Program-made: the position numbers and the translations under genes
Part shown: positions 1 to 64,000 of the stretch, in pieces
Numbering within the stretch: position 1 is the first letter of the stretch
Layout of the letters: each line of letters opens with the position of its first letter
Assembly: GCF_009807005.1 (NCBI RefSeq)
Contig: NZ_WUBR01000002.1
Location: 248,001 to 312,000, forward strand
DNA: 64,000 nt
Direction of reading: 5' to 3'
Source: Aurantiacibacter rhizosphaerae
GTDB taxonomy: Bacteria; Pseudomonadota; Alphaproteobacteria; Sphingomonadales; Sphingomonadaceae
The notes under the pieces: generated by a model
The model's input: the letters and a program-made list of their open reading frames with translations, nothing else
The model's database searches: none
Told to the model about the DNA's origin: nothing

Positions 1-51
1 ACTGGATTTGCGGCGTTGTTCGGAAAAGATTCTCGGAGGTGTCGTAGCCAT
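1..51 (-). CDS. Start of a divergent gene, probably a SAM-dependent methyltransferase (partial)
   Basis: On the minus strand an ATG at 51-49 opens a frame that runs off the left edge without a stop. The visible N-terminus is MATTPPRIFSEQRRKSS. The 'P-x-I-F-x-x-x-R-R' opening resembles BioC/NDUFAF5-like methyltransferases, which I recall next to comF in sphingomonads. Only 17 residues are visible, so both the gene and the function are inferences. It diverges from comF, whose chosen start is 42 bp away. Confidence 0.45.
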   Translation of the reverse strand, partial: MATTPPRIFSEQRRKSS

Positions 52-92
52 GCCGCTTGCCTAGCGACACGCGCGCAGGCAGCATAGCCCGC

Positions 93-752
93 ATGGCCGT
101 GAAAGACGCATTCGCCCCACTGGTGGACCTGATCTACCCGCCGCGATGCCCGCTTTGCGGAGACGCCATCGCCGCGCAGAGCGGGCTTTGCACGCCATGC
201 TGGTCCACGCTGGAAATCCCGGCACAGGATTCGGCACAGGACAGCGACGGTGTTGCCGCCGCCACCATCTACAATGATACGGCTCGCCAGCTGGTGCTGA
301 ATTTCAAACATGGGCGAAAGATCGCGCTCGCCCCGATGATGGCGCGCCAGATCGCATCGCGCCTGGGAGAGCTGGAGGGTGAGTGGCTGGCCGTACCGGT
401 GCCGCTTCACCGCATTCGCCTGTGGCAGCGCGGCTTCAACCAGTCCGCATTGATCGCGCGGGAATTGTGCAAGGTGACCAAGGCCAGACTGCTGGTGGAT
501 GCGCTGCTGCGGCCGCGACGGACGCCGAGCCTAGGCGGGCTGGGAAGGGCGGAGCGGGCCAGGGTACTGGACGGCGCGATCGTTCCCAATCCTGCGCGAA
601 TCAAGCGGCTGGCGGGCGCGCGTATCCTGCTGGTGGATGATGTGCTGACAAGTGGCGCCACGACAGACGCGTGCAAGGTGGCGCTGAGGCAAGCGGGCGC
701 TGCGCAAATCCGCATTGCCTGTTTCTCAAGGGTTGGGGAGGGGCATCAGTAA
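93..752 (+). CDS. comF: ComF family protein (phosphoribosyltransferase-like)
   Basis: This 219-residue protein has the two parts typical of ComF/GntX. An N-terminal zinc-ribbon has Cys pairs CPLC (residues 19-22) and CTPC (33-36). A C-terminal type I phosphoribosyltransferase fold carries the PRPP-loop signature VDDVLTSGAT near residue 190. In naturally competent bacteria ComF takes part in DNA uptake; in many alphaproteobacteria its role is unproven and it may be a nucleotide-salvage relative. I chose the ATG at 93 over an upstream in-frame TTG at 57 because conserved sequence begins right after it. A GC-rich hairpin follows the stop. Confidence 0.9.
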   Translation: MAVKDAFAPLVDLIYPPRCPLCGDAIAAQSGLCTPCWSTLEIPAQDSAQDSDGVAAATIYNDTARQLVLNFKHGRKIALAPMMARQIASRLGELEGEWLAVPVPLHRIRLWQRGFNQSALIARELCKVTKARLLVDALLRPRRTPSLGGLGRAERARVLDGAIVPNPARIKRLAGARILLVDDVLTSGATTDACKVALRQAGAAQIRIACFSRVGEGHQ

Positions 753-770
753 AGCATGGCCGCAACGCAA

Positions 771-797
771 AACGCCCGGGCGTTACACCCGGGCGTT
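771..797. terminator. Hairpin after comF, probable terminator
   Basis: Perfect 10-bp inverted repeat, AACGCCCGGG at 771-780 and its complement at 788-797, with a 7-nt loop. There is no T-run on the plus strand. Read on the minus strand the stem is followed by TTTT. It lies 19 bp after the comF stop. Confidence 0.5.
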
Positions 798-870
798 CGC
801 GTGACGAAAAATGCTGAAACTTCGCGCGAGCCCCCCAGCCTGCGCGTCCATTTCAAACCCTCATGAACCC

Positions 871-897
871 GATACTCCTGATGGTTCAGGTAGTATC
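871..897. other. Stem-loop with one bulged base in the comF-hisI gap
   Basis: Left arm 871-881 (GATACTCCTGA) pairs with right arm 886-897. The stem has 11 bp, a TGGT tetraloop and a single unpaired T at 891. No U-tract follows on either strand, so it does not look like a simple terminator. It could be part of a small RNA or of the hisI leader. Confidence 0.4.
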
Positions 898-1100
898 AAG
901 ACCCCCCACACCCTGACCGGTATGGCAGGCGGCCCGCCCAGCCGCGGTTGCATTCATCCCACCGAAAGGTTCAAAGACAAACAGCAAACTCCAACCTTGA
1001 TAGTTTTCGCTGCGACTATGTGTTTATCTTGCAACAAATGAGTACATAGAGTGAAACCTACTATTCGAATCCTACTGGGAAACGCGAAAGGACCAAGACG

Positions 1101-1481
1101 ATTTCCAACGAGGTAAAAGACCGCGAAACAGGTAACGCTTTCCTCCCCAAATTCGATGCTGCCGGTCTGCTGACGGCCGTTGTGCAGCACGTGGACACGG
1201 GCGAAATCCTGATGCTGGCCTTCATGGACCAGGAAGCGCTGGACGCCACGCGCAAGACAGGAATAGCGCATTTCCATTCGCGCAGCCGTGGCAAGCTGTG
1301 GATGAAGGGAGAAAGCTCCGGCAATACGCTCAACGTGATCGAAATACGCGTCGATTGCGATCAGGACGCGCTGATCCTGAAGGCGCAGCCCGCCGGGCCT
1401 GCCTGCCACACCGGCGCGCGCAGCTGCTTTTATCGCAAGCTTACCGGAAACCGGCTGGAAACCGTAGGAGACAAGGCATGA
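1101..1481 (+). CDS. hisI: Phosphoribosyl-AMP cyclohydrolase, apparently with an ATT start
   Basis: HisI hydrolyses phosphoribosyl-AMP in the third step of histidine synthesis, a zinc- and magnesium-dependent cytosolic reaction. Family motifs are clear: [15 protein letters not shown] and the zinc-site motif [11 protein letters not shown]. The only ordinary in-frame start, GTG at 1182, would remove about 27 conserved residues including [15 protein letters not shown]. The frame is open upstream to a stop at 1047-1049 without ATG, GTG or TTG. An ATT at 1101 sits 8 nt after AAGGA (1088-1092), so I place the start there (126 residues). A sequencing error or a start at 1182 remains possible. The gene stands alone, not in a his operon, and overlaps the next gene by ATGA. 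Confidence 0.85.
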
Positions 1482-3229
1482 GCGGATGGACCGCACCCAC
1501 GCGCGATACGCTTTTCGTGCTCAACGATGTTCTCAACATCACCGATTGTGATCTGCCGGGATACGAATCGCTGGACGAGGAAACGGTGCAGGCCGTGGTG
1601 GAAGGCATGGGCAAATTTTGCGCCGATGTGCTCGCCCCGCTCAATCCCGTGGCCGATGCGCAAGGCTGCACGCGGCACGATGATGGCAGCGTCACTACGC
1701 CGGACGGGTTCAGGGACGCCTACGACCAGTTGGTGGAGTCGGGATGGAATACGCTCGCCTCTCCCGAAGAATATGGCGGGCAGGGCATGGGCCATGTGCT
1801 GGGCACCGTGCTGGAAGAATATATGAACTCCGCATGCGCGGGCTTCATGATGTATCCCGGCATCGTGGGCGGCGCGACGTCCACCATCATCTCGGCCGGC
1901 AGCGATGAATTGAAGTCCACCTATGTCGAGAAGATCGTAAGCGGGGAATGGCTGGCCACGATGGCGCTGACGGAAGGGCATGCAGGCACCGACCTTGGCC
2001 TGATGCGCACGAAGGCACAGCCGCAGGACGATGGATCCTACAGCATTTCCGGAGAGAAGATCTTCATCTCCGGCGGCGAGCATGACCTTACCGAGAATAT
2101 CATTCATCTGGTGCTGGCGCGGGTTCCCGATGCGCCCGTCGGTTCACGGGGCATATCGCTGTTTCTGGTGCCCAAGATCCTGCCGGATGGGACACGCAAT
2201 TCACTGTCCTGCGCATCTATCGAGCACAAGATGGGCCTGAACGGCAGCGCCACCTGCGTGATGAATTTCGATGGTGCGAAGGGTTGGCTGCTGGGCGAGG
2301 AAAATGGCGGACTGGCGGCCATGTTCATCATGATGAATGCCGCGCGGCTGGCCGTTGGCGTGCAGGGGCTGGCCCATGCCGAACATTCTTATCAGCGGGC
2401 CGCAAACTATGCGCTGGAACGCAAGCAGGGCAGGGGCATGGGCAAGCGAGCCAATCCCGATGATGCAGCAGACAGTCTGCTGGTGCATCCCGATGTGCGC
2501 CGCATGCTGATGGATGGGCGCGCCTTTGCCGAAGGGTTTCGTGCGCTGGTGCTGTGGACCGCCCTTCAGATCGACCGCGCGCATGGTGCGGCAACCCAGG
2601 AAGAGCGAAAGGAAACCGATGCTCTTGTGTCGTTCCTGACACCCGTCATCAAGGCCTATGGCAGCGACCGTGGATTCGAAACCGCGGTGGAGATGCAGCA
2701 GGTGCTGGGCGGGCATGGCTATGTGAAGGAATGGGGCATGGAGCAGATCGTGCGCGATGCCCGCATTGCCATGATCTATGAAGGCGCCAACGGCGTTCAG
2801 GCGATGGACCTTGCCGGGCGGAAACTGGCGAAAGATGGCGGAAAGGTCGCGATGCGCTTCGCCGCGATGGTGGAAGACGATCTTGGCGCTGCGCCGGAAT
2901 GGCTTGCCGGGCCCATGCACGCTGCGCTGAAGGATACCACCGCTGCCGCGCAGTGGATGCTGGAGAATGCGGCGCAGGACCCGGATAATTTGGGCGCAGC
3001 GTCCTATGCCTTCATGCAGATGATCGGCGTGGTGGCCGTGGGCTGGATGTGGGTGCGCATGGTGCAGGCCGTGGACGGGCGGGAGGATGAATTTGCCACG
3101 GCAAAGCGCATTACCGCGCGCCATTATGCCCAACGCACGCTACCGCAGACAAGCGCCTTGCGCGCCCGCGTGGAAGCCGGTGCGGAAAACCTGATGGCCT
3201 TGCCGGAAGACGCGTTCGCGCGCGCCTAG
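1478..3229 (+). CDS. Acyl-CoA dehydrogenase, DmdC-like long form
   Basis: A 583-residue flavin-dependent acyl-CoA dehydrogenase. The order is an N-terminal extension, the helical N-terminal domain, the middle beta domain ([12 protein letters not shown] near residue 163), the C-terminal helical domain and an extra C-terminal domain from about 465, as in 3-methylmercaptopropionyl-CoA dehydrogenases. The catalytic glutamate of this subfamily is expected in MIYEGANG and falls at residue 435. The true substrate is unknown; these long forms also serve general fatty acid or amino acid degradation. It starts at an ATGA overlap with hisI, so the longer upstream frame is not used. Its stop overlaps the convergent hydrolase gene by four bases (CTAG). 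Confidence 0.93.
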
Positions 3230-3930
3230 CTTTCCAGCAATTCGGCGAACAGGGACATCATGGCCGCCCAGCTTTGCCGATCCGCGCTGGCGTCGTAGTC
3301 GGTCGCCGGATTGTCATTGGGGGCAGGGTTGGTGAAACCGTGCTTCACGCCTGCGTAGGAATGGAAATGCCAGTTCGCCCCGGCATGATCCATCTCCTGC
3401 CAGAAATTCATCACCTGCCCGCGCGGCACCATGGGATCGGCATCGCCGTGGCACACCAGGATGCGGGCCGAGACCTTGCCGGGCTCGGCAGGCATCTGCG
3501 TGTCGAGCAGGCCGTGAAAGCTGACGGCGGCCGCTACCGGGGCACCTTCCCGCGCCAGTTCCAGCGCGGCTTGCCCGCCCATGCAGAAGCCGATGATGAA
3601 GATCGGCAGACCCTGCGAGCCGTCCACGCCGACCAACGCGCGCAGGGAAGCGCGAAGGCGCTGTCGATATAGCTCCGGCGTCTCACGGATTTCGCTGGCG
3701 AACAGGCGAGACTGGTCAAAACTTTCCGGCGTCTTGCCGTAGAAATCGCCGATCATGGCAAGATAGCCAGCCTGTGCCAGCTTGAATGCCTTTGCTTCCA
3801 CCGCAGGGGTGGGGTTCATGATCGTGGGGAACACCAGCACCGCAGCGCGCGGCGGGCCTTGCGGCCGCACCACGTGCCCGGTCAGCTGCGTACCGGCATC
3901 GTCATACTCTACCGGTTCGAAAGTGCTCAT
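3226..3930 (-). CDS. Dienelactone hydrolase family protein
   Basis: A 234-residue single-domain alpha/beta hydrolase. The likely triad is Cys116 in GFCMGG, Asp165 in HGDADPMV and His197 in VKHGFT, the Cys-Asp-His set of dienelactone hydrolases rather than the serine of ordinary esterases. No signal peptide is seen, so it is cytosolic. Dienelactone hydrolases act in chlorocatechol breakdown, but many genomic members have other ester or lactone substrates and nothing nearby suggests aromatic degradation. It overlaps cysK by ATGA and is probably co-translated with it. Confidence 0.9.
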
Positions 3931-4847
3931 TTTTCCGGCCAGAAATCCGGCACGGAGAAGTAGCGCTCTCCTGTGTCATAGTTGAAGCCGAGCACGCGCG
4001 TGCTTGCGTCCAGCTCTGCCAACTTTTGATCAATCGCCGCCAGCGTGGCGCCCGAACTGATACCTACCAGCAGGCCCTCTTCCTTTGCGCAGCGGCGGGC
4101 CATTTCCTTCGCCGCCTCTGCATCCACCTTGATCGCGCCGTCGATGGCGTTGGTGTGCAAATTGCCGGGGATGAATCCTGCGCCAATGCCCTGGATGGGG
4201 TGCGGGCCGGGCTGGCCGCCGGAGATTACGGGCGATGCTTCGGGCTCAACCGCATAGGCCTTCATCTCGGGCCACTCCTTCTTCAGCGCCTCTGCGCAGC
4301 CGGTCAGATGTCCGCCAGTGCCGACGCCGGTGATCAGATAGGCAGGCGGTGCATACCTAAAATCTTCGAGGATTTCGCGCGAGGTTGTACGTGCGTGGAT
4401 CTCGACATTGGCAGGGTTTTCAAACTGTTGCGGCATCCAGGCGTTGTCTGTCTGCTCCACCAGTTCGGCGGCGCGTTCCAGCGCGCCCTTCATGCCCTTT
4501 TCCTTGGGCGTCAGATCGAAACTGGCGCCATAGGCCAGCATCAGGCGGCGGCGCTCTATGCTCATGCTCTCCGGCATCACGAGGACGAGCTTGTAGCCCT
4601 TGACGGCGGCCACCATGGCCAGGCCGATGCCGGTGTTGCCGCTGGTCGGTTCAATGATGGTGCCGCCGGGCTTCAGCGCACCGGATTTCTCCGCGTCTTC
4701 CACCATCGCCAGCGCAATGCGATCCTTGATGGAGCCGCCGGGATTGGCGCGCTCGCTCTTCACCCAAACCTCGTGATCGGGGAACAGGCGCGACAGGCGG
4801 ATATGCGGCGTGTTGCCGATGGTTTGCAGGACATTGTCGAATTTCAT
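3927..4847 (-). CDS. cysK: Cysteine synthase A (O-acetylserine sulfhydrylase)
   Basis: PLP-dependent fold type II enzyme of 306 residues, the normal CysK length. It joins O-acetylserine and sulfide to give cysteine. The PLP lysine is Lys41 in NPGGSIKDR; the substrate loop TSGNTG is at 68-73; a phosphate-binding glycine-rich GTGGH follows in the second half. It is the second gene of a minus-strand run MFS-cysK-hydrolase, with 3 bp between the MFS stop and its ATG and a 4-base overlap downstream. The transporter neighbour could be a metabolite exporter, but that is only suggestive. Confidence 0.96.
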
Positions 4848-4850
4848 GGG

Positions 4851-6161
4851 TCAGGCTCCCTTTTTAGCCGGGTCGTGCGCAGTATTGCCGACCGGCGTGT
4901 CATCTGTCTCTACCAATTCATCAGGCGGGTCGAAGGTCCGGGTTGTTCGCAAAACAGGGAATAACACGGCCCACAGCCCCACGGTAATGATCGCGCCAAC
5001 TCCGCCCAGCGCCACGGCGGCCACAGGCCCGATCAGGAAGGCGAGGCTGCCGGAGAAGAAATCGCCAAATTCGTTCGATGCGCTGATGGTGAGCTGCGAC
5101 ACCGCCGACACCCGCCCGCGCTTGTCATCCGGCGTGTGCAGCTGGATCAGCGACTGGCGGATGTAGACGCTGAACATGTCGGCTGCGCCAACGATGAAAA
5201 GCATCGCCAGGCTCAGCGGCATGGATGTGGAGAAGGCGAAGATCACTGTCGCCCCGCCAAAGGCCGCCACGGCCAGCAGCATCTTTGGCCCGACGCCCGA
5301 CTTCAGGGGCCGGAAAGAGAAATACAGCGCCGTCAACGCCGCGCCGATGGCAGGCGCCATGGCCAGCTGGCTGAGGCCGGTTGCGCCCACTTGCAGAATG
5401 TCGCGCGCATAGACCGGGAACAGCGCCGTCGCGCCCGCCAGGAACACGGCGAACAGGTCCAGCGTGATGGAGCCCAGCACCATTTTGTTGTGCCAGACAT
5501 AGTCCAGCCCTTCGCGGATCTGCTTTATCGGGCGTGCCGGCCCCTTCGGCTTTCCGCGCGGCACGTGGCCGATGAAGGAAAGCGCGATTGCCGCCACCAC
5601 GAACAGCACCACCGACGCTGCATAGGGAAGGGCAGGGGTTATATCGTATAACACGCCGCCCACTGCCGGGCCGACTATCATCCCTGTCTGCCACGCAATG
5701 GAAGACAGCGCGATGGCGCTTGGCAGGATCTTTGGCGGCACCAGGTTGGGCGCCAGCGCCGAAAGCGCAGGGCCCGCAAAGGCGCGCACGATGCCCAGCA
5801 CCACGGCAACGCAGTAGAGCACATACAGCGTGATCCCGTCGTGCCAGGTGAAGACGGCCAGCACCACGGCGCACACCAGTTGCAGCATCACCATCCACCG
5901 GCCAAGATTGCGGCGGTCAAAACGGTCTGCGGCAAGGCCGGTAAATGGCGTGAGCAGGAACAGCGGCACGAATTGCAGCAGGCCGATCAGGGCCAGTTGG
6001 CCCGAAGCCTCTCCTACACTCATCCCGCTGTCACGCGCGAGGTTGTAGGTTTGCCACCCGATGATCAGCATCATAGCGTATTGCGCCAGCGTCATCGTCA
6101 TCCGCGCAACCCAGAAGGCGCGGAAATTGGCTATGCGAAAGGGGGAGGGTTCGGTACTCAC
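4851..6161 (-). CDS. MFS transporter, EntS-like exporter family
   Basis: A 436-residue major facilitator with about 12 hydrophobic segments, starting at GTG (6161). The opening FRIANFRAFWVARM and the loop motif GLAADRFDRRNLG between helices 2 and 3 are typical of the EntS/MFS_3 group, which exports siderophores, macrolides or other small molecules. The substrate cannot be told. First gene of a three-gene minus-strand unit with cysK and the dienelactone hydrolase. The C-terminal tail is polar and cytosolic. Confidence 0.85.
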   Translation of the reverse strand: MSTEPSPFRIANFRAFWVARMTMTLAQYAMMLIIGWQTYNLARDSGMSVGEASGQLALIGLLQFVPLFLLTPFTGLAADRFDRRNLGRWMVMLQLVCAVVLAVFTWHDGITLYVLYCVAVVLGIVRAFAGPALSALAPNLVPPKILPSAIALSSIAWQTGMIVGPAVGGVLYDITPALPYAASVVLFVVAAIALSFIGHVPRGKPKGPARPIKQIREGLDYVWHNKMVLGSITLDLFAVFLAGATALFPVYARDILQVGATGLSQLAMAPAIGAALTALYFSFRPLKSGVGPKMLLAVAAFGGATVIFAFSTSMPLSLAMLFIVGAADMFSVYIRQSLIQLHTPDDKRGRVSAVSQLTISASNEFGDFFSGSLAFLIGPVAAVALGGVGAIITVGLWAVLFPVLRTTRTFDPPDELVETDDTPVGNTAHDPAKKGA

Positions 6162-6242
6162 ACGCGCGCAATGGCAGCGCGATCTGCGCTTGCCAAGCTA
6201 ATCGAAATTGGGACGTCTAAAGCAGGAGGCCGCGTCTACAGT

Positions 6243-6581
6243 TCAGCTACGGCGACGAAGCGCGGGATTGGGCTGCATTTCCGAAATCATGCTTTCGAAG
6301 GAATCGAGACGGATGATGCGTTCGAACTGGAAGCCCGCACGGTCTTCCGTCGTCCAGATGCAATAGGCTTCGATGCGGCCGACGGAGGGCAGGCGGATGA
6401 TCATGCGATCTCCGCGATCGACGCCTTCCACCCGGCTCACCATGAAGCCGTGCGCTGAAATATTCGAAATCTGCAGCTTCATATCGCCGTGCTGCAGATG
6501 TTCCGCTATTACCGAAAAGTCGACCGGATGCCGCGTGGAACGCCGCATATCGGTGACGGATAGCTGTGCCCCGCCTGCCAT
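6243..6581 (-). CDS. PilZ domain protein
   Basis: A 112-residue single-domain protein. The c-di-GMP signature is present in both halves: RRSTR (Arg13, Arg17) and NISAHG (Asn40, Ser42, Gly45). PilZ domains bind cyclic di-GMP and alter motility, polysaccharide output or transcription. There is no partner domain and no motility gene nearby, so the target is unknown. It lies alone between tyrS and the MFS gene on the same strand. Confidence 0.85.
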   Translation of the reverse strand: MAGGAQLSVTDMRRSTRHPVDFSVIAEHLQHGDMKLQISNISAHGFMVSRVEGVDRGDRMIIRLPSVGRIEAYCIWTTEDRAGFQFERIIRLDSFESMISEMQPNPALRRRS

Positions 6582-6652
6582 GACCTGTCATTTCCCTTCG
6601 ATTTGTGTGACCCGAAACCGGTTTGTCAGGAAATGGTGGACTTTTGGTAAAG

Positions 6653-7885
6653 CTACCCCCTTGTAAGGATCGCGTGCCGCTTCTTGCCAAGGCTCAATTG
6701 CAGCTCGGCGCCCTCTTCCAGTTCAATAAGATAACCGGGATCGGAGATGGTCTCGTCCTCCAGCTTCACTGCACCTTCCGCCACCTTGCGCTTCGCTTCT
6801 CCATTGGATTTGGTGAAACCCAGCTCGGTCAGCGCGGCACCCACGCGGATGCCCTCTGCTGGCACGGAGAGGGTGGGAAGATCATCCCCCTTGCCGCCGC
6901 CGGAGAATGTCTGCTGCGCCGTGGCGCGTGCCGATACGGCGGCATCCTCGCCCCGCACAAGCTTCGTCACCTCGTCTGCCAGCACGATCTTCGCCTCGTT
7001 GATATCGCTGCCTTCCAGGGCTTCGAGGCGGGCGATTTCGTCCAGTGGCAGATCGGTAAACAGCTTCAGGAATTTGCCCACGTCGCGATCATCGGTGTTG
7101 CGCCAGAATTGCCAGAAATCATAGCTCGGCAATTGCGCTTCATTCAGCCACACGGCGCCCGATGCTGTCTTGCCCATCTTGCCGCCATCGGCAGTGGTCA
7201 ACAGCGGCGTGGTGAGGCCGAACAGCTCCACCCCGTCCATCCGGCGGCCAAGTTCCAGGCCGTTGACGATATTGCCCCACTGGTCACTGCCGCCCATTTG
7301 CAGCCGCGCGCCCATGGTTTGCGCCAGATGGCGGAAATCATAGCCCTGCAGAATCATGTAATTGAATTCGAGGAACGTCATCGGCTGTTCGCGATCAAGC
7401 CGCAGCTTTACAGAATCGAACGACAGCATGCGATTGATGGTGAAATGCGTGCCCACCTCGCGCAGCATTTCGATATAGCCGATGCTGCCCAGCCAATCGT
7501 AATTGTCCACCATCACGGCATCTGTCGGTCCGTCGCCAAAGGTCAGCACACGCTCAAACACGGTGCGGATGGAGGCGATGTTTTCGGCGATGGTATCTTC
7601 CGACAACATCTTGCGGCTTTCATCCCGCCCGGTGGGATCGCCGATGCGCGTGGTGGCCCCGCCCATCAGGACGATCGGCTTGTGCCCGGTCTGCTGCAAA
7701 CGGCGCAGCATCATGATTTGAACCAACGATCCAACGTGCAGGGAGGGCGCCGTGGCGTCAAAACCGATATAACCGGGAACGGTCTGTCGCACGGCAAGGG
7801 CATCCAGTCCCTCTGCATCGGTCAACTGGTGGACATAGCCGCGCTCATTAAGCACTTGCAGGAGATCGGAATCGTAAGTGGTCAT
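6653..7885 (-). CDS. tyrS: Tyrosyl-tRNA synthetase
   Basis: Class I aminoacyl-tRNA synthetase of 410 residues. The HIGH-equivalent motif is SLHVGS (near 48-53) and the KMSKS-equivalent is KMGKT (near 236). A C-terminal S4 RNA-binding domain covers roughly the last 65 residues. Length and layout match bacterial TyrRS. It diverges from the DOMON-like gene with 61 bp between starts. Confidence 0.97.
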
Positions 7886-7946
7886 CTCGGGGGATTTGGC
7901 TGCTTAATTGTTGGAACTTGGGGGCGCCTAGCACGGGGTTACTTGC

Positions 7947-8492
7947 TTGCAAACGTATGATCTGGTCGCACATGCAACCACACCACCACTCGCCGTTCGA
8001 CGGGTAGAGGCGAGGGTACTTTCCTTGACAGATAACTGGGTCCGCGTTCGCTGGCGGATCGATGGGCCAAGCAAGCTTGTGCTGCCGCCTTTTGCAGGGC
8101 GCGGCAGGGCGGACAATCTGTGGGAAAGCACCTGCTTTGAACTGTTCATGATGGAGAAGGACGGCACCAATTCCTATTCGGAATTCAACCTGTCGCCATC
8201 GGAACGCTGGGCCGCATACGACTTCACCGATTATCGGGAAGGCATGACGGAGAGGCATTTCGCACGCGAACCCGATTGCGCCATGCGCATGGGCACGGCC
8301 ATGGCAATCTTCGATGCCGCACTGCCGCGCGCACAAATGCCGGAGCCGCCTGCATCCATCGGCCTGGCCGCCGTGATCGAGGAAGAGGGCGGCGTGAAAA
8401 GCTACTGGGCCATCTCTCACCACAAGGAAAAGCCCGATTTTCACGATCCCGCTTGCTTCGCAGGGAGTATTGCGCGAACCCGCGCTGCATGA
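7947..8492 (+). CDS. DOMON-like domain protein of unknown function
   Basis: A 181-residue protein lacking a signal peptide. I recognise it as a bacterial DOMON-like (beta-sandwich) protein: WRIDGPSKLVLPP, then WESTCFELFM and YSEFNLSPSERWAAYDF are the conserved blocks. DOMON domains bind sugars or heme; no function is established for this group. The frame opens after a stop at 7929-7931 and the first usable codon is TTG at 7947, with GGGG about 8 nt upstream; no in-frame ATG comes early enough. Its stop overlaps the ATG of the muramidase gene (ATGA), suggesting coupled translation. Confidence 0.8.
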   Translation: MQTYDLVAHATTPPLAVRRVEARVLSLTDNWVRVRWRIDGPSKLVLPPFAGRGRADNLWESTCFELFMMEKDGTNSYSEFNLSPSERWAAYDFTDYREGMTERHFAREPDCAMRMGTAMAIFDAALPRAQMPEPPASIGLAAVIEEEGGVKSYWAISHHKEKPDFHDPACFAGSIARTRAA

Positions 8493-9694
8493 AATTCGGA
8501 ATAGACCGGCTGCTTGCCGAAGCGGACCTTAGAGCACCACTGGATGGCAAGCGCGTGGCGCTGGTTGCCCATCCTGCATCCGTCACTGCGGATCTGACGC
8601 ACAGCCTGGATGCGCTAATCGGCGCTGGTGTTAACATCACCAGCGCCTTTGGCCCGCAGCACGGGCTGAAAGGCGACAAGCAGGATAACATGGTGGAGAC
8701 CGAGGACGAGGTGGATGCCACTTACGGCATTCCCGTGTTCTCGCTGTACGGAGAGGTGCGCCGCCCGACGGCACAGATGATGTCCAGCGCGGACGTCTTC
8801 CTGTTCGATCTGCAGGATCTTGGCTGCCGCATCTACACCTTCGTCACCACGCTGCTGTATCTGCTGGAAGAGGCGGAGAAGCACGGCAAATCCGTGTGGG
8901 TACTGGACAGGCCCAACCCCGCCGGAAGGCCGGTGGAAGGCACGCGGCTGATCCCCGGTCATGAAAGCTTCGTGGGCGCAGGCCCCATGCCGATGCGCCA
9001 CGGGCTGACGCTGGGTGAGATGGGCCAGTGGTTTATCCGCCACTTTGGCCTCGATGTGGATTACCGCGTCATCGCCATGCATGACTGGTTGCCAGAGGCA
9101 GCGCCGGGCTTTGGCTGGCCGGAAAGCCGCATCTGGATCAATCCCAGCCCCAATGCCGCCAGCCTCAACATGGCGCGTGGCTATGCCGGCACGGTAATGA
9201 TCGAGGGCGCGACATTGAGCGAGGGCAGGGGCACCACGCGCCCGCTGGAGGTGCTGTTCGGCGCGCCCGACATCGATGCCAAGGCCGTGATGGCCGAAAT
9301 GCATCGTTTCGCGCCCGAATGGATGGCCGGCTGCGCTTTACGCGACTGCTGGTTCGAGCCGACCTTTCACAAGCATTCCGGCCAGTTGTGCAATGCCCTG
9401 ATGATCCATGCTGAGGGCGAATTCTACGATCACGCCGCCTTCAGGCCATGGCGTTTGCAGGCACTGGCGTTCAAGGCGATCCGTACCCTTTACCCCGATT
9501 ACCCGATCTGGCGCGGTACGGATTTCAAATATGAATACACCGACGATGTGCTCGCCATCGATGTGATCAACGGCGGGCCCGCGCTGCGCGAATGGGTGGA
9601 TGATGCAGGCTCAACGCCGGACGATCTGGACGCCATCGCCGCCGCTGATGAGCAAAGCTGGCACGAAGAAGTGGCAGACTTGCTGCTTTACTGA
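8489..9694 (+). CDS. namZ: DUF1343 / NamZ-type exo-beta-N-acetylmuramidase
   Basis: A 401-residue DUF1343 protein. Family hallmarks are FGPQHGLKGDKQDNM, FDLQDLGCRIYTFVTT, DRPNPAGRPVEG and EGRGTTRPLE. The characterised member NamZ removes terminal N-acetylmuramic acid from peptidoglycan fragments. There is no obvious signal peptide at the start used here, so it may act in the cytosol on recycled muropeptides. The start is fixed by the ATGA overlap with the DOMON-like gene. The 3' end overlaps the convergent small secreted protein by 7 bp. NamZ activity is inferred from the family. Confidence 0.88.
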   Translation: MKFGIDRLLAEADLRAPLDGKRVALVAHPASVTADLTHSLDALIGAGVNITSAFGPQHGLKGDKQDNMVETEDEVDATYGIPVFSLYGEVRRPTAQMMSSADVFLFDLQDLGCRIYTFVTTLLYLLEEAEKHGKSVWVLDRPNPAGRPVEGTRLIPGHESFVGAGPMPMRHGLTLGEMGQWFIRHFGLDVDYRVIAMHDWLPEAAPGFGWPESRIWINPSPNAASLNMARGYAGTVMIEGATLSEGRGTTRPLEVLFGAPDIDAKAVMAEMHRFAPEWMAGCALRDCWFEPTFHKHSGQLCNALMIHAEGEFYDHAAFRPWRLQALAFKAIRTLYPDYPIWRGTDFKYEYTDDVLAIDVINGGPALREWVDDAGSTPDDLDAIAAADEQSWHEEVADLLLY

Positions 9695-10032
9695 GCAGGC
9701 ATGAACGAAACGGGCTGTTCCTCATCCTGCTGCGGAGGGCGCATCAGGCTGCCGTCCGTCATCACCAGCAGGCTGCACCCGTCAACTTCGTAGCCAACGG
9801 CATGCATTGGCTGCAAGGTATCGGGCCGCGCCGGGTCACGGAACAATTGCGCGTCCCCCTCGGCGCCTTGCACAAGCTGCGGATCATTGTCGCAGGCGGT
9901 GTCCACGTCGGGATCGAACACCGGCGTTTCCACATCAACCGCGGGCGGCGTTTCTGATTTTGATGCGTTGTCCTGGCCTGCCGCTTGGGTGGTCGCGGTA
10001 AGGATGATCAGGGCGGATGCTATTTTCAGCAT
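9688..10032 (-). CDS. Small secreted protein of unknown function
   Basis: 114 residues with an N-terminal signal peptide (MLKIASALIILTATTQAAGQ). The mature part is acidic and Pro-rich with two Cys (CDNDP and GCSLLV) that could form a disulfide. I recognise no domain. A strong Shine-Dalgarno, GGAGGT, lies 5 nt before the ATG. It diverges from the glutathione transferase gene across a 134-bp gap containing a long hairpin. Confidence 0.7.
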   Translation of the reverse strand: MLKIASALIILTATTQAAGQDNASKSETPPAVDVETPVFDPDVDTACDNDPQLVQGAEGDAQLFRDPARPDTLQPMHAVGYEVDGCSLLVMTDGSLMRPPQQDEEQPVSFMPAQ

Positions 10033-10087
10033 GTCTTACCTCCATGTTCGCAATCGAATTTATCATATTTAGCGCCAGTCTTCAAAA

Positions 10088-10127
10088 CCGCCATTTGCGC
10101 TCAGCGGCGATCTGCGCAAATGTGCGG
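10088..10127. promoter_or_regulatory. Long inverted repeat between divergent genes
   Basis: Left arm 10088-10100 (CCGCCATTTGCGC) pairs with 10114-10127. The stem has 13 bp with one bulged T at 10123 and a 13-nt loop. It lies 40 bp before the glutathione transferase start and 56 bp before the start of the small secreted gene on the other strand. It could be an operator or an RNA leader structure. Its inner arm ATTTGCG is shared with the hairpin after lpdA. Confidence 0.4.
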
Positions 10128-10166
10128 CCATGATGGCGCAAGACATAGACCATCGGGGAGAAGGCA

Positions 10167-10892
10167 TTGCTGACACTCTACAGTTTCGGACCGGGCGCAA
10201 ATTCACTGAAGCCCACGCTGGCGCTTTATGAAAAGGGGCTGGAGTTCAAACACCGGCTGCTGAACCCGGCTCAGTTCGAACATCATCAGGATTGGTACAA
10301 GGCTATAAATCCGCGCGGGCAAGTCCCGGCGCTGGACGATGATGGCAAGATCATCACCGAAAGCACGGTGATCTGCGAATATCTGGAGGATGCGCATCCC
10401 ACCGATGTACGCCTGCGCCCGGAAAGCCATTTCGACACGGCGCAGATGCGGGTGTGGACGAAGTGGGTGGATGAATATTTCTGCTGGTGCGTCTCCACCA
10501 TCGGCTGGCACCGCCACGTCAGCCAGATGGTGAAGGGCCTCTCGGACGATGAGTTCGAAAAGGTCGTCGCCCGCATTCCGATCCCGGAACAGCAGGTGAA
10601 ATGGCGCCGCGCCCGCGAAGGCTTCCCGCAGGACATGCTGGACGAGGAAATGCGCAAGATCGCCGTCAGTGTGAAACGGCTGGACGATCACCTGCGCGAT
10701 AATGAATGGCTGGCGGGCGGCATCTACTCGCTGGCCGACATCTGCAATTTCGCCATCGCCAACGGCATGGAGAAAGGCTTTGCGGAACTGGTGAACCCGG
10801 ATGATACGCCGGGGCTGGTGCGCTGGATACAGCAGATCAACGATCGCCCTGCGGTAAAGGCCATGTTCGCTGCCGTGCCGAGAGAATTCTAG
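10167..10892 (+). CDS. Glutathione S-transferase family protein
   Basis: 241 residues: an N-terminal thioredoxin-like domain (about 1-80) with the glutathione-binding features INPRGQVPAL and the ES pair in TESTVICEYLE, then an all-helical C-terminal domain. Substrate unknown; the family conjugates or reduces electrophiles with glutathione. gshB for glutathione synthesis is in the same window. The start is a TTG, preceded by GGGGAGAAGG; the nearby ATG at 10131 leads straight to a stop. Confidence 0.85.
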   Translation: MLTLYSFGPGANSLKPTLALYEKGLEFKHRLLNPAQFEHHQDWYKAINPRGQVPALDDDGKIITESTVICEYLEDAHPTDVRLRPESHFDTAQMRVWTKWVDEYFCWCVSTIGWHRHVSQMVKGLSDDEFEKVVARIPIPEQQVKWRRAREGFPQDMLDEEMRKIAVSVKRLDDHLRDNEWLAGGIYSLADICNFAIANGMEKGFAELVNPDDTPGLVRWIQQINDRPAVKAMFAAVPREF

Positions 10893-10898
10893 CCGCGT

Positions 10899-12080
10899 CT
10901 ATCCCTGCTTGCGGCTGAGCGCCCGCATCGCGTCATCCAGCCCGTCCAGCGTCAGCGGATACATGCGATCGCCCATGATCTGGCGGATCATCTGTGTCGA
11001 CTGCGTATATTGCCACGTGCGCTGTGCCTTGGGGTTCAGCCATGCGACGGCGGGGTAGGTATCCACCACGCGCTTCAGCCAGGTCTCGCCCGTCTCCTCG
11101 TTCATATGCTCCACGCTGCCGCCTTCCCAAGCGATTTCGTAGGGGCTCATGGCGGCATCGCCGACGAAGATGATCTTGTAGTCGTGGCCGTACTTATGCA
11201 GCAGATCCCAGGTCGGGATGCGCTCGCTCCAGCGGCGGGAATTGTCTTTCCACACGCTTTCGTAAAGGCAGTTGTGAAAGTAGTAGAATTCCATGTTCTT
11301 GAATTCGCTGGTGGCCGCGCTGAAAAGCTCCTCGGTCACCTTTACATGGTCATCCATCGATCCGCCGACATCCAGGAACAGCAGCAGTTTCACAGCATTG
11401 TGCCGCTCCGGCCGCATGCGGATATCGAGCCATCCCTGCTTTGCCGTACCGCGAATGGTTGCATCGAGATCAAGCTCGTCGGCAGCACCCTCGCGGGCGA
11501 AACGGCGCAGGCGGCGCAGCGCCACCTTGATGTTGCGGGTGCCCAGATCGCGCGTGCTGTCCAAATTGGCGAATTCGCGCTTCTCCCACACCTTGATCGC
11601 GCGGCGGTCACGGCTTTCACCGCCGATGCGCACGCCCGCCGGGTTGTAGCCTGAATGGCCGAAGGGGCTGGTGCCGCCCGTCCCGATCCACTTGTTGCCG
11701 CCTTCGTGGCGCCCCTCCTGTTCTTCCAGACGCTTCTTCAGCGTCTCCATGATCTCGTCCCAGTCGCCCAATTCCTCGATCTTGGCGCGCTCTTCCTCGG
11801 TCAGGAATTTCTCGGTGACGGCGCGCAGCCATTCTTCCGGAATGCTGGCCTGCTCCTCCCCCAGTTCGGAGAAGACGCCGTTGAAGACCTTGTGAAAAAC
11901 CTGGTCGAAGCGGTCCAGCAGCCCCTCGTCCTTCACATATGTCGCGCGGGCGAGATAGTAGAAATCCTCGGGCCGCCGTTCGATCACGTCGCTGTCCAGC
12001 GCCTCCAGCAGGGTGAGGTGTTCCTTCAGGCTGGCTCGGATGCCCGCACTGCGCAATTCGTCGAGGAAATTGAGAAGCAC
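10899..12080 (-). CDS. VWA domain protein, CoxE-like
   Basis: A 393-residue protein with a C-terminal von Willebrand A-type domain whose metal site reads FLDVGGSMD. The N-terminal half is helical and charged, with a Gly-rich stretch (GTGGTSPFGHSGYNPAG). CoxE-like VWA proteins pair with MoxR ATPases to remodel or metallate target proteins; the CO-dehydrogenase members insert copper, but no CO-dehydrogenase gene is present here. It follows the MoxR gene by 10 bp on the same strand, so the two are almost certainly one operon. Target unknown. Confidence 0.87.
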   Translation of the reverse strand: MLLNFLDELRSAGIRASLKEHLTLLEALDSDVIERRPEDFYYLARATYVKDEGLLDRFDQVFHKVFNGVFSELGEEQASIPEEWLRAVTEKFLTEEERAKIEELGDWDEIMETLKKRLEEQEGRHEGGNKWIGTGGTSPFGHSGYNPAGVRIGGESRDRRAIKVWEKREFANLDSTRDLGTRNIKVALRRLRRFAREGAADELDLDATIRGTAKQGWLDIRMRPERHNAVKLLLFLDVGGSMDDHVKVTEELFSAATSEFKNMEFYYFHNCLYESVWKDNSRRWSERIPTWDLLHKYGHDYKIIFVGDAAMSPYEIAWEGGSVEHMNEETGETWLKRVVDTYPAVAWLNPKAQRTWQYTQSTQMIRQIMGDRMYPLTLDGLDDAMRALSRKQG

Positions 12081-12090
12081 GCGCCCGCCT

Positions 12091-12942
12091 TCAGCGGTTT
12101 TCGCGCCGGGCCATGAAAGCGAGCCGTTCCAGCAGCATCACGTCAGCCTCGTTCTTCAGCAGCGCGCCGTGCAACGGCGGAATGGCCTTGCTGGGGTCCT
12201 TGTTCTGCAACACTTCCAGCGGCATGTCTTCCACCAGCAGCAGCTTTAGCCAGTCCAGCAGTTCGGAAGTGGAAGGCTTCTTCTTCAGGCCCGGCACTTC
12301 GCGGATCTTGTAGAACATCTCCAGCGCCTCGCTCACCAGGCGCTTCTGAATATCGGGGAAGTGCACATCGATGATTTCGCGCATCGTGTCGCCATCGGGA
12401 AACTTGATGTAGTGGAAAAAACAGCGGCGCAGGAATGCGTCGGGCAATTCCTTCTCGTTGTTGGAGGTGATGACGACGATGGGGCGCTCCTTTGCGGCCA
12501 CGCGCTCGCCCGTTTCGTAAACGTCGAATTCCATGCGATCGAGTTCCTGCAACAGGTCGTTCGGAAACTCGATATCGGCCTTGTCGATCTCGTCGATCAG
12601 CAGCACGGGCAATTGCGGGGAAGTGAAAGCCTCCCACAGCTTGCCCTTGCGGATGTAGTTGGAGATGTCGTGAACGCGCTCGTCACCCAGTTGCCCATCG
12701 CGCAGGCGTGCCACGGCATCATATTCGTAAAGCCCCTGCTGCGCCTTGGTGGTGCTTTTCACGCCCCATTCGATCAGCGGCGCATCGATTGCCTTCGCGA
12801 TTTCATGCGCCAGTACCGTCTTGCCAGTGCCCGGCTCACCCTTCACCAGCAGTGGCCGCCGCAGGGTAACGGCGGCGTTCACCGCCACCTTCAGATCGTC
12901 TGTCGCAACGTAGTTTTCGGTGCCGGAGAAGCGCTGGGTCAT
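12091..12942 (-). CDS. MoxR-family AAA+ ATPase
   Basis: 283 residues. Walker A GEPGTGKT at 35-42, Walker B LLIDEID with Asp117/Glu118, a sensor 1 region around ITSNNEKELPDAFLRRC, and the arginine-finger region next to it. MoxR ATPases act as chaperones with VWA partners, and the adjacent CoxE-like gene is the obvious partner. First gene of the pair. Length is normal for the small, cytosolic MoxR type. Confidence 0.92.
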   Translation of the reverse strand: MTQRFSGTENYVATDDLKVAVNAAVTLRRPLLVKGEPGTGKTVLAHEIAKAIDAPLIEWGVKSTTKAQQGLYEYDAVARLRDGQLGDERVHDISNYIRKGKLWEAFTSPQLPVLLIDEIDKADIEFPNDLLQELDRMEFDVYETGERVAAKERPIVVITSNNEKELPDAFLRRCFFHYIKFPDGDTMREIIDVHFPDIQKRLVSEALEMFYKIREVPGLKKKPSTSELLDWLKLLLVEDMPLEVLQNKDPSKAIPPLHGALLKNEADVMLLERLAFMARRENR

Positions 12943-12982
12943 TATCTCGCCTGAATTGCCTGTGCTTGCCTCTAGCTAGATA

Positions 12983-13001
12983 TTGCGATGCAACATCGCA
13001 A
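12983..13001 (-). terminator. Hairpin after the serine hydrolase gene
   Basis: Perfect 8-bp arms (TTGCGATG at 12983-12990, complement at 12994-13001) with a 3-nt loop. They are nested inside a further CTAGCT/AGCTAG pair (12972-12977, 13007-13012). It sits just past the serine hydrolase stop on the minus strand. No clear U-run, so an attenuator or processing hairpin is also possible. Confidence 0.4.
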
Positions 13002-13008
13002 GGCGAAG

Positions 13009-14298
13009 CTAGTTTCCAGCGGCGAGGGCGATGGCGCGCATGGCCAGCAATTCGAACGCGCTTTGATCCACCGGCGCTTCGCTATCGTTCCAGCTCATGC
13101 TGACGACCTGCCAGGTGCCCGCCGCATCGCGCAGCAACCAGCTGAGGTTGAGGACGCCGGGCTCCGATCCGCCCTTGTACCCCACGTAATCCCAGCTATC
13201 GCGCATGGCGCCGGACATGGATGGATTGACCGCCAGAATGTCCAGCGCGGTCTGGTCCTCCAGCTGCGTGATGCGGGAAAACAGGCTTGCGATATCGCTG
13301 ACGGACGCAAGCCATTCGACATCAATGGCCACGGGTCCACCGGCAAAGGCGGCCTGTATGTCTTCCGAGCCGCGATCAAGCTGCGCCAGTTCCTGCAACA
13401 AAGCGAGCCGCTCCGCAGTCCCAGCGGCGGCGTATTTTCCCAGGTTCTCGATCCCGTCCGACTTCAGCAGGAACAGCTCTCTGGTGGTGAGGAAGGGGAA
13501 CATGCCCTCCGGCGCGGAATGGCCGGCGGCGATAACTTCCGCCTCCACTGCATCACGCCCAAGCTCGGTGATCAATTGATCCGTGGCGGTATTGTCGCTG
13601 TTTGAAATCATCAGCGTGGCCAGCGTGTGCAAGGTGACAGGCGCGCCTTCCGGCCAGTTCTGCAACTGACCACTGGGATAGCTGCGCTGCGAAAGGCGCA
13701 CCACGTCAGACCAGTTTCGCTCCCCTTGCGCGATGGAGTGGGCAAGCGCGGACAGCACGTAAAGCTTGAAGGTGGAGCCGATAGCAAATTGCTGGTCCGC
13801 ATTGTGGGACATCATCGGCTCACCGCCGCCAAGCGGTGCAACCAGCACGGCTGTTTCGCCGGGCAGGGCCTGAATCGCGCTGAGCAATTGGCCAGTATTG
13901 TCTCCAATCGGGCGGACATCGTTCAGCACGAAGCCGTTGATCTCGTACGGTTCTGCCGTTTCCAGATTGAAGGAACCGTTGGCCAGACCCCGTTCGAACC
14001 GGATGGCGATAGTGGCACCATTGGCAGACACGGGGTCCAGCATTTCAATACCCACAAGCGGGCCGAACTGCGTTTCCAGCTGCTGCTTGATTGCCAGAAA
14101 CCTGTCCTGCGGAACGGCATTCACAAAGGCATCGGCAAACACGCTATCGTAACTGGCGTCGCCGCGCATGGCGGCGATGATGTCGTCTCCGCGCTCTTCC
14201 AGCCGCGCGCTCTCCTCCGCATTCTGGGCCTGCGCGGGGGCGGGGGCGTAAAACGACGCAGCAAGTGCCGCAAGCGATGCAAGGAAAGGGCGTTTCAT
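13009..14298 (-). CDS. Secreted serine hydrolase, class A beta-lactamase-like fold
   Basis: 429 residues from the ATG at 14298, which starts a clear signal peptide ending PAPAQA; an ATG 24 bp further upstream would precede the peptide with a non-hydrophobic tail. The catalytic set is S-T-F-K (Ser175, Lys178), S-D-N (234-236) and a C-terminal K-G-G. A roughly 120-residue domain precedes the catalytic fold, longer than in ordinary class A beta-lactamases. It is more likely a periplasmic peptidase or esterase of the serine beta-lactamase-like group than a resistance enzyme. It begins 20 bp after parE on the same strand. Confidence 0.82.
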   Translation of the reverse strand: MKRPFLASLAALAASFYAPAPAQAQNAEESARLEERGDDIIAAMRGDASYDSVFADAFVNAVPQDRFLAIKQQLETQFGPLVGIEMLDPVSANGATIAIRFERGLANGSFNLETAEPYEINGFVLNDVRPIGDNTGQLLSAIQALPGETAVLVAPLGGGEPMMSHNADQQFAIGSTFKLYVLSALAHSIAQGERNWSDVVRLSQRSYPSGQLQNWPEGAPVTLHTLATLMISNSDNTATDQLITELGRDAVEAEVIAAGHSAPEGMFPFLTTRELFLLKSDGIENLGKYAAAGTAERLALLQELAQLDRGSEDIQAAFAGGPVAIDVEWLASVSDIASLFSRITQLEDQTALDILAVNPSMSGAMRDSWDYVGYKGGSEPGVLNLSWLLRDAAGTWQVVSMSWNDSEAPVDQSAFELLAMRAIALAAGN

Positions 14299-14318
14299 CC
14301 CCGCACCTTGGCGCACAA

Positions 14319-16310
14319 TCACGCGTCGATCAAATCGCGATCGATCTCGCCCGCGCGGTTCTGGATGAAGTTAAAGCGATGTTCCGGGTTGCGACCCATC
14401 AGTTGGTCCACCAGTTCCTTTACCGCGAAACGCTGTTCGTTCTGTTCGGGCAGGGTGATGCGGATCAGGGAGCGGGTCTCTGGCGCCATTGTGGTTTCGC
14501 GCAATTGCTGCGGGTTCATTTCGCCAAGGCCCTTGAACCGGCCCACGTCCACCTTCTTGCCCTTGAACACCGTTGCTTCCAGCTCGGCACGATGCTCGTC
14601 GTCGCGGGCGTAGCGGCTCTCCTTGCCCGCGGTCAGCCGATAGAGCGGCGGCTGGGCGAGATAGAGGTGCCCCTTGCGCACCAGATCGGGCATTTCCTGG
14701 AAGAAGAACGTCATCAGCAAGGTGGCGATATGCGCGCCGTCCACGTCGGCATCGGTCATGATCACCACGCGGTCGTACCGTAGCGCCTCGGCATCGCAAT
14801 CCTTGCGCATGCCGCAGCCCAGCGCCAGCGCGAGGTCGGCGATTTCGGAGTTAGCGCGGATCTTGTCTGCCGTGGCGCTGGCGACGTTCAGGATCTTGCC
14901 GCGAATGGGCAGGATCGCCTGCGTCTTGCGATTGCGCGCCTGCTTTGCGCTGCCGCCTGCGGAGTCGCCTTCCACGATGAACAGCTCGGTCTCGCCATCA
15001 GTTTCGCCGCTGCAATCGGTCAGCTTGCCGGGCAGGCGCAGCTTCTTGGCGTTGGTGGCCGTCTTGCGCTTGATCTCGCGTTCCTGCTTGCGCTTCAGCC
15101 GCTCTTCCATCCGCTCCATCACGGAGCCAAGCAGCGCCTTGCCGCGTTCCATATTGTCGGACAGGAAATGGTCGAAATGGTCGCGCACGGCATTTTCCAC
15201 CAGCCGCGCGGCTTCGGGAGAGGTGAGGCGGTCCTTCGTCTGGCTCTGGAACTGTGGATCGCGGATGAAGACGGACAGCATGATCTCCGCGCCCGTCATC
15301 ACATCGTCAGCGGTCAGGTCCTTGGCCTTCTTGGTGCCGGTCAGATCACCGAAAGCGCGCAGGCCCTTGGTGAGAGCGGCGCGTACACCCGCTTCGTGCG
15401 TGCCGCCATCGGGCGTGGGCACGGTGTTGCAATACCAGCTGGTGGAGCCATCGGACCATAGCGGCCAGGCGACGGCCCATTCCACGCTGCCCATCTGCTG
15501 GCCTTCGTCATTCTCGGCAAAATCCTGCTTGCCGGCGAAGAAATCGGTAGTGACGCATTCGCGGTCGCCCACTTCTTCCTTCAGGTGATCGGCAAGCCCA
15601 CCGGGGAACTGGAATGTCGCTTCCTGCGGCACATCTTCGCTGGCGAGTGAGGGCGCGCATTTCCAGCGGATTTCAACGCCTGCAAAAAGATAAGCCTTGG
15701 ATCGGGCCAGCTTGAACAACCGCTTCGGGTTGAACTTGCGATCGCCGAAAATCTCCGTGTCGGGCACGAAGGTTACGCTGGTGCCGCGACGGTTGGGTGT
15801 ATCGCCTACCTTGGCGATCTTGCCCTGCGGCAGGCCTTGCGAAAATTCCTGCGCGTAAACTTCCTTGTTGCGCGCAACCTCCACCCGCGTGTGGCTGGAA
15901 AGGGCGTTCACGACAGAAACACCCACGCCGTGCAAGCCGCCGCTGGTGGCATAGGCCTTGCCGGAGAACTTGCCGCCCGAATGCAGCGTGGTCATGATCA
16001 CTTCCAGCGTGGACTTGCCCGGAAACTTCGGATGCTCGTCCACCGGCATGCCGCGGCCGTTATCGGTAATGGTCAGCCGGTTGCCTTCTTCCAGCACCAT
16101 CTCGATGCGGTTGGCATGGCCTGCCACCGCTTCGTCCATCGAATTGTCGAGCACTTCGGCGGCGAGGTGGTGCAGCGCGCGGTCATCCGTGCCGCCGATA
16201 TACATGCCGGGGCGGCGGCGGACGGGCTCCAGCCCTTCCAGCACCTCGATGGAAGAGGAATCGTAATCGCCGCCACCGGCGGGCATTTTTTCAAACAGAT
16301 CGTCGCTCAT
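14319..16310 (-). CDS. parE: DNA topoisomerase IV subunit B
   Basis: 663 residues: GHKL ATPase domain (GLEPVRRRPGMYIGG near the start, DNGRGMP in the ATP site), transducer domain and TOPRIM domain (EGDSAGGSAKQ; DADVDGAHI). Together with ParC it decatenates daughter chromosomes. The length of about 660 and the lack of the gyrase-type insertion support ParE over GyrB. The start is MSDDLFEK at 16310; upstream in-frame codons give a non-conserved tail. Confidence 0.94.
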   Translation of the reverse strand: MSDDLFEKMPAGGGDYDSSSIEVLEGLEPVRRRPGMYIGGTDDRALHHLAAEVLDNSMDEAVAGHANRIEMVLEEGNRLTITDNGRGMPVDEHPKFPGKSTLEVIMTTLHSGGKFSGKAYATSGGLHGVGVSVVNALSSHTRVEVARNKEVYAQEFSQGLPQGKIAKVGDTPNRRGTSVTFVPDTEIFGDRKFNPKRLFKLARSKAYLFAGVEIRWKCAPSLASEDVPQEATFQFPGGLADHLKEEVGDRECVTTDFFAGKQDFAENDEGQQMGSVEWAVAWPLWSDGSTSWYCNTVPTPDGGTHEAGVRAALTKGLRAFGDLTGTKKAKDLTADDVMTGAEIMLSVFIRDPQFQSQTKDRLTSPEAARLVENAVRDHFDHFLSDNMERGKALLGSVMERMEERLKRKQEREIKRKTATNAKKLRLPGKLTDCSGETDGETELFIVEGDSAGGSAKQARNRKTQAILPIRGKILNVASATADKIRANSEIADLALALGCGMRKDCDAEALRYDRVVIMTDADVDGAHIATLLMTFFFQEMPDLVRKGHLYLAQPPLYRLTAGKESRYARDDEHRAELEATVFKGKKVDVGRFKGLGEMNPQQLRETTMAPETRSLIRITLPEQNEQRFAVKELVDQLMGRNPEHRFNFIQNRAGEIDRDLIDA

Positions 16311-16334
16311 GCCATAGATATAGGCACGGGGAAT

Positions 16335-16355
16335 CCCCGCCCACAAGCGGCGGGG
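16335..16355 (-). terminator. GC-rich hairpin after the LpoA-like gene
   Basis: CCCCGCC (16335-16341) pairs with GGCGGGG (16349-16355) over a 7-nt loop, between the LpoA-like stop and the parE start on the minus strand. No T-run follows, so it is a weak or Rho-assisted terminator at best. Confidence 0.35.
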
Positions 16356-16372
16356 TGCAACTTATCCGGCAG

Positions 16373-17536
16373 TTAGAAGCCCGTGGGCGCAGGATCGACG
16401 ATGGTGAAGACGCCATTGCCCACCTGCCGTACTTCCATCGCGCGCTGGCCGATGCCGTTGCTGTTGAAGCGGATCGCCCCGTCCAGGCCCAAAAAGCCGC
16501 CATCGTCCAGCAGCAGGCCTGCGGGAAGATCGGTGCCGGGCCGCCAGTCCCGCGTCAGCCGCAAGGTCAGCAGCACCGCATCGTAGCCCAGAGTGGCAAT
16601 GCGATAGGGTGCCTCGCCAAAGCGCGACTGATAGCTGGTGGCGAACTGGCGATAGCGATCATCCGGCACGGCGGAGAACCACGCGCCGCGCATCGTGCCA
16701 TCGCTCAGCAACGAATCCTGCCTGCTCCACAATTCGGTGCCGATGATGGAGGGCAGGGCATCGCCTGCGTCCTTCAGGCGCGGTGCGGCCATTGCGGCAA
16801 GGCGCGCGTTGTCCGCGATCAGGACGGTGTCGAAACTGCTGCCTGCGGCCAACCGCTCTGCCGCGCTGATGATGGAGGTGTTGCCGCGATCATAGCGCTG
16901 CACGCCCACAACAGTGCCGCCGCGCGCCATGATCGCCTGCTCTGCCGCGGCAGTGGTGCGATTGCCGTAATCACCACGCGGGGCCAGAATGGCAAAGCGG
17001 CTTGCGCCCTGCTTTGCCGCGAATTCCACGGTGCGTTCCACCGATTGTTCCGGAATATGGCCCATCACGAACACATCGGCGCGGGCGACGGTTGTATCGT
17101 TGGAGAAGGTGATCAGCGGCACATCGCTGGGCCGGGCCTGTGCCAGCACAGCGCCCACATTGTCACGCTGCAGCGGGCCAAGGATCAGGCGATTTCCATC
17201 ACTGATGGCGCGGCTTGCCGCAGCACCGGCACCCGCACTGGTATCGTAAGTGGTGATGCGCAGGTTTTCAGCGCCTGTATCCAGCAGGGCCATGGTGGTG
17301 GCATTGGCGATGGACTGGCCAACCTCTGCATTGGAACCGCTCATCGGCACCAGCAGAGCCACGCGGTGACGGCCTTCGTCTTCGGGCAGCACGGCGCGAT
17401 CGGGCGCGGTTGGCTGATCGACAATGGGGCCGCCGCGATCCGGGGTTGGGCTTTCTCCGCCCGGAATAACCTGACAACCGGCCAGCAACAGGCTGCCCAT
17501 GCCAACTGCCAGAATGCGCTTCAAATTACCCAACAT
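16373..17536 (-). CDS. Penicillin-binding protein activator, LpoA-like lipoprotein
   Basis: 387 residues with a lipoprotein signal (LLLAGC, lipid-carrying Cys21), a short Pro/Gly linker and a periplasmic-binding-protein type 1 fold (VALLVPMSGSNAEVGQSIANA). This matches the C-terminal part of LpoA, the outer-membrane activator of PBP1A; the N-terminal TPR part of E. coli LpoA is absent. Divergence from rsmI, with yraN behind it, is the same neighbourhood as in E. coli and supports the call. It begins 27 bp from the rsmI start. Confidence 0.82.
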   Translation of the reverse strand: MLGNLKRILAVGMGSLLLAGCQVIPGGESPTPDRGGPIVDQPTAPDRAVLPEDEGRHRVALLVPMSGSNAEVGQSIANATTMALLDTGAENLRITTYDTSAGAGAAASRAISDGNRLILGPLQRDNVGAVLAQARPSDVPLITFSNDTTVARADVFVMGHIPEQSVERTVEFAAKQGASRFAILAPRGDYGNRTTAAAEQAIMARGGTVVGVQRYDRGNTSIISAAERLAAGSSFDTVLIADNARLAAMAAPRLKDAGDALPSIIGTELWSRQDSLLSDGTMRGAWFSAVPDDRYRQFATSYQSRFGEAPYRIATLGYDAVLLTLRLTRDWRPGTDLPAGLLLDDGGFLGLDGAIRFNSNGIGQRAMEVRQVGNGVFTIVDPAPTGF

Positions 17537-17563
17537 GCTTGCTTGCTCCGCTGAACATGGTTC

Positions 17564-18418
17564 ATGGCCGCTGCTGTGAACGAACCTGTCGAACCCTTAT
17601 CTCCCGGCCTCTATATCGTGGCGACGCCGATTGGCAATCTTGGCGATATCACCGTGCGAGCGAGCCAGGTGCTGGCCCAGTGCCATGGCATCGCCTGCGA
17701 GGATACCCGCGTAACGCAGAAACTTATCAGGCACTTGGGGATATCAAAGCCGCTGTGGCGGTATGACGATCACTCCGCACCCAACGATCGTGCCCGCCTG
17801 ATCGAATCGATGCGGACCCGCGCCGTGGCTTTGGTGAGCGATGCGGGAATGCCGCTGATATCGGACCCCGGCTTTCGCCTGGTTAAAGATGCGCGAGAGG
17901 CCGGCATCCCGATCACCGCCTTGCCGGGCGCCAATGCTCCCCTGACAGCGCTGGCCCTGTCCGGCCTGCCCAATGATCGCTTCCTGTTTGCAGGCTTCCT
18001 GCCGTCAAAGGAAAAGGCACGGGCCGAGGTGCTGAAGGAACTGGGCGCGGTGCAATCCACACTGATCTTCTTCGAAACCGCGCCGCGCCTTGGCAAAAGC
18101 CTGACGGCCATCGAACAGGTGCTGCCAGGGCGGGAAGTGGCCGTTGGCAGAGAATTGACCAAGTTTTACGAGGAATGCCGCACTGGCTCTGCTCGCGAAC
18201 TGCTGGACCATTATCAGGCGCACCCGCCCAAGGGAGAGATCGTGCTGCTAGTCGGTCCGCCGCCGGAAGTGGAGCATGATGCGGCAGATGCGGACGACAT
18301 GCTGCGCGAATTGCTGGAAACAGAAAAGCCATCACAGGCCGCCGCACAGGTTGCCAAGGTGACCGGGCTGGACCGCAAGGCGCTGTACGCCCGCGCGATG
18401 GAACTGAAATCGCAGTGA
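17564..18418 (+). CDS. rsmI: 16S rRNA (cytidine-1402-2'-O)-methyltransferase
   Basis: 284-residue tetrapyrrole-methylase-type fold. Signatures: YIVATPIGNLGD (about 18-28), CEDTR, SDAGMPLISDPG, ALPGANAPLTAL and FAGFLPSK. It methylates the ribose of C1402 in 16S rRNA with SAM, tuning start-codon decoding. No clear Shine-Dalgarno precedes the ATG and only 27 bp separate it from the divergent lipoprotein start. Its TGA overlaps the yraN GTG. Confidence 0.95.
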   Translation: MAAAVNEPVEPLSPGLYIVATPIGNLGDITVRASQVLAQCHGIACEDTRVTQKLIRHLGISKPLWRYDDHSAPNDRARLIESMRTRAVALVSDAGMPLISDPGFRLVKDAREAGIPITALPGANAPLTALALSGLPNDRFLFAGFLPSKEKARAEVLKELGAVQSTLIFFETAPRLGKSLTAIEQVLPGREVAVGRELTKFYEECRTGSARELLDHYQAHPPKGEIVLLVGPPPEVEHDAADADDMLRELLETEKPSQAAAQVAKVTGLDRKALYARAMELKSQ

Positions 18419-18765
18419 AGCGCCAGCTTGCCGAACAACGCGGCCGCAAGGCGGAGGACGAGGCCGCGCGCTGGCTGGAGGGGCAGGGGTGGACCATCCT
18501 CGCCCGCCGCCGCAAGACCAAGGTGGGCGAGATCGACCTTGTGGCGAAGCGCGAGGGGCTGATCGCCTTTGTCGAGGTAAAGTGGCGCCAGCGCATCGCC
18601 GATCTGGATTTGGCTATCGACGAACACCGCCTGTCGCGCGTGGCCGCCGCAGCGGAGAGCGTGGCGCACGAATATGCGACCGGCGGCGAGGATATGCGGA
18701 TCGACGTAATCCTCCTTGCACCGGGCGTGACCCCACGCCACATCGAAAACGCCTGGATGCCCTGA
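18415..18765 (+). CDS. YraN family protein (UPF0102)
   Basis: 116 residues, the usual length. The Holliday-junction-resolvase-like core reads GEIDLVA and FVEVKWR, with the family opening GRKAEDEAARWL. The fold suggests a nuclease, but function is unproven. GTG start overlapping the rsmI stop (GTGA), so translation is probably coupled. Confidence 0.92.
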   Translation: MKRQLAEQRGRKAEDEAARWLEGQGWTILARRRKTKVGEIDLVAKREGLIAFVEVKWRQRIADLDLAIDEHRLSRVAAAAESVAHEYATGGEDMRIDVILLAPGVTPRHIENAWMP

Positions 18766-18793
18766 TGCGGGTTGCCCTGATGAGGAATGTGAA

Positions 18794-19747
18794 ATGAGCC
18801 TGAGAGTCGCTGTCCAGATGGACCCGATCGAATCGATCAAGATCGCGGGCGATTCCAGCTTTGCCCTGATGCTGGAGGCGCAGGCGCGCGGGCATTCGCT
18901 GTGGCACTATGACGTCACGACGCTCGCGTGGGAAGAAGGCCGCATCACCGCATGGGCCAAGCCTGTTACCGTGCAGCGCGTGGAGGGCGATCATTTCAGC
19001 GCCGGAGCATTGGCAAAGATCGACCTGGCAGACGATATCGATGTCATCCTGATGCGGCAGGATCCGCCCTTCGATCTTGGCTATATCAGCGCTGCCCTGC
19101 TGCTGGACCGGCTGAAGGGCAGGACGCTGGTGAGCAACGATCCGCGCGAAGTTATCAATGCGCCGGAAAAGATGTTCGTGCTGAATTACGCGGAGTTCAT
19201 GCCGCCCACGCTGATCGCGCGCAAGCTGGAGGATGTGCAGGAATTCCAGCGCAAGCACGGCGCCGTGGTGGTAAAACCGCTGCACGGCAATGGCGGCAAG
19301 GCGATCTTCAAGATCGATGCCGATGGCACCAACACGTCCGCCCTGTTCGAGGTTTTCAACCAGACCTGGCCCGAACCGCACATGGTGCAGCCCTTCCTGC
19401 CCAGCGTGGCAGAGGGCGACAAGCGCATCGTGCTGGTGGATGGAGAGGTGGCGGGCGCCATCAACCGCAAGCCGGGGGAGGGGGAGTTCCGGTCCAACCT
19501 GGCGCAGGGCGGCTCTGCCGAGGCCAGCCAGCTGACGGATCGCGAGAAGGAAATCTGCGCCGCCATGGGGCCAGAGCTGAAGCGCCGCGGCCTCACCTTC
19601 GTTGGCATAGACGTGATAGGCGGAGAGTGGCTGACCGAGATCAACGTCACCAGTCCTACCGGCATCGTGGCTATCGACAATTACAATGGCACCAACACGG
19701 CAGGCATGATCTGGGATGCGCTGGAGCGTCGCCACGCTGAAATGTAG
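18794..19747 (+). CDS. gshB: Glutathione synthetase
   Basis: 317-residue ATP-grasp enzyme that adds glycine to gamma-glutamylcysteine. The N-terminal domain opens VAVQMDPIESI, followed by LMRQDPPFD, the ATP-grasp core VVVKPLHGNGG and the metal-site region FVGIDVIGGEWLTEINVTSP. Length and motifs are those of proteobacterial GshB. 28 bp after yraN, with a GAGGA ribosome-binding site. Confidence 0.96.
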   Translation: MSLRVAVQMDPIESIKIAGDSSFALMLEAQARGHSLWHYDVTTLAWEEGRITAWAKPVTVQRVEGDHFSAGALAKIDLADDIDVILMRQDPPFDLGYISAALLLDRLKGRTLVSNDPREVINAPEKMFVLNYAEFMPPTLIARKLEDVQEFQRKHGAVVVKPLHGNGGKAIFKIDADGTNTSALFEVFNQTWPEPHMVQPFLPSVAEGDKRIVLVDGEVAGAINRKPGEGEFRSNLAQGGSAEASQLTDREKEICAAMGPELKRRGLTFVGIDVIGGEWLTEINVTSPTGIVAIDNYNGTNTAGMIWDALERRHAEM

Positions 19748-19782
19748 TCCAAAAAGGACCGATTGCGCCGTCTGGTAGTTAG

Positions 19783-20403
19783 ATGCGCATGGACACACTG
19801 ATCATCGATGTGATCGAGGCGGGCGGATATTTCGGTATCTTCCTGCTGATGGCGCTGGAAAACATCATCCCGCCCGTACCCAGCGAAGTAATCATGGGTA
19901 TCGGCGGTTTGCTGGTGCAGCGCGGATCGATGGATTTCTGGCCGCTGCTGCTGATCGGCACGCTGGGCACTGTGGCGGGCAATTACTTCTGGTACTGGAT
20001 TGGCGCCAAGTGGGGCTACAAGCGGCTGGAGCCCTTCGTGAACAATTGGGGCCGCTGGCTGACGGTGGATTGGGAGCATATCGAGAACGCCCAGCGCTTC
20101 TTCGTGCGGCACGGGCACTGGGTTGTTTTCTTCCTGCGCTTTTCGCCGTTCCTGCGCACGATCATCTCCTTGCCAGCCGGGCTGGCGCGCATGCCGCTGG
20201 CGCGCTTTTTCGGCTATACCTTTGCAGGTTCGCTGGTGTGGAATGCGCTGCTGATCAAGGGCGGCCAATGGCTGGGCCACTGGCTGGAGGATTCGCAGCA
20301 TATTCTGGGCTACATCATCATCGGCCTGATCGCGTTGACGATTGTCGGCTACATCTGGCGGCTGATCACCTGGACCCCGCGCGCGGAGCGTGAGGAAAGC
20401 TAA
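19783..20403 (+). CDS. DedA family membrane protein
   Basis: 206 residues with 4-5 hydrophobic segments. DedA hallmarks are ENIIPPVPSEVIM near residue 26 and the R-F-x-P-x-x-R motif FLRFSPFLRT with a following G near 125. DedA proteins are inner-membrane flippases or transporters for undecaprenyl phosphate or phosphatidylethanolamine in some bacteria. Last gene of the rsmI unit; the stop overlaps the xerC stop by four bases. Confidence 0.92.
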   Translation: MRMDTLIIDVIEAGGYFGIFLLMALENIIPPVPSEVIMGIGGLLVQRGSMDFWPLLLIGTLGTVAGNYFWYWIGAKWGYKRLEPFVNNWGRWLTVDWEHIENAQRFFVRHGHWVVFFLRFSPFLRTIISLPAGLARMPLARFFGYTFAGSLVWNALLIKGGQWLGHWLEDSQHILGYIIIGLIALTIVGYIWRLITWTPRAEREES

Positions 20404-21296
20404 TCATCCTCGCGCGGATGGGCGGATCGATAGGCGTCCAGCATCCGGGCAGCATCCACCTGAGTATAGATCTGCGTTGAGCCAAGGCTGGCGTGGCCCA
20501 GCAATTCCTGCAGGCTGCGAAGGTCTGCCCCGGCTCCCAGCAGATGCGTGGCAAAGCTGTGGCGCAGGGCATGCGGCGTTGCGGAGGCAGGCAGGCCCAA
20601 CGCGGTGCGAGCCCGCGCCATCGCCTTTTGCACCATGCCCGGCGACAGCGGGCGGCCCTGTGCACCTTTGAAAAGGGCGTCAGAGCCGTTCAGCGGGTGG
20701 GGGCAGGCCTTGGCATAGGCAGCCACGGCTTCCCTCACCACCGGGATCAGCGGCACGACGCGCTGCTTGTTACCCTTGCCCGTCACCACCAAAGTCTCCC
20801 CCAGCGGAAGATCACTCGCGGTCAATGAAAGAGCCTCCGCGATGCGCAGCCCGGCGCCATACATCAGCAACAAGACGGCGGCATCGCGCTGGCCGATCCA
20901 GTCTTCGCGGGCAGTGGACTCAACCATGGCGGCAAGGCCCGTCGCTTCATCCGGGGTGACGGGGCGGGGCAGGCCCTTCTTCACACGCGGCCCCCGCATG
21001 CGCGGTGCGGTGCCGGGTTCCGCGCCAACCTGTTCGCGCGCAAATCCGATAAAGCTTTTCAGCGCCGAGAGTTCTCGCGCGGCAGAGACATTCACGATGC
21101 CTTCCGCCCGGCGCGATGCCAGATGGCCGCGCAGATCGCGCGTGGAGATACCGGCAACGCCCTGCCAATCTGTCAGCCCAAGCGCCAGCAGCAGCCTCTC
21201 CGCCGTGCTGACATAGGCGCGCACGGTGTGCGGACTGCGCCGCTGGGCCACGCTCAGATAATCCTGCCACTGGTCCAGAAGGGCAGAGGCGCTCAT
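20400..21296 (-). CDS. xerC: Tyrosine recombinase XerC
   Basis: 298 residues, the normal Xer length. The catalytic set is complete: Arg151 (GLRIAEAL), Lys174, His242 and Arg245 (HALRHSF), His268 (LGHASL) and the nucleophile Tyr277 (STQIYTQ). It resolves chromosome dimers at dif with XerD. It follows hemW with an ATGA overlap. No att-like repeats or phage genes lie around it, so it is the housekeeping enzyme and not an integrase. Confidence 0.93.
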   Translation of the reverse strand: MSASALLDQWQDYLSVAQRRSPHTVRAYVSTAERLLLALGLTDWQGVAGISTRDLRGHLASRRAEGIVNVSAARELSALKSFIGFAREQVGAEPGTAPRMRGPRVKKGLPRPVTPDEATGLAAMVESTAREDWIGQRDAAVLLLMYGAGLRIAEALSLTASDLPLGETLVVTGKGNKQRVVPLIPVVREAVAAYAKACPHPLNGSDALFKGAQGRPLSPGMVQKAMARARTALGLPASATPHALRHSFATHLLGAGADLRSLQELLGHASLGSTQIYTQVDAARMLDAYRSAHPREDD

Positions 21297-22444
21297 GCCG
21301 ATACCAGATCGTCCGCCACCAGTTCAGGCAGCAGGGCGTCCAGCAGCGGCATGCCATCGGGCGATACGCCAATGCGCGGCCCATCGACCCATGTCAGGCC
21401 GATATCAGCATATTGGGCCAGCTTGGCAGTATTGATCAGATCGCCGGGTTTCAGATACATGCGAGAGGCGAGGCGATCCAGATCCACGCCCTCTGCCAGC
21501 CGCAGGCCCATCAGCAGCGCTTCCGATGCCTGTTCGGCCATGCCTAGCGCGCGCTCTTCCTTCAGGCCGTGACCGTTGCGCGCCACGGCATCCAGCCAGT
21601 TCTCCGGCTTCTTGTGCCGCATGGTCGCCATACCGCCGCGCCGCCCGTGTGCGCCGGGGCCGATACCGGCGTAATCCTCATATCGCCAGTAGGTGAGATT
21701 GTGGCGGCTTTCCTCCCCGGCGCGCGCGTGATTGCTGATTTCATAGGGAGGCAGGCCGGCCGCCGCAGTCAATTCTCGCGTCACGGCGAAGAGATCGGCC
21801 GCATCGTCATCATCCAGCGGGGTGAAACCGCCGCGCCGCACATCGGTGGCAAAGCGCGTGCCCGGCTCTATCGTCAGCTGATACAGCGAGAGATGGCCCG
21901 TGCCGAAGCTGAGCGCGCGCGACAGCTGATCGTGCCAATGGCGCTGCGTCTGGCCGGGCAGGGCGTAGATCAGGTCAAACGATACGCGTTCGAACTCGCT
22001 TTGCGCCGTCTCCAGCGCGTTCAGACCCTCTGTCGCATTATGCAGGCGGCCAAGGAATTGCAGTGCTGCATCATCCAGCGATTGCAGGCCAAGCGATACG
22101 CGGTTCACCCCCGCCGTGGCCAATGCCGCAAAATTGGCAGCTTCTACCGAGGACGGGTTTGCCTCCAGCGTGATTTCGATACCGGGCGCAAAGCCCCACA
22201 GTCTCTCAGCCTCCCGCAGCAACGCCTCCACCAGAGATGGCGGCATGAGGGACGGCGTGCCCCCTCCAAAGAAGATCGACGACAGCGTCTCTCCGCCAGC
22301 CACCTCAGCCTCGTGCCGCAGGTCAGCCAGCAGCGCGGACTGCCACGCGTCCACATCCACGCTGTCGCGCACATGCGAGTTGAAGTCGCAATAGGGACAT
22401 TTGGCGAGGCAGAAGGGCCAATGGATATAAAGTGCGCGAGCCAT
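21293..22444 (-). CDS. hemW: HemW, radical SAM heme chaperone
   Basis: 383 residues from the second in-frame ATG (22444), giving the conserved opening MARALYIHWPFC; two extra codons are possible. The radical-SAM cluster motif CxxxCxxC is seen as C-LAK-C-PY-C, followed by D-F-N-S. Further blocks are FFGGGTPSL and SLGLQSLDD. It lacks the extra residues of true HemN and is better called HemW, which carries heme to respiratory proteins. Coupled to xerC by ATGA. Confidence 0.93.
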   Translation of the reverse strand: MARALYIHWPFCLAKCPYCDFNSHVRDSVDVDAWQSALLADLRHEAEVAGGETLSSIFFGGGTPSLMPPSLVEALLREAERLWGFAPGIEITLEANPSSVEAANFAALATAGVNRVSLGLQSLDDAALQFLGRLHNATEGLNALETAQSEFERVSFDLIYALPGQTQRHWHDQLSRALSFGTGHLSLYQLTIEPGTRFATDVRRGGFTPLDDDDAADLFAVTRELTAAAGLPPYEISNHARAGEESRHNLTYWRYEDYAGIGPGAHGRRGGMATMRHKKPENWLDAVARNGHGLKEERALGMAEQASEALLMGLRLAEGVDLDRLASRMYLKPGDLINTAKLAQYADIGLTWVDGPRIGVSPDGMPLLDALLPELVADDLVSA

Positions 22445-22491
22445 GCCCATGTTTCAGCATGCGTTAACCGGCACAAGTCAAGTTCAGTCTC

Positions 22492-23025
22492 ATGAAAAAG
22501 GGACGCGTCATTTGCGCCGCGCTGGCGGCATTGGGATCAATTTGCGCCATCGCCGCGCCTCTTTCCGCACAACATCGCGAAAGGATCAATCCCTTCGCGA
22601 TGGATCTGCTGGAAGAGCACAACCGCGCCCGCGCACAGGTGGGCGTGCCGCGCCTGCAATGGAGCATTCGCCTTGCCCGCGAGGCGAATGAATGGGCGCA
22701 GCATCTGGCGCAGCAAGGCCGCATGATTCACGCAACGCGCGATCAGCGCGCCGGCAGCGGTGAGAACCTGTGGATGGGTCACGCCGGATATTACGGCGCG
22801 GATACTATGGTGGGCGGCTTCGTGGCGGAGAGGCAGCATTTCCGCAACGGGGAGTTTCCCAAGGTATCATCCACCGGCAACTGGCGCGATGTGGGCCATT
22901 ACACGCAAGTCATCTGGCGCGGCACGCGCGAGGTGGGCTGCGCCGTGGCGCGCGGCAGGCAGAATGATTTCCTGGTCTGCCGGTATTTCCCCGCAGGCAA
23001 TGTGTATAACCAGCGCGTGTTCTAA
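22492..23025 (+). CDS. Secreted CAP/SCP domain protein
   Basis: 177 residues: a signal peptide ending PLSAQ (about 1-26), then one CAP domain. Family motifs: [34 protein letters not shown] and CRYFPAGN. The putative cleft residues (His and Glu of HNRAR/GEN, His of GHYTQ) are present. CAP proteins bind lipids or act as proteases in some eukaryotes; bacterial roles are mostly unknown. It sits on the opposite strand between rdgB and hemW, and its stop overlaps that of rdgB by four bases. Confidence 0.9.
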
Positions 23026-23651
23026 GCGCCGAACTGGTCTGCCTTCATCTTGGCAAAGGCATCGGCCCGGTGGCTGATGGCGTGCTTTTCCTGCGGGTCC
23101 AGCTCAGCAAAGGTCTGCTCGCGGCCAACGGGCACGAACACCGGATCGTAGCCAAAGCCCATCGTGCCGCGCGGCGGCCATGTCAGCGTGCCATCGGCGC
23201 GGCCTTCGTAAACGGTGTGTTCTCCATCCGGCCAGGCGAGGGCGAGGACGCAGGAAAACCAGCAATCGCGGGGCGTATCCGGCCCCATGCCCTGCAACAG
23301 GCCTTCCACCTTGCCCATGGCCATATACCAGTCGCGGCCCGGCTCCCCTTCGAACCATTGCCGTTCTGCCCAGTCCGCGGTGTAAACGCCGGGGCGGCCG
23401 TCCAGCGCGGCGACTGACAGGCCGCTATCGTCGGCGAGGGCGGGGAGGCCCGAAGCCTCCGCCGCCGCACGCGCCTTTATCAAGGCGTTCTCGACAAAGG
23501 TCTTGCCGGTTTCGGGCGGTTCGGGAAGGCCAAGCGATCCCGCCGATATGCAATCGAGCCCGTAAGGCTCCATCAGCCTGGCGATTTCTTTCAGCTTGCC
23601 CGCATTATGCGTGGCAATCACCAGCTTTCCCGATCCCAGCTTCCGGCTCAT
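23022..23651 (-). CDS. rdgB: dITP/XTP pyrophosphatase
   Basis: 209-residue Ham1/RdgB family enzyme that hydrolyses non-canonical purine triphosphates (dITP, XTP) to monophosphates. Motifs: [34 protein letters not shown], and [10 protein letters not shown] with AFAKMK near the end. ATG overlaps the rph stop (ATGA). Confidence 0.95.
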
Positions 23652-24361
23652 TTCACCGCTTCATCCTGTGCCTTGAAGATTTCCGCACAGCCCATCTGTG
23701 CAAGACGCAGCAGGCGCAGCAGGCCTTCCTCGTCATAGGTGGCGCCTTCTGCCGTGGCCTGCACCTCGGCAATCTGGCCGCCTTCGATCAGCACGAAATT
23801 GGCATCGGCATCGGCATTCGAATCCTCGATATAATCGAGGTCCAGCACCGGCGTGCCCTGATGGATGCCGCAGGAAATTGCAGCGATCTTGGCAGTCAGC
23901 GGATCGTTCTTGATCGCGCCTTCCGCCATCAGCTTGTTCACGGCAAGGCGAAGTGCCACCCACGCGCCGGAGATCGACGCGGTACGGGTGCCGCCATCGG
24001 CCTGGATCACGTCGCAATCCAGCGTGATCTGACGCTCGCCCAGCTTTTCCATATCGCAGACAGCGCGCAAGGATCGGCCGATAAGGCGCTGAATTTCCTG
24101 CGTGCGGCCGCTCTGCTTGCCCTTGGCCGCTTCACGGCTGCCGCGGGTGTGCGTGGCGCGGGGCAGCATCGAATATTCACCGGTGACCCAGCCCTGGCCC
24201 TTGCCGCGTAGCCACGGCGGAATGCGTTCTTCCACGCTGGCGGTGCACAGCACGCGGGTATCGCCAAAGCTGATCAGGCAGCTGCCCTCTGCATGCTTCG
24301 TAAAGCCGGTTTCGATGGTAATGGCGCGCATTTCGTCAGGCGCACGGCCGGAAGGTCGCAT
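23648..24361 (-). CDS. rph: Ribonuclease PH
   Basis: 237 residues from the ATG at 24361 ([12 protein letters not shown], the family start); the upstream 30 codons read across the promoter region of hrcA. A phosphorolytic 3'-5' exoribonuclease that trims tRNA 3' ends. Motifs: [39 protein letters not shown] and [16 protein letters not shown]. The gene diverges from hrcA with 58 bp between starts, the common alphaproteobacterial arrangement. Confidence 0.96.
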
Positions 24362-24419
24362 TGTTTTCTCCGATGGGATGTTTGCGCGAATGGCCCTAGC
24401 GACTAGATAGAGCCCTGTC

Positions 24420-25463
24420 ATGGCTTCTCCACCGATCAATGAACTGACCAATCGCGCACGCGAGATTTTCCGCCTGGTGGTGGAGGATTACCTCGCCAGC
24501 GGGCAGCCCGTTGGTTCCAAGACCATCGCCCGGCGTGGGGAGGTGAACCTGTCGCCAGCCTCGATCCGATCGGTGTTGAGCGAGCTGGAAGGCTTCGGCC
24601 TGCTGGCAGCGCCGCACACCAGCGCGGGGCGACTGCCCACCGATCTTGGGCTGCGCCTGTTCGTGGACGGTATCATGCAGGTGGCGGAACCCACGCAGGC
24701 CGAACGCGCAGCAATAGAGGCGCAGCTGGGCCAGCCCGGCCCGATAGAGGAGGCGCTGGCCAACACCAGTTCGCTCCTGTCCAACCTCTCGGGCGCGGCG
24801 GGCATGGTGATGGTGCCCCAGCGAGAAGCACAGCTTGCGCAGGTCAATCTGGTTCCGCTGGACGATCGCCGCGCGCTGGCCGTCTTGGTGGGGGAAGATG
24901 GTCACGTGGAAAATCGCGTGCTGGATCTGGATGGTCCGGTGGCGCCCGGCACCTTGCAGGAAGCGGGCAATTACATCACCGCCCGCCTGCGCGGCCGCAC
25001 GCTGGCGGATGCTGCAAAAGCGATGCAAGCCGAAATCCGATCCGGCAAAAGCGAGCTGGACGAAGCGAGCCAGCGGCTGGTGGAAGCTGGCATCGCCACG
25101 TGGAGCGAGGATGCGACCAAGCGCCCCGTCCTGATCGTGCGCGGCGCATCCAACCTGATTGACGAAAGTGTTGCGACAGACCTTGAACGTGTGCGTCAAT
25201 TGCTGGACGACCTTGAAAACAAGCAGTCGGTAGCGCAATTGCTCGACAACGCGCGGCAGGCAGAATCGACCCGCATCTTCATCGGTGCAGAAAATCGCCT
25301 GTTCGCGTTATCCGGTTCGTCCGTCATTGCCGCGCCCTATCGTGATCGGGAGGGCAAGGTGGTTGGCGTGCTGGGTGTGATCGGGCCGACGCGGTTGAAT
25401 TACGCGCGCGTCGTTCCCATGGTGGACTTCACCGCCCAATCCCTGGGCAAGAGATTTGGTTAG
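24420..25463 (+). CDS. hrcA: Heat-inducible transcription repressor HrcA
   Basis: 347 residues. N-terminal winged helix ([40 protein letters not shown]), then the dimerisation and insert domains. It represses groESL and related operons at CIRCE sites. No complete CIRCE (TTAGCACTC-N9-GAGTGCTAA) is visible in this window, so its targets probably lie elsewhere. 8 bp before grpE. Confidence 0.95.
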
Positions 25464-25471
25464 CGAGACAG

Positions 25472-26053
25472 ATGATCGATAATGAACAGAACCGCGACGA
25501 AGCGGTGGAAAACGAACTTGAAGGCGTGCCGGAGGAGTTCCTCCAGGATGACGAAGAGGGCGAAGGCGAGGGCCAGGATTTCGAAACGGAACTGGCGCAG
25601 CTGCGAGACGATCTGGAAGCCGCCAAGCAGGAAACGCTGTATGCCAAGGCAGAAGCGCAGAACCAGCGCCGCCGCCTTGAGAAAGAGGTTCAGGACGCGC
25701 GCGCCTATGCCTCAACGGGCTTTGCACGCGATATCCTGAGCGTGGCAGACAATCTGGCCCGCGGCATCGATGCCATTCCGGAGGATCTTCGAGAAGACAG
25801 CAAGTTCAAGGGCCTCGTCGCCGGCATCCAGGCTACCCAGCGGGAGCTGGACAAGGTGTTCACGCAGCATGGCATCACGCGCATCGCGGCCATGGGCCTG
25901 CCGCTGGACCCCAATCAGCACCAGGCGATGATGGAAGTTCCCACCAATGATGCAGAGCCCGGCACGGTCGTGCAGGAAATGCAGGCAGGCTACATGATCA
26001 AGGATCGACTGCTGCGCGCCAGCATGGTGGGCGTGGCAAAGAAACCCGACTAA
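25472..26053 (+). CDS. grpE: GrpE, nucleotide exchange factor of DnaK
   Basis: 193 residues: an acidic, Glu-rich N-terminus (about 1-40), a long coiled coil (about 40-90) and the beta-wing domain with MLPLDPNQHQAM-like sequence (GLPLDPNQHQAM) and GYMIKDRLLRASMVGVAK at the end. It releases ADP from DnaK. Co-transcribed with hrcA. dnaK itself is 2.4 kb further, separated by four unrelated genes. Confidence 0.95.
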   Translation: MIDNEQNRDEAVENELEGVPEEFLQDDEEGEGEGQDFETELAQLRDDLEAAKQETLYAKAEAQNQRRRLEKEVQDARAYASTGFARDILSVADNLARGIDAIPEDLREDSKFKGLVAGIQATQRELDKVFTQHGITRIAAMGLPLDPNQHQAMMEVPTNDAEPGTVVQEMQAGYMIKDRLLRASMVGVAKKPD

Positions 26054-26100
26054 GTCCCTGATTTCCGCAGAACCCGGAACCAGCAGGCCCGTTTGACCGT

Positions 26101-26121
26101 AACCCCTTGGATACAGGGGTT
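26101..26121 (+). promoter_or_regulatory. Small hairpin touching the ribosome-binding site of the next gene
   Basis: AACCCCT (26101-26107) pairs with AGGGGTT (26115-26121) over a 7-nt loop. The Shine-Dalgarno AAGGAG (26122-26127) begins directly after it and the ATG is at 26135. It might act as an mRNA stabiliser or translation switch; grpE has no other visible terminator. Confidence 0.35.
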
Positions 26122-26134
26122 AAGGAGATCGAAC

Positions 26135-26422
26135 ATGAATAAGCTGTTGTTTGCGCCTGCACTGGTCGCGTCCACTCTTGGACTTGGCGCTTGTGCTGAA
26201 AATTATGCTGTTGAAGGCGGCCTTGCCGGGGCTGCTGCCGGTGCCGGTGCCGCTGCCCTTCTGGGTGGCGATATCGAGACCTATGCACTGGCAGGCGCTG
26301 CGATCGGCGGCGTGGTCGGTTATGCGGTCGACAAGAATGACCAGTGCGATGGCTATTACGGCGATGGTCGCTACGTCGATGACGATTGCCGTTATGACGA
26401 TGATTACCGCCGCTATTTCTAA
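26135..26422 (+). CDS. Small glycine-zipper lipoprotein
   Basis: 95 residues. Signal sequence with lipobox LGAC (lipid Cys at residue 20), a Gly/Ala-rich double hydrophobic stretch (about 28-65) resembling glycine-zipper outer-membrane proteins, and an Asp/Tyr/Arg-rich tail ending YRRYF. Perfect AAGGAG ribosome-binding site fixes the start at 26135, not the upstream frame extension. Function unknown; glycine-zipper lipoproteins are often envelope-stress proteins. Confidence 0.75.
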   Translation: MNKLLFAPALVASTLGLGACAENYAVEGGLAGAAAGAGAAALLGGDIETYALAGAAIGGVVGYAVDKNDQCDGYYGDGRYVDDDCRYDDDYRRYF

Positions 26423-26468
26423 GGGCGGATGAAATTGCAGGGCGTCGTCACCGTGGGTGTCGGCGCCC

Positions 26469-27152
26469 TCATTCTTTTGACAGCAATCCTTCGATTTCAT
26501 CGACCGTGCGCAGATCGGCAAAGATCAACGCCATCGAATCCAGCGTGCCACCATGCGCCTCCTCGCTTAACGCGGCGCAGGCATCCACGGCCATCACCAC
26601 ACGGTAGTTCAGCTGCATGGCATCGCGCGCGGTGCTCTCGCAGCAGCAATTGGTCAGCGTGCCGGAGATGATAAGGTTCTCCATGCCATGCTGGCGCAGC
26701 ACATCGTGCAGATCGCTGGTGCCGGGCGTAAATCCGCTGAACCGATGCTTGTCCACCAGCAGGTCCTCTCCTTCGTTCTCAATCTCCGGCCACATCTGCC
26801 AGTAATCCGCGCCGGGCGTGAAAGCCTCCCGATGCGCGGCGATTCCGTCCAGCATCCGCTCCGCAAACACCGGCCAGGCGGCGGGGCCGTCAGGGTCGGG
26901 CGTAGTGAAGCGCAGGAAGATGTTTTTCCCGCCAGCCGACCTGATTGTGCGGCTGAGGCGGTTGATCTTTTCCACCACATTGCGCGCCATCGGCACTTCG
27001 ACAGGCGCGCCTTCCGCCACGAAGCCATTTTGCATATCCACCACCAGATGCGCGGTTTTCGCAGGGTCCAGCTTTTGCCAGATATTGCCAACCTCTCCGC
27101 GCACCTGGGCATGGGCTGCAAGAATGGCGGCGTGATCGACGTGGTGGGACAT
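26469..27152 (-). CDS. Cysteine hydrolase, isochorismatase family
   Basis: 227 residues. Asp of the catalytic triad in LVVDMQNGF, a lysine in the middle, and the Cys in GTLTNCCCESTARDA, where three cysteines stand in a row; by position the middle one should be the nucleophile. The family includes isochorismatase, nicotinamidase and ureidoacrylate/N-carbamoyl amidases; length and TNxCxEST type favour an amidase such as the pyrimidine-catabolism RutB-like group, but the substrate cannot be decided. 20 bp downstream of the HExxH gene on the same strand. Confidence 0.85.
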   Translation of the reverse strand: MSHHVDHAAILAAHAQVRGEVGNIWQKLDPAKTAHLVVDMQNGFVAEGAPVEVPMARNVVEKINRLSRTIRSAGGKNIFLRFTTPDPDGPAAWPVFAERMLDGIAAHREAFTPGADYWQMWPEIENEGEDLLVDKHRFSGFTPGTSDLHDVLRQHGMENLIISGTLTNCCCESTARDAMQLNYRVVMAVDACAALSEEAHGGTLDSMALIFADLRTVDEIEGLLSKE

Positions 27153-27172
27153 GGCGATTTCCTTGGCTCGTA

Positions 27173-27694
27173 TCAGGTGGCACGCGTGTTAGGGCTGGTC
27201 GCTCCTGCAAAATTCACCAGTACATCATAGGCTGCAGGATCGGCGACTCCTGCCAGCTTGAACCCGTTTCGCAGCAGGAAAGCATGCTCCACGATCCGGG
27301 CCTGCTGTTCGATGCCATATCTGGTCAGCGGCCAGCCGGGTTTCAGCGTGTAGTCATAGCTGGCCCACGGCATGCGATTGAGCACAAGATACCATTCGCC
27401 GCGCGTCTGCGTTTGCCAGACATGCGTCATCTCGTGGATGAAGAGTGCCTGGCGACGCACGGGCGCAGTGGCGAAGTCCTCGCAATAGGCCTGGCCCAGC
27501 GGGTGGAAATGGATGTGCCCGCGCGGGGCCATGGTGATGCGCCTGGGCTGGAAAAAGGCCCATTTCCTGCGCCTTATGCGAACCTTCGCATAATCGATGG
27601 CATCGCCAAACATGCTGCGGGCAAGCGCGATTTCCCCGTCGCTCAACGGCCGTTCGCCGCCGATCGGGCAGGCAGTCGCGCTTGCCTCGCTCAC
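27173..27694 (-). CDS. HExxH putative zinc protein ('vgr-related' family)
   Basis: 173 residues from a GTG at 27694, chosen because GAGGA lies 4 nt upstream. ATG starts at 27736 or 27757 would add 14 or 21 residues and overlap the preceding copper-chaperone gene. The core has HEMTHVWQ, a zincin-type HExxH motif, with downstream EQQARIVEHAF that could supply a third ligand. I recall sphingomonad homologues labelled 'vgr related protein' and similarity to DUF4157 domains found in secretion-system effectors, but no secretion genes are here. No signal peptide. Function unknown. Confidence 0.75.
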   Translation of the reverse strand: MSEASATACPIGGERPLSDGEIALARSMFGDAIDYAKVRIRRRKWAFFQPRRITMAPRGHIHFHPLGQAYCEDFATAPVRRQALFIHEMTHVWQTQTRGEWYLVLNRMPWASYDYTLKPGWPLTRYGIEQQARIVEHAFLLRNGFKLAGVADPAAYDVLVNFAGATSPNTRAT

Positions 27695-27716
27695 ATTGTC
27701 CTCATGCCAGCTGGCA

Positions 27717-28268
27717 TTATTCCGCGTGATCCATACCATCGTGCTCGCCTTCGGCATGGTTCATCGGCTCGTCTCCCGCGGCGCGAACTTCCACGGGGAA
27801 GCTGCACTTGTCGCCGCCAACAAAGGTCAGCGTGGTTTCTGTCTCTGATCCGACTTCCAGCGGTTCCTGCGGCTCCATCGCCATCACGTGCAAGGAGCCG
27901 GGCTCGAATTTCACGGTTTCCCCGGCGGGCACATCCAGCTGCATCAGCTCATCCATGGAAGGCTGCAGGTTCCATTCGCCCATCTGGTGCAATTGTGCGC
28001 TGCCAAAGCCCATTACGCTGGCGGAGCGTATCATGCGGCTGGTGGCGCCGGTGTTCTCCAGATCGAAATAGACCGCTGCCGGATTGCCTTCCACCGCGCC
28101 AAGCGCCAGCCAGCCGTTCGTTACCGCCACGCCGGGCGCACAGTCCGTATCTGCCGTGGCTTGCGTATCCTGCGGCGCTTCCTGCGTCGCCTCCCCACCG
28201 CAGGCCGTAAGAACGAGCGCGAGGCCCAGCGACATCATGCTTGCCGAAATGCTCTTGGTAATCATCAT
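27717..28268 (-). CDS. PCu(A)C-type periplasmic copper chaperone
   Basis: 183 residues. Lipoprotein signal with ACGG (Cys23), then a PCu(A)C cupredoxin-like domain with the copper site pattern H-x-M ... M ... PAGETVKFEPG ... H-V-M-A-M. The tail is rich in His, Met and acidic residues (PMNHAEGEHDGMDHAE), a second likely copper site. It should deliver Cu(I) to cytochrome oxidase CuA. Start at the ATG 28268 after GGAAGGG; an upstream extension lacks the signal peptide at its N-terminus. Confidence 0.9.
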   Translation of the reverse strand: MMITKSISASMMSLGLALVLTACGGEATQEAPQDTQATADTDCAPGVAVTNGWLALGAVEGNPAAVYFDLENTGATSRMIRSASVMGFGSAQLHQMGEWNLQPSMDELMQLDVPAGETVKFEPGSLHVMAMEPQEPLEVGSETETTLTFVGGDKCSFPVEVRAAGDEPMNHAEGEHDGMDHAE

Positions 28269-28312
28269 AAACCCTTCCGAAAGAATGCGTCGATTTCTAG
28301 AGAGCGCAGTCC

Positions 28313-28340
28313 CTTGTGCCAAGCGAAAGCGCACCTATAT
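28313..28340 (+). promoter_or_regulatory. Probable RpoH (sigma-32) promoter of dnaKJ
   Basis: CTTGTG at 28313-28318, 15 nt, then CCTATAT at 28334-28340. This resembles alphaproteobacterial heat-shock promoters (CTTG ... CCTATAT-type -10). It lies 99 bp before the dnaK ATG. Assigned by eye. Confidence 0.5.
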
Positions 28341-28439
28341 CCGCCCTCGATACACAGCTTTTATCGAGTTGCGGCATGGGTCTTGCCGGTATCGGGAGGC
28401 CGAACACGCAACGTCCAACACTGAAAGAGATGGGGAATT

Positions 28440-30377
28440 ATGAGTAAGATTATCGGTATCGACCTTGGCACCACCAACAGCTGCGTCGCCGTGATGGAAG
28501 GCGGCAAGGCCAAGGTTATCGAAAATTCCGAAGGCGCGCGCACCACGCCGTCTATCGTGGCATTCACCAAGGATGACGAGCGCCTGATCGGCCAGCCGGC
28601 AAAGCGCCAGGCCGTCACCAATCCGGACAACACCCTGTTCGCTATCAAGCGCCTGATCGGTCGTCCGTTCAACGATCCGACCACCAAGAAGGACATGGAT
28701 CTTGTTCCCTATGACATCGTCAAGGGCAAGAACGGCGATGCATGGGTGGAAGCTGGCGGACAGGAATATTCGCCCAGCCAGATTTCCGCCTTCATCCTGC
28801 AGAAGATGAAGGAAACCGCCGAGAGCTATCTTGGCGAGACGGTTACCAAGGCCGTGATCACCGTTCCTGCATACTTCAACGATGCGCAGCGCCAGGCGAC
28901 CAAGGACGCCGGCCAGATCGCCGGTCTTGAAGTAGAGCGCATCATCAATGAGCCGACTGCGGCTGCGCTGGCCTATGGCATGGACAAGGACGACGGCAAG
29001 ACCATCGCCGTTTATGACCTTGGCGGCGGTACGTTCGACGTTTCCGTCCTCGAAATCGGTGACGGCGTGTTCGAAGTGAAGTCGACCAATGGCGATACTT
29101 TCCTGGGCGGCGAAGATTTCGACAACGTGATCGTCGATTACTTGGCAGAGCAGTTCAAATCGAAGGAAAACATGGACCTGAAGACCGACAAGCTCGCTCT
29201 TCAGCGCCTGAAGGAAGCTGCCGAAAAGGCCAAGATCGAGCTTTCCAGCTCGCAGACCACGGAAGTGAACCTGCCCTTCATCACTGCGCGCATGGAAGGT
29301 GGCTCGTCCACGCCATTGCACCTGGTGGAAACCATCAGCCGTTCCAAGCTGGAGCAGCTGGTTGGTGATCTGATCAAGCGTACGCTGGAGCCGTGCAAAA
29401 AGGCACTGGCCGATGCCGGTGTCGACAAGAGCGGCATCGATGAAGTGATCCTGGTGGGCGGTATGACCCGCATGCCCAAGGTTCGCGAGATCGTGGAAGA
29501 GTTCTTCGGGTCCAAGCCGCACACCGGCGTGAACCCCGATGAAGTCGTGGCCATGGGCGCTGCCATTCAGGCCGGCGTTCTGCAGGGCGACGTGAAGGAT
29601 GTTCTGCTGCTGGACGTTACCCCGCTGTCGCTGGGTATCGAAACGCTGGGCGGCGTGTTCACCCGCATGATCGACCGCAACACCACCATCCCCACCAAGA
29701 AGGCGCAGGTCTACTCGACTGCCGAGGATAACCAGGGCGCCGTGACGATCCGCGTGTTCCAGGGTGAGCGTGAGATGGCGGCCGACAACAAGATGCTGGG
29801 CCAGTTCGATCTGGTGGGCATCCCGTCCGCTCCGCGCGGCGTTCCGCAGATCGAGGTTACCTTCGATATCGACGCCAACGGCATCGTGAACGTGTCCGCC
29901 AAGGACAAGGGCACGGGCAAGGAACAGCAGATCCGCATCCAGGCATCGGGCGGTCTTTCGGACTCCGATATCGACCAGATGGTGCAGGATGCCGAAAAGT
30001 TCGCCGAAGAGGACAAGAAGCGCCGCGAGGCTGCCGAAGTCCGCAACAATCTCGATAGCATGGTCCACGCGACCGAGAAGCAGCTGGAAGAGAATGGCGA
30101 CAAGGTTGACGCAAGCCTGAAGGGCGAAGTCGAGACCGCCGTTTCCGAAGCGAAGGAAGCTCTGGAAGGCGACGATCTGGATGCCATGAAGGCCAAGAGC
30201 GATGCCCTGACGCAGGCCGCCATGAAAATGGGCCAGGCCATCTACGAGACGGATCAGGCATCCGGCGCAGATGCCGCTGCCGACGCCGCGGCATCCGAAG
30301 ACACCGCTTCTCCCGCCGAGGAAGAAGAGGTTGTCGATGCCGAGTTCACCGAAGTGGACGAAGACAACAAGTCCTGA
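28440..30377 (+). CDS. dnaK: Chaperone DnaK (Hsp70)
   Basis: 645 residues. ATPase domain with [15 protein letters not shown] at the N-terminus, phosphate loops [17 protein letters not shown] and [12 protein letters not shown], linker [16 protein letters not shown], substrate-binding domain and an acidic C-terminal tail ending in [15 protein letters not shown]-type sequence. Works with DnaJ and GrpE, both present. Strong GGGGAA ribosome-binding site. Codon use looks optimised, as expected for an abundant protein. Confidence 0.98.
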
Positions 30378-30394
30378 GTGGTGTAATAATGGAC

Positions 30395-30440
30395 AAACCA
30401 GCCGCCATCGACGCAACATGCGCCGGTGGCGGTGCGGTTT
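30395..30440 (+). other. Imperfect hairpin between dnaK and dnaJ
   Basis: AAACC-A-GCCGCCA (30395-30407) can pair with 30427-30440 (5+2+5 bp, one bulged A on the left and a two-base bulge on the right), loop 19 nt. The stem ends 12 nt before the dnaJ ATG. It could reduce DnaJ output relative to DnaK or protect the dnaK mRNA 3' end. Confidence 0.3.
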
Positions 30441-30452
30441 GGGGGTTCACGA

Positions 30453-31583
30453 ATGTCTGCGACTGAAGTCGATTTCTACGAATTGCTGGGTGTTACCCGG
30501 AACGCCGATGGCGCGACGGTAAAATCCGCCTATCGCAAGATGGCGATGAAGTATCACCCGGATCGCAATCCCGGAGATGCTGAGGCGGAGGCCAGGTTCA
30601 AGGCCTGCAGCGCCGCCTACGAAGTGCTGAAAGACCCGCAAAAACGCGCAGCCTATGATCGTTATGGCCATGATGCATTCCAGCAGGGCATGGGTGGCGG
30701 CGGCGGCCAGGGCGGCGCGGAATTCAGCGATATCGGCGATATCTTCGAAACCATCTTCGGCAGCGCCTTTGGCGGCGGAAATGGCGGCGGACATGCCCGC
30801 GCACGGCGCGGCGCGGATCTTCGCTACGATATGCAGATCAGCATGGAGGATGCCTTCCACGGCAAGTCTTCCGAAATCACTGTTGAAGTGGCGCGCACAT
30901 GCGACACCTGCGAAGGCTCCGGCGCGGAACCGGGCACCGGCAAGCGCCGTTGTGATCTGTGCCACGGCCACGGCAAGGTCCGTGCGCAACAAGGCCTCTT
31001 CGTAGTCGAACGCCCATGCCCCAACTGCAGCGGGCGTGGTGAGGTTCTGGAACAGGCTTGTTCAAACTGCCGCGGCGAAGGCCGGGTTGATCGGGAGCAG
31101 GTTCTCGAAGTCGAGATTCCGCCGGGCGTCGACAATGGCACGCGCATTCGCCTTTCCGGCAAGGGCGAGGCTGGCCCTATGGGCGCGCCTCCGGGCGATC
31201 TCTACATCTTCGTCCATATCAAGGAACATCGCGTGTTCCAGCGTGAAGGCACGGCGCTGTTCACGCGCGTTCCGATCAGCTTCACGGCTGCTGCGCTTGG
31301 CGACACGATCGAAATTCCGGGCCTCGATGGCGAATCCCACGCTATTGAAATTCCCGCAGGCATCCAGTCCGGCAAGCAGTTGCGCAAGCGCGGTGCGGGC
31401 ATGCCTGTGCTGCAAGGGCGCGGGCGCGGCGATCTGGTGGTGGAACTGATGGTGGAAACGCCCACCAAGCTATCTGCGCGCCAAAAGGAAATCCTGCGGG
31501 AATTCCGTGAAACGGAAACCGGCGATGAATGCCCGGAAAGCCGCGGCTTCTTCAACAAGCTGAAGGATGTGCTGGGAAGCTAG
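30453..31583 (+). CDS. dnaJ: Chaperone DnaJ (Hsp40)
   Basis: 376 residues: J domain with YHPDRNPGD (HPD motif near 32), Gly-rich region (about 75-110), zinc domain with four CxxCxGxG repeats (CDTCEGSG, CDLCHGHG, CPNCSGRG, CSNCRGEG), then the C-terminal substrate-binding domains. Start at ATG 30453 (MSATEVDFYELLG). Its stop is only 3 bp from the convergent patatin gene. Confidence 0.97.
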   Translation: MSATEVDFYELLGVTRNADGATVKSAYRKMAMKYHPDRNPGDAEAEARFKACSAAYEVLKDPQKRAAYDRYGHDAFQQGMGGGGGQGGAEFSDIGDIFETIFGSAFGGGNGGGHARARRGADLRYDMQISMEDAFHGKSSEITVEVARTCDTCEGSGAEPGTGKRRCDLCHGHGKVRAQQGLFVVERPCPNCSGRGEVLEQACSNCRGEGRVDREQVLEVEIPPGVDNGTRIRLSGKGEAGPMGAPPGDLYIFVHIKEHRVFQREGTALFTRVPISFTAAALGDTIEIPGLDGESHAIEIPAGIQSGKQLRKRGAGMPVLQGRGRGDLVVELMVETPTKLSARQKEILREFRETETGDECPESRGFFNKLKDVLGS

Positions 31584-31586
31584 GCC

Positions 31587-33905
31587 TCAGCCTTCGCCCA
31601 GTTTGCGGATAATTTCTTCGCGCAGGGATGAGACCAGTGCCGGCTTGCAATTGTCGCGCTGGTCTTCCTCGTCGCAGATCGCCAGAAACGCGTCGCGCTT
31701 TATGGCGAGGCACTCCGCCTGGTCAAAGCCGCCGGGCACCGTGGAGCAGACAAGATCCACCATCCGCTCCGCCCCGTGCAGGCGGCCCCACAGGTAATCG
31801 TTCTCACGATAGGCGCGGCTGAAGAATGCGCCGAAGTTGAAGAACTCCGTTCCCCGCAGTGTCGCCGCCGTGCCGCCATCGCGGATGGCCGTGGCGTCTT
31901 CGGGACTGATGCGATCAACCTTTACCGGGTCAAACTCCGTCAAGCCTTCGTTGCGTAGCAGGGGCAGGGTGGAAACGTCGTAAAACGGGAAGCCGAGGTA
32001 AGCGAGCAGCACCCTGCGGCGCAGATCCTTCGGCATGGCAGCCAGGGCTTCGCACAAGACTTCTTCCGCCGCCTCGTCCGTTTCACGCAGTGCGCGCCGC
32101 TGCGCCAGCGTATCGAGAAACACGCCCGGCTGCGCCACGACATCTGCCGCAATTTCGGCAAAGTCTGCGCCAAGATTGTCCGGGTCTTCCTTTGCAAAAT
32201 ACAGGGTGAGGGCGCGATAAACCGCATCGCGCGCATCCTGCAGCCCTTCATCGGGGATATCGGGGTCAAGCTCCCAATCGCGGGACAAGCGGCGCGCCAA
32301 GAGGCGCAGGCGGCGGATGCGAAACGCCAGATCGTGATCACGGAAAAAGGTGATCGCCAGATCGCTTGCGCCACCGCCCTTGGCCGCGCTCAGGCTGGCC
32401 ATATCGCGCGCGTCGATTTCTTCCCGCAGGCTGGAGGCGATTTCCGGCGCGCTGGGCATGCCGGCACGGCCTGCCGCCTTGCGCGCCAGATCCGCCAGCC
32501 TGTCCAATATACCGCTCAGTTTCGCCTGTGCGTAGGAATGGAAGGCATAGCCCGCGCTTTCAGCAGCTGCCTGCTGCGCCCGCCCGCGCCAGGCCGCCAG
32601 ACGTTTTCTGGTGGGCCGATCCAGAAACAATGTTCGCCCGAACAGCTTGTCTACCGCGCCTTCCACTTCGGGACGCAGGGCCGCCACCATCTTGCGCAGC
32701 TTTTCCGCCTCGCGGGTCTGCTGCTCCAGCACTTCCAGATTGTCCCTGATCGGTTGCTCTCGCGGAATCGCGGACAGCGAACCGGCAATCGCGCCAAAGA
32801 AGCTGACCGGCTTGGGCGTTTCACTTTCCTCCAGTCGCGGGCGTCGCGGGGATGGGTCGATATAGACGAACCGCCGGTCCACTTCGCGCTGGGCGGGGCG
32901 CACTGTCAGCGCCCTGATCGCGCCTTCGAAGGGGGCATTGTTGAGCACTGATCCATCCACCAGCGCCACGTGGTCCATCGTGCCGCGCTCTACATGCGTG
33001 GGCATCACGCGGCGCAGGAACTGATCCTTGCCCTGCCAATCGCCACCGCAAACCGCGTCAATCTCTGCAATGCGAAGGGGAGGGAAAGCGCCGGGAAAGC
33101 TGGCCGTGGCACGCGCTGCCAAAGTCAATTCGCACAATTGCGCCAAATCATGCCCACCCTCGCGCGGCGTGTTCGCGCGGAAACCGATTGGCATGCGGTG
33201 CTCTGTTTCCTCCACCTGCGACGGGCTGTTGAGCCGCAGGGTTTCCAGCCTTCCGCGAAAATCCGTCGCCGTCACCATTAGATCCAGCGGATGCCGGGAG
33301 GGAAGCAGCGGTTCCTCGGCCCCACCTTCGGACATCGCCATCAGTGCGCGGTGGATCAGGCGGCTGAAGCCGGAGCCGGAGAAAGGCGGCTCAAACCAGC
33401 GTCCGCGCACCAGGCTGGAAATCTTGGCGCGCACTTCGGTGCGGGTTTCGGCGGCGACCGTTTCGGAAACCGTGTTGCCCGGTGCCCGCGTCAGATACCA
33501 GACGATGGGCCGCATGTAGACGCGCGCTGCCGGAGACCATGGGCGCGCCTCTGGCTCCACCAGCTTTTCCACATCGGCATTGTTCAGCCACAATTCCGTC
33601 AGCGGCTCCAGACTGCGGCCAGAATGCACCGCCTGCGCCAGGAACACGGCGTTGATCCCGCCCGCGCTGGCACCGGTGATGATATCGGGCAGCACGCGCA
33701 GGCGGATGCCCCGCTCAGCCTCGATCCGCTCCAGCAGGGAGAGATACACCGCCTCGACCCCGTCCACGCTTTCTTGCCCGGCCGCGTGGAATGCGCGGCT
33801 GGCGCGGGCCAGCTTCCATACCTCCTTGGTGACGCCGTGCATGTATACCGCCAGGCTGACACCGCCATAGCAGACCAATGCAATCCTGAGTTCTTTCTGC
33901 TGCAT
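31587..33905 (-). CDS. Large patatin-like phospholipase
   Basis: About 772 residues. The patatin core is N-terminal: oxyanion region CYGGVSLAVYMHGV (about 13-26), nucleophile elbow GASAGG with Ser81, and the Asp of DGSVLNN at 318; these form the Ser-Asp dyad. The 400-residue C-terminal part is helical and charged and resembles DUF3376-type extensions of bacterial patatin proteins. No signal peptide. Probably a phospholipid or lysophospholipid acyl hydrolase; the physiological role is not known. GTG at 33908 directly precedes the ATG used. Confidence 0.87.
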   Translation of the reverse strand: MQQKELRIALVCYGGVSLAVYMHGVTKEVWKLARASRAFHAAGQESVDGVEAVYLSLLERIEAERGIRLRVLPDIITGASAGGINAVFLAQAVHSGRSLEPLTELWLNNADVEKLVEPEARPWSPAARVYMRPIVWYLTRAPGNTVSETVAAETRTEVRAKISSLVRGRWFEPPFSGSGFSRLIHRALMAMSEGGAEEPLLPSRHPLDLMVTATDFRGRLETLRLNSPSQVEETEHRMPIGFRANTPREGGHDLAQLCELTLAARATASFPGAFPPLRIAEIDAVCGGDWQGKDQFLRRVMPTHVERGTMDHVALVDGSVLNNAPFEGAIRALTVRPAQREVDRRFVYIDPSPRRPRLEESETPKPVSFFGAIAGSLSAIPREQPIRDNLEVLEQQTREAEKLRKMVAALRPEVEGAVDKLFGRTLFLDRPTRKRLAAWRGRAQQAAAESAGYAFHSYAQAKLSGILDRLADLARKAAGRAGMPSAPEIASSLREEIDARDMASLSAAKGGGASDLAITFFRDHDLAFRIRRLRLLARRLSRDWELDPDIPDEGLQDARDAVYRALTLYFAKEDPDNLGADFAEIAADVVAQPGVFLDTLAQRRALRETDEAAEEVLCEALAAMPKDLRRRVLLAYLGFPFYDVSTLPLLRNEGLTEFDPVKVDRISPEDATAIRDGGTAATLRGTEFFNFGAFFSRAYRENDYLWGRLHGAERMVDLVCSTVPGGFDQAECLAIKRDAFLAICDEEDQRDNCKPALVSSLREEIIRKLGEG

Positions 33906-33997
33906 CACACATGCTGATGGCAGAACCGCGCGGCTCTGGCCAGATGCGCTGTCAGCAGCGCTTGCGTTCCGCTTTCGTTCCGGTTAGCAGTTGACGC

Positions 33998-35365
33998 ATG
34001 GCAAAGCCGAAAAAGCGTTTCATCTGCACCGAATGCGGCAGTGTGTCCTCTCGTTGGCAGGGGCAATGCGGCGATTGTTCCCAGTGGAACACGCTGGAGG
34101 AAGATGTTCCCGAAACAGCCTTTGCCGCCAAGCATCACCTGGCAAGCGGGGGCAGGGCCATCGCGTTTGAATCGCTGGACGCGCCGACCAAGCCGCTGGA
34201 GCGCCGGACGACCGGCATTGCCGAATTTGATCGCGCGCTGGGCGGCGGACTGGTGCCTGGCGCGGCGATTTTGATGGGCGGCGAACCGGGCATCGGCAAA
34301 TCCACGCTGCTGTTGCAGGCTGCGGCCAAGATTTCGCAGGCAGGCGGAACAGCCGTGTATGTCAGCGGGGAAGAGGCGACCGGACAGGTGCGCATGCGCG
34401 CCGCGCGGCTGGGCCTTTCCAAGGCGCCGCTGAAACTGGCGGCAGCGACTTCGGTTCGCGATATTCTCACGACTTTGGGGCAGGGCGATCCGCCCGATTT
34501 GCTGGTGGTGGATTCCATCCAGACCATGCATTCCGACATGATCGAAGGCGCGCCCGGCACCGTCAGCCAGGTGCGCGCATCGGCCTTTGAACTGATCCGC
34601 TTTGCCAAGGAACGCGGCACCGCGCTGGTGCTGGTTGGCCATGTGACAAAGGATGGAAACATCGCCGGCCCGCGCGTGCTGGAGCATATGGTGGATACGG
34701 TGATGAGCTTCGAGGGGGAACGCAGCCACCAGTATCGCATCCTGCGCTGCCTGAAGAACCGCTTTGGCGCGGTGGACGAAATCGGCGTTTTCGCGATGGA
34801 AGGGCATGGGCTGGACGAGGTGGGCAATCCTTCCTCGCTGTTCCTTTCCGGCAGGGATGAACCCATTGCCGGGGCCGCCGTTTTCCCCGCACTGGAGGGC
34901 ACGCGCCCCGTTCTGGTAGAGATACAAGCGCTGATCGTGCGCCTGCAATCGGGCGCTACCCCGCGCCGTGCGGTGGTGGGATGGGACAGCGGACGTCTGG
35001 CGATGTTGCTGGCGGTGATGGAATCGCGCTGCGGCCTCAGCTTTTCGACGGCGGAGGTCTATCTGAACGTTGCAGGGGGATATCGGCTGTCCGATCCGGC
35101 GGCGGACCTTGCCGTGGCTGCCGCGCTGATCAGCGCGTTGGCCGACAAGCCGCTGGCCGCCAATGCCGTGTGGTTCGGCGAAGTCGCCCTTTCCGGAGAA
35201 ATTCGCCCCGTCGCGCATGGCAATCTGCGCCAGAAAGAGGCGGCAAAACTGGGCTTTGGCAAGGCTTTCGGGCCCGCAGACGGAGGGCAAAACGTGCCTG
35301 GCTTGCGATACGCAGATGTGGGCGCCGTGACGTCACTCGTTGACCGTGTGATGTCATCGGCATAA
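33998..35365 (+). CDS. radA: DNA repair protein RadA
   Basis: 455 residues. Zinc finger with CTECG and CGDC (about residues 10-28), RecA-like ATPase with Walker A GEPGIGKST near 93, the RadA-specific KNRFG motif, and a Lon-like C-terminal domain. RadA is a branch-migration helicase that assists RecA recombination. 12 bp before the CvpA-like gene, the usual alphaproteobacterial pairing. Confidence 0.97.
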   Translation: MAKPKKRFICTECGSVSSRWQGQCGDCSQWNTLEEDVPETAFAAKHHLASGGRAIAFESLDAPTKPLERRTTGIAEFDRALGGGLVPGAAILMGGEPGIGKSTLLLQAAAKISQAGGTAVYVSGEEATGQVRMRAARLGLSKAPLKLAAATSVRDILTTLGQGDPPDLLVVDSIQTMHSDMIEGAPGTVSQVRASAFELIRFAKERGTALVLVGHVTKDGNIAGPRVLEHMVDTVMSFEGERSHQYRILRCLKNRFGAVDEIGVFAMEGHGLDEVGNPSSLFLSGRDEPIAGAAVFPALEGTRPVLVEIQALIVRLQSGATPRRAVVGWDSGRLAMLLAVMESRCGLSFSTAEVYLNVAGGYRLSDPAADLAVAAALISALADKPLAANAVWFGEVALSGEIRPVAHGNLRQKEAAKLGFGKAFGPADGGQNVPGLRYADVGAVTSLVDRVMSSA

Positions 35366-35377
35366 ATCCATCGGCAG

Positions 35378-35893
35378 ATGACGGGATTTGATCTCATTGT
35401 GCTGCTGATCGTGGGGGTCGGCGCAATCGGGGGGTTTCTGCGCGGTTTCGTGCAGGAGGTGCTTTCCGTTGCCGCATGGATACTGGCCATCTTCGCCATC
35501 CGGTTCCTGCATACAGACCTTACGGCAGCCATCCTGGATTTCATGGGTTCGCCCATCACGGCATCGATACTGGCCTTCGCCCTGCTGCTGCTGATCCCAT
35601 ATGCCGCCATGAAACTGATCTCCAGCATTGCCGGACGCACCAGCCGCAATTCTGTGCTTGGCCCGGTTGATCGTGTGCTGGGCTTTGCCTTCGGGGCGTT
35701 GAAAGGCATGCTGATCGTAGTGGTGGCGTTCTCCCTGCTGGTTCTGGGGTATGACACCGTCTGGGGATCGAAAGGGCGTCCGGTTTGGATCGCCGAGGCG
35801 CGGACATACCAACTGGTGGATGCCGGTTCACGCGCCATGGTGCAGATCATAGAGGAGCGCCGCGCGCGCCTTCTTGAAGAAGAGGCGGAATGA
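35378..35893 (+). CDS. CvpA family membrane protein
   Basis: 171 residues. Four hydrophobic segments within the first 120 residues (opening MTGFDLIVLLIVGVGAIGG, GFLRGFVQEVLSVAAW), a loop with GRTSRNSVLGPVDRVLG and a charged cytosolic tail. CvpA was named for colicin V production; recent work links the family to bile or envelope-stress tolerance. TGA overlaps the ATG of the next gene. Confidence 0.9.
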   Translation: MTGFDLIVLLIVGVGAIGGFLRGFVQEVLSVAAWILAIFAIRFLHTDLTAAILDFMGSPITASILAFALLLLIPYAAMKLISSIAGRTSRNSVLGPVDRVLGFAFGALKGMLIVVVAFSLLVLGYDTVWGSKGRPVWIAEARTYQLVDAGSRAMVQIIEERRARLLEEEAE

Positions 35894-36321
35894 GCGCGGA
35901 ACGGCTTTACACGCCGCAAATGCTTTCCGCTGCCGTGGAACTGGCCAATTTCCCGCCGCTGCAAACCGCACGATTGCACGGGTCCGCACGCGCACCCGCA
36001 TGCGGTTCCACGCTGGAGATGGGCCTTGATCTGGACGAGGGCGGCGCGATTGCCGCCATCGGCATGAAGGTGCGCGCCTGTGCGGTGGGGCAGGCAGCCG
36101 CCGCCATCTTCGCGCGCCACGCCGCCGGGCGAACCGCGCAGGAAATCGGCGAAACTCTCGATGGCCTGACGGCGTGGCTGGAACAGTACGGCGCCATGCC
36201 CGCCTGGCCGGACCTAAGCCTGATAGCGCCCGCGCGCGATTATCGCGGGCGGCACGGTGCCATGCTTCTGCCGTGGAATGCCGCGGCGGCGGCTCTTTCC
36301 AGCACGGCAAACGCACGCTAA
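35890..36321 (+). CDS. NifU/IscU-like iron-sulfur scaffold, degenerate
   Basis: 143 residues of the NifU N-terminal/IscU fold. Two of the usual three cluster cysteines remain: Cys38 in ARAPACGS and Cys64 in RACAVGQA. The third, expected five residues before the Trp of LLPW, is Ala124 (RHGAMLLPW). The Asp next to the first Cys in classic IscU (CGD) is Ser here. So it may bind a cluster differently or have another role. Coupled to the CvpA-like gene by ATGA overlap. Confidence 0.8.
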   Translation: MSAERLYTPQMLSAAVELANFPPLQTARLHGSARAPACGSTLEMGLDLDEGGAIAAIGMKVRACAVGQAAAAIFARHAAGRTAQEIGETLDGLTAWLEQYGAMPAWPDLSLIAPARDYRGRHGAMLLPWNAAAAALSSTANAR

Positions 36322-36340
36322 CGAACGACTTTGGCCAGTT

Positions 36341-36349
36341 GGGGGGGGG
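36341..36349 (+). repeat. G9 homopolymer in the ribosome-binding site
   Basis: Nine consecutive G, followed by AG, directly before the MFS start at 36355. The tract supplies the Shine-Dalgarno, and slippage would change its spacing. Confidence 0.7.
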
Positions 36350-36354
36350 AGCAC

Positions 36355-37977
36355 ATGACGACAGCGGCGGCAAACACCGTTCACGAACCGAGCAAGAAAG
36401 AGATCCGCCTCGTCATCGCGGCGAGCTCCGCAGGCACGATTTTCGAATGGTATGACTTCTTCATCTACGGCACCCTTGCCAGCCTGATCGGCGCGGCGTT
36501 CTTTCCCAGCGGCAATGAAACCCTGCAAACGCTGCTGGTGTGGGCAGGCTTTGCCGTGGGCTTCGGCTTTCGTCCGCTGGGCGCGATCCTGTTCGGTTTC
36601 CTGGGCGATCGGCTGGGGCGCAAATATACCTTTCTTGTCACGGTAACATTGATGGGCATTGCCACAGCCGGCGTCGGACTGATCCCCACGGCGGCCACCA
36701 TCGGCATCGCGGCCCCCATCATCGTGCTGCTGTTCCGCATCCTGCAGGGCCTTGCACTGGGCGGAGAATATGGCGGCGCTGCGATCTACGTGGCCGAACA
36801 CGCGCCTCCCGAAAAGCGCGGCTTTTACACCAGTTTCATCCAGGCCAGCGTGGTGGGCGGCTTCGTCTTGTCGATCATCGTCGTGCTGGCCTGCCGCGCG
36901 ATTATCCCGCCGGAAGAATTTGCCGCCTGGGGCTGGCGCGTGCCGTTCCTGCTGTCACTGATCCTGCTCGCCATCTCTTTATGGATGCGCTTCAAACTGT
37001 CGGAAAGCCCGGTGTTCAAGGCGATGAAGGAAGCGGGCGAAACCGCTGGCAATCCTTTCGTCGAAAGCTTCACCTATCCGGGCAACAAGAAGCGCATCTT
37101 CGTGGCGCTATTCGGCATCACCGGCGTTTTGACAACGATCTGGTACACGGCCTTCTTCTCTGGCCTGTCCTTCCTGCGCGGCCCCATGCGGGTGGACGAG
37201 CAGGTGGTGGAATTCATCATGCTGCTGGCAGGGGCCATCGCCATGGGCTTTTACCTGGTGGTGGGCCGTTGGTCTGACAGGGTCGGCCGCAAGAAGCCGA
37301 TCATCATCGGCGCGCTGGCCACGCTGCTGCTGATCTTTCCGCTGTTCTGGGCGATGGGCAGCCTCGCCAACCCAGGTTTGCAGCGCAGCGCCGAAGAGGC
37401 ACCCGTGGTGGTCAGCGGCGCAGATTGCAGCTTCGATCCCTTCGCGGAGGAGCAGGCGACGGCGTGCGGCCGCGTGTTGCAGGATCTTACCGCGCTTGGC
37501 GTGCCCTATGATCTGGATGGCGGGGCACAGCAGCAGGCCGTTTCCATCGGCACTGCCAGCGTGGATTACTCTGGTCTCACCGCCAGCAATCGCCGCGCGG
37601 AAATCCAAAGCGCGCTGGAAGATCAGGGCTATGACTTCTCCGTCCAGACGCCGCCGCTGATGAACCTTATCGGCATTGTTGCCATGTTGCTGGTGTTTGG
37701 CGCGCTATCCGCTCTTACCTATGGGTCCGTGGCGGCGCTGCTGTCGGAAATGTTTCCGCCAAAGATCCGCTATTCCTCTCTTTCGATCCCCTATCATATC
37801 GGCGCGGGCTACCTTGGTGGTTTCCTGCCGCTGATCGCGGGATATATCGTTGCGCGCACGGGCGATGTTTATGCAGGCCTCTGGTACACTTGGGTCGTCG
37901 TCGCCTTTGGCCTCGTGGTAGCGTGGTGGGGCATCCCCAATGGACCACCACGAGATTTTCAAGATGACCCTGCCTGA
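36355..37977 (+). CDS. MFS transporter, metabolite:H+ symporter (MHS) type
   Basis: 540 residues, start fixed by the G-rich ribosome-binding site. MHS hallmarks: GTIFEWYDFFIYGTLAS near residue 27, GDRLGRK in the first cytosolic loop, GGEYGGAAIYVAE in helix 5 and GRWSDRVGRKKP in the second half. Members carry citrate, shikimate, proline or dicarboxylates with protons; substrate unknown. Unusual: about 95 extra polar residues at roughly 338-432, between two helices of the C-terminal half, with two Cys (ADCSF, TACGRV) that could be bridged outside the membrane. Its 3' end overlaps alr. Confidence 0.87.
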   Translation: MTTAAANTVHEPSKKEIRLVIAASSAGTIFEWYDFFIYGTLASLIGAAFFPSGNETLQTLLVWAGFAVGFGFRPLGAILFGFLGDRLGRKYTFLVTVTLMGIATAGVGLIPTAATIGIAAPIIVLLFRILQGLALGGEYGGAAIYVAEHAPPEKRGFYTSFIQASVVGGFVLSIIVVLACRAIIPPEEFAAWGWRVPFLLSLILLAISLWMRFKLSESPVFKAMKEAGETAGNPFVESFTYPGNKKRIFVALFGITGVLTTIWYTAFFSGLSFLRGPMRVDEQVVEFIMLLAGAIAMGFYLVVGRWSDRVGRKKPIIIGALATLLLIFPLFWAMGSLANPGLQRSAEEAPVVVSGADCSFDPFAEEQATACGRVLQDLTALGVPYDLDGGAQQQAVSIGTASVDYSGLTASNRRAEIQSALEDQGYDFSVQTPPLMNLIGIVAMLLVFGALSALTYGSVAALLSEMFPPKIRYSSLSIPYHIGAGYLGGFLPLIAGYIVARTGDVYAGLWYTWVVVAFGLVVAWWGIPNGPPRDFQDDPA

Positions 37978-39013
37978 TCCGCCGCCTGCTACACTGCGTT
38001 TGCGGATAGATACTGATGCGCTGGCCGCCAATTGGCGGGCGCTGGATCGTTTGTCGGGCAGCGCGGAAGCGGGCGCGGCGGTGAAGGCGGATGGCTATGG
38101 CCTTGGCATCGATCATGTCATGCCAGCTCTGCTGTCTGCCGGGGCGCGTCATTTCTTCGTGGCGCATTGGAGCGAGGTTCCCGATGTGCTGCGCCATACC
38201 GACGGCGCCACCATCGCCGTGCTGCACGGGGTAACGAACGAGAGCGAAGCGAATTACGCCAAGGCAACGGGTGCAATTCCGGTGCTGAATTCGCTGCATC
38301 AGGCGCAGATCTGGCTGGAGAGCGGCGGCGGACCGTGCCACCTGATGGTGGATAGCGGCATCAATCGCCTGGGGGTGGAGCCGGATCAGCTTGGCAACCC
38401 GCTGCTGCAGCGGCTGGAAATCGATACGCTGTTATCGCACCTCGCCTCCGCGGATGAGGACAGCGAACAGAATGCCCGCCAGCAGGGCATATTCCGTCAG
38501 GCGATACCCCAATTCAACACCCGCAAACTCAGCCTTGCGAACAGTGCCGGCATTGCTCTTGGCAGCGATTATCACTTCGACATCACGCGGCCCGGCCTTT
38601 CGCTATACGGCGGCGTGCCAAGGGCAGAGCTTTCCGAACATATTCAGCAGGTCGCGTATCTGGAAGCAGCGGTGCTGCAACTGCGAGATCTCTCGGCAGG
38701 CGATGCGGTTGGCTACAACGCAACCTGGCGCGCGGAACGTTCCACGCGCGTGGCGGTGCTTTCCCTGGGCTATGCCGATGGCTTCCTGCGGAGTTGGGGC
38801 GCGGAAGGTGCGCTGCAACATAACGGGCAGCGCTTGCCGATCCTGGGCCGTGTTTCGATGGACATGGTAATCGTCGATTGCAGCGATGTAGAGGTGCAGG
38901 AAGGCGATTTCTGTCAAGTTATCTACGGTTTACCGCAAGCTTCTAAAATCGCGGAACTGTCCCAATATGAACTGCTCACCGTGCTTGGCAGCAGATTCGA
39001 TAGAGTTTCCTGA
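37964..39013 (+). CDS. alr: Alanine racemase
   Basis: 349 residues from the ATG at 37964, overlapping the MFS gene by 14 bp; an ATG at 37940 would add 8 residues. PLP-lysine in AAVKADGYGLG, MVDSGINRLG, and the catalytic tyrosine region SLGYADGFLRSWG in the C-terminal beta domain. Converts L- to D-alanine for peptidoglycan. Weak ribosome-binding site, so translation may be coupled to the transporter. Confidence 0.92.
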   Translation: MTLPDPPPATLRLRIDTDALAANWRALDRLSGSAEAGAAVKADGYGLGIDHVMPALLSAGARHFFVAHWSEVPDVLRHTDGATIAVLHGVTNESEANYAKATGAIPVLNSLHQAQIWLESGGGPCHLMVDSGINRLGVEPDQLGNPLLQRLEIDTLLSHLASADEDSEQNARQQGIFRQAIPQFNTRKLSLANSAGIALGSDYHFDITRPGLSLYGGVPRAELSEHIQQVAYLEAAVLQLRDLSAGDAVGYNATWRAERSTRVAVLSLGYADGFLRSWGAEGALQHNGQRLPILGRVSMDMVIVDCSDVEVQEGDFCQVIYGLPQASKIAELSQYELLTVLGSRFDRVS

Positions 39014-39083
39014 TCGCCCGGATTGCAAACGCCATGCTGCGAGTGCTAAGACACGGGTTAACACAAGTCGGGAAAATCGCAGC

Positions 39084-39659
39084 ATGGCTGATAAGAAATC
39101 TTCAGATGGTGAGCCGGTCATCATCAAAAAATACGCAAACCGTCGCCTGTATAACACCCAGTCATCCAGCTATATCACGCTGGACGATCTGGCACGGATG
39201 GTTCGCACAGGGGTGGATTTCAAGGTTCTGGACGCCAAGTCCGGCGGGGACATTACCCATGCCATCCTGACGCAGATCATCATGGAAGAAGAAACGCATG
39301 GGGAGCAGATGCTGCCCGTCAGCTTCCTGCGCGATCTGATTTCGATGTACGGCAATTCCATGCAATCCATGATGCCGTCCTATCTCGAAGCGACGATGGA
39401 CAATTTCCGCACCAATCAGGCGAAACTGCGCGAAGCGTTTCAGCCCAGCATTGGGGCAGGCGCGTTCTCGAAGATTGCGGAGCAGAACATGGCCATGTTC
39501 GAAGCTGCTGCGGGCGCATTCATTCCGGGCGGCAGTGTGGGCACGGATTCGGCAGCTGAGAAACCGGCATCCAAGCCAGCTTCGAAGCCGGACGATATCG
39601 ATGCTCTGAAATCGCAGATGGCCGAAATGCAGCGCAAGCTGGATCAGCTGGGTAAATAA
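39084..39659 (+). CDS. phaR: Polyhydroxyalkanoate synthesis repressor PhaR
   Basis: 191 residues. The conserved N-terminal PHB/PHA accumulation regulator DNA-binding domain runs from IIKKYANRRLYNTQ through ITLDDLARMVRTG and ILTQIIMEEE (about 12-70), then a PHB-associated helical region and an Ala/Lys/Pro linker with a short C-terminal coiled coil. PhaR represses phasin and synthase genes and lets go when PHA granules form. No pha genes are in the window. Start at ATG 39084. Confidence 0.93.
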   Translation: MADKKSSDGEPVIIKKYANRRLYNTQSSSYITLDDLARMVRTGVDFKVLDAKSGGDITHAILTQIIMEEETHGEQMLPVSFLRDLISMYGNSMQSMMPSYLEATMDNFRTNQAKLREAFQPSIGAGAFSKIAEQNMAMFEAAAGAFIPGGSVGTDSAAEKPASKPASKPDDIDALKSQMAEMQRKLDQLGK

Positions 39660-39682
39660 CCCGCCTCTTTTCTCAAGACATC

Positions 39683-39708
39683 AAGCAGACACTCGAAGCA
39701 GACACTCG
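39683..39708. repeat. 13-bp tandem duplication between phaR and proS
   Basis: Two exact adjacent copies of AAGCAGACACTCG (39683-39695 and 39696-39708) in the 112-bp intergenic region upstream of proS. Confidence 0.85.
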
Positions 39709-39771
39709 ACATGGCCACCGTGCGGCGTCATGGGGGCAGTTGTGTCTGTCTGATCCACGGAAAAACTTGCC

Positions 39772-41316
39772 ATGCCTGCCATTCGTCATGCCCTTAACAC
39801 CAAGCGCGAAGATGATTTTGCCGCCTGGTATCAGGAAGTCATCTCTGCCGCGGACATGGCCGAGGAATCGGGCGTGCGCGGCTGCATGGTGATCAAGCCG
39901 TGGGGCTACGGCATCTGGGAACGCATGCAGCGCCTGCTGGATGACCGGATCAAGGCCGCCGGTGTGCAGAACGCCTATTTCCCGCTGTTCATTCCGCTGA
40001 AGAATTTTGAACGGGAGGCAGAGCACGTGGATGGCTTTGCCAAGGAAATGGCCGTTGTTACCCACCACCGCCTGATCGCGGATGGGGAGGGCGGACTGAT
40101 CCCCGATCCCGACGCCAAGCTGGAAGAACCGCTGGTGGTGCGCCCCACGTCGGAAACCATCATCGGCGACGCGATGAGCCGCTGGGTGCAAAGCTGGCGC
40201 GATCTGCCGCTGCGCCTCAACCAGTGGGCCAATGTGGTGCGCTGGGAAATGCGCACCCGCATGTTCCTGCGCACCAGTGAGTTTCTCTGGCAGGAAGGGC
40301 ACTCCGCCCATTCCTCGACCGAGGAAGCGCAGGCCGAAACGATGATGGCGCTGGAAATGTACCGCGCCTTTGCCGAGGAGGATGCCGCACTTCCCGTGAT
40401 CGCCGGAGAGAAGCCGGAGAATGAGCGTTTTCCGGGCGCAATGGAGACCTGGTCGATCGAGGCGATGATGCAGGATGGCAAGGCGCTGCAGGCCGGCACC
40501 AGCCATTATCTGGGCACCAATTTCGCCTTTGCGGCCAACATCCGCTATCAGAACAAGGAAGGCCGGGAAACGCTGTGCCACACGGTCAGCTGGGGCATGT
40601 CCACCCGCATGGTGGGCGGGCTGATCATGACCCATGGCGATGATGACGGTCTGCGCGTGCCGCCCGCGCTGGCACCTTTCCAGGTGGTGATCCTGCCCAT
40701 GCTGCGGGACAAGCCTGAAGACGATGCTCTGCTGGATTATTGCGAGAACCTGCGCGCTGCCATCGCCGGGCAGAACGCATTGGGAGAACCCGTGCGCGTG
40801 CTGCTGGACAAGCGGCCTGGCAAAGCTGCGGCAAAGCGTTGGGACTGGGTGCGCAAGGGTGCGCCGCTGATCCTGGAAGTCGGCAGCCGCGATATGGAAA
40901 ATGGCGTTGTCAGCCTGCTGCGCCGCGATGCCCTGTGGGACATGGAAACCGGCAAGCCCGCTTTCCAGAACCCCACCCGCGATCTGTGTGCGCAAAGCGT
41001 GCCCACGATCCTTGGCGATATGCAGAACGGCCTGCTTGTGGAGGCGCGCGAAAGGCGCGATGCCAATATCCGCCGCGACATCACCGATATGGACGCGCTG
41101 GCCCACCATTTCAGCCGCGAAGCGAAATATCCCGGTTGGGTGGAAGTCCAGTGGGCCAAGCCGACCGGCGCTGCGCTGGAAAAGGTGGTGGAGACGTTGA
41201 AGGAACTGCGCCTGACGCTGCGCAATGTCCCGATGAACGCGACACCTGCTGATGGCACCTGCATCTTTACCGGAGAGCAGGCCGTGGAACGGGTCTTCGT
41301 CGCGCGCGCCTATTGA
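39772..41316 (+). CDS. proS: Prolyl-tRNA synthetase, archaeal/eukaryotic type
   Basis: 514-residue class II synthetase. PTSETIIGDAMSRW, RLNQWANVVRWEMRTR and WQEGHSAH identify the archaeal/eukaryotic-like ProRS (type 3) rather than the bacterial type with the INS editing insertion. The C-terminal domain of this type normally carries a Cys zinc site and ends in Tyr; here the Tyr end (VARAY) is kept but only one Cys (GTCIFTG) remains, so the zinc site looks lost. Start is MPAIRHALNTKREDDFA; ribosome-binding site weak. Confidence 0.95.
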   Translation: MPAIRHALNTKREDDFAAWYQEVISAADMAEESGVRGCMVIKPWGYGIWERMQRLLDDRIKAAGVQNAYFPLFIPLKNFEREAEHVDGFAKEMAVVTHHRLIADGEGGLIPDPDAKLEEPLVVRPTSETIIGDAMSRWVQSWRDLPLRLNQWANVVRWEMRTRMFLRTSEFLWQEGHSAHSSTEEAQAETMMALEMYRAFAEEDAALPVIAGEKPENERFPGAMETWSIEAMMQDGKALQAGTSHYLGTNFAFAANIRYQNKEGRETLCHTVSWGMSTRMVGGLIMTHGDDDGLRVPPALAPFQVVILPMLRDKPEDDALLDYCENLRAAIAGQNALGEPVRVLLDKRPGKAAAKRWDWVRKGAPLILEVGSRDMENGVVSLLRRDALWDMETGKPAFQNPTRDLCAQSVPTILGDMQNGLLVEARERRDANIRRDITDMDALAHHFSREAKYPGWVEVQWAKPTGAALEKVVETLKELRLTLRNVPMNATPADGTCIFTGEQAVERVFVARAY

Positions 41317-41325
41317 GCAAGTTCA

Positions 41326-41354
41326 GGCCGCCGCTGCTATCCACCGCGGCGGCC
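41326..41354. terminator. Bidirectional hairpin between proS and the M3 peptidase gene
   Basis: Perfect 9-bp arms, GGCCGCCGC at 41326-41334 and its complement at 41346-41354, 11-nt loop, between two convergent genes. Fits a shared terminator; no long T-run on either side. Confidence 0.5.
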
Positions 41355-41364
41355 CCATTCAATT

Positions 41365-43362
41365 TCAATCTTCAGGCAGGCCTTTTTCCAGATCGCGCTG
41401 AAACGCGTCGAAAGAAATGTCGCGGCCCACGAAATCTCGCACCAGCTCTGCTGCGGGGCGCGATCCGCCCGGCTCCAGCACCAGGCGGCGGTAGTCCGCT
41501 GCCGTTTCCGGATTGGTTAGCCCTTCTTCCACGAAGCGGCTGAACATGTCTGCCGCAATAACGCGAGACCAGCCGTAGGTGTAATAGGCCGCGCCATAAC
41601 CATCCAGATGGTTGAATGCCGCCTGCATTTCAGATGTCGGGGAGATTGGCACGAGCGAATAGGCTTTTTGCCACTCGCGCGTTGCCTCGCCCAGATTATC
41701 TGGCGTGGGCTGGGTGTAGAGATTGTAGGAAGTCGCCGTCAGACCAAGCTGGCGCATCTCGGACATGCCCTGGTTGAAATGGCGAACGGCATTCATTCGC
41801 TCAACCAGATCGCGCGGGATCGTCTCCCCTTCCGCATTCACCGCAAAAGTCGAAAGCGTGTCGTAATCGTAGACCCAGTTTTCCAGAATCTGGGATGGTG
41901 CCTCGATGAAATCCCATTCCACGTTGATCACGCTGGTACCCGCCATTTCGTGACGGCTGCCGAAGATATAGTGCAGAATGTGGCCGAATTCATGCAGGAA
42001 AGTCGTTACCTGCCTGTGCTCCATCAGCCCTTCCGGCATGTTCTGCACCAGTGCGGCGACAGGCACCTGGCCGGGTTCGGGAGAGCCGCTGTACAGCGGC
42101 ACGACATTGGCGTGGGTGTATTTTCCGGGACGGGGATGGGAATCGAGATAGAAGCGCCCGATCACTTCGCCATCCTCGACAAGTTCATAAGCGCCTACGC
42201 TCTCGTGCCAGACAGGCGTGTCCCATGCGCGCACTTCCACGCCAAAAAGGTTCTGCGTCAGCTCGAATATGCCGTCACGCACGTTGTCGTGCTGGAAATA
42301 CTCGCGCGCTTCCTGCGGATCGTAGGCGTAATTGGCCTGCTGAACCTTGGGCGAAAGCCAACCGAGCTGATAGGATTCGATACGCTCCGCATCTGGGCGC
42401 AGCTGCTGCAATACCGCCAGCGCCTGATCGTAATCCGCCTGAGCCACGGGCCGCGCCGCGGCATCGGTTTGCCTAATCAGGTCTTCCACCTTCTGCGGCG
42501 TGTTCAACATCCGGTCGGAGAACTGCAGCGCGGCATAATTCTCGAAGCCGGTCAGTTCGGCCAGTTCGGCGCGCAGGGCAAAAATCTGGCGCAGCACCTC
42601 GTCATTGGCGGGGTAGGCTCGTTGGCCAAAAACTTGGGCGTACCGCTTTCGCAGCTCGTCGCTATCGGCATAGGTCATCACCGGGACGTAATCGGTCGTC
42701 GCGGTGGTGAGCGTGATCATGCCGCTCTCGCCCACCTCTCGCGCGTCGATGTAGTCCTGCGGCACGCCTGCCAGTTCTTCCGGCCTCACCTCGATAGTGC
42801 GCACGTCCTCGGCGATGTTGCGCGAAAATTCCGTGCTGAGCGCGGCCAATGCGTCGTTGATTTCCTGCACGCGGGCACGCTTTTCATCGTCCAGCGAAAC
42901 GCCGGCGCGGCGAAAGCCATCCATCGTTTCGGCGTAATAGTTCTGTATCAACGTGTCCGCACTCGAAACGTCGAGCGCGGAGAGGCGATCATAGATCGGA
43001 CGAGAAAGGGTCATCTCGCTCGTCAGGCCGGTAAGGCGTGCAGAGCAGGCACCGCCCGCATCGCGCTGTTCGGGCGTCAGCAGAACCTGCTGATACAAGT
43101 TCGCTTCGTAAGTTCCGGAGTACAGCAGCGCTGCAAGAGCATCATACCGCTTCAGTGTGTTTTCGACTGTCGGGACCTCGCTGTCGCCCAGCAGTGCGTC
43201 GCGGCGCAGATCCACCTGTCCGGCATAGAAATCGCAGCGCGCTTTGATTTCTTCAACGCTGGGATCGGTCATTACCGGGCCGAGAATCCGATATACCTCG
43301 CTGGCATGTGAAGGCGCGGTAATTGCGGTGGTGGCAGCGAGTGCCAGCGCGATCGTCTTCAT
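41365..43362 (-). CDS. Secreted M3 family metallopeptidase (Dcp/oligopeptidase-like)
   Basis: 665 residues with a signal peptide ending PSHAS (about 1-21), so periplasmic. Zinc motif HEFGH at 457-461, with the third ligand expected in the following VEWDFIEAPSQ block, as in peptidyl-dipeptidase Dcp and oligopeptidase A. Large helical N-terminal part. It cuts short peptides. Divergent from the M28 peptidase gene, another exported peptidase. Confidence 0.93.
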   Translation of the reverse strand: MKTIALALAATTAITAPSHASEVYRILGPVMTDPSVEEIKARCDFYAGQVDLRRDALLGDSEVPTVENTLKRYDALAALLYSGTYEANLYQQVLLTPEQRDAGGACSARLTGLTSEMTLSRPIYDRLSALDVSSADTLIQNYYAETMDGFRRAGVSLDDEKRARVQEINDALAALSTEFSRNIAEDVRTIEVRPEELAGVPQDYIDAREVGESGMITLTTATTDYVPVMTYADSDELRKRYAQVFGQRAYPANDEVLRQIFALRAELAELTGFENYAALQFSDRMLNTPQKVEDLIRQTDAAARPVAQADYDQALAVLQQLRPDAERIESYQLGWLSPKVQQANYAYDPQEAREYFQHDNVRDGIFELTQNLFGVEVRAWDTPVWHESVGAYELVEDGEVIGRFYLDSHPRPGKYTHANVVPLYSGSPEPGQVPVAALVQNMPEGLMEHRQVTTFLHEFGHILHYIFGSRHEMAGTSVINVEWDFIEAPSQILENWVYDYDTLSTFAVNAEGETIPRDLVERMNAVRHFNQGMSEMRQLGLTATSYNLYTQPTPDNLGEATREWQKAYSLVPISPTSEMQAAFNHLDGYGAAYYTYGWSRVIAADMFSRFVEEGLTNPETAADYRRLVLEPGGSRPAAELVRDFVGRDISFDAFQRDLEKGLPED

Positions 43363-43478
43363 TGTGCATATTCCCTGTTGCGTACCCGAATGTCGGTTCG
43401 CATTGGGATACCCTCAACTGGTTACACCTGCAATTGGCCATCTTGCATTGCACCCTCGGATCGGCGATCACCTTGCAA

Positions 43479-44843
43479 ATGCGCACATTTATCCTGCCCG
43501 CGACGCTGTTCGCCGCCTTCGCCACCACCGCCAACGCACATGATCCCGCCAGCGATCCGGCAACTCCGGTCTTTGTCGAGCGGTTGCAGACCGATGTGGA
43601 AACGATGGTGTCCTTCGGCACGCGGCATACGCTTTCCAGCCTTGACGATCCTGAACGCGGCATCGGCGCGGCGCTGGATTGGGGCAGGGCGGAATTCGAA
43701 GAGACCAGCGCGGCCTGTGGCGGATGCCTGGACGTAAGCTTTGTAGAGCGTGAGATGAGCGGACGGCGCATTCCGGAGCCTGTCATGATCCGCAATGCCA
43801 TCGCCATCCAGCGCGGCAGCGAGCGGCCGAACGAGGTCGTCATAATCCAGGGCCATATCGACAGCCGCGCGTCGGACGTAATGGATGCCTCCAGCGAAGC
43901 ACCCGGCGCGAATGACAATGCCAGCGGCAGCGCGCTGGTGCTGGAAGCGGCCCGCGCGCTGAGCCAGAAGCAATATCCCACCACCATCGTCTACGCCCTT
44001 CTGATGGGGGAGGAGCAGGGCCTCTACGGCGGGAACCTGCTGGCCGACTATGCGATGGAGCAGGGCTGGACCGTGAAGGCCGTGCTCAACAATGATGTGG
44101 TGGGCGGCTCCTGCGGCAGTGACGGCGTGTGCGATGCAGAGCATGTGCGCGTATTCTCCGAAGGCGTGCGCGCGGATGCCAGCGATGAATGGCGCGCCCG
44201 GATGCGCAGCCTTGGCGGCGCAAACGACAGCCCCAGCCGCAATCTCTCCCGCTTTCTCGACAAGCTGGCCGAGGGTGAACCCACCGGCCTAGACGTGCGG
44301 CAGACCTGGCGCAGTGACCGGATGGGCCGGGGCGGGGACCATCTGCCGTTTCTCGACCGTGGCTATCCGGCCATCCGTTTCAGCGTGGCAATCGAGGATT
44401 ACGAGCATCAGCATCAGGATCTGCGCGTGGAAGACGGCGTGACCTATGGCGACACGATCGACGAGATGGATTTCGATTTCCTCGCCGACGTTACCCGCCT
44501 GAATGTGCGCGCCGCCGATGTGCTGGCCCGCACACCCATGCCGCCGGTGGTGCAAAGCGACGGCATCGTTCGCCCCGACGTTTTGCTGGAGTGGGAGCCT
44601 GTGGCAGGCGCCGTGCGCTACAACATCTGGCGCCGCCGCACGGATGAGCGGGACTGGAGCCTTCGCAGCACGCTGCGCGCCGATCCTGCGGCAGACCTCA
44701 ATTCCGTGGTGCTGGCGCCTGATCGCGGCGACGACTGGATCTTCGGCGTCAGCTCCGTGGCGGCGGACGGGGCGGAAAGCCCTGTCTCCAGCGCGGTACC
44801 CGGCGGACAGTTTTATCCGCTACCCGTCGACAGCGGGGAGTAG
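43479..44843 (+). CDS. Secreted M28 family aminopeptidase-like metallopeptidase
   Basis: 454 residues. Signal peptide MRTFILPATLFAAFATTANA. Two-zinc catalytic domain: IIQGHIDSRASD (first His/Asp), GANDNASG (bridging Asp), GEEQGLYG (Glu base and Glu ligand), NNDVVGG and a late His. The last 90 residues resemble a fibronectin type III module (LLEWEPVAGAVRYNIWRR). Start at ATG 43479, since the upstream frame lacks a signal sequence at its start. Likely releases N-terminal residues from extracellular peptides. Confidence 0.9.
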   Translation: MRTFILPATLFAAFATTANAHDPASDPATPVFVERLQTDVETMVSFGTRHTLSSLDDPERGIGAALDWGRAEFEETSAACGGCLDVSFVEREMSGRRIPEPVMIRNAIAIQRGSERPNEVVIIQGHIDSRASDVMDASSEAPGANDNASGSALVLEAARALSQKQYPTTIVYALLMGEEQGLYGGNLLADYAMEQGWTVKAVLNNDVVGGSCGSDGVCDAEHVRVFSEGVRADASDEWRARMRSLGGANDSPSRNLSRFLDKLAEGEPTGLDVRQTWRSDRMGRGGDHLPFLDRGYPAIRFSVAIEDYEHQHQDLRVEDGVTYGDTIDEMDFDFLADVTRLNVRAADVLARTPMPPVVQSDGIVRPDVLLEWEPVAGAVRYNIWRRRTDERDWSLRSTLRADPAADLNSVVLAPDRGDDWIFGVSSVAADGAESPVSSAVPGGQFYPLPVDSGE

Positions 44844-44852
44844 CGCCCCCAT

Positions 44853-47192
44853 ATGGCGGGGCACATGAACAAACCGAAAAACACAAAGAAGTTCGAAGGC
44901 CTGCCCAACAAGGATCAGGTCATGGAATTCATTCGCGGCTCCGACACGCGTGTCGGCAAGCGCGAAATCGCCAAGCATTTCCGCCTCAAGGGGCAGGAAA
45001 AAATCGCGCTGAAGGCGCTGCTGAAGGACATGGCCGAGGAAGGCCTGATCGACGGCAAGTCCAGCGCATACCACCGCATGGGCGGCGTGCCGCGCGTCAC
45101 CGTGCTGAAGATCGTCGAGATTGACGATGGTGAACCTATCGGCGTGCCCGAAAGCTGGGACCCCGACGAAGGCACCGCTCCGCCGCGCCTGCGCGTGATG
45201 GAGAAGAAGAAGCAACTCGCACTGCGCACCGGCGACCGCATCCTTGCCCGCACCGAGGAAAAGGGCAGCGGCTGGCTGGCGCACCCGATGAAGAAGCTGG
45301 CCGTGGCCGAAGACCAGATGCTGGGCGTGATCGAGATCGACGGCGGCGGCAAGGCATGGCTGGCGCCGGTCGACAAGCGCATCCGCAATTCCTTCGCCGT
45401 GTCCGATCAGGGCGAAGCGGAAGAGGGCCAGTTGGTCGTGGCAGAGCCCACCGGGCGCGGGCGCAATGCCAGCGTGAAGGTGACGGACGTGCTGGGCGAT
45501 CCGCTCGCCCCGCGCAGCTATAGCCTTATCGCCATTCACAAGTTCGGCATTCCCAACGTGTTCTCGCAAGAGGTGCTGGACGAGGCCGAGAAGGCCGCCA
45601 AGCTGCCGCTCAGCGAAGAGGACCGCGAAGACCTGCGCGACCTGCCCATCATCGCCATCGACCCTGCCGACGCGCGCGACCATGACGACGCGATCTGGGC
45701 CGAGAGCGACGGGGAGGGCGGCTTCCGCGCTCTCGTCGCCATTGCCGATGTTTCCTATTACGTGCGGCCCGACAGCGCGCTGGACAAGGAAGCGCGCAAG
45801 CGCGGCAACTCCGTTTATTTCCCGGACCGCGTCGTGCCGATGCTGCCCGAAGTGCTGTCTGCCGATGTCTGCTCTTTGCGCGAAGGCGAGGACCGCGCGG
45901 CCATGGCCTGCCACCTCACCATCGATGCAGACGGCAAGGTTACCAACTGGCGCTTCACCCGCGCCATCGTGCGCATTCACCAGGTGATCGCCTATGAAGA
46001 TGCGCAGGCGCAGATCGACGAAGGCAATGCCACCGGCCCCATCAATGCATTGTGGGCCTGCTGGAATTCGCTGGCATCGGCGCGCGCTGATCGTGACCCC
46101 CTCAACCTGGATCTGCCCGAACGGCGCGTGGAACTGGGCGAGGATGGCAAGGTGAAGGGTATCGCCGTGCGCGAACGGCTGGATGCTCACCGCGTGGTGG
46201 AAGACTTCATGATCGCGGCCAATGTGGCGGCGGCAAAGGCTTTGGAGAGCAAGGCCAGCCCGGTCGTCTACCGCGTGCACGAACCGCCGACCCGAGAAAA
46301 GCTGATCGCGCTGCGCGAATATTTCGAAAGCATCGGCAAGAACCTGGCGCTGGGCCAGGTCATCACGCCCGGCCTCTTCAACCGCATGATTAAGGATGTG
46401 GCCGACGAGGGCGAGAAGGCGCTGGTGATGGAAGCCGTGTTGCGCAGCCAGACGCAGGCCTATTATGGCCCCAAGAACGCTGGCCACTTCGGCCTTGCGC
46501 TGGGTTCCTACGCCCATTTCACATCGCCCATTCGCCGCTATGCCGACCTGCTGCTGCACCGCGCATTGGTGGATGCCTTCAAGCTGGAACAGCCCAAGCC
46601 GAAGGACCGCGCAATCCCCGCCCATTCGGGCCTGTCAGACCGTGACCGGGACGATCTGGGCAAGATCACAGAGGCCATCAGCATCACCGAGCGCCGCGCG
46701 ATGGAGGCAGAGCGCGACACCGTGGATCGCTATGTCGCCGCGTGGCTTTCGGGCCGCGTGGACGAGGTGTTCCCCACCCGTATCACCGGCGTGCAGAAGT
46801 TCGGTTTCTTCGCCACCATCGTGGGGCTGGGCGGCGACGGGCTGGTGCCTGTCAGCACGCTGGGCCGCGAATATTTCACCTATGACGAAGGCGCGCATTC
46901 ACTGGTGGGCGAGAGTACCGGCACCAGCTTCACCGTGGGGGACAAGCTGGACCTGCGGCTGGCGGAAGCCAATCCGCTAACAGGCGCGCTGAAGTTCGAG
47001 CTGCCCGATAGCGAAGGCGGCCACAAGGTGGAGCCGCGCGGCAAAAGGCCGGAGAAGAAACACCGCAAGGGTGGCCCGCAGAATGGCGGCGCGGGCAAGC
47101 GTGCGCCGCGCAAGGATGCCAAGGGCAAGCACACCGTGGGCAAGCGTGGCCGGCCCGGTAACATCCGGCACCAAGGGCGCAAGAAGAAGTAG
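44853..47192 (+). CDS. rnr: Ribonuclease R
   Basis: 779 residues: N-terminal helix-turn-helix and cold-shock domains, RNB catalytic domain with the metal-binding AIDPADARDHDDA (about 270-282), S1 domain (about 660-740) and a Lys/Arg/Gly-rich tail. A 3'-5' exonuclease able to degrade structured RNA, used in RNA quality control. An alternative ATG at 44865 would drop four residues. It starts 9 bp after the M28 peptidase stop. Confidence 0.96.
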   Translation: MAGHMNKPKNTKKFEGLPNKDQVMEFIRGSDTRVGKREIAKHFRLKGQEKIALKALLKDMAEEGLIDGKSSAYHRMGGVPRVTVLKIVEIDDGEPIGVPESWDPDEGTAPPRLRVMEKKKQLALRTGDRILARTEEKGSGWLAHPMKKLAVAEDQMLGVIEIDGGGKAWLAPVDKRIRNSFAVSDQGEAEEGQLVVAEPTGRGRNASVKVTDVLGDPLAPRSYSLIAIHKFGIPNVFSQEVLDEAEKAAKLPLSEEDREDLRDLPIIAIDPADARDHDDAIWAESDGEGGFRALVAIADVSYYVRPDSALDKEARKRGNSVYFPDRVVPMLPEVLSADVCSLREGEDRAAMACHLTIDADGKVTNWRFTRAIVRIHQVIAYEDAQAQIDEGNATGPINALWACWNSLASARADRDPLNLDLPERRVELGEDGKVKGIAVRERLDAHRVVEDFMIAANVAAAKALESKASPVVYRVHEPPTREKLIALREYFESIGKNLALGQVITPGLFNRMIKDVADEGEKALVMEAVLRSQTQAYYGPKNAGHFGLALGSYAHFTSPIRRYADLLLHRALVDAFKLEQPKPKDRAIPAHSGLSDRDRDDLGKITEAISITERRAMEAERDTVDRYVAAWLSGRVDEVFPTRITGVQKFGFFATIVGLGGDGLVPVSTLGREYFTYDEGAHSLVGESTGTSFTVGDKLDLRLAEANPLTGALKFELPDSEGGHKVEPRGKRPEKKHRKGGPQNGGAGKRAPRKDAKGKHTVGKRGRPGNIRHQGRKKK

Positions 47193-47240
47193 CGGAACGG
47201 GCAGGGAGCCGAGGTCGTTGGTTGGGCAAAGGAGAATTCA

Positions 47241-47756
47241 ATGCTCAAGCCCGAACAGACCGCCCCCGACCTCGATCTACCGCTGACCATCGATGCGCGT
47301 TTCGTATTGTCGGACCAGACGCCGGACAATTTCACCATGCTGGTGTTCTATCGCGGCAAGCATTGCCCGATCTGCAAGCGCTATCTGGAGGAACTGGGCG
47401 GCCGCCTGTCCGATTTCACGAATCGCGGGATTAACGTGTTCGCGATCAGCATGGATAGCGAAGAGCGCGCCATGGTTTCTGACAAGGAGTGGGCGACCCA
47501 CGATCTGCCGCTGGCGCATAGCCTGACAGAAGAGCAGGCGCGCGAGTGGGGCCTCTATATCTCGGAAAAGCGTGAAGGCAGCGAGGAGCCGGACGTTTTC
47601 AGCGAACCCGGCCTGTTCCTGCTGCGCCCTGATCGATCACTTTATTTTGCTGTCACCCAGAACGCACCCTTCACGCGCCCATCGCTGGACGAGCTGATCA
47701 AGGGAATCGATATCGTGCTGGAGAAGGATTATCCCACGCGCGGCACGTTAACTTAA
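47241..47756 (+). CDS. Peroxiredoxin-like protein (AhpC/TSA fold)
   Basis: 171 residues, thioredoxin fold. The redox motif is CPICKRYLEEL near residue 37 (CxxC, so thioredoxin-like cysteines rather than the single peroxidatic Cys with TxxC). Predicted cytosolic peroxide- or thiol-handling protein; actual reaction uncertain. AAGGAG ribosome-binding site. The last 9 bp overlap the convergent universal stress gene. Confidence 0.82.
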   Translation: MLKPEQTAPDLDLPLTIDARFVLSDQTPDNFTMLVFYRGKHCPICKRYLEELGGRLSDFTNRGINVFAISMDSEERAMVSDKEWATHDLPLAHSLTEEQAREWGLYISEKREGSEEPDVFSEPGLFLLRPDRSLYFAVTQNAPFTRPSLDELIKGIDIVLEKDYPTRGTLT

Positions 47757-48200
47757 CGCGTCGATCTCTTCACTGGTCAAGCTGCCCGGCACAATGAACA
47801 GCGGGCAGTGCAGGCTGCCGACATGGGTGGAAAAGTGGGTAACCAGCGGACCCGGCGCACCTTCGGCAGCCGCACTGAGCACAAGAGCCGCGACTTCAGG
47901 ATGTTCCAGCAGATATTCCGCCACCACGGTTTTCGCGTCCCCAACGCGCACCGCGATCTGCGGCATCTTGCCCGATTCATACATCAGTTCGCCCGCGGCG
48001 GAATTGGCCAGAACCTCCGCCCGGTCGCGCGCCTCTTCCTCGATGGTGGCCTGGACGCCGCCAAAGGCGTTGAACGTCTGGCGCGGCACCAGCGCCAGCA
48101 GGTGCACCATCCCGCCCGTCTTCGCCGCACGACGCGCCGCGAAACGCAGCGCCGTGCGCGCTTCTTCCGTCTCGTCGACAATGGTGAGATAGACGCGCAT
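47748..48200 (-). CDS. Universal stress protein (UspA family)
   Basis: 150 residues, single Usp domain: [23 protein letters not shown] at the N-terminus (VDxxxx and the first helix) and a C-terminal [16 protein letters not shown] region close to, but not exactly, the G-2x-G-9x-G(S/T) ATP site. ATP binding is therefore uncertain. Divergent from pdhC. Confidence 0.85.
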
Positions 48201-48328
48201 ATTACATTCTCCCGGCGATGTCGTATCGGGGGAAACAACGAAAACCGCAAGATGCCTTGCCCCGCGCCGCCAAATTGGCCAGAGAGCGAGGCACGCGAAA
48301 ACACGCTTTCAGGGAGCTAAGCGCCTCT

Positions 48329-49651
48329 ATGCCGATTGCCATCAAGATGCCCGCCCTTTCACCGACCATGGAGGAAGGCACCCTCGCCAAATGGCTGGTC
48401 AAGGTGGGTGACACGGTTTCCTCTGGCGACATCATGGCCGAGATCGAAACGGACAAGGCCACGATGGAGTTCGAAGCCGTGGACGAGGGCACGATTGCCC
48501 ATATCCAGGTGGATGAGGGAACAGAGGGTGTGCAGGTCGGCACGATCATCGCGACCCTCGCAGAAGATGGCGAGGATGTGGGCGATGTAGAGCCGATGGG
48601 CGATGGCGCGCCTGCCCCTTCACCAACGCCCGCAGCCAAGGAGAAGGAGGAACCTGCTCCCACACCCGCTCCGGCGGCGAAGGAAAACGCGGCACCCGCG
48701 CCTACTCCCAGCCCATCGCCTGCTCCGGCCTCTTCGGGTGATCGCGTCATCGCATCCCCGCTGGCCCGCCGTATTGCGGAGCAAAAGGGTCTCGATCTTT
48801 CGCAGGTGAAAGGCAGCGGCCCCAACGGCCGCATCGTCAAGGCTGACGTCGAGAATGCCAAGCCCGGCAAGGCCGCCGATGCCGCTCCGGCTCCAGCCGC
48901 CAGCGCGCCTGCGCCCACCCCGGCACCCGCTGCCGCGCCAACGGGCGCACAGGATTTCGGCATTCCGCACGACGTCGAAAAGCTGTCCTCCATGCGCAAG
49001 GTGATCGCCAAACGCCTGACCGAGAGCAAGCAGACCGTGCCGCATATCTACCTCACCGTGGATATCCGCCTCGATGCCCTGCTGAAGCTGCGCAGCGAAC
49101 TGAACGCCGCGCTGGAACCTCAGGGCGTGAAGCTGTCGGTCAACGACATGCTGATCAAGGCGCTGGCCAAATCGCTGGAGCAGGTGCCCGCTTGCAATGT
49201 GCAATTCGCCGGTGACACCATGCTGCAATTCAAGCGCGCCGATATCTCCGTCGCCGTGTCCATCCCCAATGGCCTGATCACCCCCATTGTGAAGGATGCA
49301 GGGGCCAAGGCGATGAGCAAGATCAGCACCGAGATGAAGGATCTCGGCAGCCGCGCGAAGGAAGGCAAGCTGGCCCCGGAAGAATTCCAGGGCGGAACCG
49401 CCAGCCTTTCCAACATGGGCATGTTCGGCATCAAGCAGTTCGAAGCCGTCATCAACCCGCCGCAGGGCATGATCATGGCCATCGGCGCTGGCGAGAAGCG
49501 GCCTTACGTCATCGACGATTCGCTTCAGATCGCCACCGTGATGAGCGCAACCGGCAGCTTCGACCACCGCGCCATCGACGGTGCGGACGGCGCGCAGCTG
49601 ATGAAAGCCTTCAAGGAACTGTGCGAGGCGCCGCTGGGACTGGTAGCCTGA
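48329..49651 (+). CDS. pdhC: Dihydrolipoamide acetyltransferase, pyruvate dehydrogenase E2
   Basis: 440 residues: one lipoyl domain (lipoyl Lys43 in ETDKATM), an Ala/Pro-rich linker (about 90-135), a peripheral-subunit-binding domain ([13 protein letters not shown]), a second Ala/Pro linker, and the catalytic domain ending with [13 protein letters not shown] (His and Asp of the active site). Transfers acetyl to CoA. E1 genes are not in the window; lpdA (E3) lies 1.3 kb downstream on the same strand. Start [17 protein letters not shown] at ATG 48329; the upstream extension is not conserved. Confidence 0.96.
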
Positions 49652-49732
49652 GGCGCCAGTTTTTCACACCGACACCATTTAGCGGGGACAGATTGAGTGT
49701 GCTGAGAATAGCAGAGAGGTTTTGTCTTCCGC

Positions 49733-50110
49733 ATGCCTGATCGCGACCCCGCCATCCGCGTCACCGCGATGCCTGCCGATGCCAATGCCTATGGCGATAT
49801 CTTCGGCGGCTGGTTGATGAGCCTGATGGATTCCGGCGCGGGACTCACCGCCTCGCGCCATGCCAAGGGCAGGGCAGTGACCGTGGCGATTGACGCAGTT
49901 GAATTCCTCAGCCCGGTAAAGGTGGGGGACGAGGTCTCCATCTACTCCAAGATCATCAGAACGGGCCGCACCAGCATCGCGATTGATATCGAGGCATGGC
50001 GTCGTCACCGCGAATCGGAAGAGGAAGTGATGGTGACGCGGGCAACCTTCACCTTCGTCGCCGTGGATGATGCCGGCAAGCCGCGCCCACTTGAAAGCCG
50101 TGCTGCATGA
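49733..50110 (+). CDS. Acyl-CoA thioesterase, YciA-like hotdog protein
   Basis: 125 residues, one hotdog domain. The family block ANAYGDIFGGWLMSLMDSGAG contains the catalytic Asp/Asn region, followed by TVAIDAVEFLSPVKVGD. YciA-type enzymes hydrolyse a wide range of acyl-CoA esters and release CoA. Its TGA overlaps the ATG of the alpha/beta hydrolase gene. Confidence 0.92.
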   Translation: MPDRDPAIRVTAMPADANAYGDIFGGWLMSLMDSGAGLTASRHAKGRAVTVAIDAVEFLSPVKVGDEVSIYSKIIRTGRTSIAIDIEAWRRHRESEEEVMVTRATFTFVAVDDAGKPRPLESRAA

Positions 50111-50913
50111 TCGGGCGTGTTGCCGCTGTTGCCGTTATCGGCCTGGCATCGGCATGCGCCCCCGGTGGCGAAATCGGAGATCGCATGATGACCAGCCATC
50201 CCAGCGCCGATCAACATTATTACCCCTCCGCTACAGATGGTGAAGGGCAGGGGAACCCATGGATCGTCATCCTGCCCGGCGGCGGCGGGATCGAGGTATT
50301 CGGCGACACCGAATTCTATTTCGACGTGGCCCGGCATTGGAACAGCCGCGGCCTCGATGCACTCGTGGTCCACTACCAGGAGGCCGCCCCCATCCTCGGT
50401 ATCGAGAGCGAAGGCATCCCCGGCCCGATGGAAGCGAAGGTGGTGCGCGATGCGCTGGCCTCTGCCGAGCGCGAGGGCTGGCTGGACCTGCAATGCCCCG
50501 GCTTCGTGATCGGATTTTCCGCTGGTGGTTCCGGCGTGCTGTCGCTGGTGAATGATCCGGTGCCGAACCTTGTGGGTGCCATTGGCTATTATCCGCTGGT
50601 ACTCGGTCAGCCCGAAGACTTCACCGCGCAGGTGCCGATGCTGGTGCTGCAGGGCGAGGCCGACGACCTCACTACTCCAGAAGCGCTGGACAGTTTCCTC
50701 CAGACGGCCACGCCGCAGGAGAACTTCATCGTGCACCGCTACGAGGGGGCAGAGCATGGGTTCGACATTCCCTCACTTGCCAAACCGGTTGAATACAACG
50801 GCGGTGTATTTCTCTATGAGGAGGAAGCCGCAAAAGCCGCAGGACGCGAAGCTAATGCCTTCGTTGCCCACTTGCTGGCTGACCGGGGCACGCCCGATTG
50901 TGGAGGCAGCTAG
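50107..50913 (+). CDS. Alpha/beta hydrolase, probable lipoprotein
   Basis: 268 residues. Signal with lipobox ASAC (Cys17). Esterase-type fold: oxyanion HGGG-equivalent LPGGGGIEVFG, nucleophile elbow GFSAGGSG, Asp near GEADDLTT and His in EGAEHGF. Resembles acetylxylan-esterase/BD-FAE-like hydrolases. Coupled to the thioesterase by ATGA, although the thioesterase is cytosolic and this protein appears exported. Substrate unknown. Confidence 0.82.
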   Translation: MIGRVAAVAVIGLASACAPGGEIGDRMMTSHPSADQHYYPSATDGEGQGNPWIVILPGGGGIEVFGDTEFYFDVARHWNSRGLDALVVHYQEAAPILGIESEGIPGPMEAKVVRDALASAEREGWLDLQCPGFVIGFSAGGSGVLSLVNDPVPNLVGAIGYYPLVLGQPEDFTAQVPMLVLQGEADDLTTPEALDSFLQTATPQENFIVHRYEGAEHGFDIPSLAKPVEYNGGVFLYEEEAAKAAGREANAFVAHLLADRGTPDCGGS

Positions 50914-50991
50914 TCCATGCGCCACCCACTTCCCGACTTCACGGCCGCATCGGCCACCATCCGCCACACACACTTGCTTGCAGGATAGATC

Positions 50992-52404
50992 ATGAGCAAT
51001 TCCTACGACGTCATCGTTCTCGGTTCCGGCCCCGGCGGCTATGTCGCCGCCATTCGCTGTGCGCAGCTTGGCCTGAAAACCGCCATCGTCGAACGCGAGA
51101 ACCTGGGCGGCATCTGCCTCAACTGGGGCTGTATCCCCACCAAGGCGCTGCTGCGCTCCGCAGAGATCCTGCATTATGCGCAGCACGCCAAGGATTACGG
51201 TTTGAAAATCGCGGGCGAGATCGAGGCTGATCTGGACGCAGTGGTGAAGCGCAGCCGCGGCGTGGCCAAGCAGCTGAACCAAGGCGTGACGCACCTGATG
51301 AAGAAGAACAAGATCACCGTCCATATGGGGGAGGGCACGCTGACCGGGCCTACCTCGCTGACGGTGAAGGGCGAGAAGGGCGAAGAAAAGCTCACCGCCA
51401 AGCATGTGATCGTCGCCACCGGTGCCCGCGCGCGTGACCTGCCTTTCGCCAAGGCCGACGGAAAGCGCATCTGGACCTATCGCCACGCGATGACCCCGTC
51501 CGAAATGCCGAAGAAGCTGCTGGTGATCGGCAGCGGTGCAATCGGCATCGAATTTGCCAGCTTCTACAATGACATGGGCGCAGATGTTACCGTGGTCGAA
51601 ATGCTGGACCGCGTCGTGCCCGTGGAAGATGCGGACGTGTCCGGCTTCCTCCAGAAAGCGCTCACCAAGCAGGGCATGACGATCATGACCGGCGCGGGTG
51701 TCGAGGATATCAAGGCCGACGACAAGGGTGTGAAAGCCAAGATCAAGGGCAAGGACGGCAAGGTTGCCGATCACGAATTCAGCCACTGCATCGTCGCCAT
51801 CGGCATCATGCCCAACACGGAAAACGTAGGGCTGGAAAAGCTGGCAGAGATGGACCGCGGCTTCATCCAGATCGACGATTACGGGCGGACCAAGTCAAAG
51901 GGGCTGTGGGCCATCGGTGATTGCACGCCGGGGCCGTGGCTGGCGCACAAGGCCAGCCACGAAGGCGTGACCACCGCAGAAGCGATTGCGCAGGAACTGG
52001 GCAACAAGGATGTGCATCCGCACCCGCTTAACCGCGATGCCATTCCGGGCTGCACCTATTGCCACCCGCAGATCGCCAGCGTTGGCATGACGGAGGCAAA
52101 GGCCAAGGAAGCCGGTTACGAGGTGAAAGTCGGCATGTTCCCCTTCATCGGCAATGGCAAGGCCATCGCATTGGGAGAGGCAGAGGGTTTCACCAAGACG
52201 GTGTTCGATGCCAAGACCGGTGAACTGCTGGGCGCACATATGATCGGCGCGGAAGTGACCGAAATGATCCAGGGCTATGTCGTCGGCAAGACATTGGAGA
52301 CGACCGAAGCGGAGTTGATGCAGACGGTGTTCCCGCATCCCACCATCTCTGAATCCATGCACGAAAGCGTGCTGGCCGCCTATGGCCGGGCGATCCATAT
52401 CTGA
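50992..52404 (+). CDS. lpdA: Dihydrolipoyl dehydrogenase (E3)
   Basis: 470 residues. FAD-binding GSGPGGYVAA (11-20), redox pair Cys42/Cys47 in GGICLNWGCIPTK, NAD-binding GSGAIGIEFASF, and the His-Glu acid/base pair in HPTISESMHE near the C-terminus. Reoxidises lipoamide on E2; likely partner of pdhC upstream. AGGA ribosome-binding site 6 nt before the ATG. A hairpin follows the stop. Confidence 0.97.
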   Translation: MSNSYDVIVLGSGPGGYVAAIRCAQLGLKTAIVERENLGGICLNWGCIPTKALLRSAEILHYAQHAKDYGLKIAGEIEADLDAVVKRSRGVAKQLNQGVTHLMKKNKITVHMGEGTLTGPTSLTVKGEKGEEKLTAKHVIVATGARARDLPFAKADGKRIWTYRHAMTPSEMPKKLLVIGSGAIGIEFASFYNDMGADVTVVEMLDRVVPVEDADVSGFLQKALTKQGMTIMTGAGVEDIKADDKGVKAKIKGKDGKVADHEFSHCIVAIGIMPNTENVGLEKLAEMDRGFIQIDDYGRTKSKGLWAIGDCTPGPWLAHKASHEGVTTAEAIAQELGNKDVHPHPLNRDAIPGCTYCHPQIASVGMTEAKAKEAGYEVKVGMFPFIGNGKAIALGEAEGFTKTVFDAKTGELLGAHMIGAEVTEMIQGYVVGKTLETTEAELMQTVFPHPTISESMHESVLAAYGRAIHI

Positions 52405-52411
52405 TGGCTTA

Positions 52412-52438
52412 ATTTGCGACGAACCGCTGGTCGCAAAT
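52412..52438 (+). terminator. Hairpin just after lpdA
   Basis: Perfect 9-bp arms (ATTTGCGAC at 52412-52420; complement at 52430-52438), 9-nt loop, starting 8 bp after the lpdA stop. Terminator or mRNA 3'-end stabiliser; no T-run follows. Shares the ATTTGCG arm with the inverted repeat at 10088-10127. Confidence 0.5.
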
Positions 52439-52449
52439 ACCGGAAAACA

Positions 52450-52484
52450 TTCACCTCTCGCGCGTTTGTAGTGCGAGAGGTGAA
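52450..52484 (+). promoter_or_regulatory. 12-bp hairpin that buries a ribosome-binding site
   Basis: TTCACCTCTCGC (52450-52461) is perfectly complementary to 52473-52484, loop 11 nt. The right arm contains GAGAGG (52475-52480), the Shine-Dalgarno of the small ORF whose ATG begins at 52489. As RNA the stem would hide the site completely. As DNA it is a 35-bp palindrome that could bind a dimeric regulator. Confidence 0.6.
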
Positions 52485-52488
52485 CATC

Positions 52489-52608
52489 ATGGAATACGAA
52501 ATTTCAGATCAGCCGCAGGATCAATACCGCCCGGAACGCAAGGCCATGCAGCCGGAAGTTCTCGATCAGGATGCGGACCTTTTGGAAGAAGATCGGCAAT
52601 TGTCCTGA
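52489..52608 (+). CDS. 39-residue acidic protein of unknown function
   Basis: ATG at 52489, TGA at 52606-52608. Charged, Gln- and Asp/Glu-rich, starting MEYEISDQPQDQYRPERK and ending LLEEDRQLS; no hydrophobic segment and no Cys. A good GAGAGG site 8 nt upstream supports translation, but that site is inside the hairpin at 52450-52484. I recognise no homologue. It lies between lpdA and tRNA-Ser. Another small hairpin (AGCGCG/CGCGCT, 52623-52641) follows it. Confidence 0.5.
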   Translation: MEYEISDQPQDQYRPERKAMQPEVLDQDADLLEEDRQLS

Positions 52609-52661
52609 CACCAGGTCGTGACAGCGCGGAAAAATCGCGCTAGCGGGCATCGCGCTGCGCT

Positions 52662-52751
52662 GGACAGGTGGCAGAGCGGTTGAATGCACTGGTCTTGAAA
52701 ACCAGCAAGGGTGCAAGCCCTTCGTGGGTTCGAATCCCACCCTGTCCGCCA
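52662..52751 (+). tRNA. tRNA-Ser (anticodon UGA)
   Basis: 90 nt including an encoded CCA (52749-52751). Acceptor GGACAGG (52662-52668) pairs with CCTGTCC (52741-52747), discriminator G. Anticodon stem CTGGT/ACCAG with loop CTTGAAA puts TGA at 52696-52698. A long variable arm (AAGGGTGCAAGCCCTT) and the GTTCGAATC T-loop confirm a class II serine tRNA. Reads UCN, mainly UCA. Confidence 0.97.
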
Positions 52752-52779
52752 GCAAACTTCTCTTACCCACTTTCCTCAT

Positions 52780-52791
52780 TCACCTAGGTGA
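52780..52791. promoter_or_regulatory. 12-bp perfect palindrome before the secreted-protein gene
   Basis: TCACCTAGGTGA at 52780-52791, 84 bp before the next start. A small hairpin (TGCCGG/CCGGCA, 52833-52849) lies between. Possible operator; no regulator is suggested by context. Confidence 0.3.
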
Positions 52792-52874
52792 CAGCCAAGA
52801 GCGGCCACGCTAGAAATCGGATGAAGTCAATTTGCCGGACCAACCGGCATGATCGTTCGAGAGGATCGCCTGAT

Positions 52875-53753
52875 ATGAACCGCAAGCTTTGCGCTGCCCT
52901 TGCCGCCACCGCTGCTGCCGCCACAATCGCCACTGCCGCGCCCGCACAGGCCCAGGGCGCCTGCGATCGCGAAATGCTGCAAGGCATCGCCAATGATTGG
53001 GTTTCCGCGCTCGAGAAGGGCACGATGATGACCATGAACCTAGGCGAATGGGTCGAATATAACGAGAATTTCCAGCGCGGTTCGCTTGGCGGGTTCCTTA
53101 CCCCGGCACGGGAAGTGGACTGGCACCTTGCCCTGCTGGACACCACGACATGCCAGGTGTTTGTCGAGGCCGTTATGCTGGACGAGGAAAATCCCATCGT
53201 CAGCGCAACGCAGATCAGCAACGGCTTCTTCGGTGTTGGGCCCTTCGATAATATCGTGACCGACAAGGGTGACTGGCTGTTCGATCCGCAAGCCACCTAT
53301 GAATATGCCCGGCGCGAGGACTGGGGCGATATTCCGGAAGGTGAGCATGCCACGCGCGAGGAACTGATCGCCGCTGCCGATGCTTATCTGGACCTGTTCA
53401 ACGATCCCGGCGTCGAAGTGCCATGGGGTGAGCCTTGTGCGCGGCTGGAAGGCGGCGTCTACACCGGTCGTGGAGAGCCGACCGACACCTGCAACGTGGG
53501 CGTTCCCGAAGGTGTTGAGCTGAAGAACCGCCGCTACGTGGTCGACGAAGTGAAAGGCGCGGTGAACGTCATTCTGGAATTCGGTGACAACGCCTTGCCC
53601 GACAGCCACACGTTCCGCATGGAAGATGGCAAACTGCGTTACATTCACACCGTAACTGCCTGTGAAACCGAGAATTGCGGCTTCAAGCCCTTTGCCGAAA
53701 TGCTGGCCGAGAACCCCGATATGCAGCCGCCGTACGCGCCTCTTGACGAGTAG
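52875..53753 (+). CDS. Secreted protein of a family shared with fungi (DUF8021-like)
   Basis: 292 residues with a signal peptide ending PAQAQ (about 1-24). The mature part opens CDREMLQGIANDWVSALEKG and looks like two NTF2/SnoaL-type halves. Blocks such as IVTDKGDWLFD, VPWGEPCARLEGGVYTGRG, NRRYVVDEVKGAVNV, LPDSHTFR and IRYIHTV-like LRYIHTV match what I remember of secreted fungal proteins of the DUF8021 group. Six or more conserved Cys suggest disulfides. No function is known to me. Start at ATG 52875, upstream frame lacks the signal. Confidence 0.8.
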   Translation: MNRKLCAALAATAAAATIATAAPAQAQGACDREMLQGIANDWVSALEKGTMMTMNLGEWVEYNENFQRGSLGGFLTPAREVDWHLALLDTTTCQVFVEAVMLDEENPIVSATQISNGFFGVGPFDNIVTDKGDWLFDPQATYEYARREDWGDIPEGEHATREELIAAADAYLDLFNDPGVEVPWGEPCARLEGGVYTGRGEPTDTCNVGVPEGVELKNRRYVVDEVKGAVNVILEFGDNALPDSHTFRMEDGKLRYIHTVTACETENCGFKPFAEMLAENPDMQPPYAPLDE

Positions 53754-53831
53754 GCGCAGCACAGCGGCAACTCGTCGCATTGCGAAAATGAGGGATTCCA
53801 TCGCGGCGATGCGTGCAGTAGTCAGGATAGC

Positions 53832-54863
53832 ATGACATTTCAGACCCTGCGCCGCGCCGGCGCCTTCGCTGCTGCACTGATGCTGAGCTCCTCTCCCGCC
53901 ACCGCGCAAGGGGAATCCTTCAGCAGCTATCTCGATACCGTGGCCGCCCATGCCCGCGCAGAAGGGGTTAGCCAGCGCACCATCGATCGCGTGTTTTCCG
54001 GCCTTACACCCAATGACAGGGTGCTGGCGCTGGACCGGGACAATGTCTCCTCTGGCGGCTCCACCACCAGCACGGGATTTCCCTCCATGGCGGGCTATCT
54101 CAACCGTCATAACACGTCGGCCCGCATCAGCGGCGGCGTGCGCAAGCTTGCCGAAACACGCTCTATCGGTGCTGATATTGAGCGCAAATATGGTGTGCCC
54201 GCCGAAATAGTTATCGCGATCTGGGGGCATGAAACCGCCTATGGCGCGGTGATGGGCAGCTTCGATCTGCCGCGTTCGCTCGCCACGCTGGCGTGGGATG
54301 GCCGCCGCCGCACGCTGTTCGAACGTGAATTAATCGATGTGCTCAAGATGGTGGATCAGGGCGTGTCCCGCTCTCAGCTGGTGGGCAGCTGGGCAGGGGC
54401 GTTTGGCAACGGACAGTTCCTGCCAAGCGTCTATCTGCGCCTTGCCGTGGATGGCGATGGCGATGGTGACCGCGATATCTGGAACTCCGATGTCGACACC
54501 ATGCATTCCATTGCGAATTATTTTCGCGATGCCGGATGGCGCACGGGAGAACCCTGGGCCGTGCGCGCCTACGTGCCCAACTCGGCAGACCGATCCGGCA
54601 TTGAAAATCGCGTGACTTCGCCGGTTTGCCCGCGTGTTCACGAACGTCACAGCCGCTGGATGACCGTGCGCGAATGGCGAGAACGGGGCATTACGCCGCG
54701 CGCGCCCATAGGTGATGACGTGATGGCATCGCTGTTTGAACCCGATGGCCCGGCAGCACCCGGCTATCTCTTAACCCAGAATTATAGGGTTATACTCGAA
54801 TATAACTGCTCGAATTACTACGCGATGAGTGTGGGATTGCTTGCAGATGAGATTAGTCGATAA
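53832..54863 (+). CDS. Lytic murein transglycosylase, MltB family
   Basis: 343 residues, signal peptide ending PATAQG. Catalytic Glu134 in IWGHETAYG, then SWAGAFGNGQFLPSVYL (the MltB A-x-G-x-x-Q-F-x-P motif) and DGDGDGDRDIWNS, typical of MltB/SltB1 enzymes. Cleaves the glycan strand of peptidoglycan giving 1,6-anhydro ends. No lipobox, so soluble periplasmic. Overlaps the following lipoprotein gene by 17 bp. Confidence 0.92.
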   Translation: MTFQTLRRAGAFAAALMLSSSPATAQGESFSSYLDTVAAHARAEGVSQRTIDRVFSGLTPNDRVLALDRDNVSSGGSTTSTGFPSMAGYLNRHNTSARISGGVRKLAETRSIGADIERKYGVPAEIVIAIWGHETAYGAVMGSFDLPRSLATLAWDGRRRTLFERELIDVLKMVDQGVSRSQLVGSWAGAFGNGQFLPSVYLRLAVDGDGDGDRDIWNSDVDTMHSIANYFRDAGWRTGEPWAVRAYVPNSADRSGIENRVTSPVCPRVHERHSRWMTVREWRERGITPRAPIGDDVMASLFEPDGPAAPGYLLTQNYRVILEYNCSNYYAMSVGLLADEISR

Positions 54864-55932
54864 CCTGAAGACCACTGCCGGTGCACGCGCACTGGTAACC
54901 ATTTTCGTTGCCTCTGGACTGGCTGCCTGTGGAACCACGGGCAGCGCAGACCTGGCACCCGTTTCCGCCATGCCCGGCAATGGACCGCAGGCGGATTATC
55001 CGATCCTGGTGGGCGAACCTTACGAGATCGCGGGCACGCTTCACACGCCCGCCGACGTCTTGAATTATGACGAGGTGGGCTACCTCACGCTAGACCCGGA
55101 CACCGCCGGCTTTTCCGGCGCGCATCACAGCCTTCCCGTGCCCAGCTATGCGGAGGTGACTTCGCTGGAAACGGGTCGCACCGTGCTGGTGCGGCTGGAA
55201 CGGCGCGGCCCGATGACGACGAACCATCTCATCGCCCTGTCCCCGGCCGCGATGGCGCAGCTTGGTGGCAGCGTGGAAATGCCGGTCCGCGTTCGCCGGG
55301 TGAACCCGCCAGAGGTTCAGCGTGCCATGCTGCGCGCAGGGGAGGCGGCGCCGCTGCGGATGGATACGCCCACGTCATTGCTTACTGTGCTGCAACGTCG
55401 CCTGCCGAGCAGCGGCTCTGCATCGCTTGCCACCAAAGCGGAGGCTCCAACCGCGATTGAGACAGTGGAGCTTGCCGCATCGAGCGCCGCTTCTTCGGAG
55501 GCGGAAGTGTCGCCAGCGCCTGCGCCTGATGCTGCGACGCCTGAAGAGGTGGAAGTCGTGGCAGTAGCCAGCGCGGTTGAGACCGAAGAGCTGGCCAGCG
55601 TGGAGCCAGCAGCGCAGGAGCAAGCCAACCAATTCGCCGCAGCCTTCGAAAGCGCGAGTGCCGAACCGTCCGCCGATCCCGCAGCCGAGCCTGAACAGGC
55701 AGCATCGCCAGCCCCAGACGCCGAAGGCAGCTTCCTCGTTCAGGCGGCGGCCTTTGCGAGCCAGGACAACGCCCGCCGTGCCGCAAAGTCGCTTGGCGGT
55801 GCAATCAGCCAGTCTGGCCGGTATTACCAGGTGCGCACGGGGCCGTTCATGACCCGTGGAGAAGCCGAGGCCTCGCTCGCCAATGTGCATCGTGCGGGCT
55901 ATAGCGATGCTCGAATCCTGACCAGCGGCTGA
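54847..55932 (+). CDS. RlpA-like lipoprotein with SPOR domain
   Basis: 361 residues from the ATG at 54847, inside the end of the MltB gene. Lipobox LAAC (Cys28). Double-psi beta-barrel of RlpA at about 60-150 (AGTLHTPADVLNYDEVGYLT; VLVRLERRGPM), a 120-residue Ala/Glu/Pro-rich spacer (about 190-285), and a C-terminal SPOR domain (FLVQAAAFASQDNARRAAKSL). RlpA in Pseudomonas cleaves denuded glycan at the septum. The barrel lacks some standard RlpA residues (for example the canonical AS-x-Y-G start), so enzymatic activity is uncertain. Confidence 0.85.
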   Translation: MRLVDNLKTTAGARALVTIFVASGLAACGTTGSADLAPVSAMPGNGPQADYPILVGEPYEIAGTLHTPADVLNYDEVGYLTLDPDTAGFSGAHHSLPVPSYAEVTSLETGRTVLVRLERRGPMTTNHLIALSPAAMAQLGGSVEMPVRVRRVNPPEVQRAMLRAGEAAPLRMDTPTSLLTVLQRRLPSSGSASLATKAEAPTAIETVELAASSAASSEAEVSPAPAPDAATPEEVEVVAVASAVETEELASVEPAAQEQANQFAAAFESASAEPSADPAAEPEQAASPAPDAEGSFLVQAAAFASQDNARRAAKSLGGAISQSGRYYQVRTGPFMTRGEAEASLANVHRAGYSDARILTSG

Positions 55933-55970
55933 GCCTTGCTTCTCTGCCGCGATTGAGCGGTGGAGATTAT

Positions 55971-57137
55971 GTGCACAAGCTGAAGGCCTCGGTAAAAACT
56001 GCGCTGTTGGCGTCGGCCATCGCGCTTGGGGCAAACCCGGCCATGCCTGCCACGGTGCCTGCTCCGGTGCCGGAAGAAATTCCCATCGGCCTGCTGGTGG
56101 ATATCTCCAACGGGCAGACGCTGTTTTCGCGTGAGGAGCACAGGCGCTTCGTCCCGGCGTCCGTTACAAAGGTGATGACGGCCTACACCGCCTTCAAACT
56201 GATCGATGAAGGCAAGCTGCGGCCCGATGCCCGCTTTGCCTATTCGCAGGAATTGGAGGATGCCTGGTACAACGAAGGCTCCAACATGTTCCTGCGCGCG
56301 GGAGAGCAGCCGACCATCGGTCAATTGCTGTTGGGCATCACCACCGTCTCCGGCAATGACGCCAGCGTCGCCATTGCCGTGGCGGCGACAGGTTCGCTGG
56401 ATAGCTGGCTGGAATTGATGAATGCCAATGCCACCCAGCTTGGCATGCGCGATACGCATTTCGGTTCTCCAAACGGATTTCCCGATGGCGGGCAAACCTA
56501 CACATCGGCGCGCGATCTGGCCCTGTTGGGAGAGGCGATTACACAGCGATACCCATCGCTCTATCACCGGTATTTCGGCCATCGCACCCTGCGCTGGCGT
56601 GATATCACGCAGGCAAACCATGATCCGGTAACGGGCCGCGTGGACGGTGCCGATGGGCTGAAAACCGGATATACCAGGGAGGCTGGCTTCACCTTCCTCG
56701 GCTCTGCCAAGCGTGATGGCCAGAGGCTCGTCATGGTGCTGGCCGGATCGCCCGATGGCGGATTGCGCGATCGCACGGCGCGCGCGCTGCTGAACTGGGG
56801 TTTTGACGAGTTTGAGCGGGAAACGGTCATCCCCGGCGGAGCGAAGGTGGGCGATGCCCTTGTGCAGGATGGCACCAGTGAGAGCGTCACACTGGAAACC
56901 GGAAAACCCGTCGTCGTTAACCTTGCGCGCGGGCAGGAGGACAAACGCATAGACATGGAAATCAGATATCGCGGTCCGGTGCAGGCACCGATTGCTGCCG
57001 GCGCTGAAATCGCCCGCCTCCGCCTCACCCTGAATGGGGAGCTGGCGATGGAAGTGCCGCTGGTGGCCGGCGCCGATGTGCCCAAGGCAAATGCCTTGCA
57101 AAGGGTAGTAAACGCCTGGAAAAAATGGCTGGCATGA
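55971..57137 (+). CDS. D-alanyl-D-alanine carboxypeptidase (PBP5/6 family)
   Basis: 388 residues from GTG 55971, fixed by GGAG 5 nt upstream. Signal sequence ending about residue 27 (NPAMPA). Penicillin-binding motifs: SVTK (Ser64, Lys67), SGND (near 123) and KTG in DGLKTGYT (near 227). C-terminal PBP5 beta domain and a basic amphipathic tail (VVNAWKKWLA) that would anchor it to the membrane. Removes the terminal D-Ala of stem peptides. Overlaps tmk by ATGA. Confidence 0.94.
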   Translation: MHKLKASVKTALLASAIALGANPAMPATVPAPVPEEIPIGLLVDISNGQTLFSREEHRRFVPASVTKVMTAYTAFKLIDEGKLRPDARFAYSQELEDAWYNEGSNMFLRAGEQPTIGQLLLGITTVSGNDASVAIAVAATGSLDSWLELMNANATQLGMRDTHFGSPNGFPDGGQTYTSARDLALLGEAITQRYPSLYHRYFGHRTLRWRDITQANHDPVTGRVDGADGLKTGYTREAGFTFLGSAKRDGQRLVMVLAGSPDGGLRDRTARALLNWGFDEFERETVIPGGAKVGDALVQDGTSESVTLETGKPVVVNLARGQEDKRIDMEIRYRGPVQAPIAAGAEIARLRLTLNGELAMEVPLVAGADVPKANALQRVVNAWKKWLA

Positions 57138-57769
57138 CAATCGGCAGGTTCATCACTTTCGAAGGCGGCGAAGGCGTGGGCAAATCCACGCAGGCGCAGA
57201 TGCTGGTCGAAGCCTTGCGATTGCGCGGCCTTGGCGTCGTGCAGACAAGAGAGCCGGGCGGCACACCGGGGGCAGAGGCCATTCGCAGCCTGTTGCTGGA
57301 CAACAGCCATGACTGGGGCACACGGGCTGAGGCGCTGCTGTTCGCGGCCGCCCGTTCCGATCACGTGGAAGGCCTGATTGGCCCGGCCCTGGATCGCGGT
57401 GACTGGGTGGTGTGTGACAGGTTCATCGATTCATCGCGCGCCTATCAGGCCGGGGGAGGGGAGTGGTCCGACGATGCGATCCTGTCCCTACATACGCTGG
57501 GCTCGCACGCGTTGATGCCCGATATCACCTTCCTGCTGCAGGCCCCGATCAAGGAGGTGGCCGAACGGTTGCACCGCCGCGATGGCGACAATTCCGATCG
57601 CATCGGCGGGAAGCCTGCCGATTATCACGCCCGCGTTGCCGAATATTTCCGGCAGATGGCGTTGAGCGATGCCGAACGCTTCGTACTGATCGACGCCAGC
57701 GGCAATCCGGAAGAGGTTCACATGCGCGTGATGCGCGCCATGGCCCCCTTCATCGGGGAGGGCGGGTGA
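57134..57769 (+). CDS. tmk: Thymidylate kinase
   Basis: 211 residues. P-loop FEGGEGVGKST (9-19), DRxxxS motif CDRFIDSS and the LID region. dTMP to dTDP, needed for DNA synthesis. ATG 57134 overlaps the carboxypeptidase stop; GTGA overlap with holB downstream. Confidence 0.95.
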   Translation: MTIGRFITFEGGEGVGKSTQAQMLVEALRLRGLGVVQTREPGGTPGAEAIRSLLLDNSHDWGTRAEALLFAAARSDHVEGLIGPALDRGDWVVCDRFIDSSRAYQAGGGEWSDDAILSLHTLGSHALMPDITFLLQAPIKEVAERLHRRDGDNSDRIGGKPADYHARVAEYFRQMALSDAERFVLIDASGNPEEVHMRVMRAMAPFIGEGG

Positions 57770-58731
57770 GCAATTACATCGGCCATGATGATGCCTGGGC
57801 AGACTGGCGCCGCACCATGGCGGGTGATCGCATGCATCACGGCTGGATCCTGTCGGGCCGCAAGGGGGTTGGCAAATCGGCTTTCGCTATGGCCGCAGCG
57901 CGAGAGCTGGTGGCGGAGGATGGCGTGCCGCAGCCAACCGGCCAGCATCCCGATATCCGCTATCTCAGCCACCCGCCGCGAAACGATACCGAAGCGCGCA
58001 AGCGAGACGATGGCAAACCGTTCGAACTGGCGCGCAATATCAAGGTGGATCAGATCCGCGAATTGCAGCGCCGCCTGAATACCCGGCCCACTTTGGGCAG
58101 CCGCCGCGCGGTGATCATCGATCCTGCGGATGACATGGAAACCAGCGCGGCCAATGCCCTGCTCAAAAGCTTGGAGGAGCCACCCGCAGGCACCTTTTTC
58201 CTGCTGATCGCGCATCGCATGGGGCGGCTGCTGCCCACTATCCGGTCCCGCTGCCGGATCCTCACCTTCCCGCGCATTTCGGATCTCGATATGGACGCCA
58301 TCCTTGCGCGCGAAAGCCCGCAGGCGAGTGCGCAAGAACGCTCTGCCGCGATTGCTGCGGCCAGCGGATCACCCGGCGCGGCGATTGATTTTGTGGAGCT
58401 GGATCTCGGCAAGATCCATGCCCTGATGCAGCAGGTGGCAGATCAGGGCGATCCGGACTTTGTCCTGCGCGGACGCCTGGCCGGGGCCATCGGCGCTCGC
58501 CCCAGTCGGGAGAAACAGCTTGCCGCGATTGAACTGGCGCGCGCTGTGGTGGCAGACAAGATGCACGGCATTGGCCAACATCAGATCCCGGCGATGGTGG
58601 AAACACATGGCGAACTGGTGCGGCTTGCCGGGCAGGCGCCAACCTATAATTTCGATCCGGGACTGCTGGTGATGGAAATCGGCACCTTGCTCGCCAACCT
58701 TGCGGCTTCTAGGACGCCCGCCAATGGCTGA
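57766..58731 (+). CDS. holB: DNA polymerase III delta' subunit (clamp loader)
   Basis: 321 residues from GTG 57766. AAA+ clamp-loader fold: HGWILSGRKGVGKSAFA (P-loop), HPDIRYLS, KVDQIRELQRRLNTRP, then SLEEPPAGTFFLLIAH and RSRCR (sensor/SRC motif region). The zinc-binding Cys group of E. coli delta' is missing, as in other alphaproteobacterial forms. tmk-holB-metG-tatD order is widespread in bacteria. Confidence 0.93.
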   Translation: MSNYIGHDDAWADWRRTMAGDRMHHGWILSGRKGVGKSAFAMAAARELVAEDGVPQPTGQHPDIRYLSHPPRNDTEARKRDDGKPFELARNIKVDQIRELQRRLNTRPTLGSRRAVIIDPADDMETSAANALLKSLEEPPAGTFFLLIAHRMGRLLPTIRSRCRILTFPRISDLDMDAILARESPQASAQERSAAIAAASGSPGAAIDFVELDLGKIHALMQQVADQGDPDFVLRGRLAGAIGARPSREKQLAAIELARAVVADKMHGIGQHQIPAMVETHGELVRLAGQAPTYNFDPGLLVMEIGTLLANLAASRTPANG

Positions 58732-60289
58732 CACATTCTATCTCACAACCGCGATTCACTATCCCAACGGCAGGCCGCATATCGGCCATGCCTATGAAAC
58801 AATCGCTGCCGATGTCCTCGCCCGGTTTCACCGGCAAATGGGGCGCGAAGTCCGCTTCCAGACAGGGACGGACGAACACGGTCTGAAAATGGCGCAAAAG
58901 GCCCGCGATCTGGGCCAGACACCGCGTGAACTGGCGGACGAAATGTCTGGCTATTTCCGCACCTTGTTCGATTCTCTTGATATTTCCTATGATCGTTTCA
59001 TCCGCACGACGGACGATGATCACTACCGCGCCAGCAGGGCCATCTGGAAGGCGATGGAGGCGAATGGCGACCTTTATCTGGATCGCTACGAGGGATGGTA
59101 CTCCGTTCGGGACGAAGCCTATTACGACGAAAGTGAGCTGACAGAGGGCGAGGGGGGCGAGAAGCTTTCCCCGCAAGGCACACCCGTTGAATGGACCGCG
59201 GAAGAAACCTGGTTCTTCAAGCTGTCCGCCTATGGCGACAAGCTGTTGCAGCTTTACAAGGACAATCCCGATTTCATCCGCCCGGATAGCCGCCGCAATG
59301 AGGTGATGCGCTTTGTCGAGGGTGGTCTGCGCGATCTCTCCGTCAGCCGCACCAGCTTTGACTGGGGCGTGCCGGTGCCGGGTTCCGATGGGCATGTGAT
59401 GTATGTCTGGGTCGATGCGCTGACCAATTACCTCACCGGCCTCGGCTATCCAGACGATACGGAGGACATGGGCAAGTTCTGGCCCGCCGATCTGCACCTC
59501 GTGGGCAAGGACATCACGCGGTTTCACACAGTGTACTGGCCTGCCTTCCTGATGAGCGCCGGGATTGCCGTTCCAAAACAGGTCTATGCCCACGGCTTCT
59601 TGCTGAACAAGGGGCTGAAGGAATCCAAGTCCCTTGGCAATGTCACCGATCCATCCGATCTGGCGAATGCCTATGGCGTTGATGTGCTGCGCTACTTCCT
59701 GCTGCGCGAATTTTCCTTCGGACAAGACGGCAGCTATTCTCCAGAAGCCATTGTAAGCAGGTCAAATTCTGAACTGGCAAACAGCTTTGGCAATCTGGCG
59801 CAGCGCACCCTCTCGCTGATTTTCAAGAATTGCGAAGGCGTGCTGCCGCAGCTGGCTGGCCACACCGATGATGATGAGGCTCTATTCGCCCATGTCTCGC
59901 GCGTGATCCACCAGGATATGCCCGCCGCTTACACAGACCTGGCCTTTGCGCAGGCGCTGGAGGCGTGGATGGGCGCGGTTTTCGCCTGCAATGCTTATGT
60001 CGATGCGCAGGCGCCATGGGCGCTGAAGAAAACCGATCCGGAACGCATGAAGGTCGTTCTGGCCACGCTTTACATCTGCATCGCGCAACTGGCCGTCGCC
60101 GTAATTCCGGTGATGCCGGGATCAATGGGCAAGCTGCTGGATGCCATGGGCATCGCGCCCGAATTGCGCAATTTCGATGCCATCCGATCCGATTGGTATT
60201 CGACCCTGGCGCAATCGGATTTCAGGCTGGATAAGCCGGAAGGGCTTTTCCCCCGTCTCGATATGCCGGCGGCGGAGGCGGTGGAATGA
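58724..60289 (+). CDS. metG: Methionyl-tRNA synthetase
   Basis: 521-residue class I synthetase. HIGH motif PHIGHAYE near residue 17, KMSKS as KESKSLGN near 305, anticodon-binding helices after 360. No Cys zinc knuckle with four cysteines in the connective peptide and no C-terminal tRNA-binding domain, so the short MetG1-like form. Start at ATG 58724, overlapping the holB stop by 8 bp. Confidence 0.96.
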   Translation: MADTFYLTTAIHYPNGRPHIGHAYETIAADVLARFHRQMGREVRFQTGTDEHGLKMAQKARDLGQTPRELADEMSGYFRTLFDSLDISYDRFIRTTDDDHYRASRAIWKAMEANGDLYLDRYEGWYSVRDEAYYDESELTEGEGGEKLSPQGTPVEWTAEETWFFKLSAYGDKLLQLYKDNPDFIRPDSRRNEVMRFVEGGLRDLSVSRTSFDWGVPVPGSDGHVMYVWVDALTNYLTGLGYPDDTEDMGKFWPADLHLVGKDITRFHTVYWPAFLMSAGIAVPKQVYAHGFLLNKGLKESKSLGNVTDPSDLANAYGVDVLRYFLLREFSFGQDGSYSPEAIVSRSNSELANSFGNLAQRTLSLIFKNCEGVLPQLAGHTDDDEALFAHVSRVIHQDMPAAYTDLAFAQALEAWMGAVFACNAYVDAQAPWALKKTDPERMKVVLATLYICIAQLAVAVIPVMPGSMGKLLDAMGIAPELRNFDAIRSDWYSTLAQSDFRLDKPEGLFPRLDMPAAEAVE

Positions 60290-61113
60290 CCGTGACAACT
60301 CTCGCAAATGACGGCGCGACGCTCAATCAACCGCTGATCGACAGTCATTGCCACCTCAATTACAAGGGCCTGATCGAGCGGCAGAACGAGGTGCTGAACA
60401 ATGCGCGCGAAGCTGGCGTTACCGGCTTCCTCAACATCTCCACCCGCGAAAGCGAATGGCGCGATGTGGTCGCCACCGCAGAGCGCGAGAACGACGTCTG
60501 GGCCACCGTCGGCATCCATCCGCATGAGGCTGACAAACACGCCGATCTCGGCCGGCAGGTGCTGCGCGATGCGACGGATCATCCGCGTGTCATCGGCATC
60601 GGCGAGAGCGGGCTGGACTATTATTACGACAAGTCCGACCGCGCGGTGCAGCGCGATCTTTTCCGAATGCATATCGATGTGGCGCGCGAAACGGGGCTTC
60701 CGATCGTAATCCACACCCGCGATGCGGAAGATGACACGGCCGAAATTCTTGCCGATGAAATGGGGAAGGGCGCCTTTCCGGCGCTGATCCATTGTTTCAC
60801 CGCCAGCGCCGATTTCGGGCGCAAGGTCCTCGACCTCGGCCTCACGATCTCAATCTCCGGCATCGTGACCTTCAAAAATGCGAAGGACCTGCAGGATTTC
60901 GCCAAGGAGATTCCTAAGGACAGGTTGCTGGTGGAAACGGACAGCCCATTTCTGGCGCCGGTGCCGCATCGCGGGAAGACCTGTGAGCCTGCATTCGTGC
61001 GCCACACGGCGCAATTCGTGGCGGATCTGCGCGGCGAGGACGTTTCAGAACTGGCCGCAACCACATCGCGCAACTTCTTCAATTTGTTCACGAAAGCAGG
61101 AGCGCATTCGTGA
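60286..61113 (+). CDS. TatD family metal-dependent hydrolase
   Basis: 275 residues. Metal sites: DSHCHLNY near residue 20, GESGLDYYY, VIHTRDAEDDT and IHCFTAS, with ETDSPFLAP at the end. TatD proteins are 3'-5' DNases implicated in DNA repair; the metG-tatD pairing is conserved. ATGA overlap with metG. Confidence 0.95.
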   Translation: MTVTTLANDGATLNQPLIDSHCHLNYKGLIERQNEVLNNAREAGVTGFLNISTRESEWRDVVATAERENDVWATVGIHPHEADKHADLGRQVLRDATDHPRVIGIGESGLDYYYDKSDRAVQRDLFRMHIDVARETGLPIVIHTRDAEDDTAEILADEMGKGAFPALIHCFTASADFGRKVLDLGLTISISGIVTFKNAKDLQDFAKEIPKDRLLVETDSPFLAPVPHRGKTCEPAFVRHTAQFVADLRGEDVSELAATTSRNFFNLFTKAGAHS

Positions 61114-61877
61114 GATTGCTGGTTCTTGGCTGCGGCACGTCCACGGGCGTTCCGCGCATCGGCAATGATTGGGGGGAATGCGATCCGGCAGAACCCAAAA
61201 ATCGCCGCAGCCGCGTGTCGATCATTGTCGAAAGCAATGAGGGAAAGCGCCTGTTGGTCGATACGTCTCCGGATCTGCGCAACCAGTTGCTCAGCAACAA
61301 TATCGGCAGTGTCGACGGCATTTTCTGGACGCATGACCATGCCGATCACTGCCACGGCATAGACGATCTGCGACCCATGCGATTTGGCCGTGCCGGGCCG
61401 ATCGCAGGCTTTGCATCTGCTGAGACCTGCCGCCGCCTGCGCAATCGCTTCGGCTATGTCTTTGCAGGCCAGTATGGCTATCACACGATTGTGGAACTCA
61501 GCACGCTGGACACGCTGCGTATGCATGCAGGCTTTGGCGTGGACACTGTGGAAATGCCGCACGGCCCGATCCACACGACAGCTTACGTTTTCGAAGCCGA
61601 CGGAAAATCAATAGGTTACGCCACGGATTTCGCAGAGATAACCGAAGACATGATCGACCTGTTCGATGGCGTGGACATTCTGGTGACTGACTGCCTGCGC
61701 CGCAACAAACATCCAACGCACGCCAATCTTGAAATGGCGCTGGAGCTGGCGAAACGCACCGGCGCTGGAACGACAGTGCTATCGCATCTCGATAAAAGCA
61801 TGGATTATGCAACCTTGAGCGCTGAAGTGCCGGACAATGTACTCGTCGGGTTTGATGGGATGGAGCTTGTTGCATGA
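61110..61877 (+). CDS. MBL-fold metallo-hydrolase, PhnP-like
   Basis: 255 residues from GTG 61110. Opening LVLGCGTSTGVPRIG and the zinc motif THDHADHCHG (His75, His77, Asp79, His80), plus DCLRRNKHPTHAN. PhnP itself is a cyclic phosphodiesterase; genomic members next to tatD are common, with unknown substrate. GTGA overlap with tatD. Confidence 0.9.
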   Translation: MRLLVLGCGTSTGVPRIGNDWGECDPAEPKNRRSRVSIIVESNEGKRLLVDTSPDLRNQLLSNNIGSVDGIFWTHDHADHCHGIDDLRPMRFGRAGPIAGFASAETCRRLRNRFGYVFAGQYGYHTIVELSTLDTLRMHAGFGVDTVEMPHGPIHTTAYVFEADGKSIGYATDFAEITEDMIDLFDGVDILVTDCLRRNKHPTHANLEMALELAKRTGAGTTVLSHLDKSMDYATLSAEVPDNVLVGFDGMELVA

Positions 61878-62041
61878 ATGATGCATCGCTGGTTTCGATT
61901 GTCGCGCTGGTTGGCTGGCTTGTGCTGGCACTGGGAGCATATCGCTCGCACCAGGTAAACATGTCTAAGACGATCCGGCTTGCGTTGATATGGGGCTGCA
62001 TCTTCACCGGATTGGCGTTTTTCTTCAGCATCGTGATGTGA
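61874..62041 (+). CDS. Small membrane protein of 55 residues
   Basis: ATG at 61874 overlaps the MBL-hydrolase stop (ATGA); TGA at 62039-62041. Two hydrophobic segments (LVSIVALVGWLVLALGAY and LALIWGCIFTGLAFFFSIV) joined by a basic loop (RSHQVNMSKTIR). Translational coupling and a clear two-helix hairpin support a real gene. Function unknown. Confidence 0.75.
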   Translation: MNDASLVSIVALVGWLVLALGAYRSHQVNMSKTIRLALIWGCIFTGLAFFFSIVM

Positions 62042-62086
62042 CGCTGCGAGTGGCCTGTCACCCTCTCGACCTATCCGCTATTTAAC

Positions 62087-62100
62087 ATAATATATATTAT
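62087..62100. promoter_or_regulatory. AT-only palindrome before mazG
   Basis: ATAATATATATTAT, a perfect 14-bp palindrome inside an AT-rich stretch of about 40 bp (62078-62118), striking in this GC-rich sequence. It is 34 bp before the mazG ATG and probably overlaps its promoter; it may be the -10 region or a regulator site. Confidence 0.4.
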
Positions 62101-62133
62101 CATCCTTTTATCATAGAGAAAGAGGTCTTGTCC

Positions 62134-62892
62134 ATGTCCGACCAATTGACCCGCCTCCTCTCCATAATGGCGCGATTGCGTGATCCCGATTGCGGTTGCG
62201 AATGGGATGTTGCGCAGACCTTTGAAACGATCGCGCCATATACGATCGAGGAAGCCTATGAAGTTGCCGACGCGATCGAGCGCGACGATATGGCAGACCT
62301 TCGCGGTGAGCTTGGCGATTTGCTGCTGCAGGTCGTATTCCATGCCCGGATGGCTGAAGAAGCCGGCCACTTCGCGTTTGAGGACGTAGCGCGCGCCATA
62401 TCGGACAAGATGGAAGCACGGCACCCGCACATATTCGGCGATGAAACCGGTGTGATGGATGGCAAACGCTGGGAAGACATCAAGGCTGCAGAGCGCAAGC
62501 AAAGTGGATCGACCAGCACGATGGACGGCGTGGCCCGCGCCTTGCCCGCATTGCTGCGCGCTGAAAAGTTGCAAAAACGCGCCGCGCGCGATGGCTTCGA
62601 TTGGCCGGATCACGATGGGCCTGCCGCAAAGCTGGCGGAAGAGATGCAGGAATTGCGCGAAGCGAACGATGCAGACCGCGCCGAAGAGGCTGGCGATCTC
62701 CTGTTTGCGGCGGTCAATCTGGTGCGGTCATACGGCATCGGCGCAGAAGATGCGCTGAAAGCGGCTAACGCAAAGTTCGAACGTCGATATCGCGCAATGG
62801 AAGCGCTGGCAGACGGCGATTTCGCAAGCCGCGATCTGGATGCGCAAGAAGCGCTGTGGCAGGATGTGAAACGAGCCGAGCGCGAAGGTTAG
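62134..62892 (+). CDS. mazG: Nucleoside triphosphate pyrophosphohydrolase MazG
   Basis: 252 residues, two MazG repeats. First half: DCGCEWDVAQTFETIAPYTIEEAYEVADAI and ELGDLLLQVVFHARM; second half: KLAEEMQELREANDADRAEEAGDLLFAAVNLVR. The EExx(D/E) metal sites are present in both. Removes non-canonical dNTPs and may lower ppGpp. Start ATG 62134 with AGAGG upstream, in place of a TTG two codons earlier. Confidence 0.94.
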   Translation: MSDQLTRLLSIMARLRDPDCGCEWDVAQTFETIAPYTIEEAYEVADAIERDDMADLRGELGDLLLQVVFHARMAEEAGHFAFEDVARAISDKMEARHPHIFGDETGVMDGKRWEDIKAAERKQSGSTSTMDGVARALPALLRAEKLQKRAARDGFDWPDHDGPAAKLAEEMQELREANDADRAEEAGDLLFAAVNLVRSYGIGAEDALKAANAKFERRYRAMEALADGDFASRDLDAQEALWQDVKRAEREG

Positions 62893-62900
62893 GAACGGGG

Positions 62901-64000
62901 CTAAAGCGCCTCGAAACGTCCCCATTCCTTTTCGGTCAGCCGCACTTCGATATGCCGCATCGGGCCATCGGGCCCCTCGCCGCCATCATTATCGGCCATC
63001 ACCTCCCCATGTGCATGGAGCCACGCAATGCGGGCGCCATCGGACGCCGGAATCATGAAAGAGTGACGGCGTGCGCCTTCTGTCAGCACCGCGCCCAGTT
63101 TTTCGCGTAGTTTCTCAATACCTTGGCCGGTGATTGCAGAAATGGTGATAACGTCGTCATCATGCGCGGCCACCTCTGCCAGTTCATCGCGCAAGTCATC
63201 ACCCAGCAGATCCCACTTGTTCCAAACTTCCAGGATCGGAGTGGGCTCCCCTTCCCCTTCCTCCTCGATCACGCCGAGATCGGTCAGCACTTGCAACACC
63301 TGCTTTTTCTGCGAAGCCGTATCGGGATTGGCGATATCGCGCACATGCAGCACGATGTCAGCTGCGGTCACTTCTTCCAGAGTTGCGCGAAAGGCCGCCA
63401 CAAGCTGCGTCGGCAGGTCCGAGATGAAGCCCACGGTATCTGACAGGATCGCCTTCTCCACACCGGGCAGCGTTATGGCGCGCATGGTGGGATCGAGCGT
63501 GGCGAAGAGCAGGTCTTCCGCCATAACCTCTGCGCCGGTCATGTGATTGAAAAGCGTCGATTTTCCCGCGTTAGTGTAGCCCACCAGAGCAACCACAGGC
63601 CAAGGCGCCCTGCCCCGCCGCTTCCGATGCAATTCGCGCGTTTTACGAACCTGTTCCAGCTCGCGGCGCAGCTTTGCCATGCGATCGCGGATCATGCGGC
63701 GGTCGGCCTCAATCTGGGTTTCGCCCGGCCCGCCTAGGAACCCGAAGCCACCGCGCTGACGTTCAAGGTGGGTCCAGCTGCGCACCAAGCGGCTCGCCTG
63801 ATAATCCAGATGCGCGAGCTCAACCTGCAAACGCCCTTCGGCGGTGGCGGCGCGCTCTCCGAAAATCTCAAGGATAAGGCCGGTGCGGTCGATCACCTTG
63901 CGGCCGATCTTGTCTTCCAGATTGCGCTGCTGGATCGGCGAGAGTGCGCCATCCACGATCACCAGTTCCGCCTCGTGCAGCTCGCAATCTGTGGCGATGC
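62901..64000 (-). CDS. hflX: GTPase HflX (5' end beyond the window)
   Basis: Minus-strand gene; about 366 residues visible, the N-terminal part is cut by the right edge (the frame stays open to base 64000). HflX N-terminal region ([14 protein letters not shown]), linker [15 protein letters not shown]1 [10 protein letters not shown]3 DTVGF, G4 NKWD and a C-terminal domain. Splits stalled 70S ribosomes, notably after heat stress. Tail-to-tail with mazG, 8 bp apart. Confidence 0.96.

Follow-up and report, generated by a model that had tools for sequence, protein, structure and literature searches.

A conserved, apparently exported protein with two predicted NTF2-like domains in Aurantiacibacter rhizosphaerae, from a family linked to lignin-aromatic catabolism by gene context

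The gene and its conserved residues

The window, which is the whole stretch of DNA analysed here, comprises 64,000 nucleotides of the Aurantiacibacter rhizosphaerae genome. The gene under study lies at 52875–53753 of the window, between a tRNA-Ser and a gene for an MltB-type lytic transglycosylase. The features of the locus are listed below. Residue conservation is given as counts over 63 aligned rows of family groups I/II and 25 rows of group III, the rows not being mutually independent.

52662..52751, + strand: tRNA-Ser (TGA), upstream landmark
52875..53753, + strand: coding sequence of the apparently exported twin-NTF2 protein, ATG start at 52875, TAG end at 53753, 292 residues plus stop, with orthologues
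52875..52955, + strand: probable signal peptide, residues 1–27, with an AQA/Q-type end, read by eye; pLDDT below 50 for residues 1–27; A26 and Q27 in 63/63 rows of groups I/II
52962..53267, + strand: first NTF2-like half, residues 30–131, from the predicted structure
53064..53069, + strand: E64-N65, conserved acidic site of the first half; E64 in 57/63 (I/II) and 25/25 (III), N65 in 60/63 and 25/25
53139..53141, + strand: D89, conserved acid of the first half; 63/63 (I/II) and 21/25 (III)
53325..53684, + strand: second NTF2-like half, residues 151–270, from the predicted structure
53436..53453, + strand: C188-A-R190-L-E192-G193, conserved site of the second half; C188 in 63/63 and 24/25, R190 in 63/63 and 23/25, E192 in 59/63 and 23/25
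53490..53492, + strand: C206, possible disulfide partner of C188, the pairing being inferred; 61/63 (I/II) and 22/25 (III)
53544..53546, + strand: D224, conserved acid of the second half; 63/63 (I/II) and 25/25 (III)
53832..54863, + strand: downstream gene for an MltB-type lytic transglycosylase; TIGR02283 270.8 bits (cut-off 248.45), PF13406 302.5 bits

An alternative in-frame GTG at 52788 would give a protein of 321 residues. The ATG at 52875 is preferred because it yields a clean export signal, with a basic start, an alanine-rich stretch and an AQA/Q site, as judged by eye and not by a signal-peptide program. The protein is thus apparently exported. Five sequence blocks that an earlier note had named, GDWLFD (residues 132–137), VPWGEPCARLEGG (residues 182–194), NRRYVVDEV (residues 218–226), PDSHTFR (residues 242–248) and YIHTV (residues 256–260), are all present in the 292-residue protein. 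Columns conserved in the bacterial family fall within these blocks, with counts over the 63 rows of groups I/II of 62 for D133, 61 for G193 and 63 for each of F136, C188, R190, R219, D224, R248 and H258.

Twenty-one other genomes of the genus contain orthologues with 61–89% amino acid sequence identity, and 23 of the 61 genomes of relatives searched have a match, this genome counted. No internal stop was counted in 20 of the 21 genus matches; the remaining one, in genome G021, carries a single TGA. Given these orthologues, the location of the blocks on conserved columns and the exported-type N-terminus, 52875–53753 is a real gene and no chance open reading frame. Its codon use is ordinary, with a GC3 of 0.71 and an adaptation index of 0.70 compared with means of 0.72 and 0.67 for the open reading frames of the window, a rough background picked mechanically as the longest frames with third-position G+C of at least 0.6 and including some false antisense frames. 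A scan for promoters and terminators gave nothing above chance.

The residues conserved in groups I/II as well as in group III are E64, N65 and D89 in the first half of the protein, and C188, R190, E192, C206, R219, D224 and G228 in the second. The protein carries the resulting family signature, which consists of E-N and D in the first half and R-x-E and D in the second. By their conservation these residues look like one acidic pocket per domain plus a disulfide. Some loci carry tandem copies of the gene, and the partner copies at L011:4016–4699 and in L069 (a 249-residue open reading frame) lack the segment that contains C188, R190, E192 and C206 while the rest is kept.

Predicted structure

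A full-length AlphaFold2 model was built from 12 sequences, and the first half was also folded alone. The full-length model (pTM 0.74, mean pLDDT 69.9) displays a helix followed by four strands, an arrangement that occurs twice along the chain. The lists of structure matches are dominated by the ketosteroid-isomerase (NTF2-like) fold. The second half aligns with 4mjd, a ketosteroid-isomerase fold, with a Z score of 8.8 and rmsd of 2.8 over 99 residues, and the first half, folded alone, aligns with ketosteroid isomerase 1c7h with a Z score of 9.2 and rmsd of 2.8 over 105 residues. These matches are modest, with Z scores of 8–9.5 for a tool that warns that best Z scores of 7–8 are common. Foldseek returned no match at E ≤ 0.001 for the whole model and two such matches for the first half. 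Model confidence is lowest at the conserved motifs, residues 62–68 and 186–205.

In each half the predicted models contain the NTF2-like cup, a curved sheet wrapped on helices, and two fused cups of the SnoaL/ketosteroid-isomerase fold are therefore well supported by prediction, as the earlier note had anticipated in proposing two NTF2-like halves. Sequence homology between the halves was not found (hhalign probability 11%), so that a duplication would have to be read from the fold alone. The likeness to ketosteroid isomerase and SnoaL lies in the fold predicted for each half; sequence identity in the listed matches is 3–18%, and there is no Pfam SnoaL match. The available text of PMC3924330 states that members of the NTF2-like superfamily share no common sequence motif, and the missing SnoaL-type match is thus no defining test.

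The epoxide hydrolase Lsd19 (PDB 3rga and 4rzm; 281 residues), in which two NTF2-like domains are fused in one chain, aligns over residues 28–261 with a Z score of 8.8. It differs from the present protein in that sequence identity is 9%, the rmsd over both domains is 15.0, and Lsd19 is an enzyme of lasalocid biosynthesis.

Database searches and taxonomic range

Searches of Pfam-A (24736 models) and NCBIfam at E values up to 1 gave no match to the protein, and a Pfam scan of 31 family members returned only names at chance level (best E 0.019), none of them an NTF2-like family. The single protein sequence found no match in the PDB up to an E value of 10, and a PDB search with the family profile gave chance-level matches, with E values of 0.24 and worse. 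A profile match to N-acetyltransferase 40 was rejected for the same reason (E 0.24). The earlier note's picture of a strongly constrained and uncharacterised protein, apparently an exported one, is supported.

A scan of one genome per species over 84,980 species, using patterns from the single protein and hence finding close relatives only, yielded 9 loci; it alone covered the phyla beyond Pseudomonadota. The 9 loci belong to named Erythrobacter-type genera or to metagenome bins labelled Sphingomonadaceae, Erythrobacter, Altererythrobacter, Croceibacterium or Alphaproteobacteria; locus L003 is from Aurantiacibacter odishensis. With profile searches, matches were found in 4 of the 398 genomes sampled across the phylum and in 3 of the 385 sampled across the class, this genome counted in each. 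In the draw from the family, at E values up to 1e-30, matches were found in 25 of 298 genomes and 8 of 96 genera, again counting this genome. The plasmids, phages and viral contigs searched contained no relative. As far as searched, the protein family is found only in one bacterial family, on the Erythrobacter/Aurantiacibacter side of Sphingomonadaceae.

Group II members are 37–44% identical to the protein and are located elsewhere in the chromosome. Group III, which contains proteins of single and double length (about 600 residues), is related to groups I/II by profile comparison (probability 99.5%, E 3.6e-22) and was found in 5 of the 398 phylum genomes, which include the present one and all belong to the same bacterial family. 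In four group III matches (L113, L120, L123 and L124) an internal stop codon was counted. The proteins of about 610 residues at L050:1288–3120 and in L053 contain the two-cup unit twice, and the L050 member, from another genome, directly follows a gene for a PQQ dehydrogenase with a cytochrome c domain.

Inheritance at the mltB site

In this genome the gene ends 78 bp before mltB, and genes for a SPOR-domain protein and a peptidase S11 come next. A group I/II gene was found in 44 genomes, 23 of the genus and 21 others. In 40 of the 44 (22 of the genus and 18 others) mltB is the next gene after a single copy or a tandem pair, the exceptions being G005 (69% complete), G484, G557 and G584. The carriers at this site span six genus groups, since the 18 non-genus genomes fall into five groups beyond the genus itself. 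Of the 40 genomes, 38 have a tRNA-Ser upstream, at a distance that is mostly no more than 1.5 kb but reaches 1.7 kb in L005 and 4.2 kb in L004; G006 and G018 have no tRNA-Ser inside the fetched stretch. The neighbourhood is variable, with 1.7 to 4 kb of extra DNA between lpd or tRNA-Ser and the gene in L004, L005 and L008.

Twelve of the 14 gene-less genomes of the genus were examined, leaving out G024 and G028. In all 12 the tRNA-Ser and the mltB match are separated by 115–319 bp, or in one genome by 719 bp, and no copy of the gene lies in the interval. Distances between the genes track those between the adjoining mltB sequences (Spearman 0.50, Pearson 0.66), a correlation reached in 0 of 2000 permutations over 40 loci; one locus, L064, was dropped for its short mltB, its genome being retained through L083. 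The mltB synteny, the tRNA-Ser/mltB arrangement of the gene-less genomes and the mltB-tracking distances indicate that the gene was most likely present in the common ancestor of several genera and passed on largely vertically, with repeated loss. The suggestion of the earlier note that the gene reached this organism by lateral transfer is unlikely to hold for a recent event, since mltB is next to the gene in 40 of 44 genomes, the distances follow mltB and codon use is ordinary. An ancient transfer, in either direction, is compatible with inheritance at the mltB site.

Gene context of the relatives

The link to aromatic catabolism comes from relatives located outside the mltB site. Among the 41 such group I/II genes, 15 have within 10 kb a gene that matches LigB, the subunit of a ring-opening dioxygenase, at E ≤ 1e-70. 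The genus contributes 10 of its 15 such genes and the remaining genomes 5 of their 26, compared with a chance expectation of about 1 in 75 each, assuming two LigB genes per 3 Mb. The other 26 are not near a LigB gene on the same contig. Two of the 41, G557:C104 and G484:C162, are close to the ends of their contigs and could be mltB-site copies.

The association also holds at the level of whole genomes. In the family draw a strong LigB match (E ≤ 1e-70, a threshold chosen after the first LigB results were seen) is present in 25/25 genomes with a group I/II gene versus 54/273 without one; the LigB and group I/II draws, of 298 genomes each, were taken as the same set since their listed handles agree. 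The corresponding counts in the genus tree set are 22/22 with the gene and 1/12 without. G005, G024 and G028, for which there was no mltB sequence, were left out of the tree test. G005 has a group II gene and a strong LigB but lacks the mltB-site copy, gene and LigB are both absent from G024, and G028 has LigB without the gene. The gene-less genomes of the genus with LigB at 1e-70 are G027 and G028 (70% complete, outside the tree). At Pfam's own LigB cut-off, matches occur in 23/23 genus genomes with a group I/II gene versus 5/14 without.

Shared ancestry inflates these association counts. The supported branches of the tree provide five independent pairs, of which four point the same way, none points the opposite way and one shows no difference (p 0.125). 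Flagellin, used as a control, exhibits no association (11/22 with the gene versus 6/12 without). A second control, the photosynthetic reaction centre, gives a reversed and weaker association (3/22 versus 7/12, p 0.015), and because it also differs, in the reverse direction, lifestyle confounds the association with LigB.

L107, the one cluster scanned in detail, contains in order genes for a MarR regulator, an AcsA-type ligase (1000.2 bits, cut-off 724.95), a glutathione transferase, a group III-like protein, the group II protein, a PilZ protein, LigA (the protocatechuate 4,5-dioxygenase alpha subunit; 204.7 bits, cut-off 173) and LigB (the extradiol beta subunit; 479.6 bits, cut-off 317), with a hydroxycinnamoyl-CoA hydratase/lyase gene close by (427.5 bits, cut-off 276). 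L104, L106 and L109 show a series of gene lengths similar to that of L107, with LigB at that place.

Of the two LigB genes in the present genome, one is at G000:C1, as is LigA, and the other at G000:C2 near a gene for a hydroxycinnamoyl-CoA hydratase/lyase. Its group III relative, at G000:C3:322857, is located 2.3 kb from a gene for a lignostilbene dioxygenase of the NOV2 type (NF053780, 858.7 bits, cut-off 650). This island contains an MFS transporter gene beside that of the lignostilbene dioxygenase, together with genes for a flavin oxidase and cytochrome c, a SnoaL_4 protein, a PQQ dehydrogenase and an aldehyde dehydrogenase. This aromatic island, L129:260–18094, also carries a DUF3237 gene and an IclR regulator, and its SnoaL_4 protein matches only two chains in the PDB, Rv3472 and an uncharacterised protein.

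Discussion

From the predicted fold, the conserved residues and the gene context of the family, we infer, tentatively, an exported NTF2-like enzyme that would act on lignin-derived aromatics outside the cytoplasm. Such a two-cup protein, probably stabilised by a disulfide if C188 pairs with C206, would hold a small hydrophobic aromatic ligand in each cup against a conserved acid pair, the putative pairs being E64/D89 in the first half and E192/D224, with R190, in the second. The reaction may be cofactor-free acid/base chemistry, that is dehydration, hydration, retro-aldol or isomerisation, modelled on the sphingomonad NTF2-family lyase LdpA, which acts on a lignin dimer. Against a lignin enzyme stands the location of the gene and its orthologues, which adjoin cell-wall genes and not catabolic ones. 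The orthologue at the mltB site, its own neighbours being wall genes, could meanwhile have taken on a broader function.

The main functional rival to a pocket enzyme is a pure binding protein, a non-catalytic periplasmic or extracellular binder whose two cups would capture an aromatic or hydrophobic ligand for uptake or sensing. According to the portion of PMC4608573 available, NTF2-like proteins with enzymatic activity are typically found inside the cell and the non-enzymatic domains mainly outside it, which speaks against an exported enzyme and favours a binder for a protein that looks exported by eye. However, the acids and arginines conserved in both halves (63 and 25 rows) look more like an active site, and a pure binder would often vary at such residues; we consider this role rather unlikely. 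The genomic neighbourhood suggests another one, a cell-envelope protein that works with the neighbouring MltB-type transglycosylase, the SPOR-domain RlpA-like protein and the DacA-like carboxypeptidase. The short distance to mltB, the SPOR and peptidase S11 genes that follow and the presence of mltB beside the gene in nearly all carriers agree with such a partnership. Nonetheless, the tRNA-Ser/mltB arrangement is kept without a copy in all 12 gene-less genus genomes, so that the wall genes do not need the gene, and 15 of the 41 relatives elsewhere are near LigB. A role in the envelope thus appears improbable.

The origin of the family is a separate matter, compatible with the lignin-aromatic enzyme preferred here. 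The named sequence blocks, together with secretion, may be shared with ascomycete proteins grouped as DUF8021, and the family could be a bacterial branch of that fungal one, derived by ancient lateral transfer, in either direction, between Erythrobacter-like bacteria and ascomycetes with a common extracellular role. Acquisition in one bacterial lineage would explain why so few of the bacteria searched are carriers (4 of 398 genomes in the phylum draw, 3 of 385 in that of the class), and secretion together with a plant-aromatic ecology would suit both partners. On the other side, the protein has no Pfam-A or NCBIfam match and the 31 members gave chance-level names only, synteny and codon use make a recent event unlikely, and the deeper group III is likewise bacterial, so that the family could have arisen in bacteria without any transfer. 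The high identity to fungi assumed in the earlier note was not confirmed; the collections searched, of prokaryotes, phages, plasmids and viruses, yielded bacterial homologues only. The Pfam library searched, from which the presumed accession of DUF8021 is absent, may lack the corresponding model, and a literature search found neither DUF8021, by name or presumed accession, nor peptide strings of the protein. A branch shared with the fungal family is thus plausible without being the expected outcome. Its combination with the preferred function, a family of exported, cofactor-free NTF2-fold enzymes acting on lignin oligomers in Erythrobacter-like bacteria and, if the fungal likeness holds, in ascomycetes, would amount to an undescribed extracellular plant-aromatic step shared by two kingdoms, and is a speculative and improbable extension. 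The bacterial proteins provide a way into what may be a family of secreted fungal proteins that lacks characterisation. A Cercospora NTF2-like protein that looked relevant was rejected, being a DUF1348 protein placed in the cytosol in the portion of PMC4608573 available.

Lignin-dimer catabolism in sphingomonads is known mainly from cytosolic enzymes, and LdpA and PcfL are single-domain enzymes of the cytosol. The protein described here resembles these formaldehyde lyases in its NTF2 superfamily, in occurring in related bacteria and in the lignin-aromatic setting of some of its relatives. In contrast to them it has two domains and is apparently exported, and the likeness is one of fold class. 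LdpA and PcfL are not among the structure matches listed, which excludes nothing. The two-domain, apparently exported NTF2-like family described here is linked to lignin aromatics by gene context and apparently unrecognised by Pfam-A and NCBIfam. With some members beside ligAB or near a lignostilbene dioxygenase gene, it narrows the search for a periplasmic or extracellular step to a few candidates.

Within the available text of PMC12997858, LdpA and PcfL are described as NTF2-family enzymes of lignin-dimer deformylation in sphingomonads (see also PMC11323797), and strain SYK-6 is reported there to have 62 NTF2-superfamily homologues, with further lignin pathways awaiting characterisation. The NTF2-like repertoire of the present genome is large, with 17 SnoaL_4 matches in 3.4 Mb, including open reading frames of 680 and 727 residues with three matches each.
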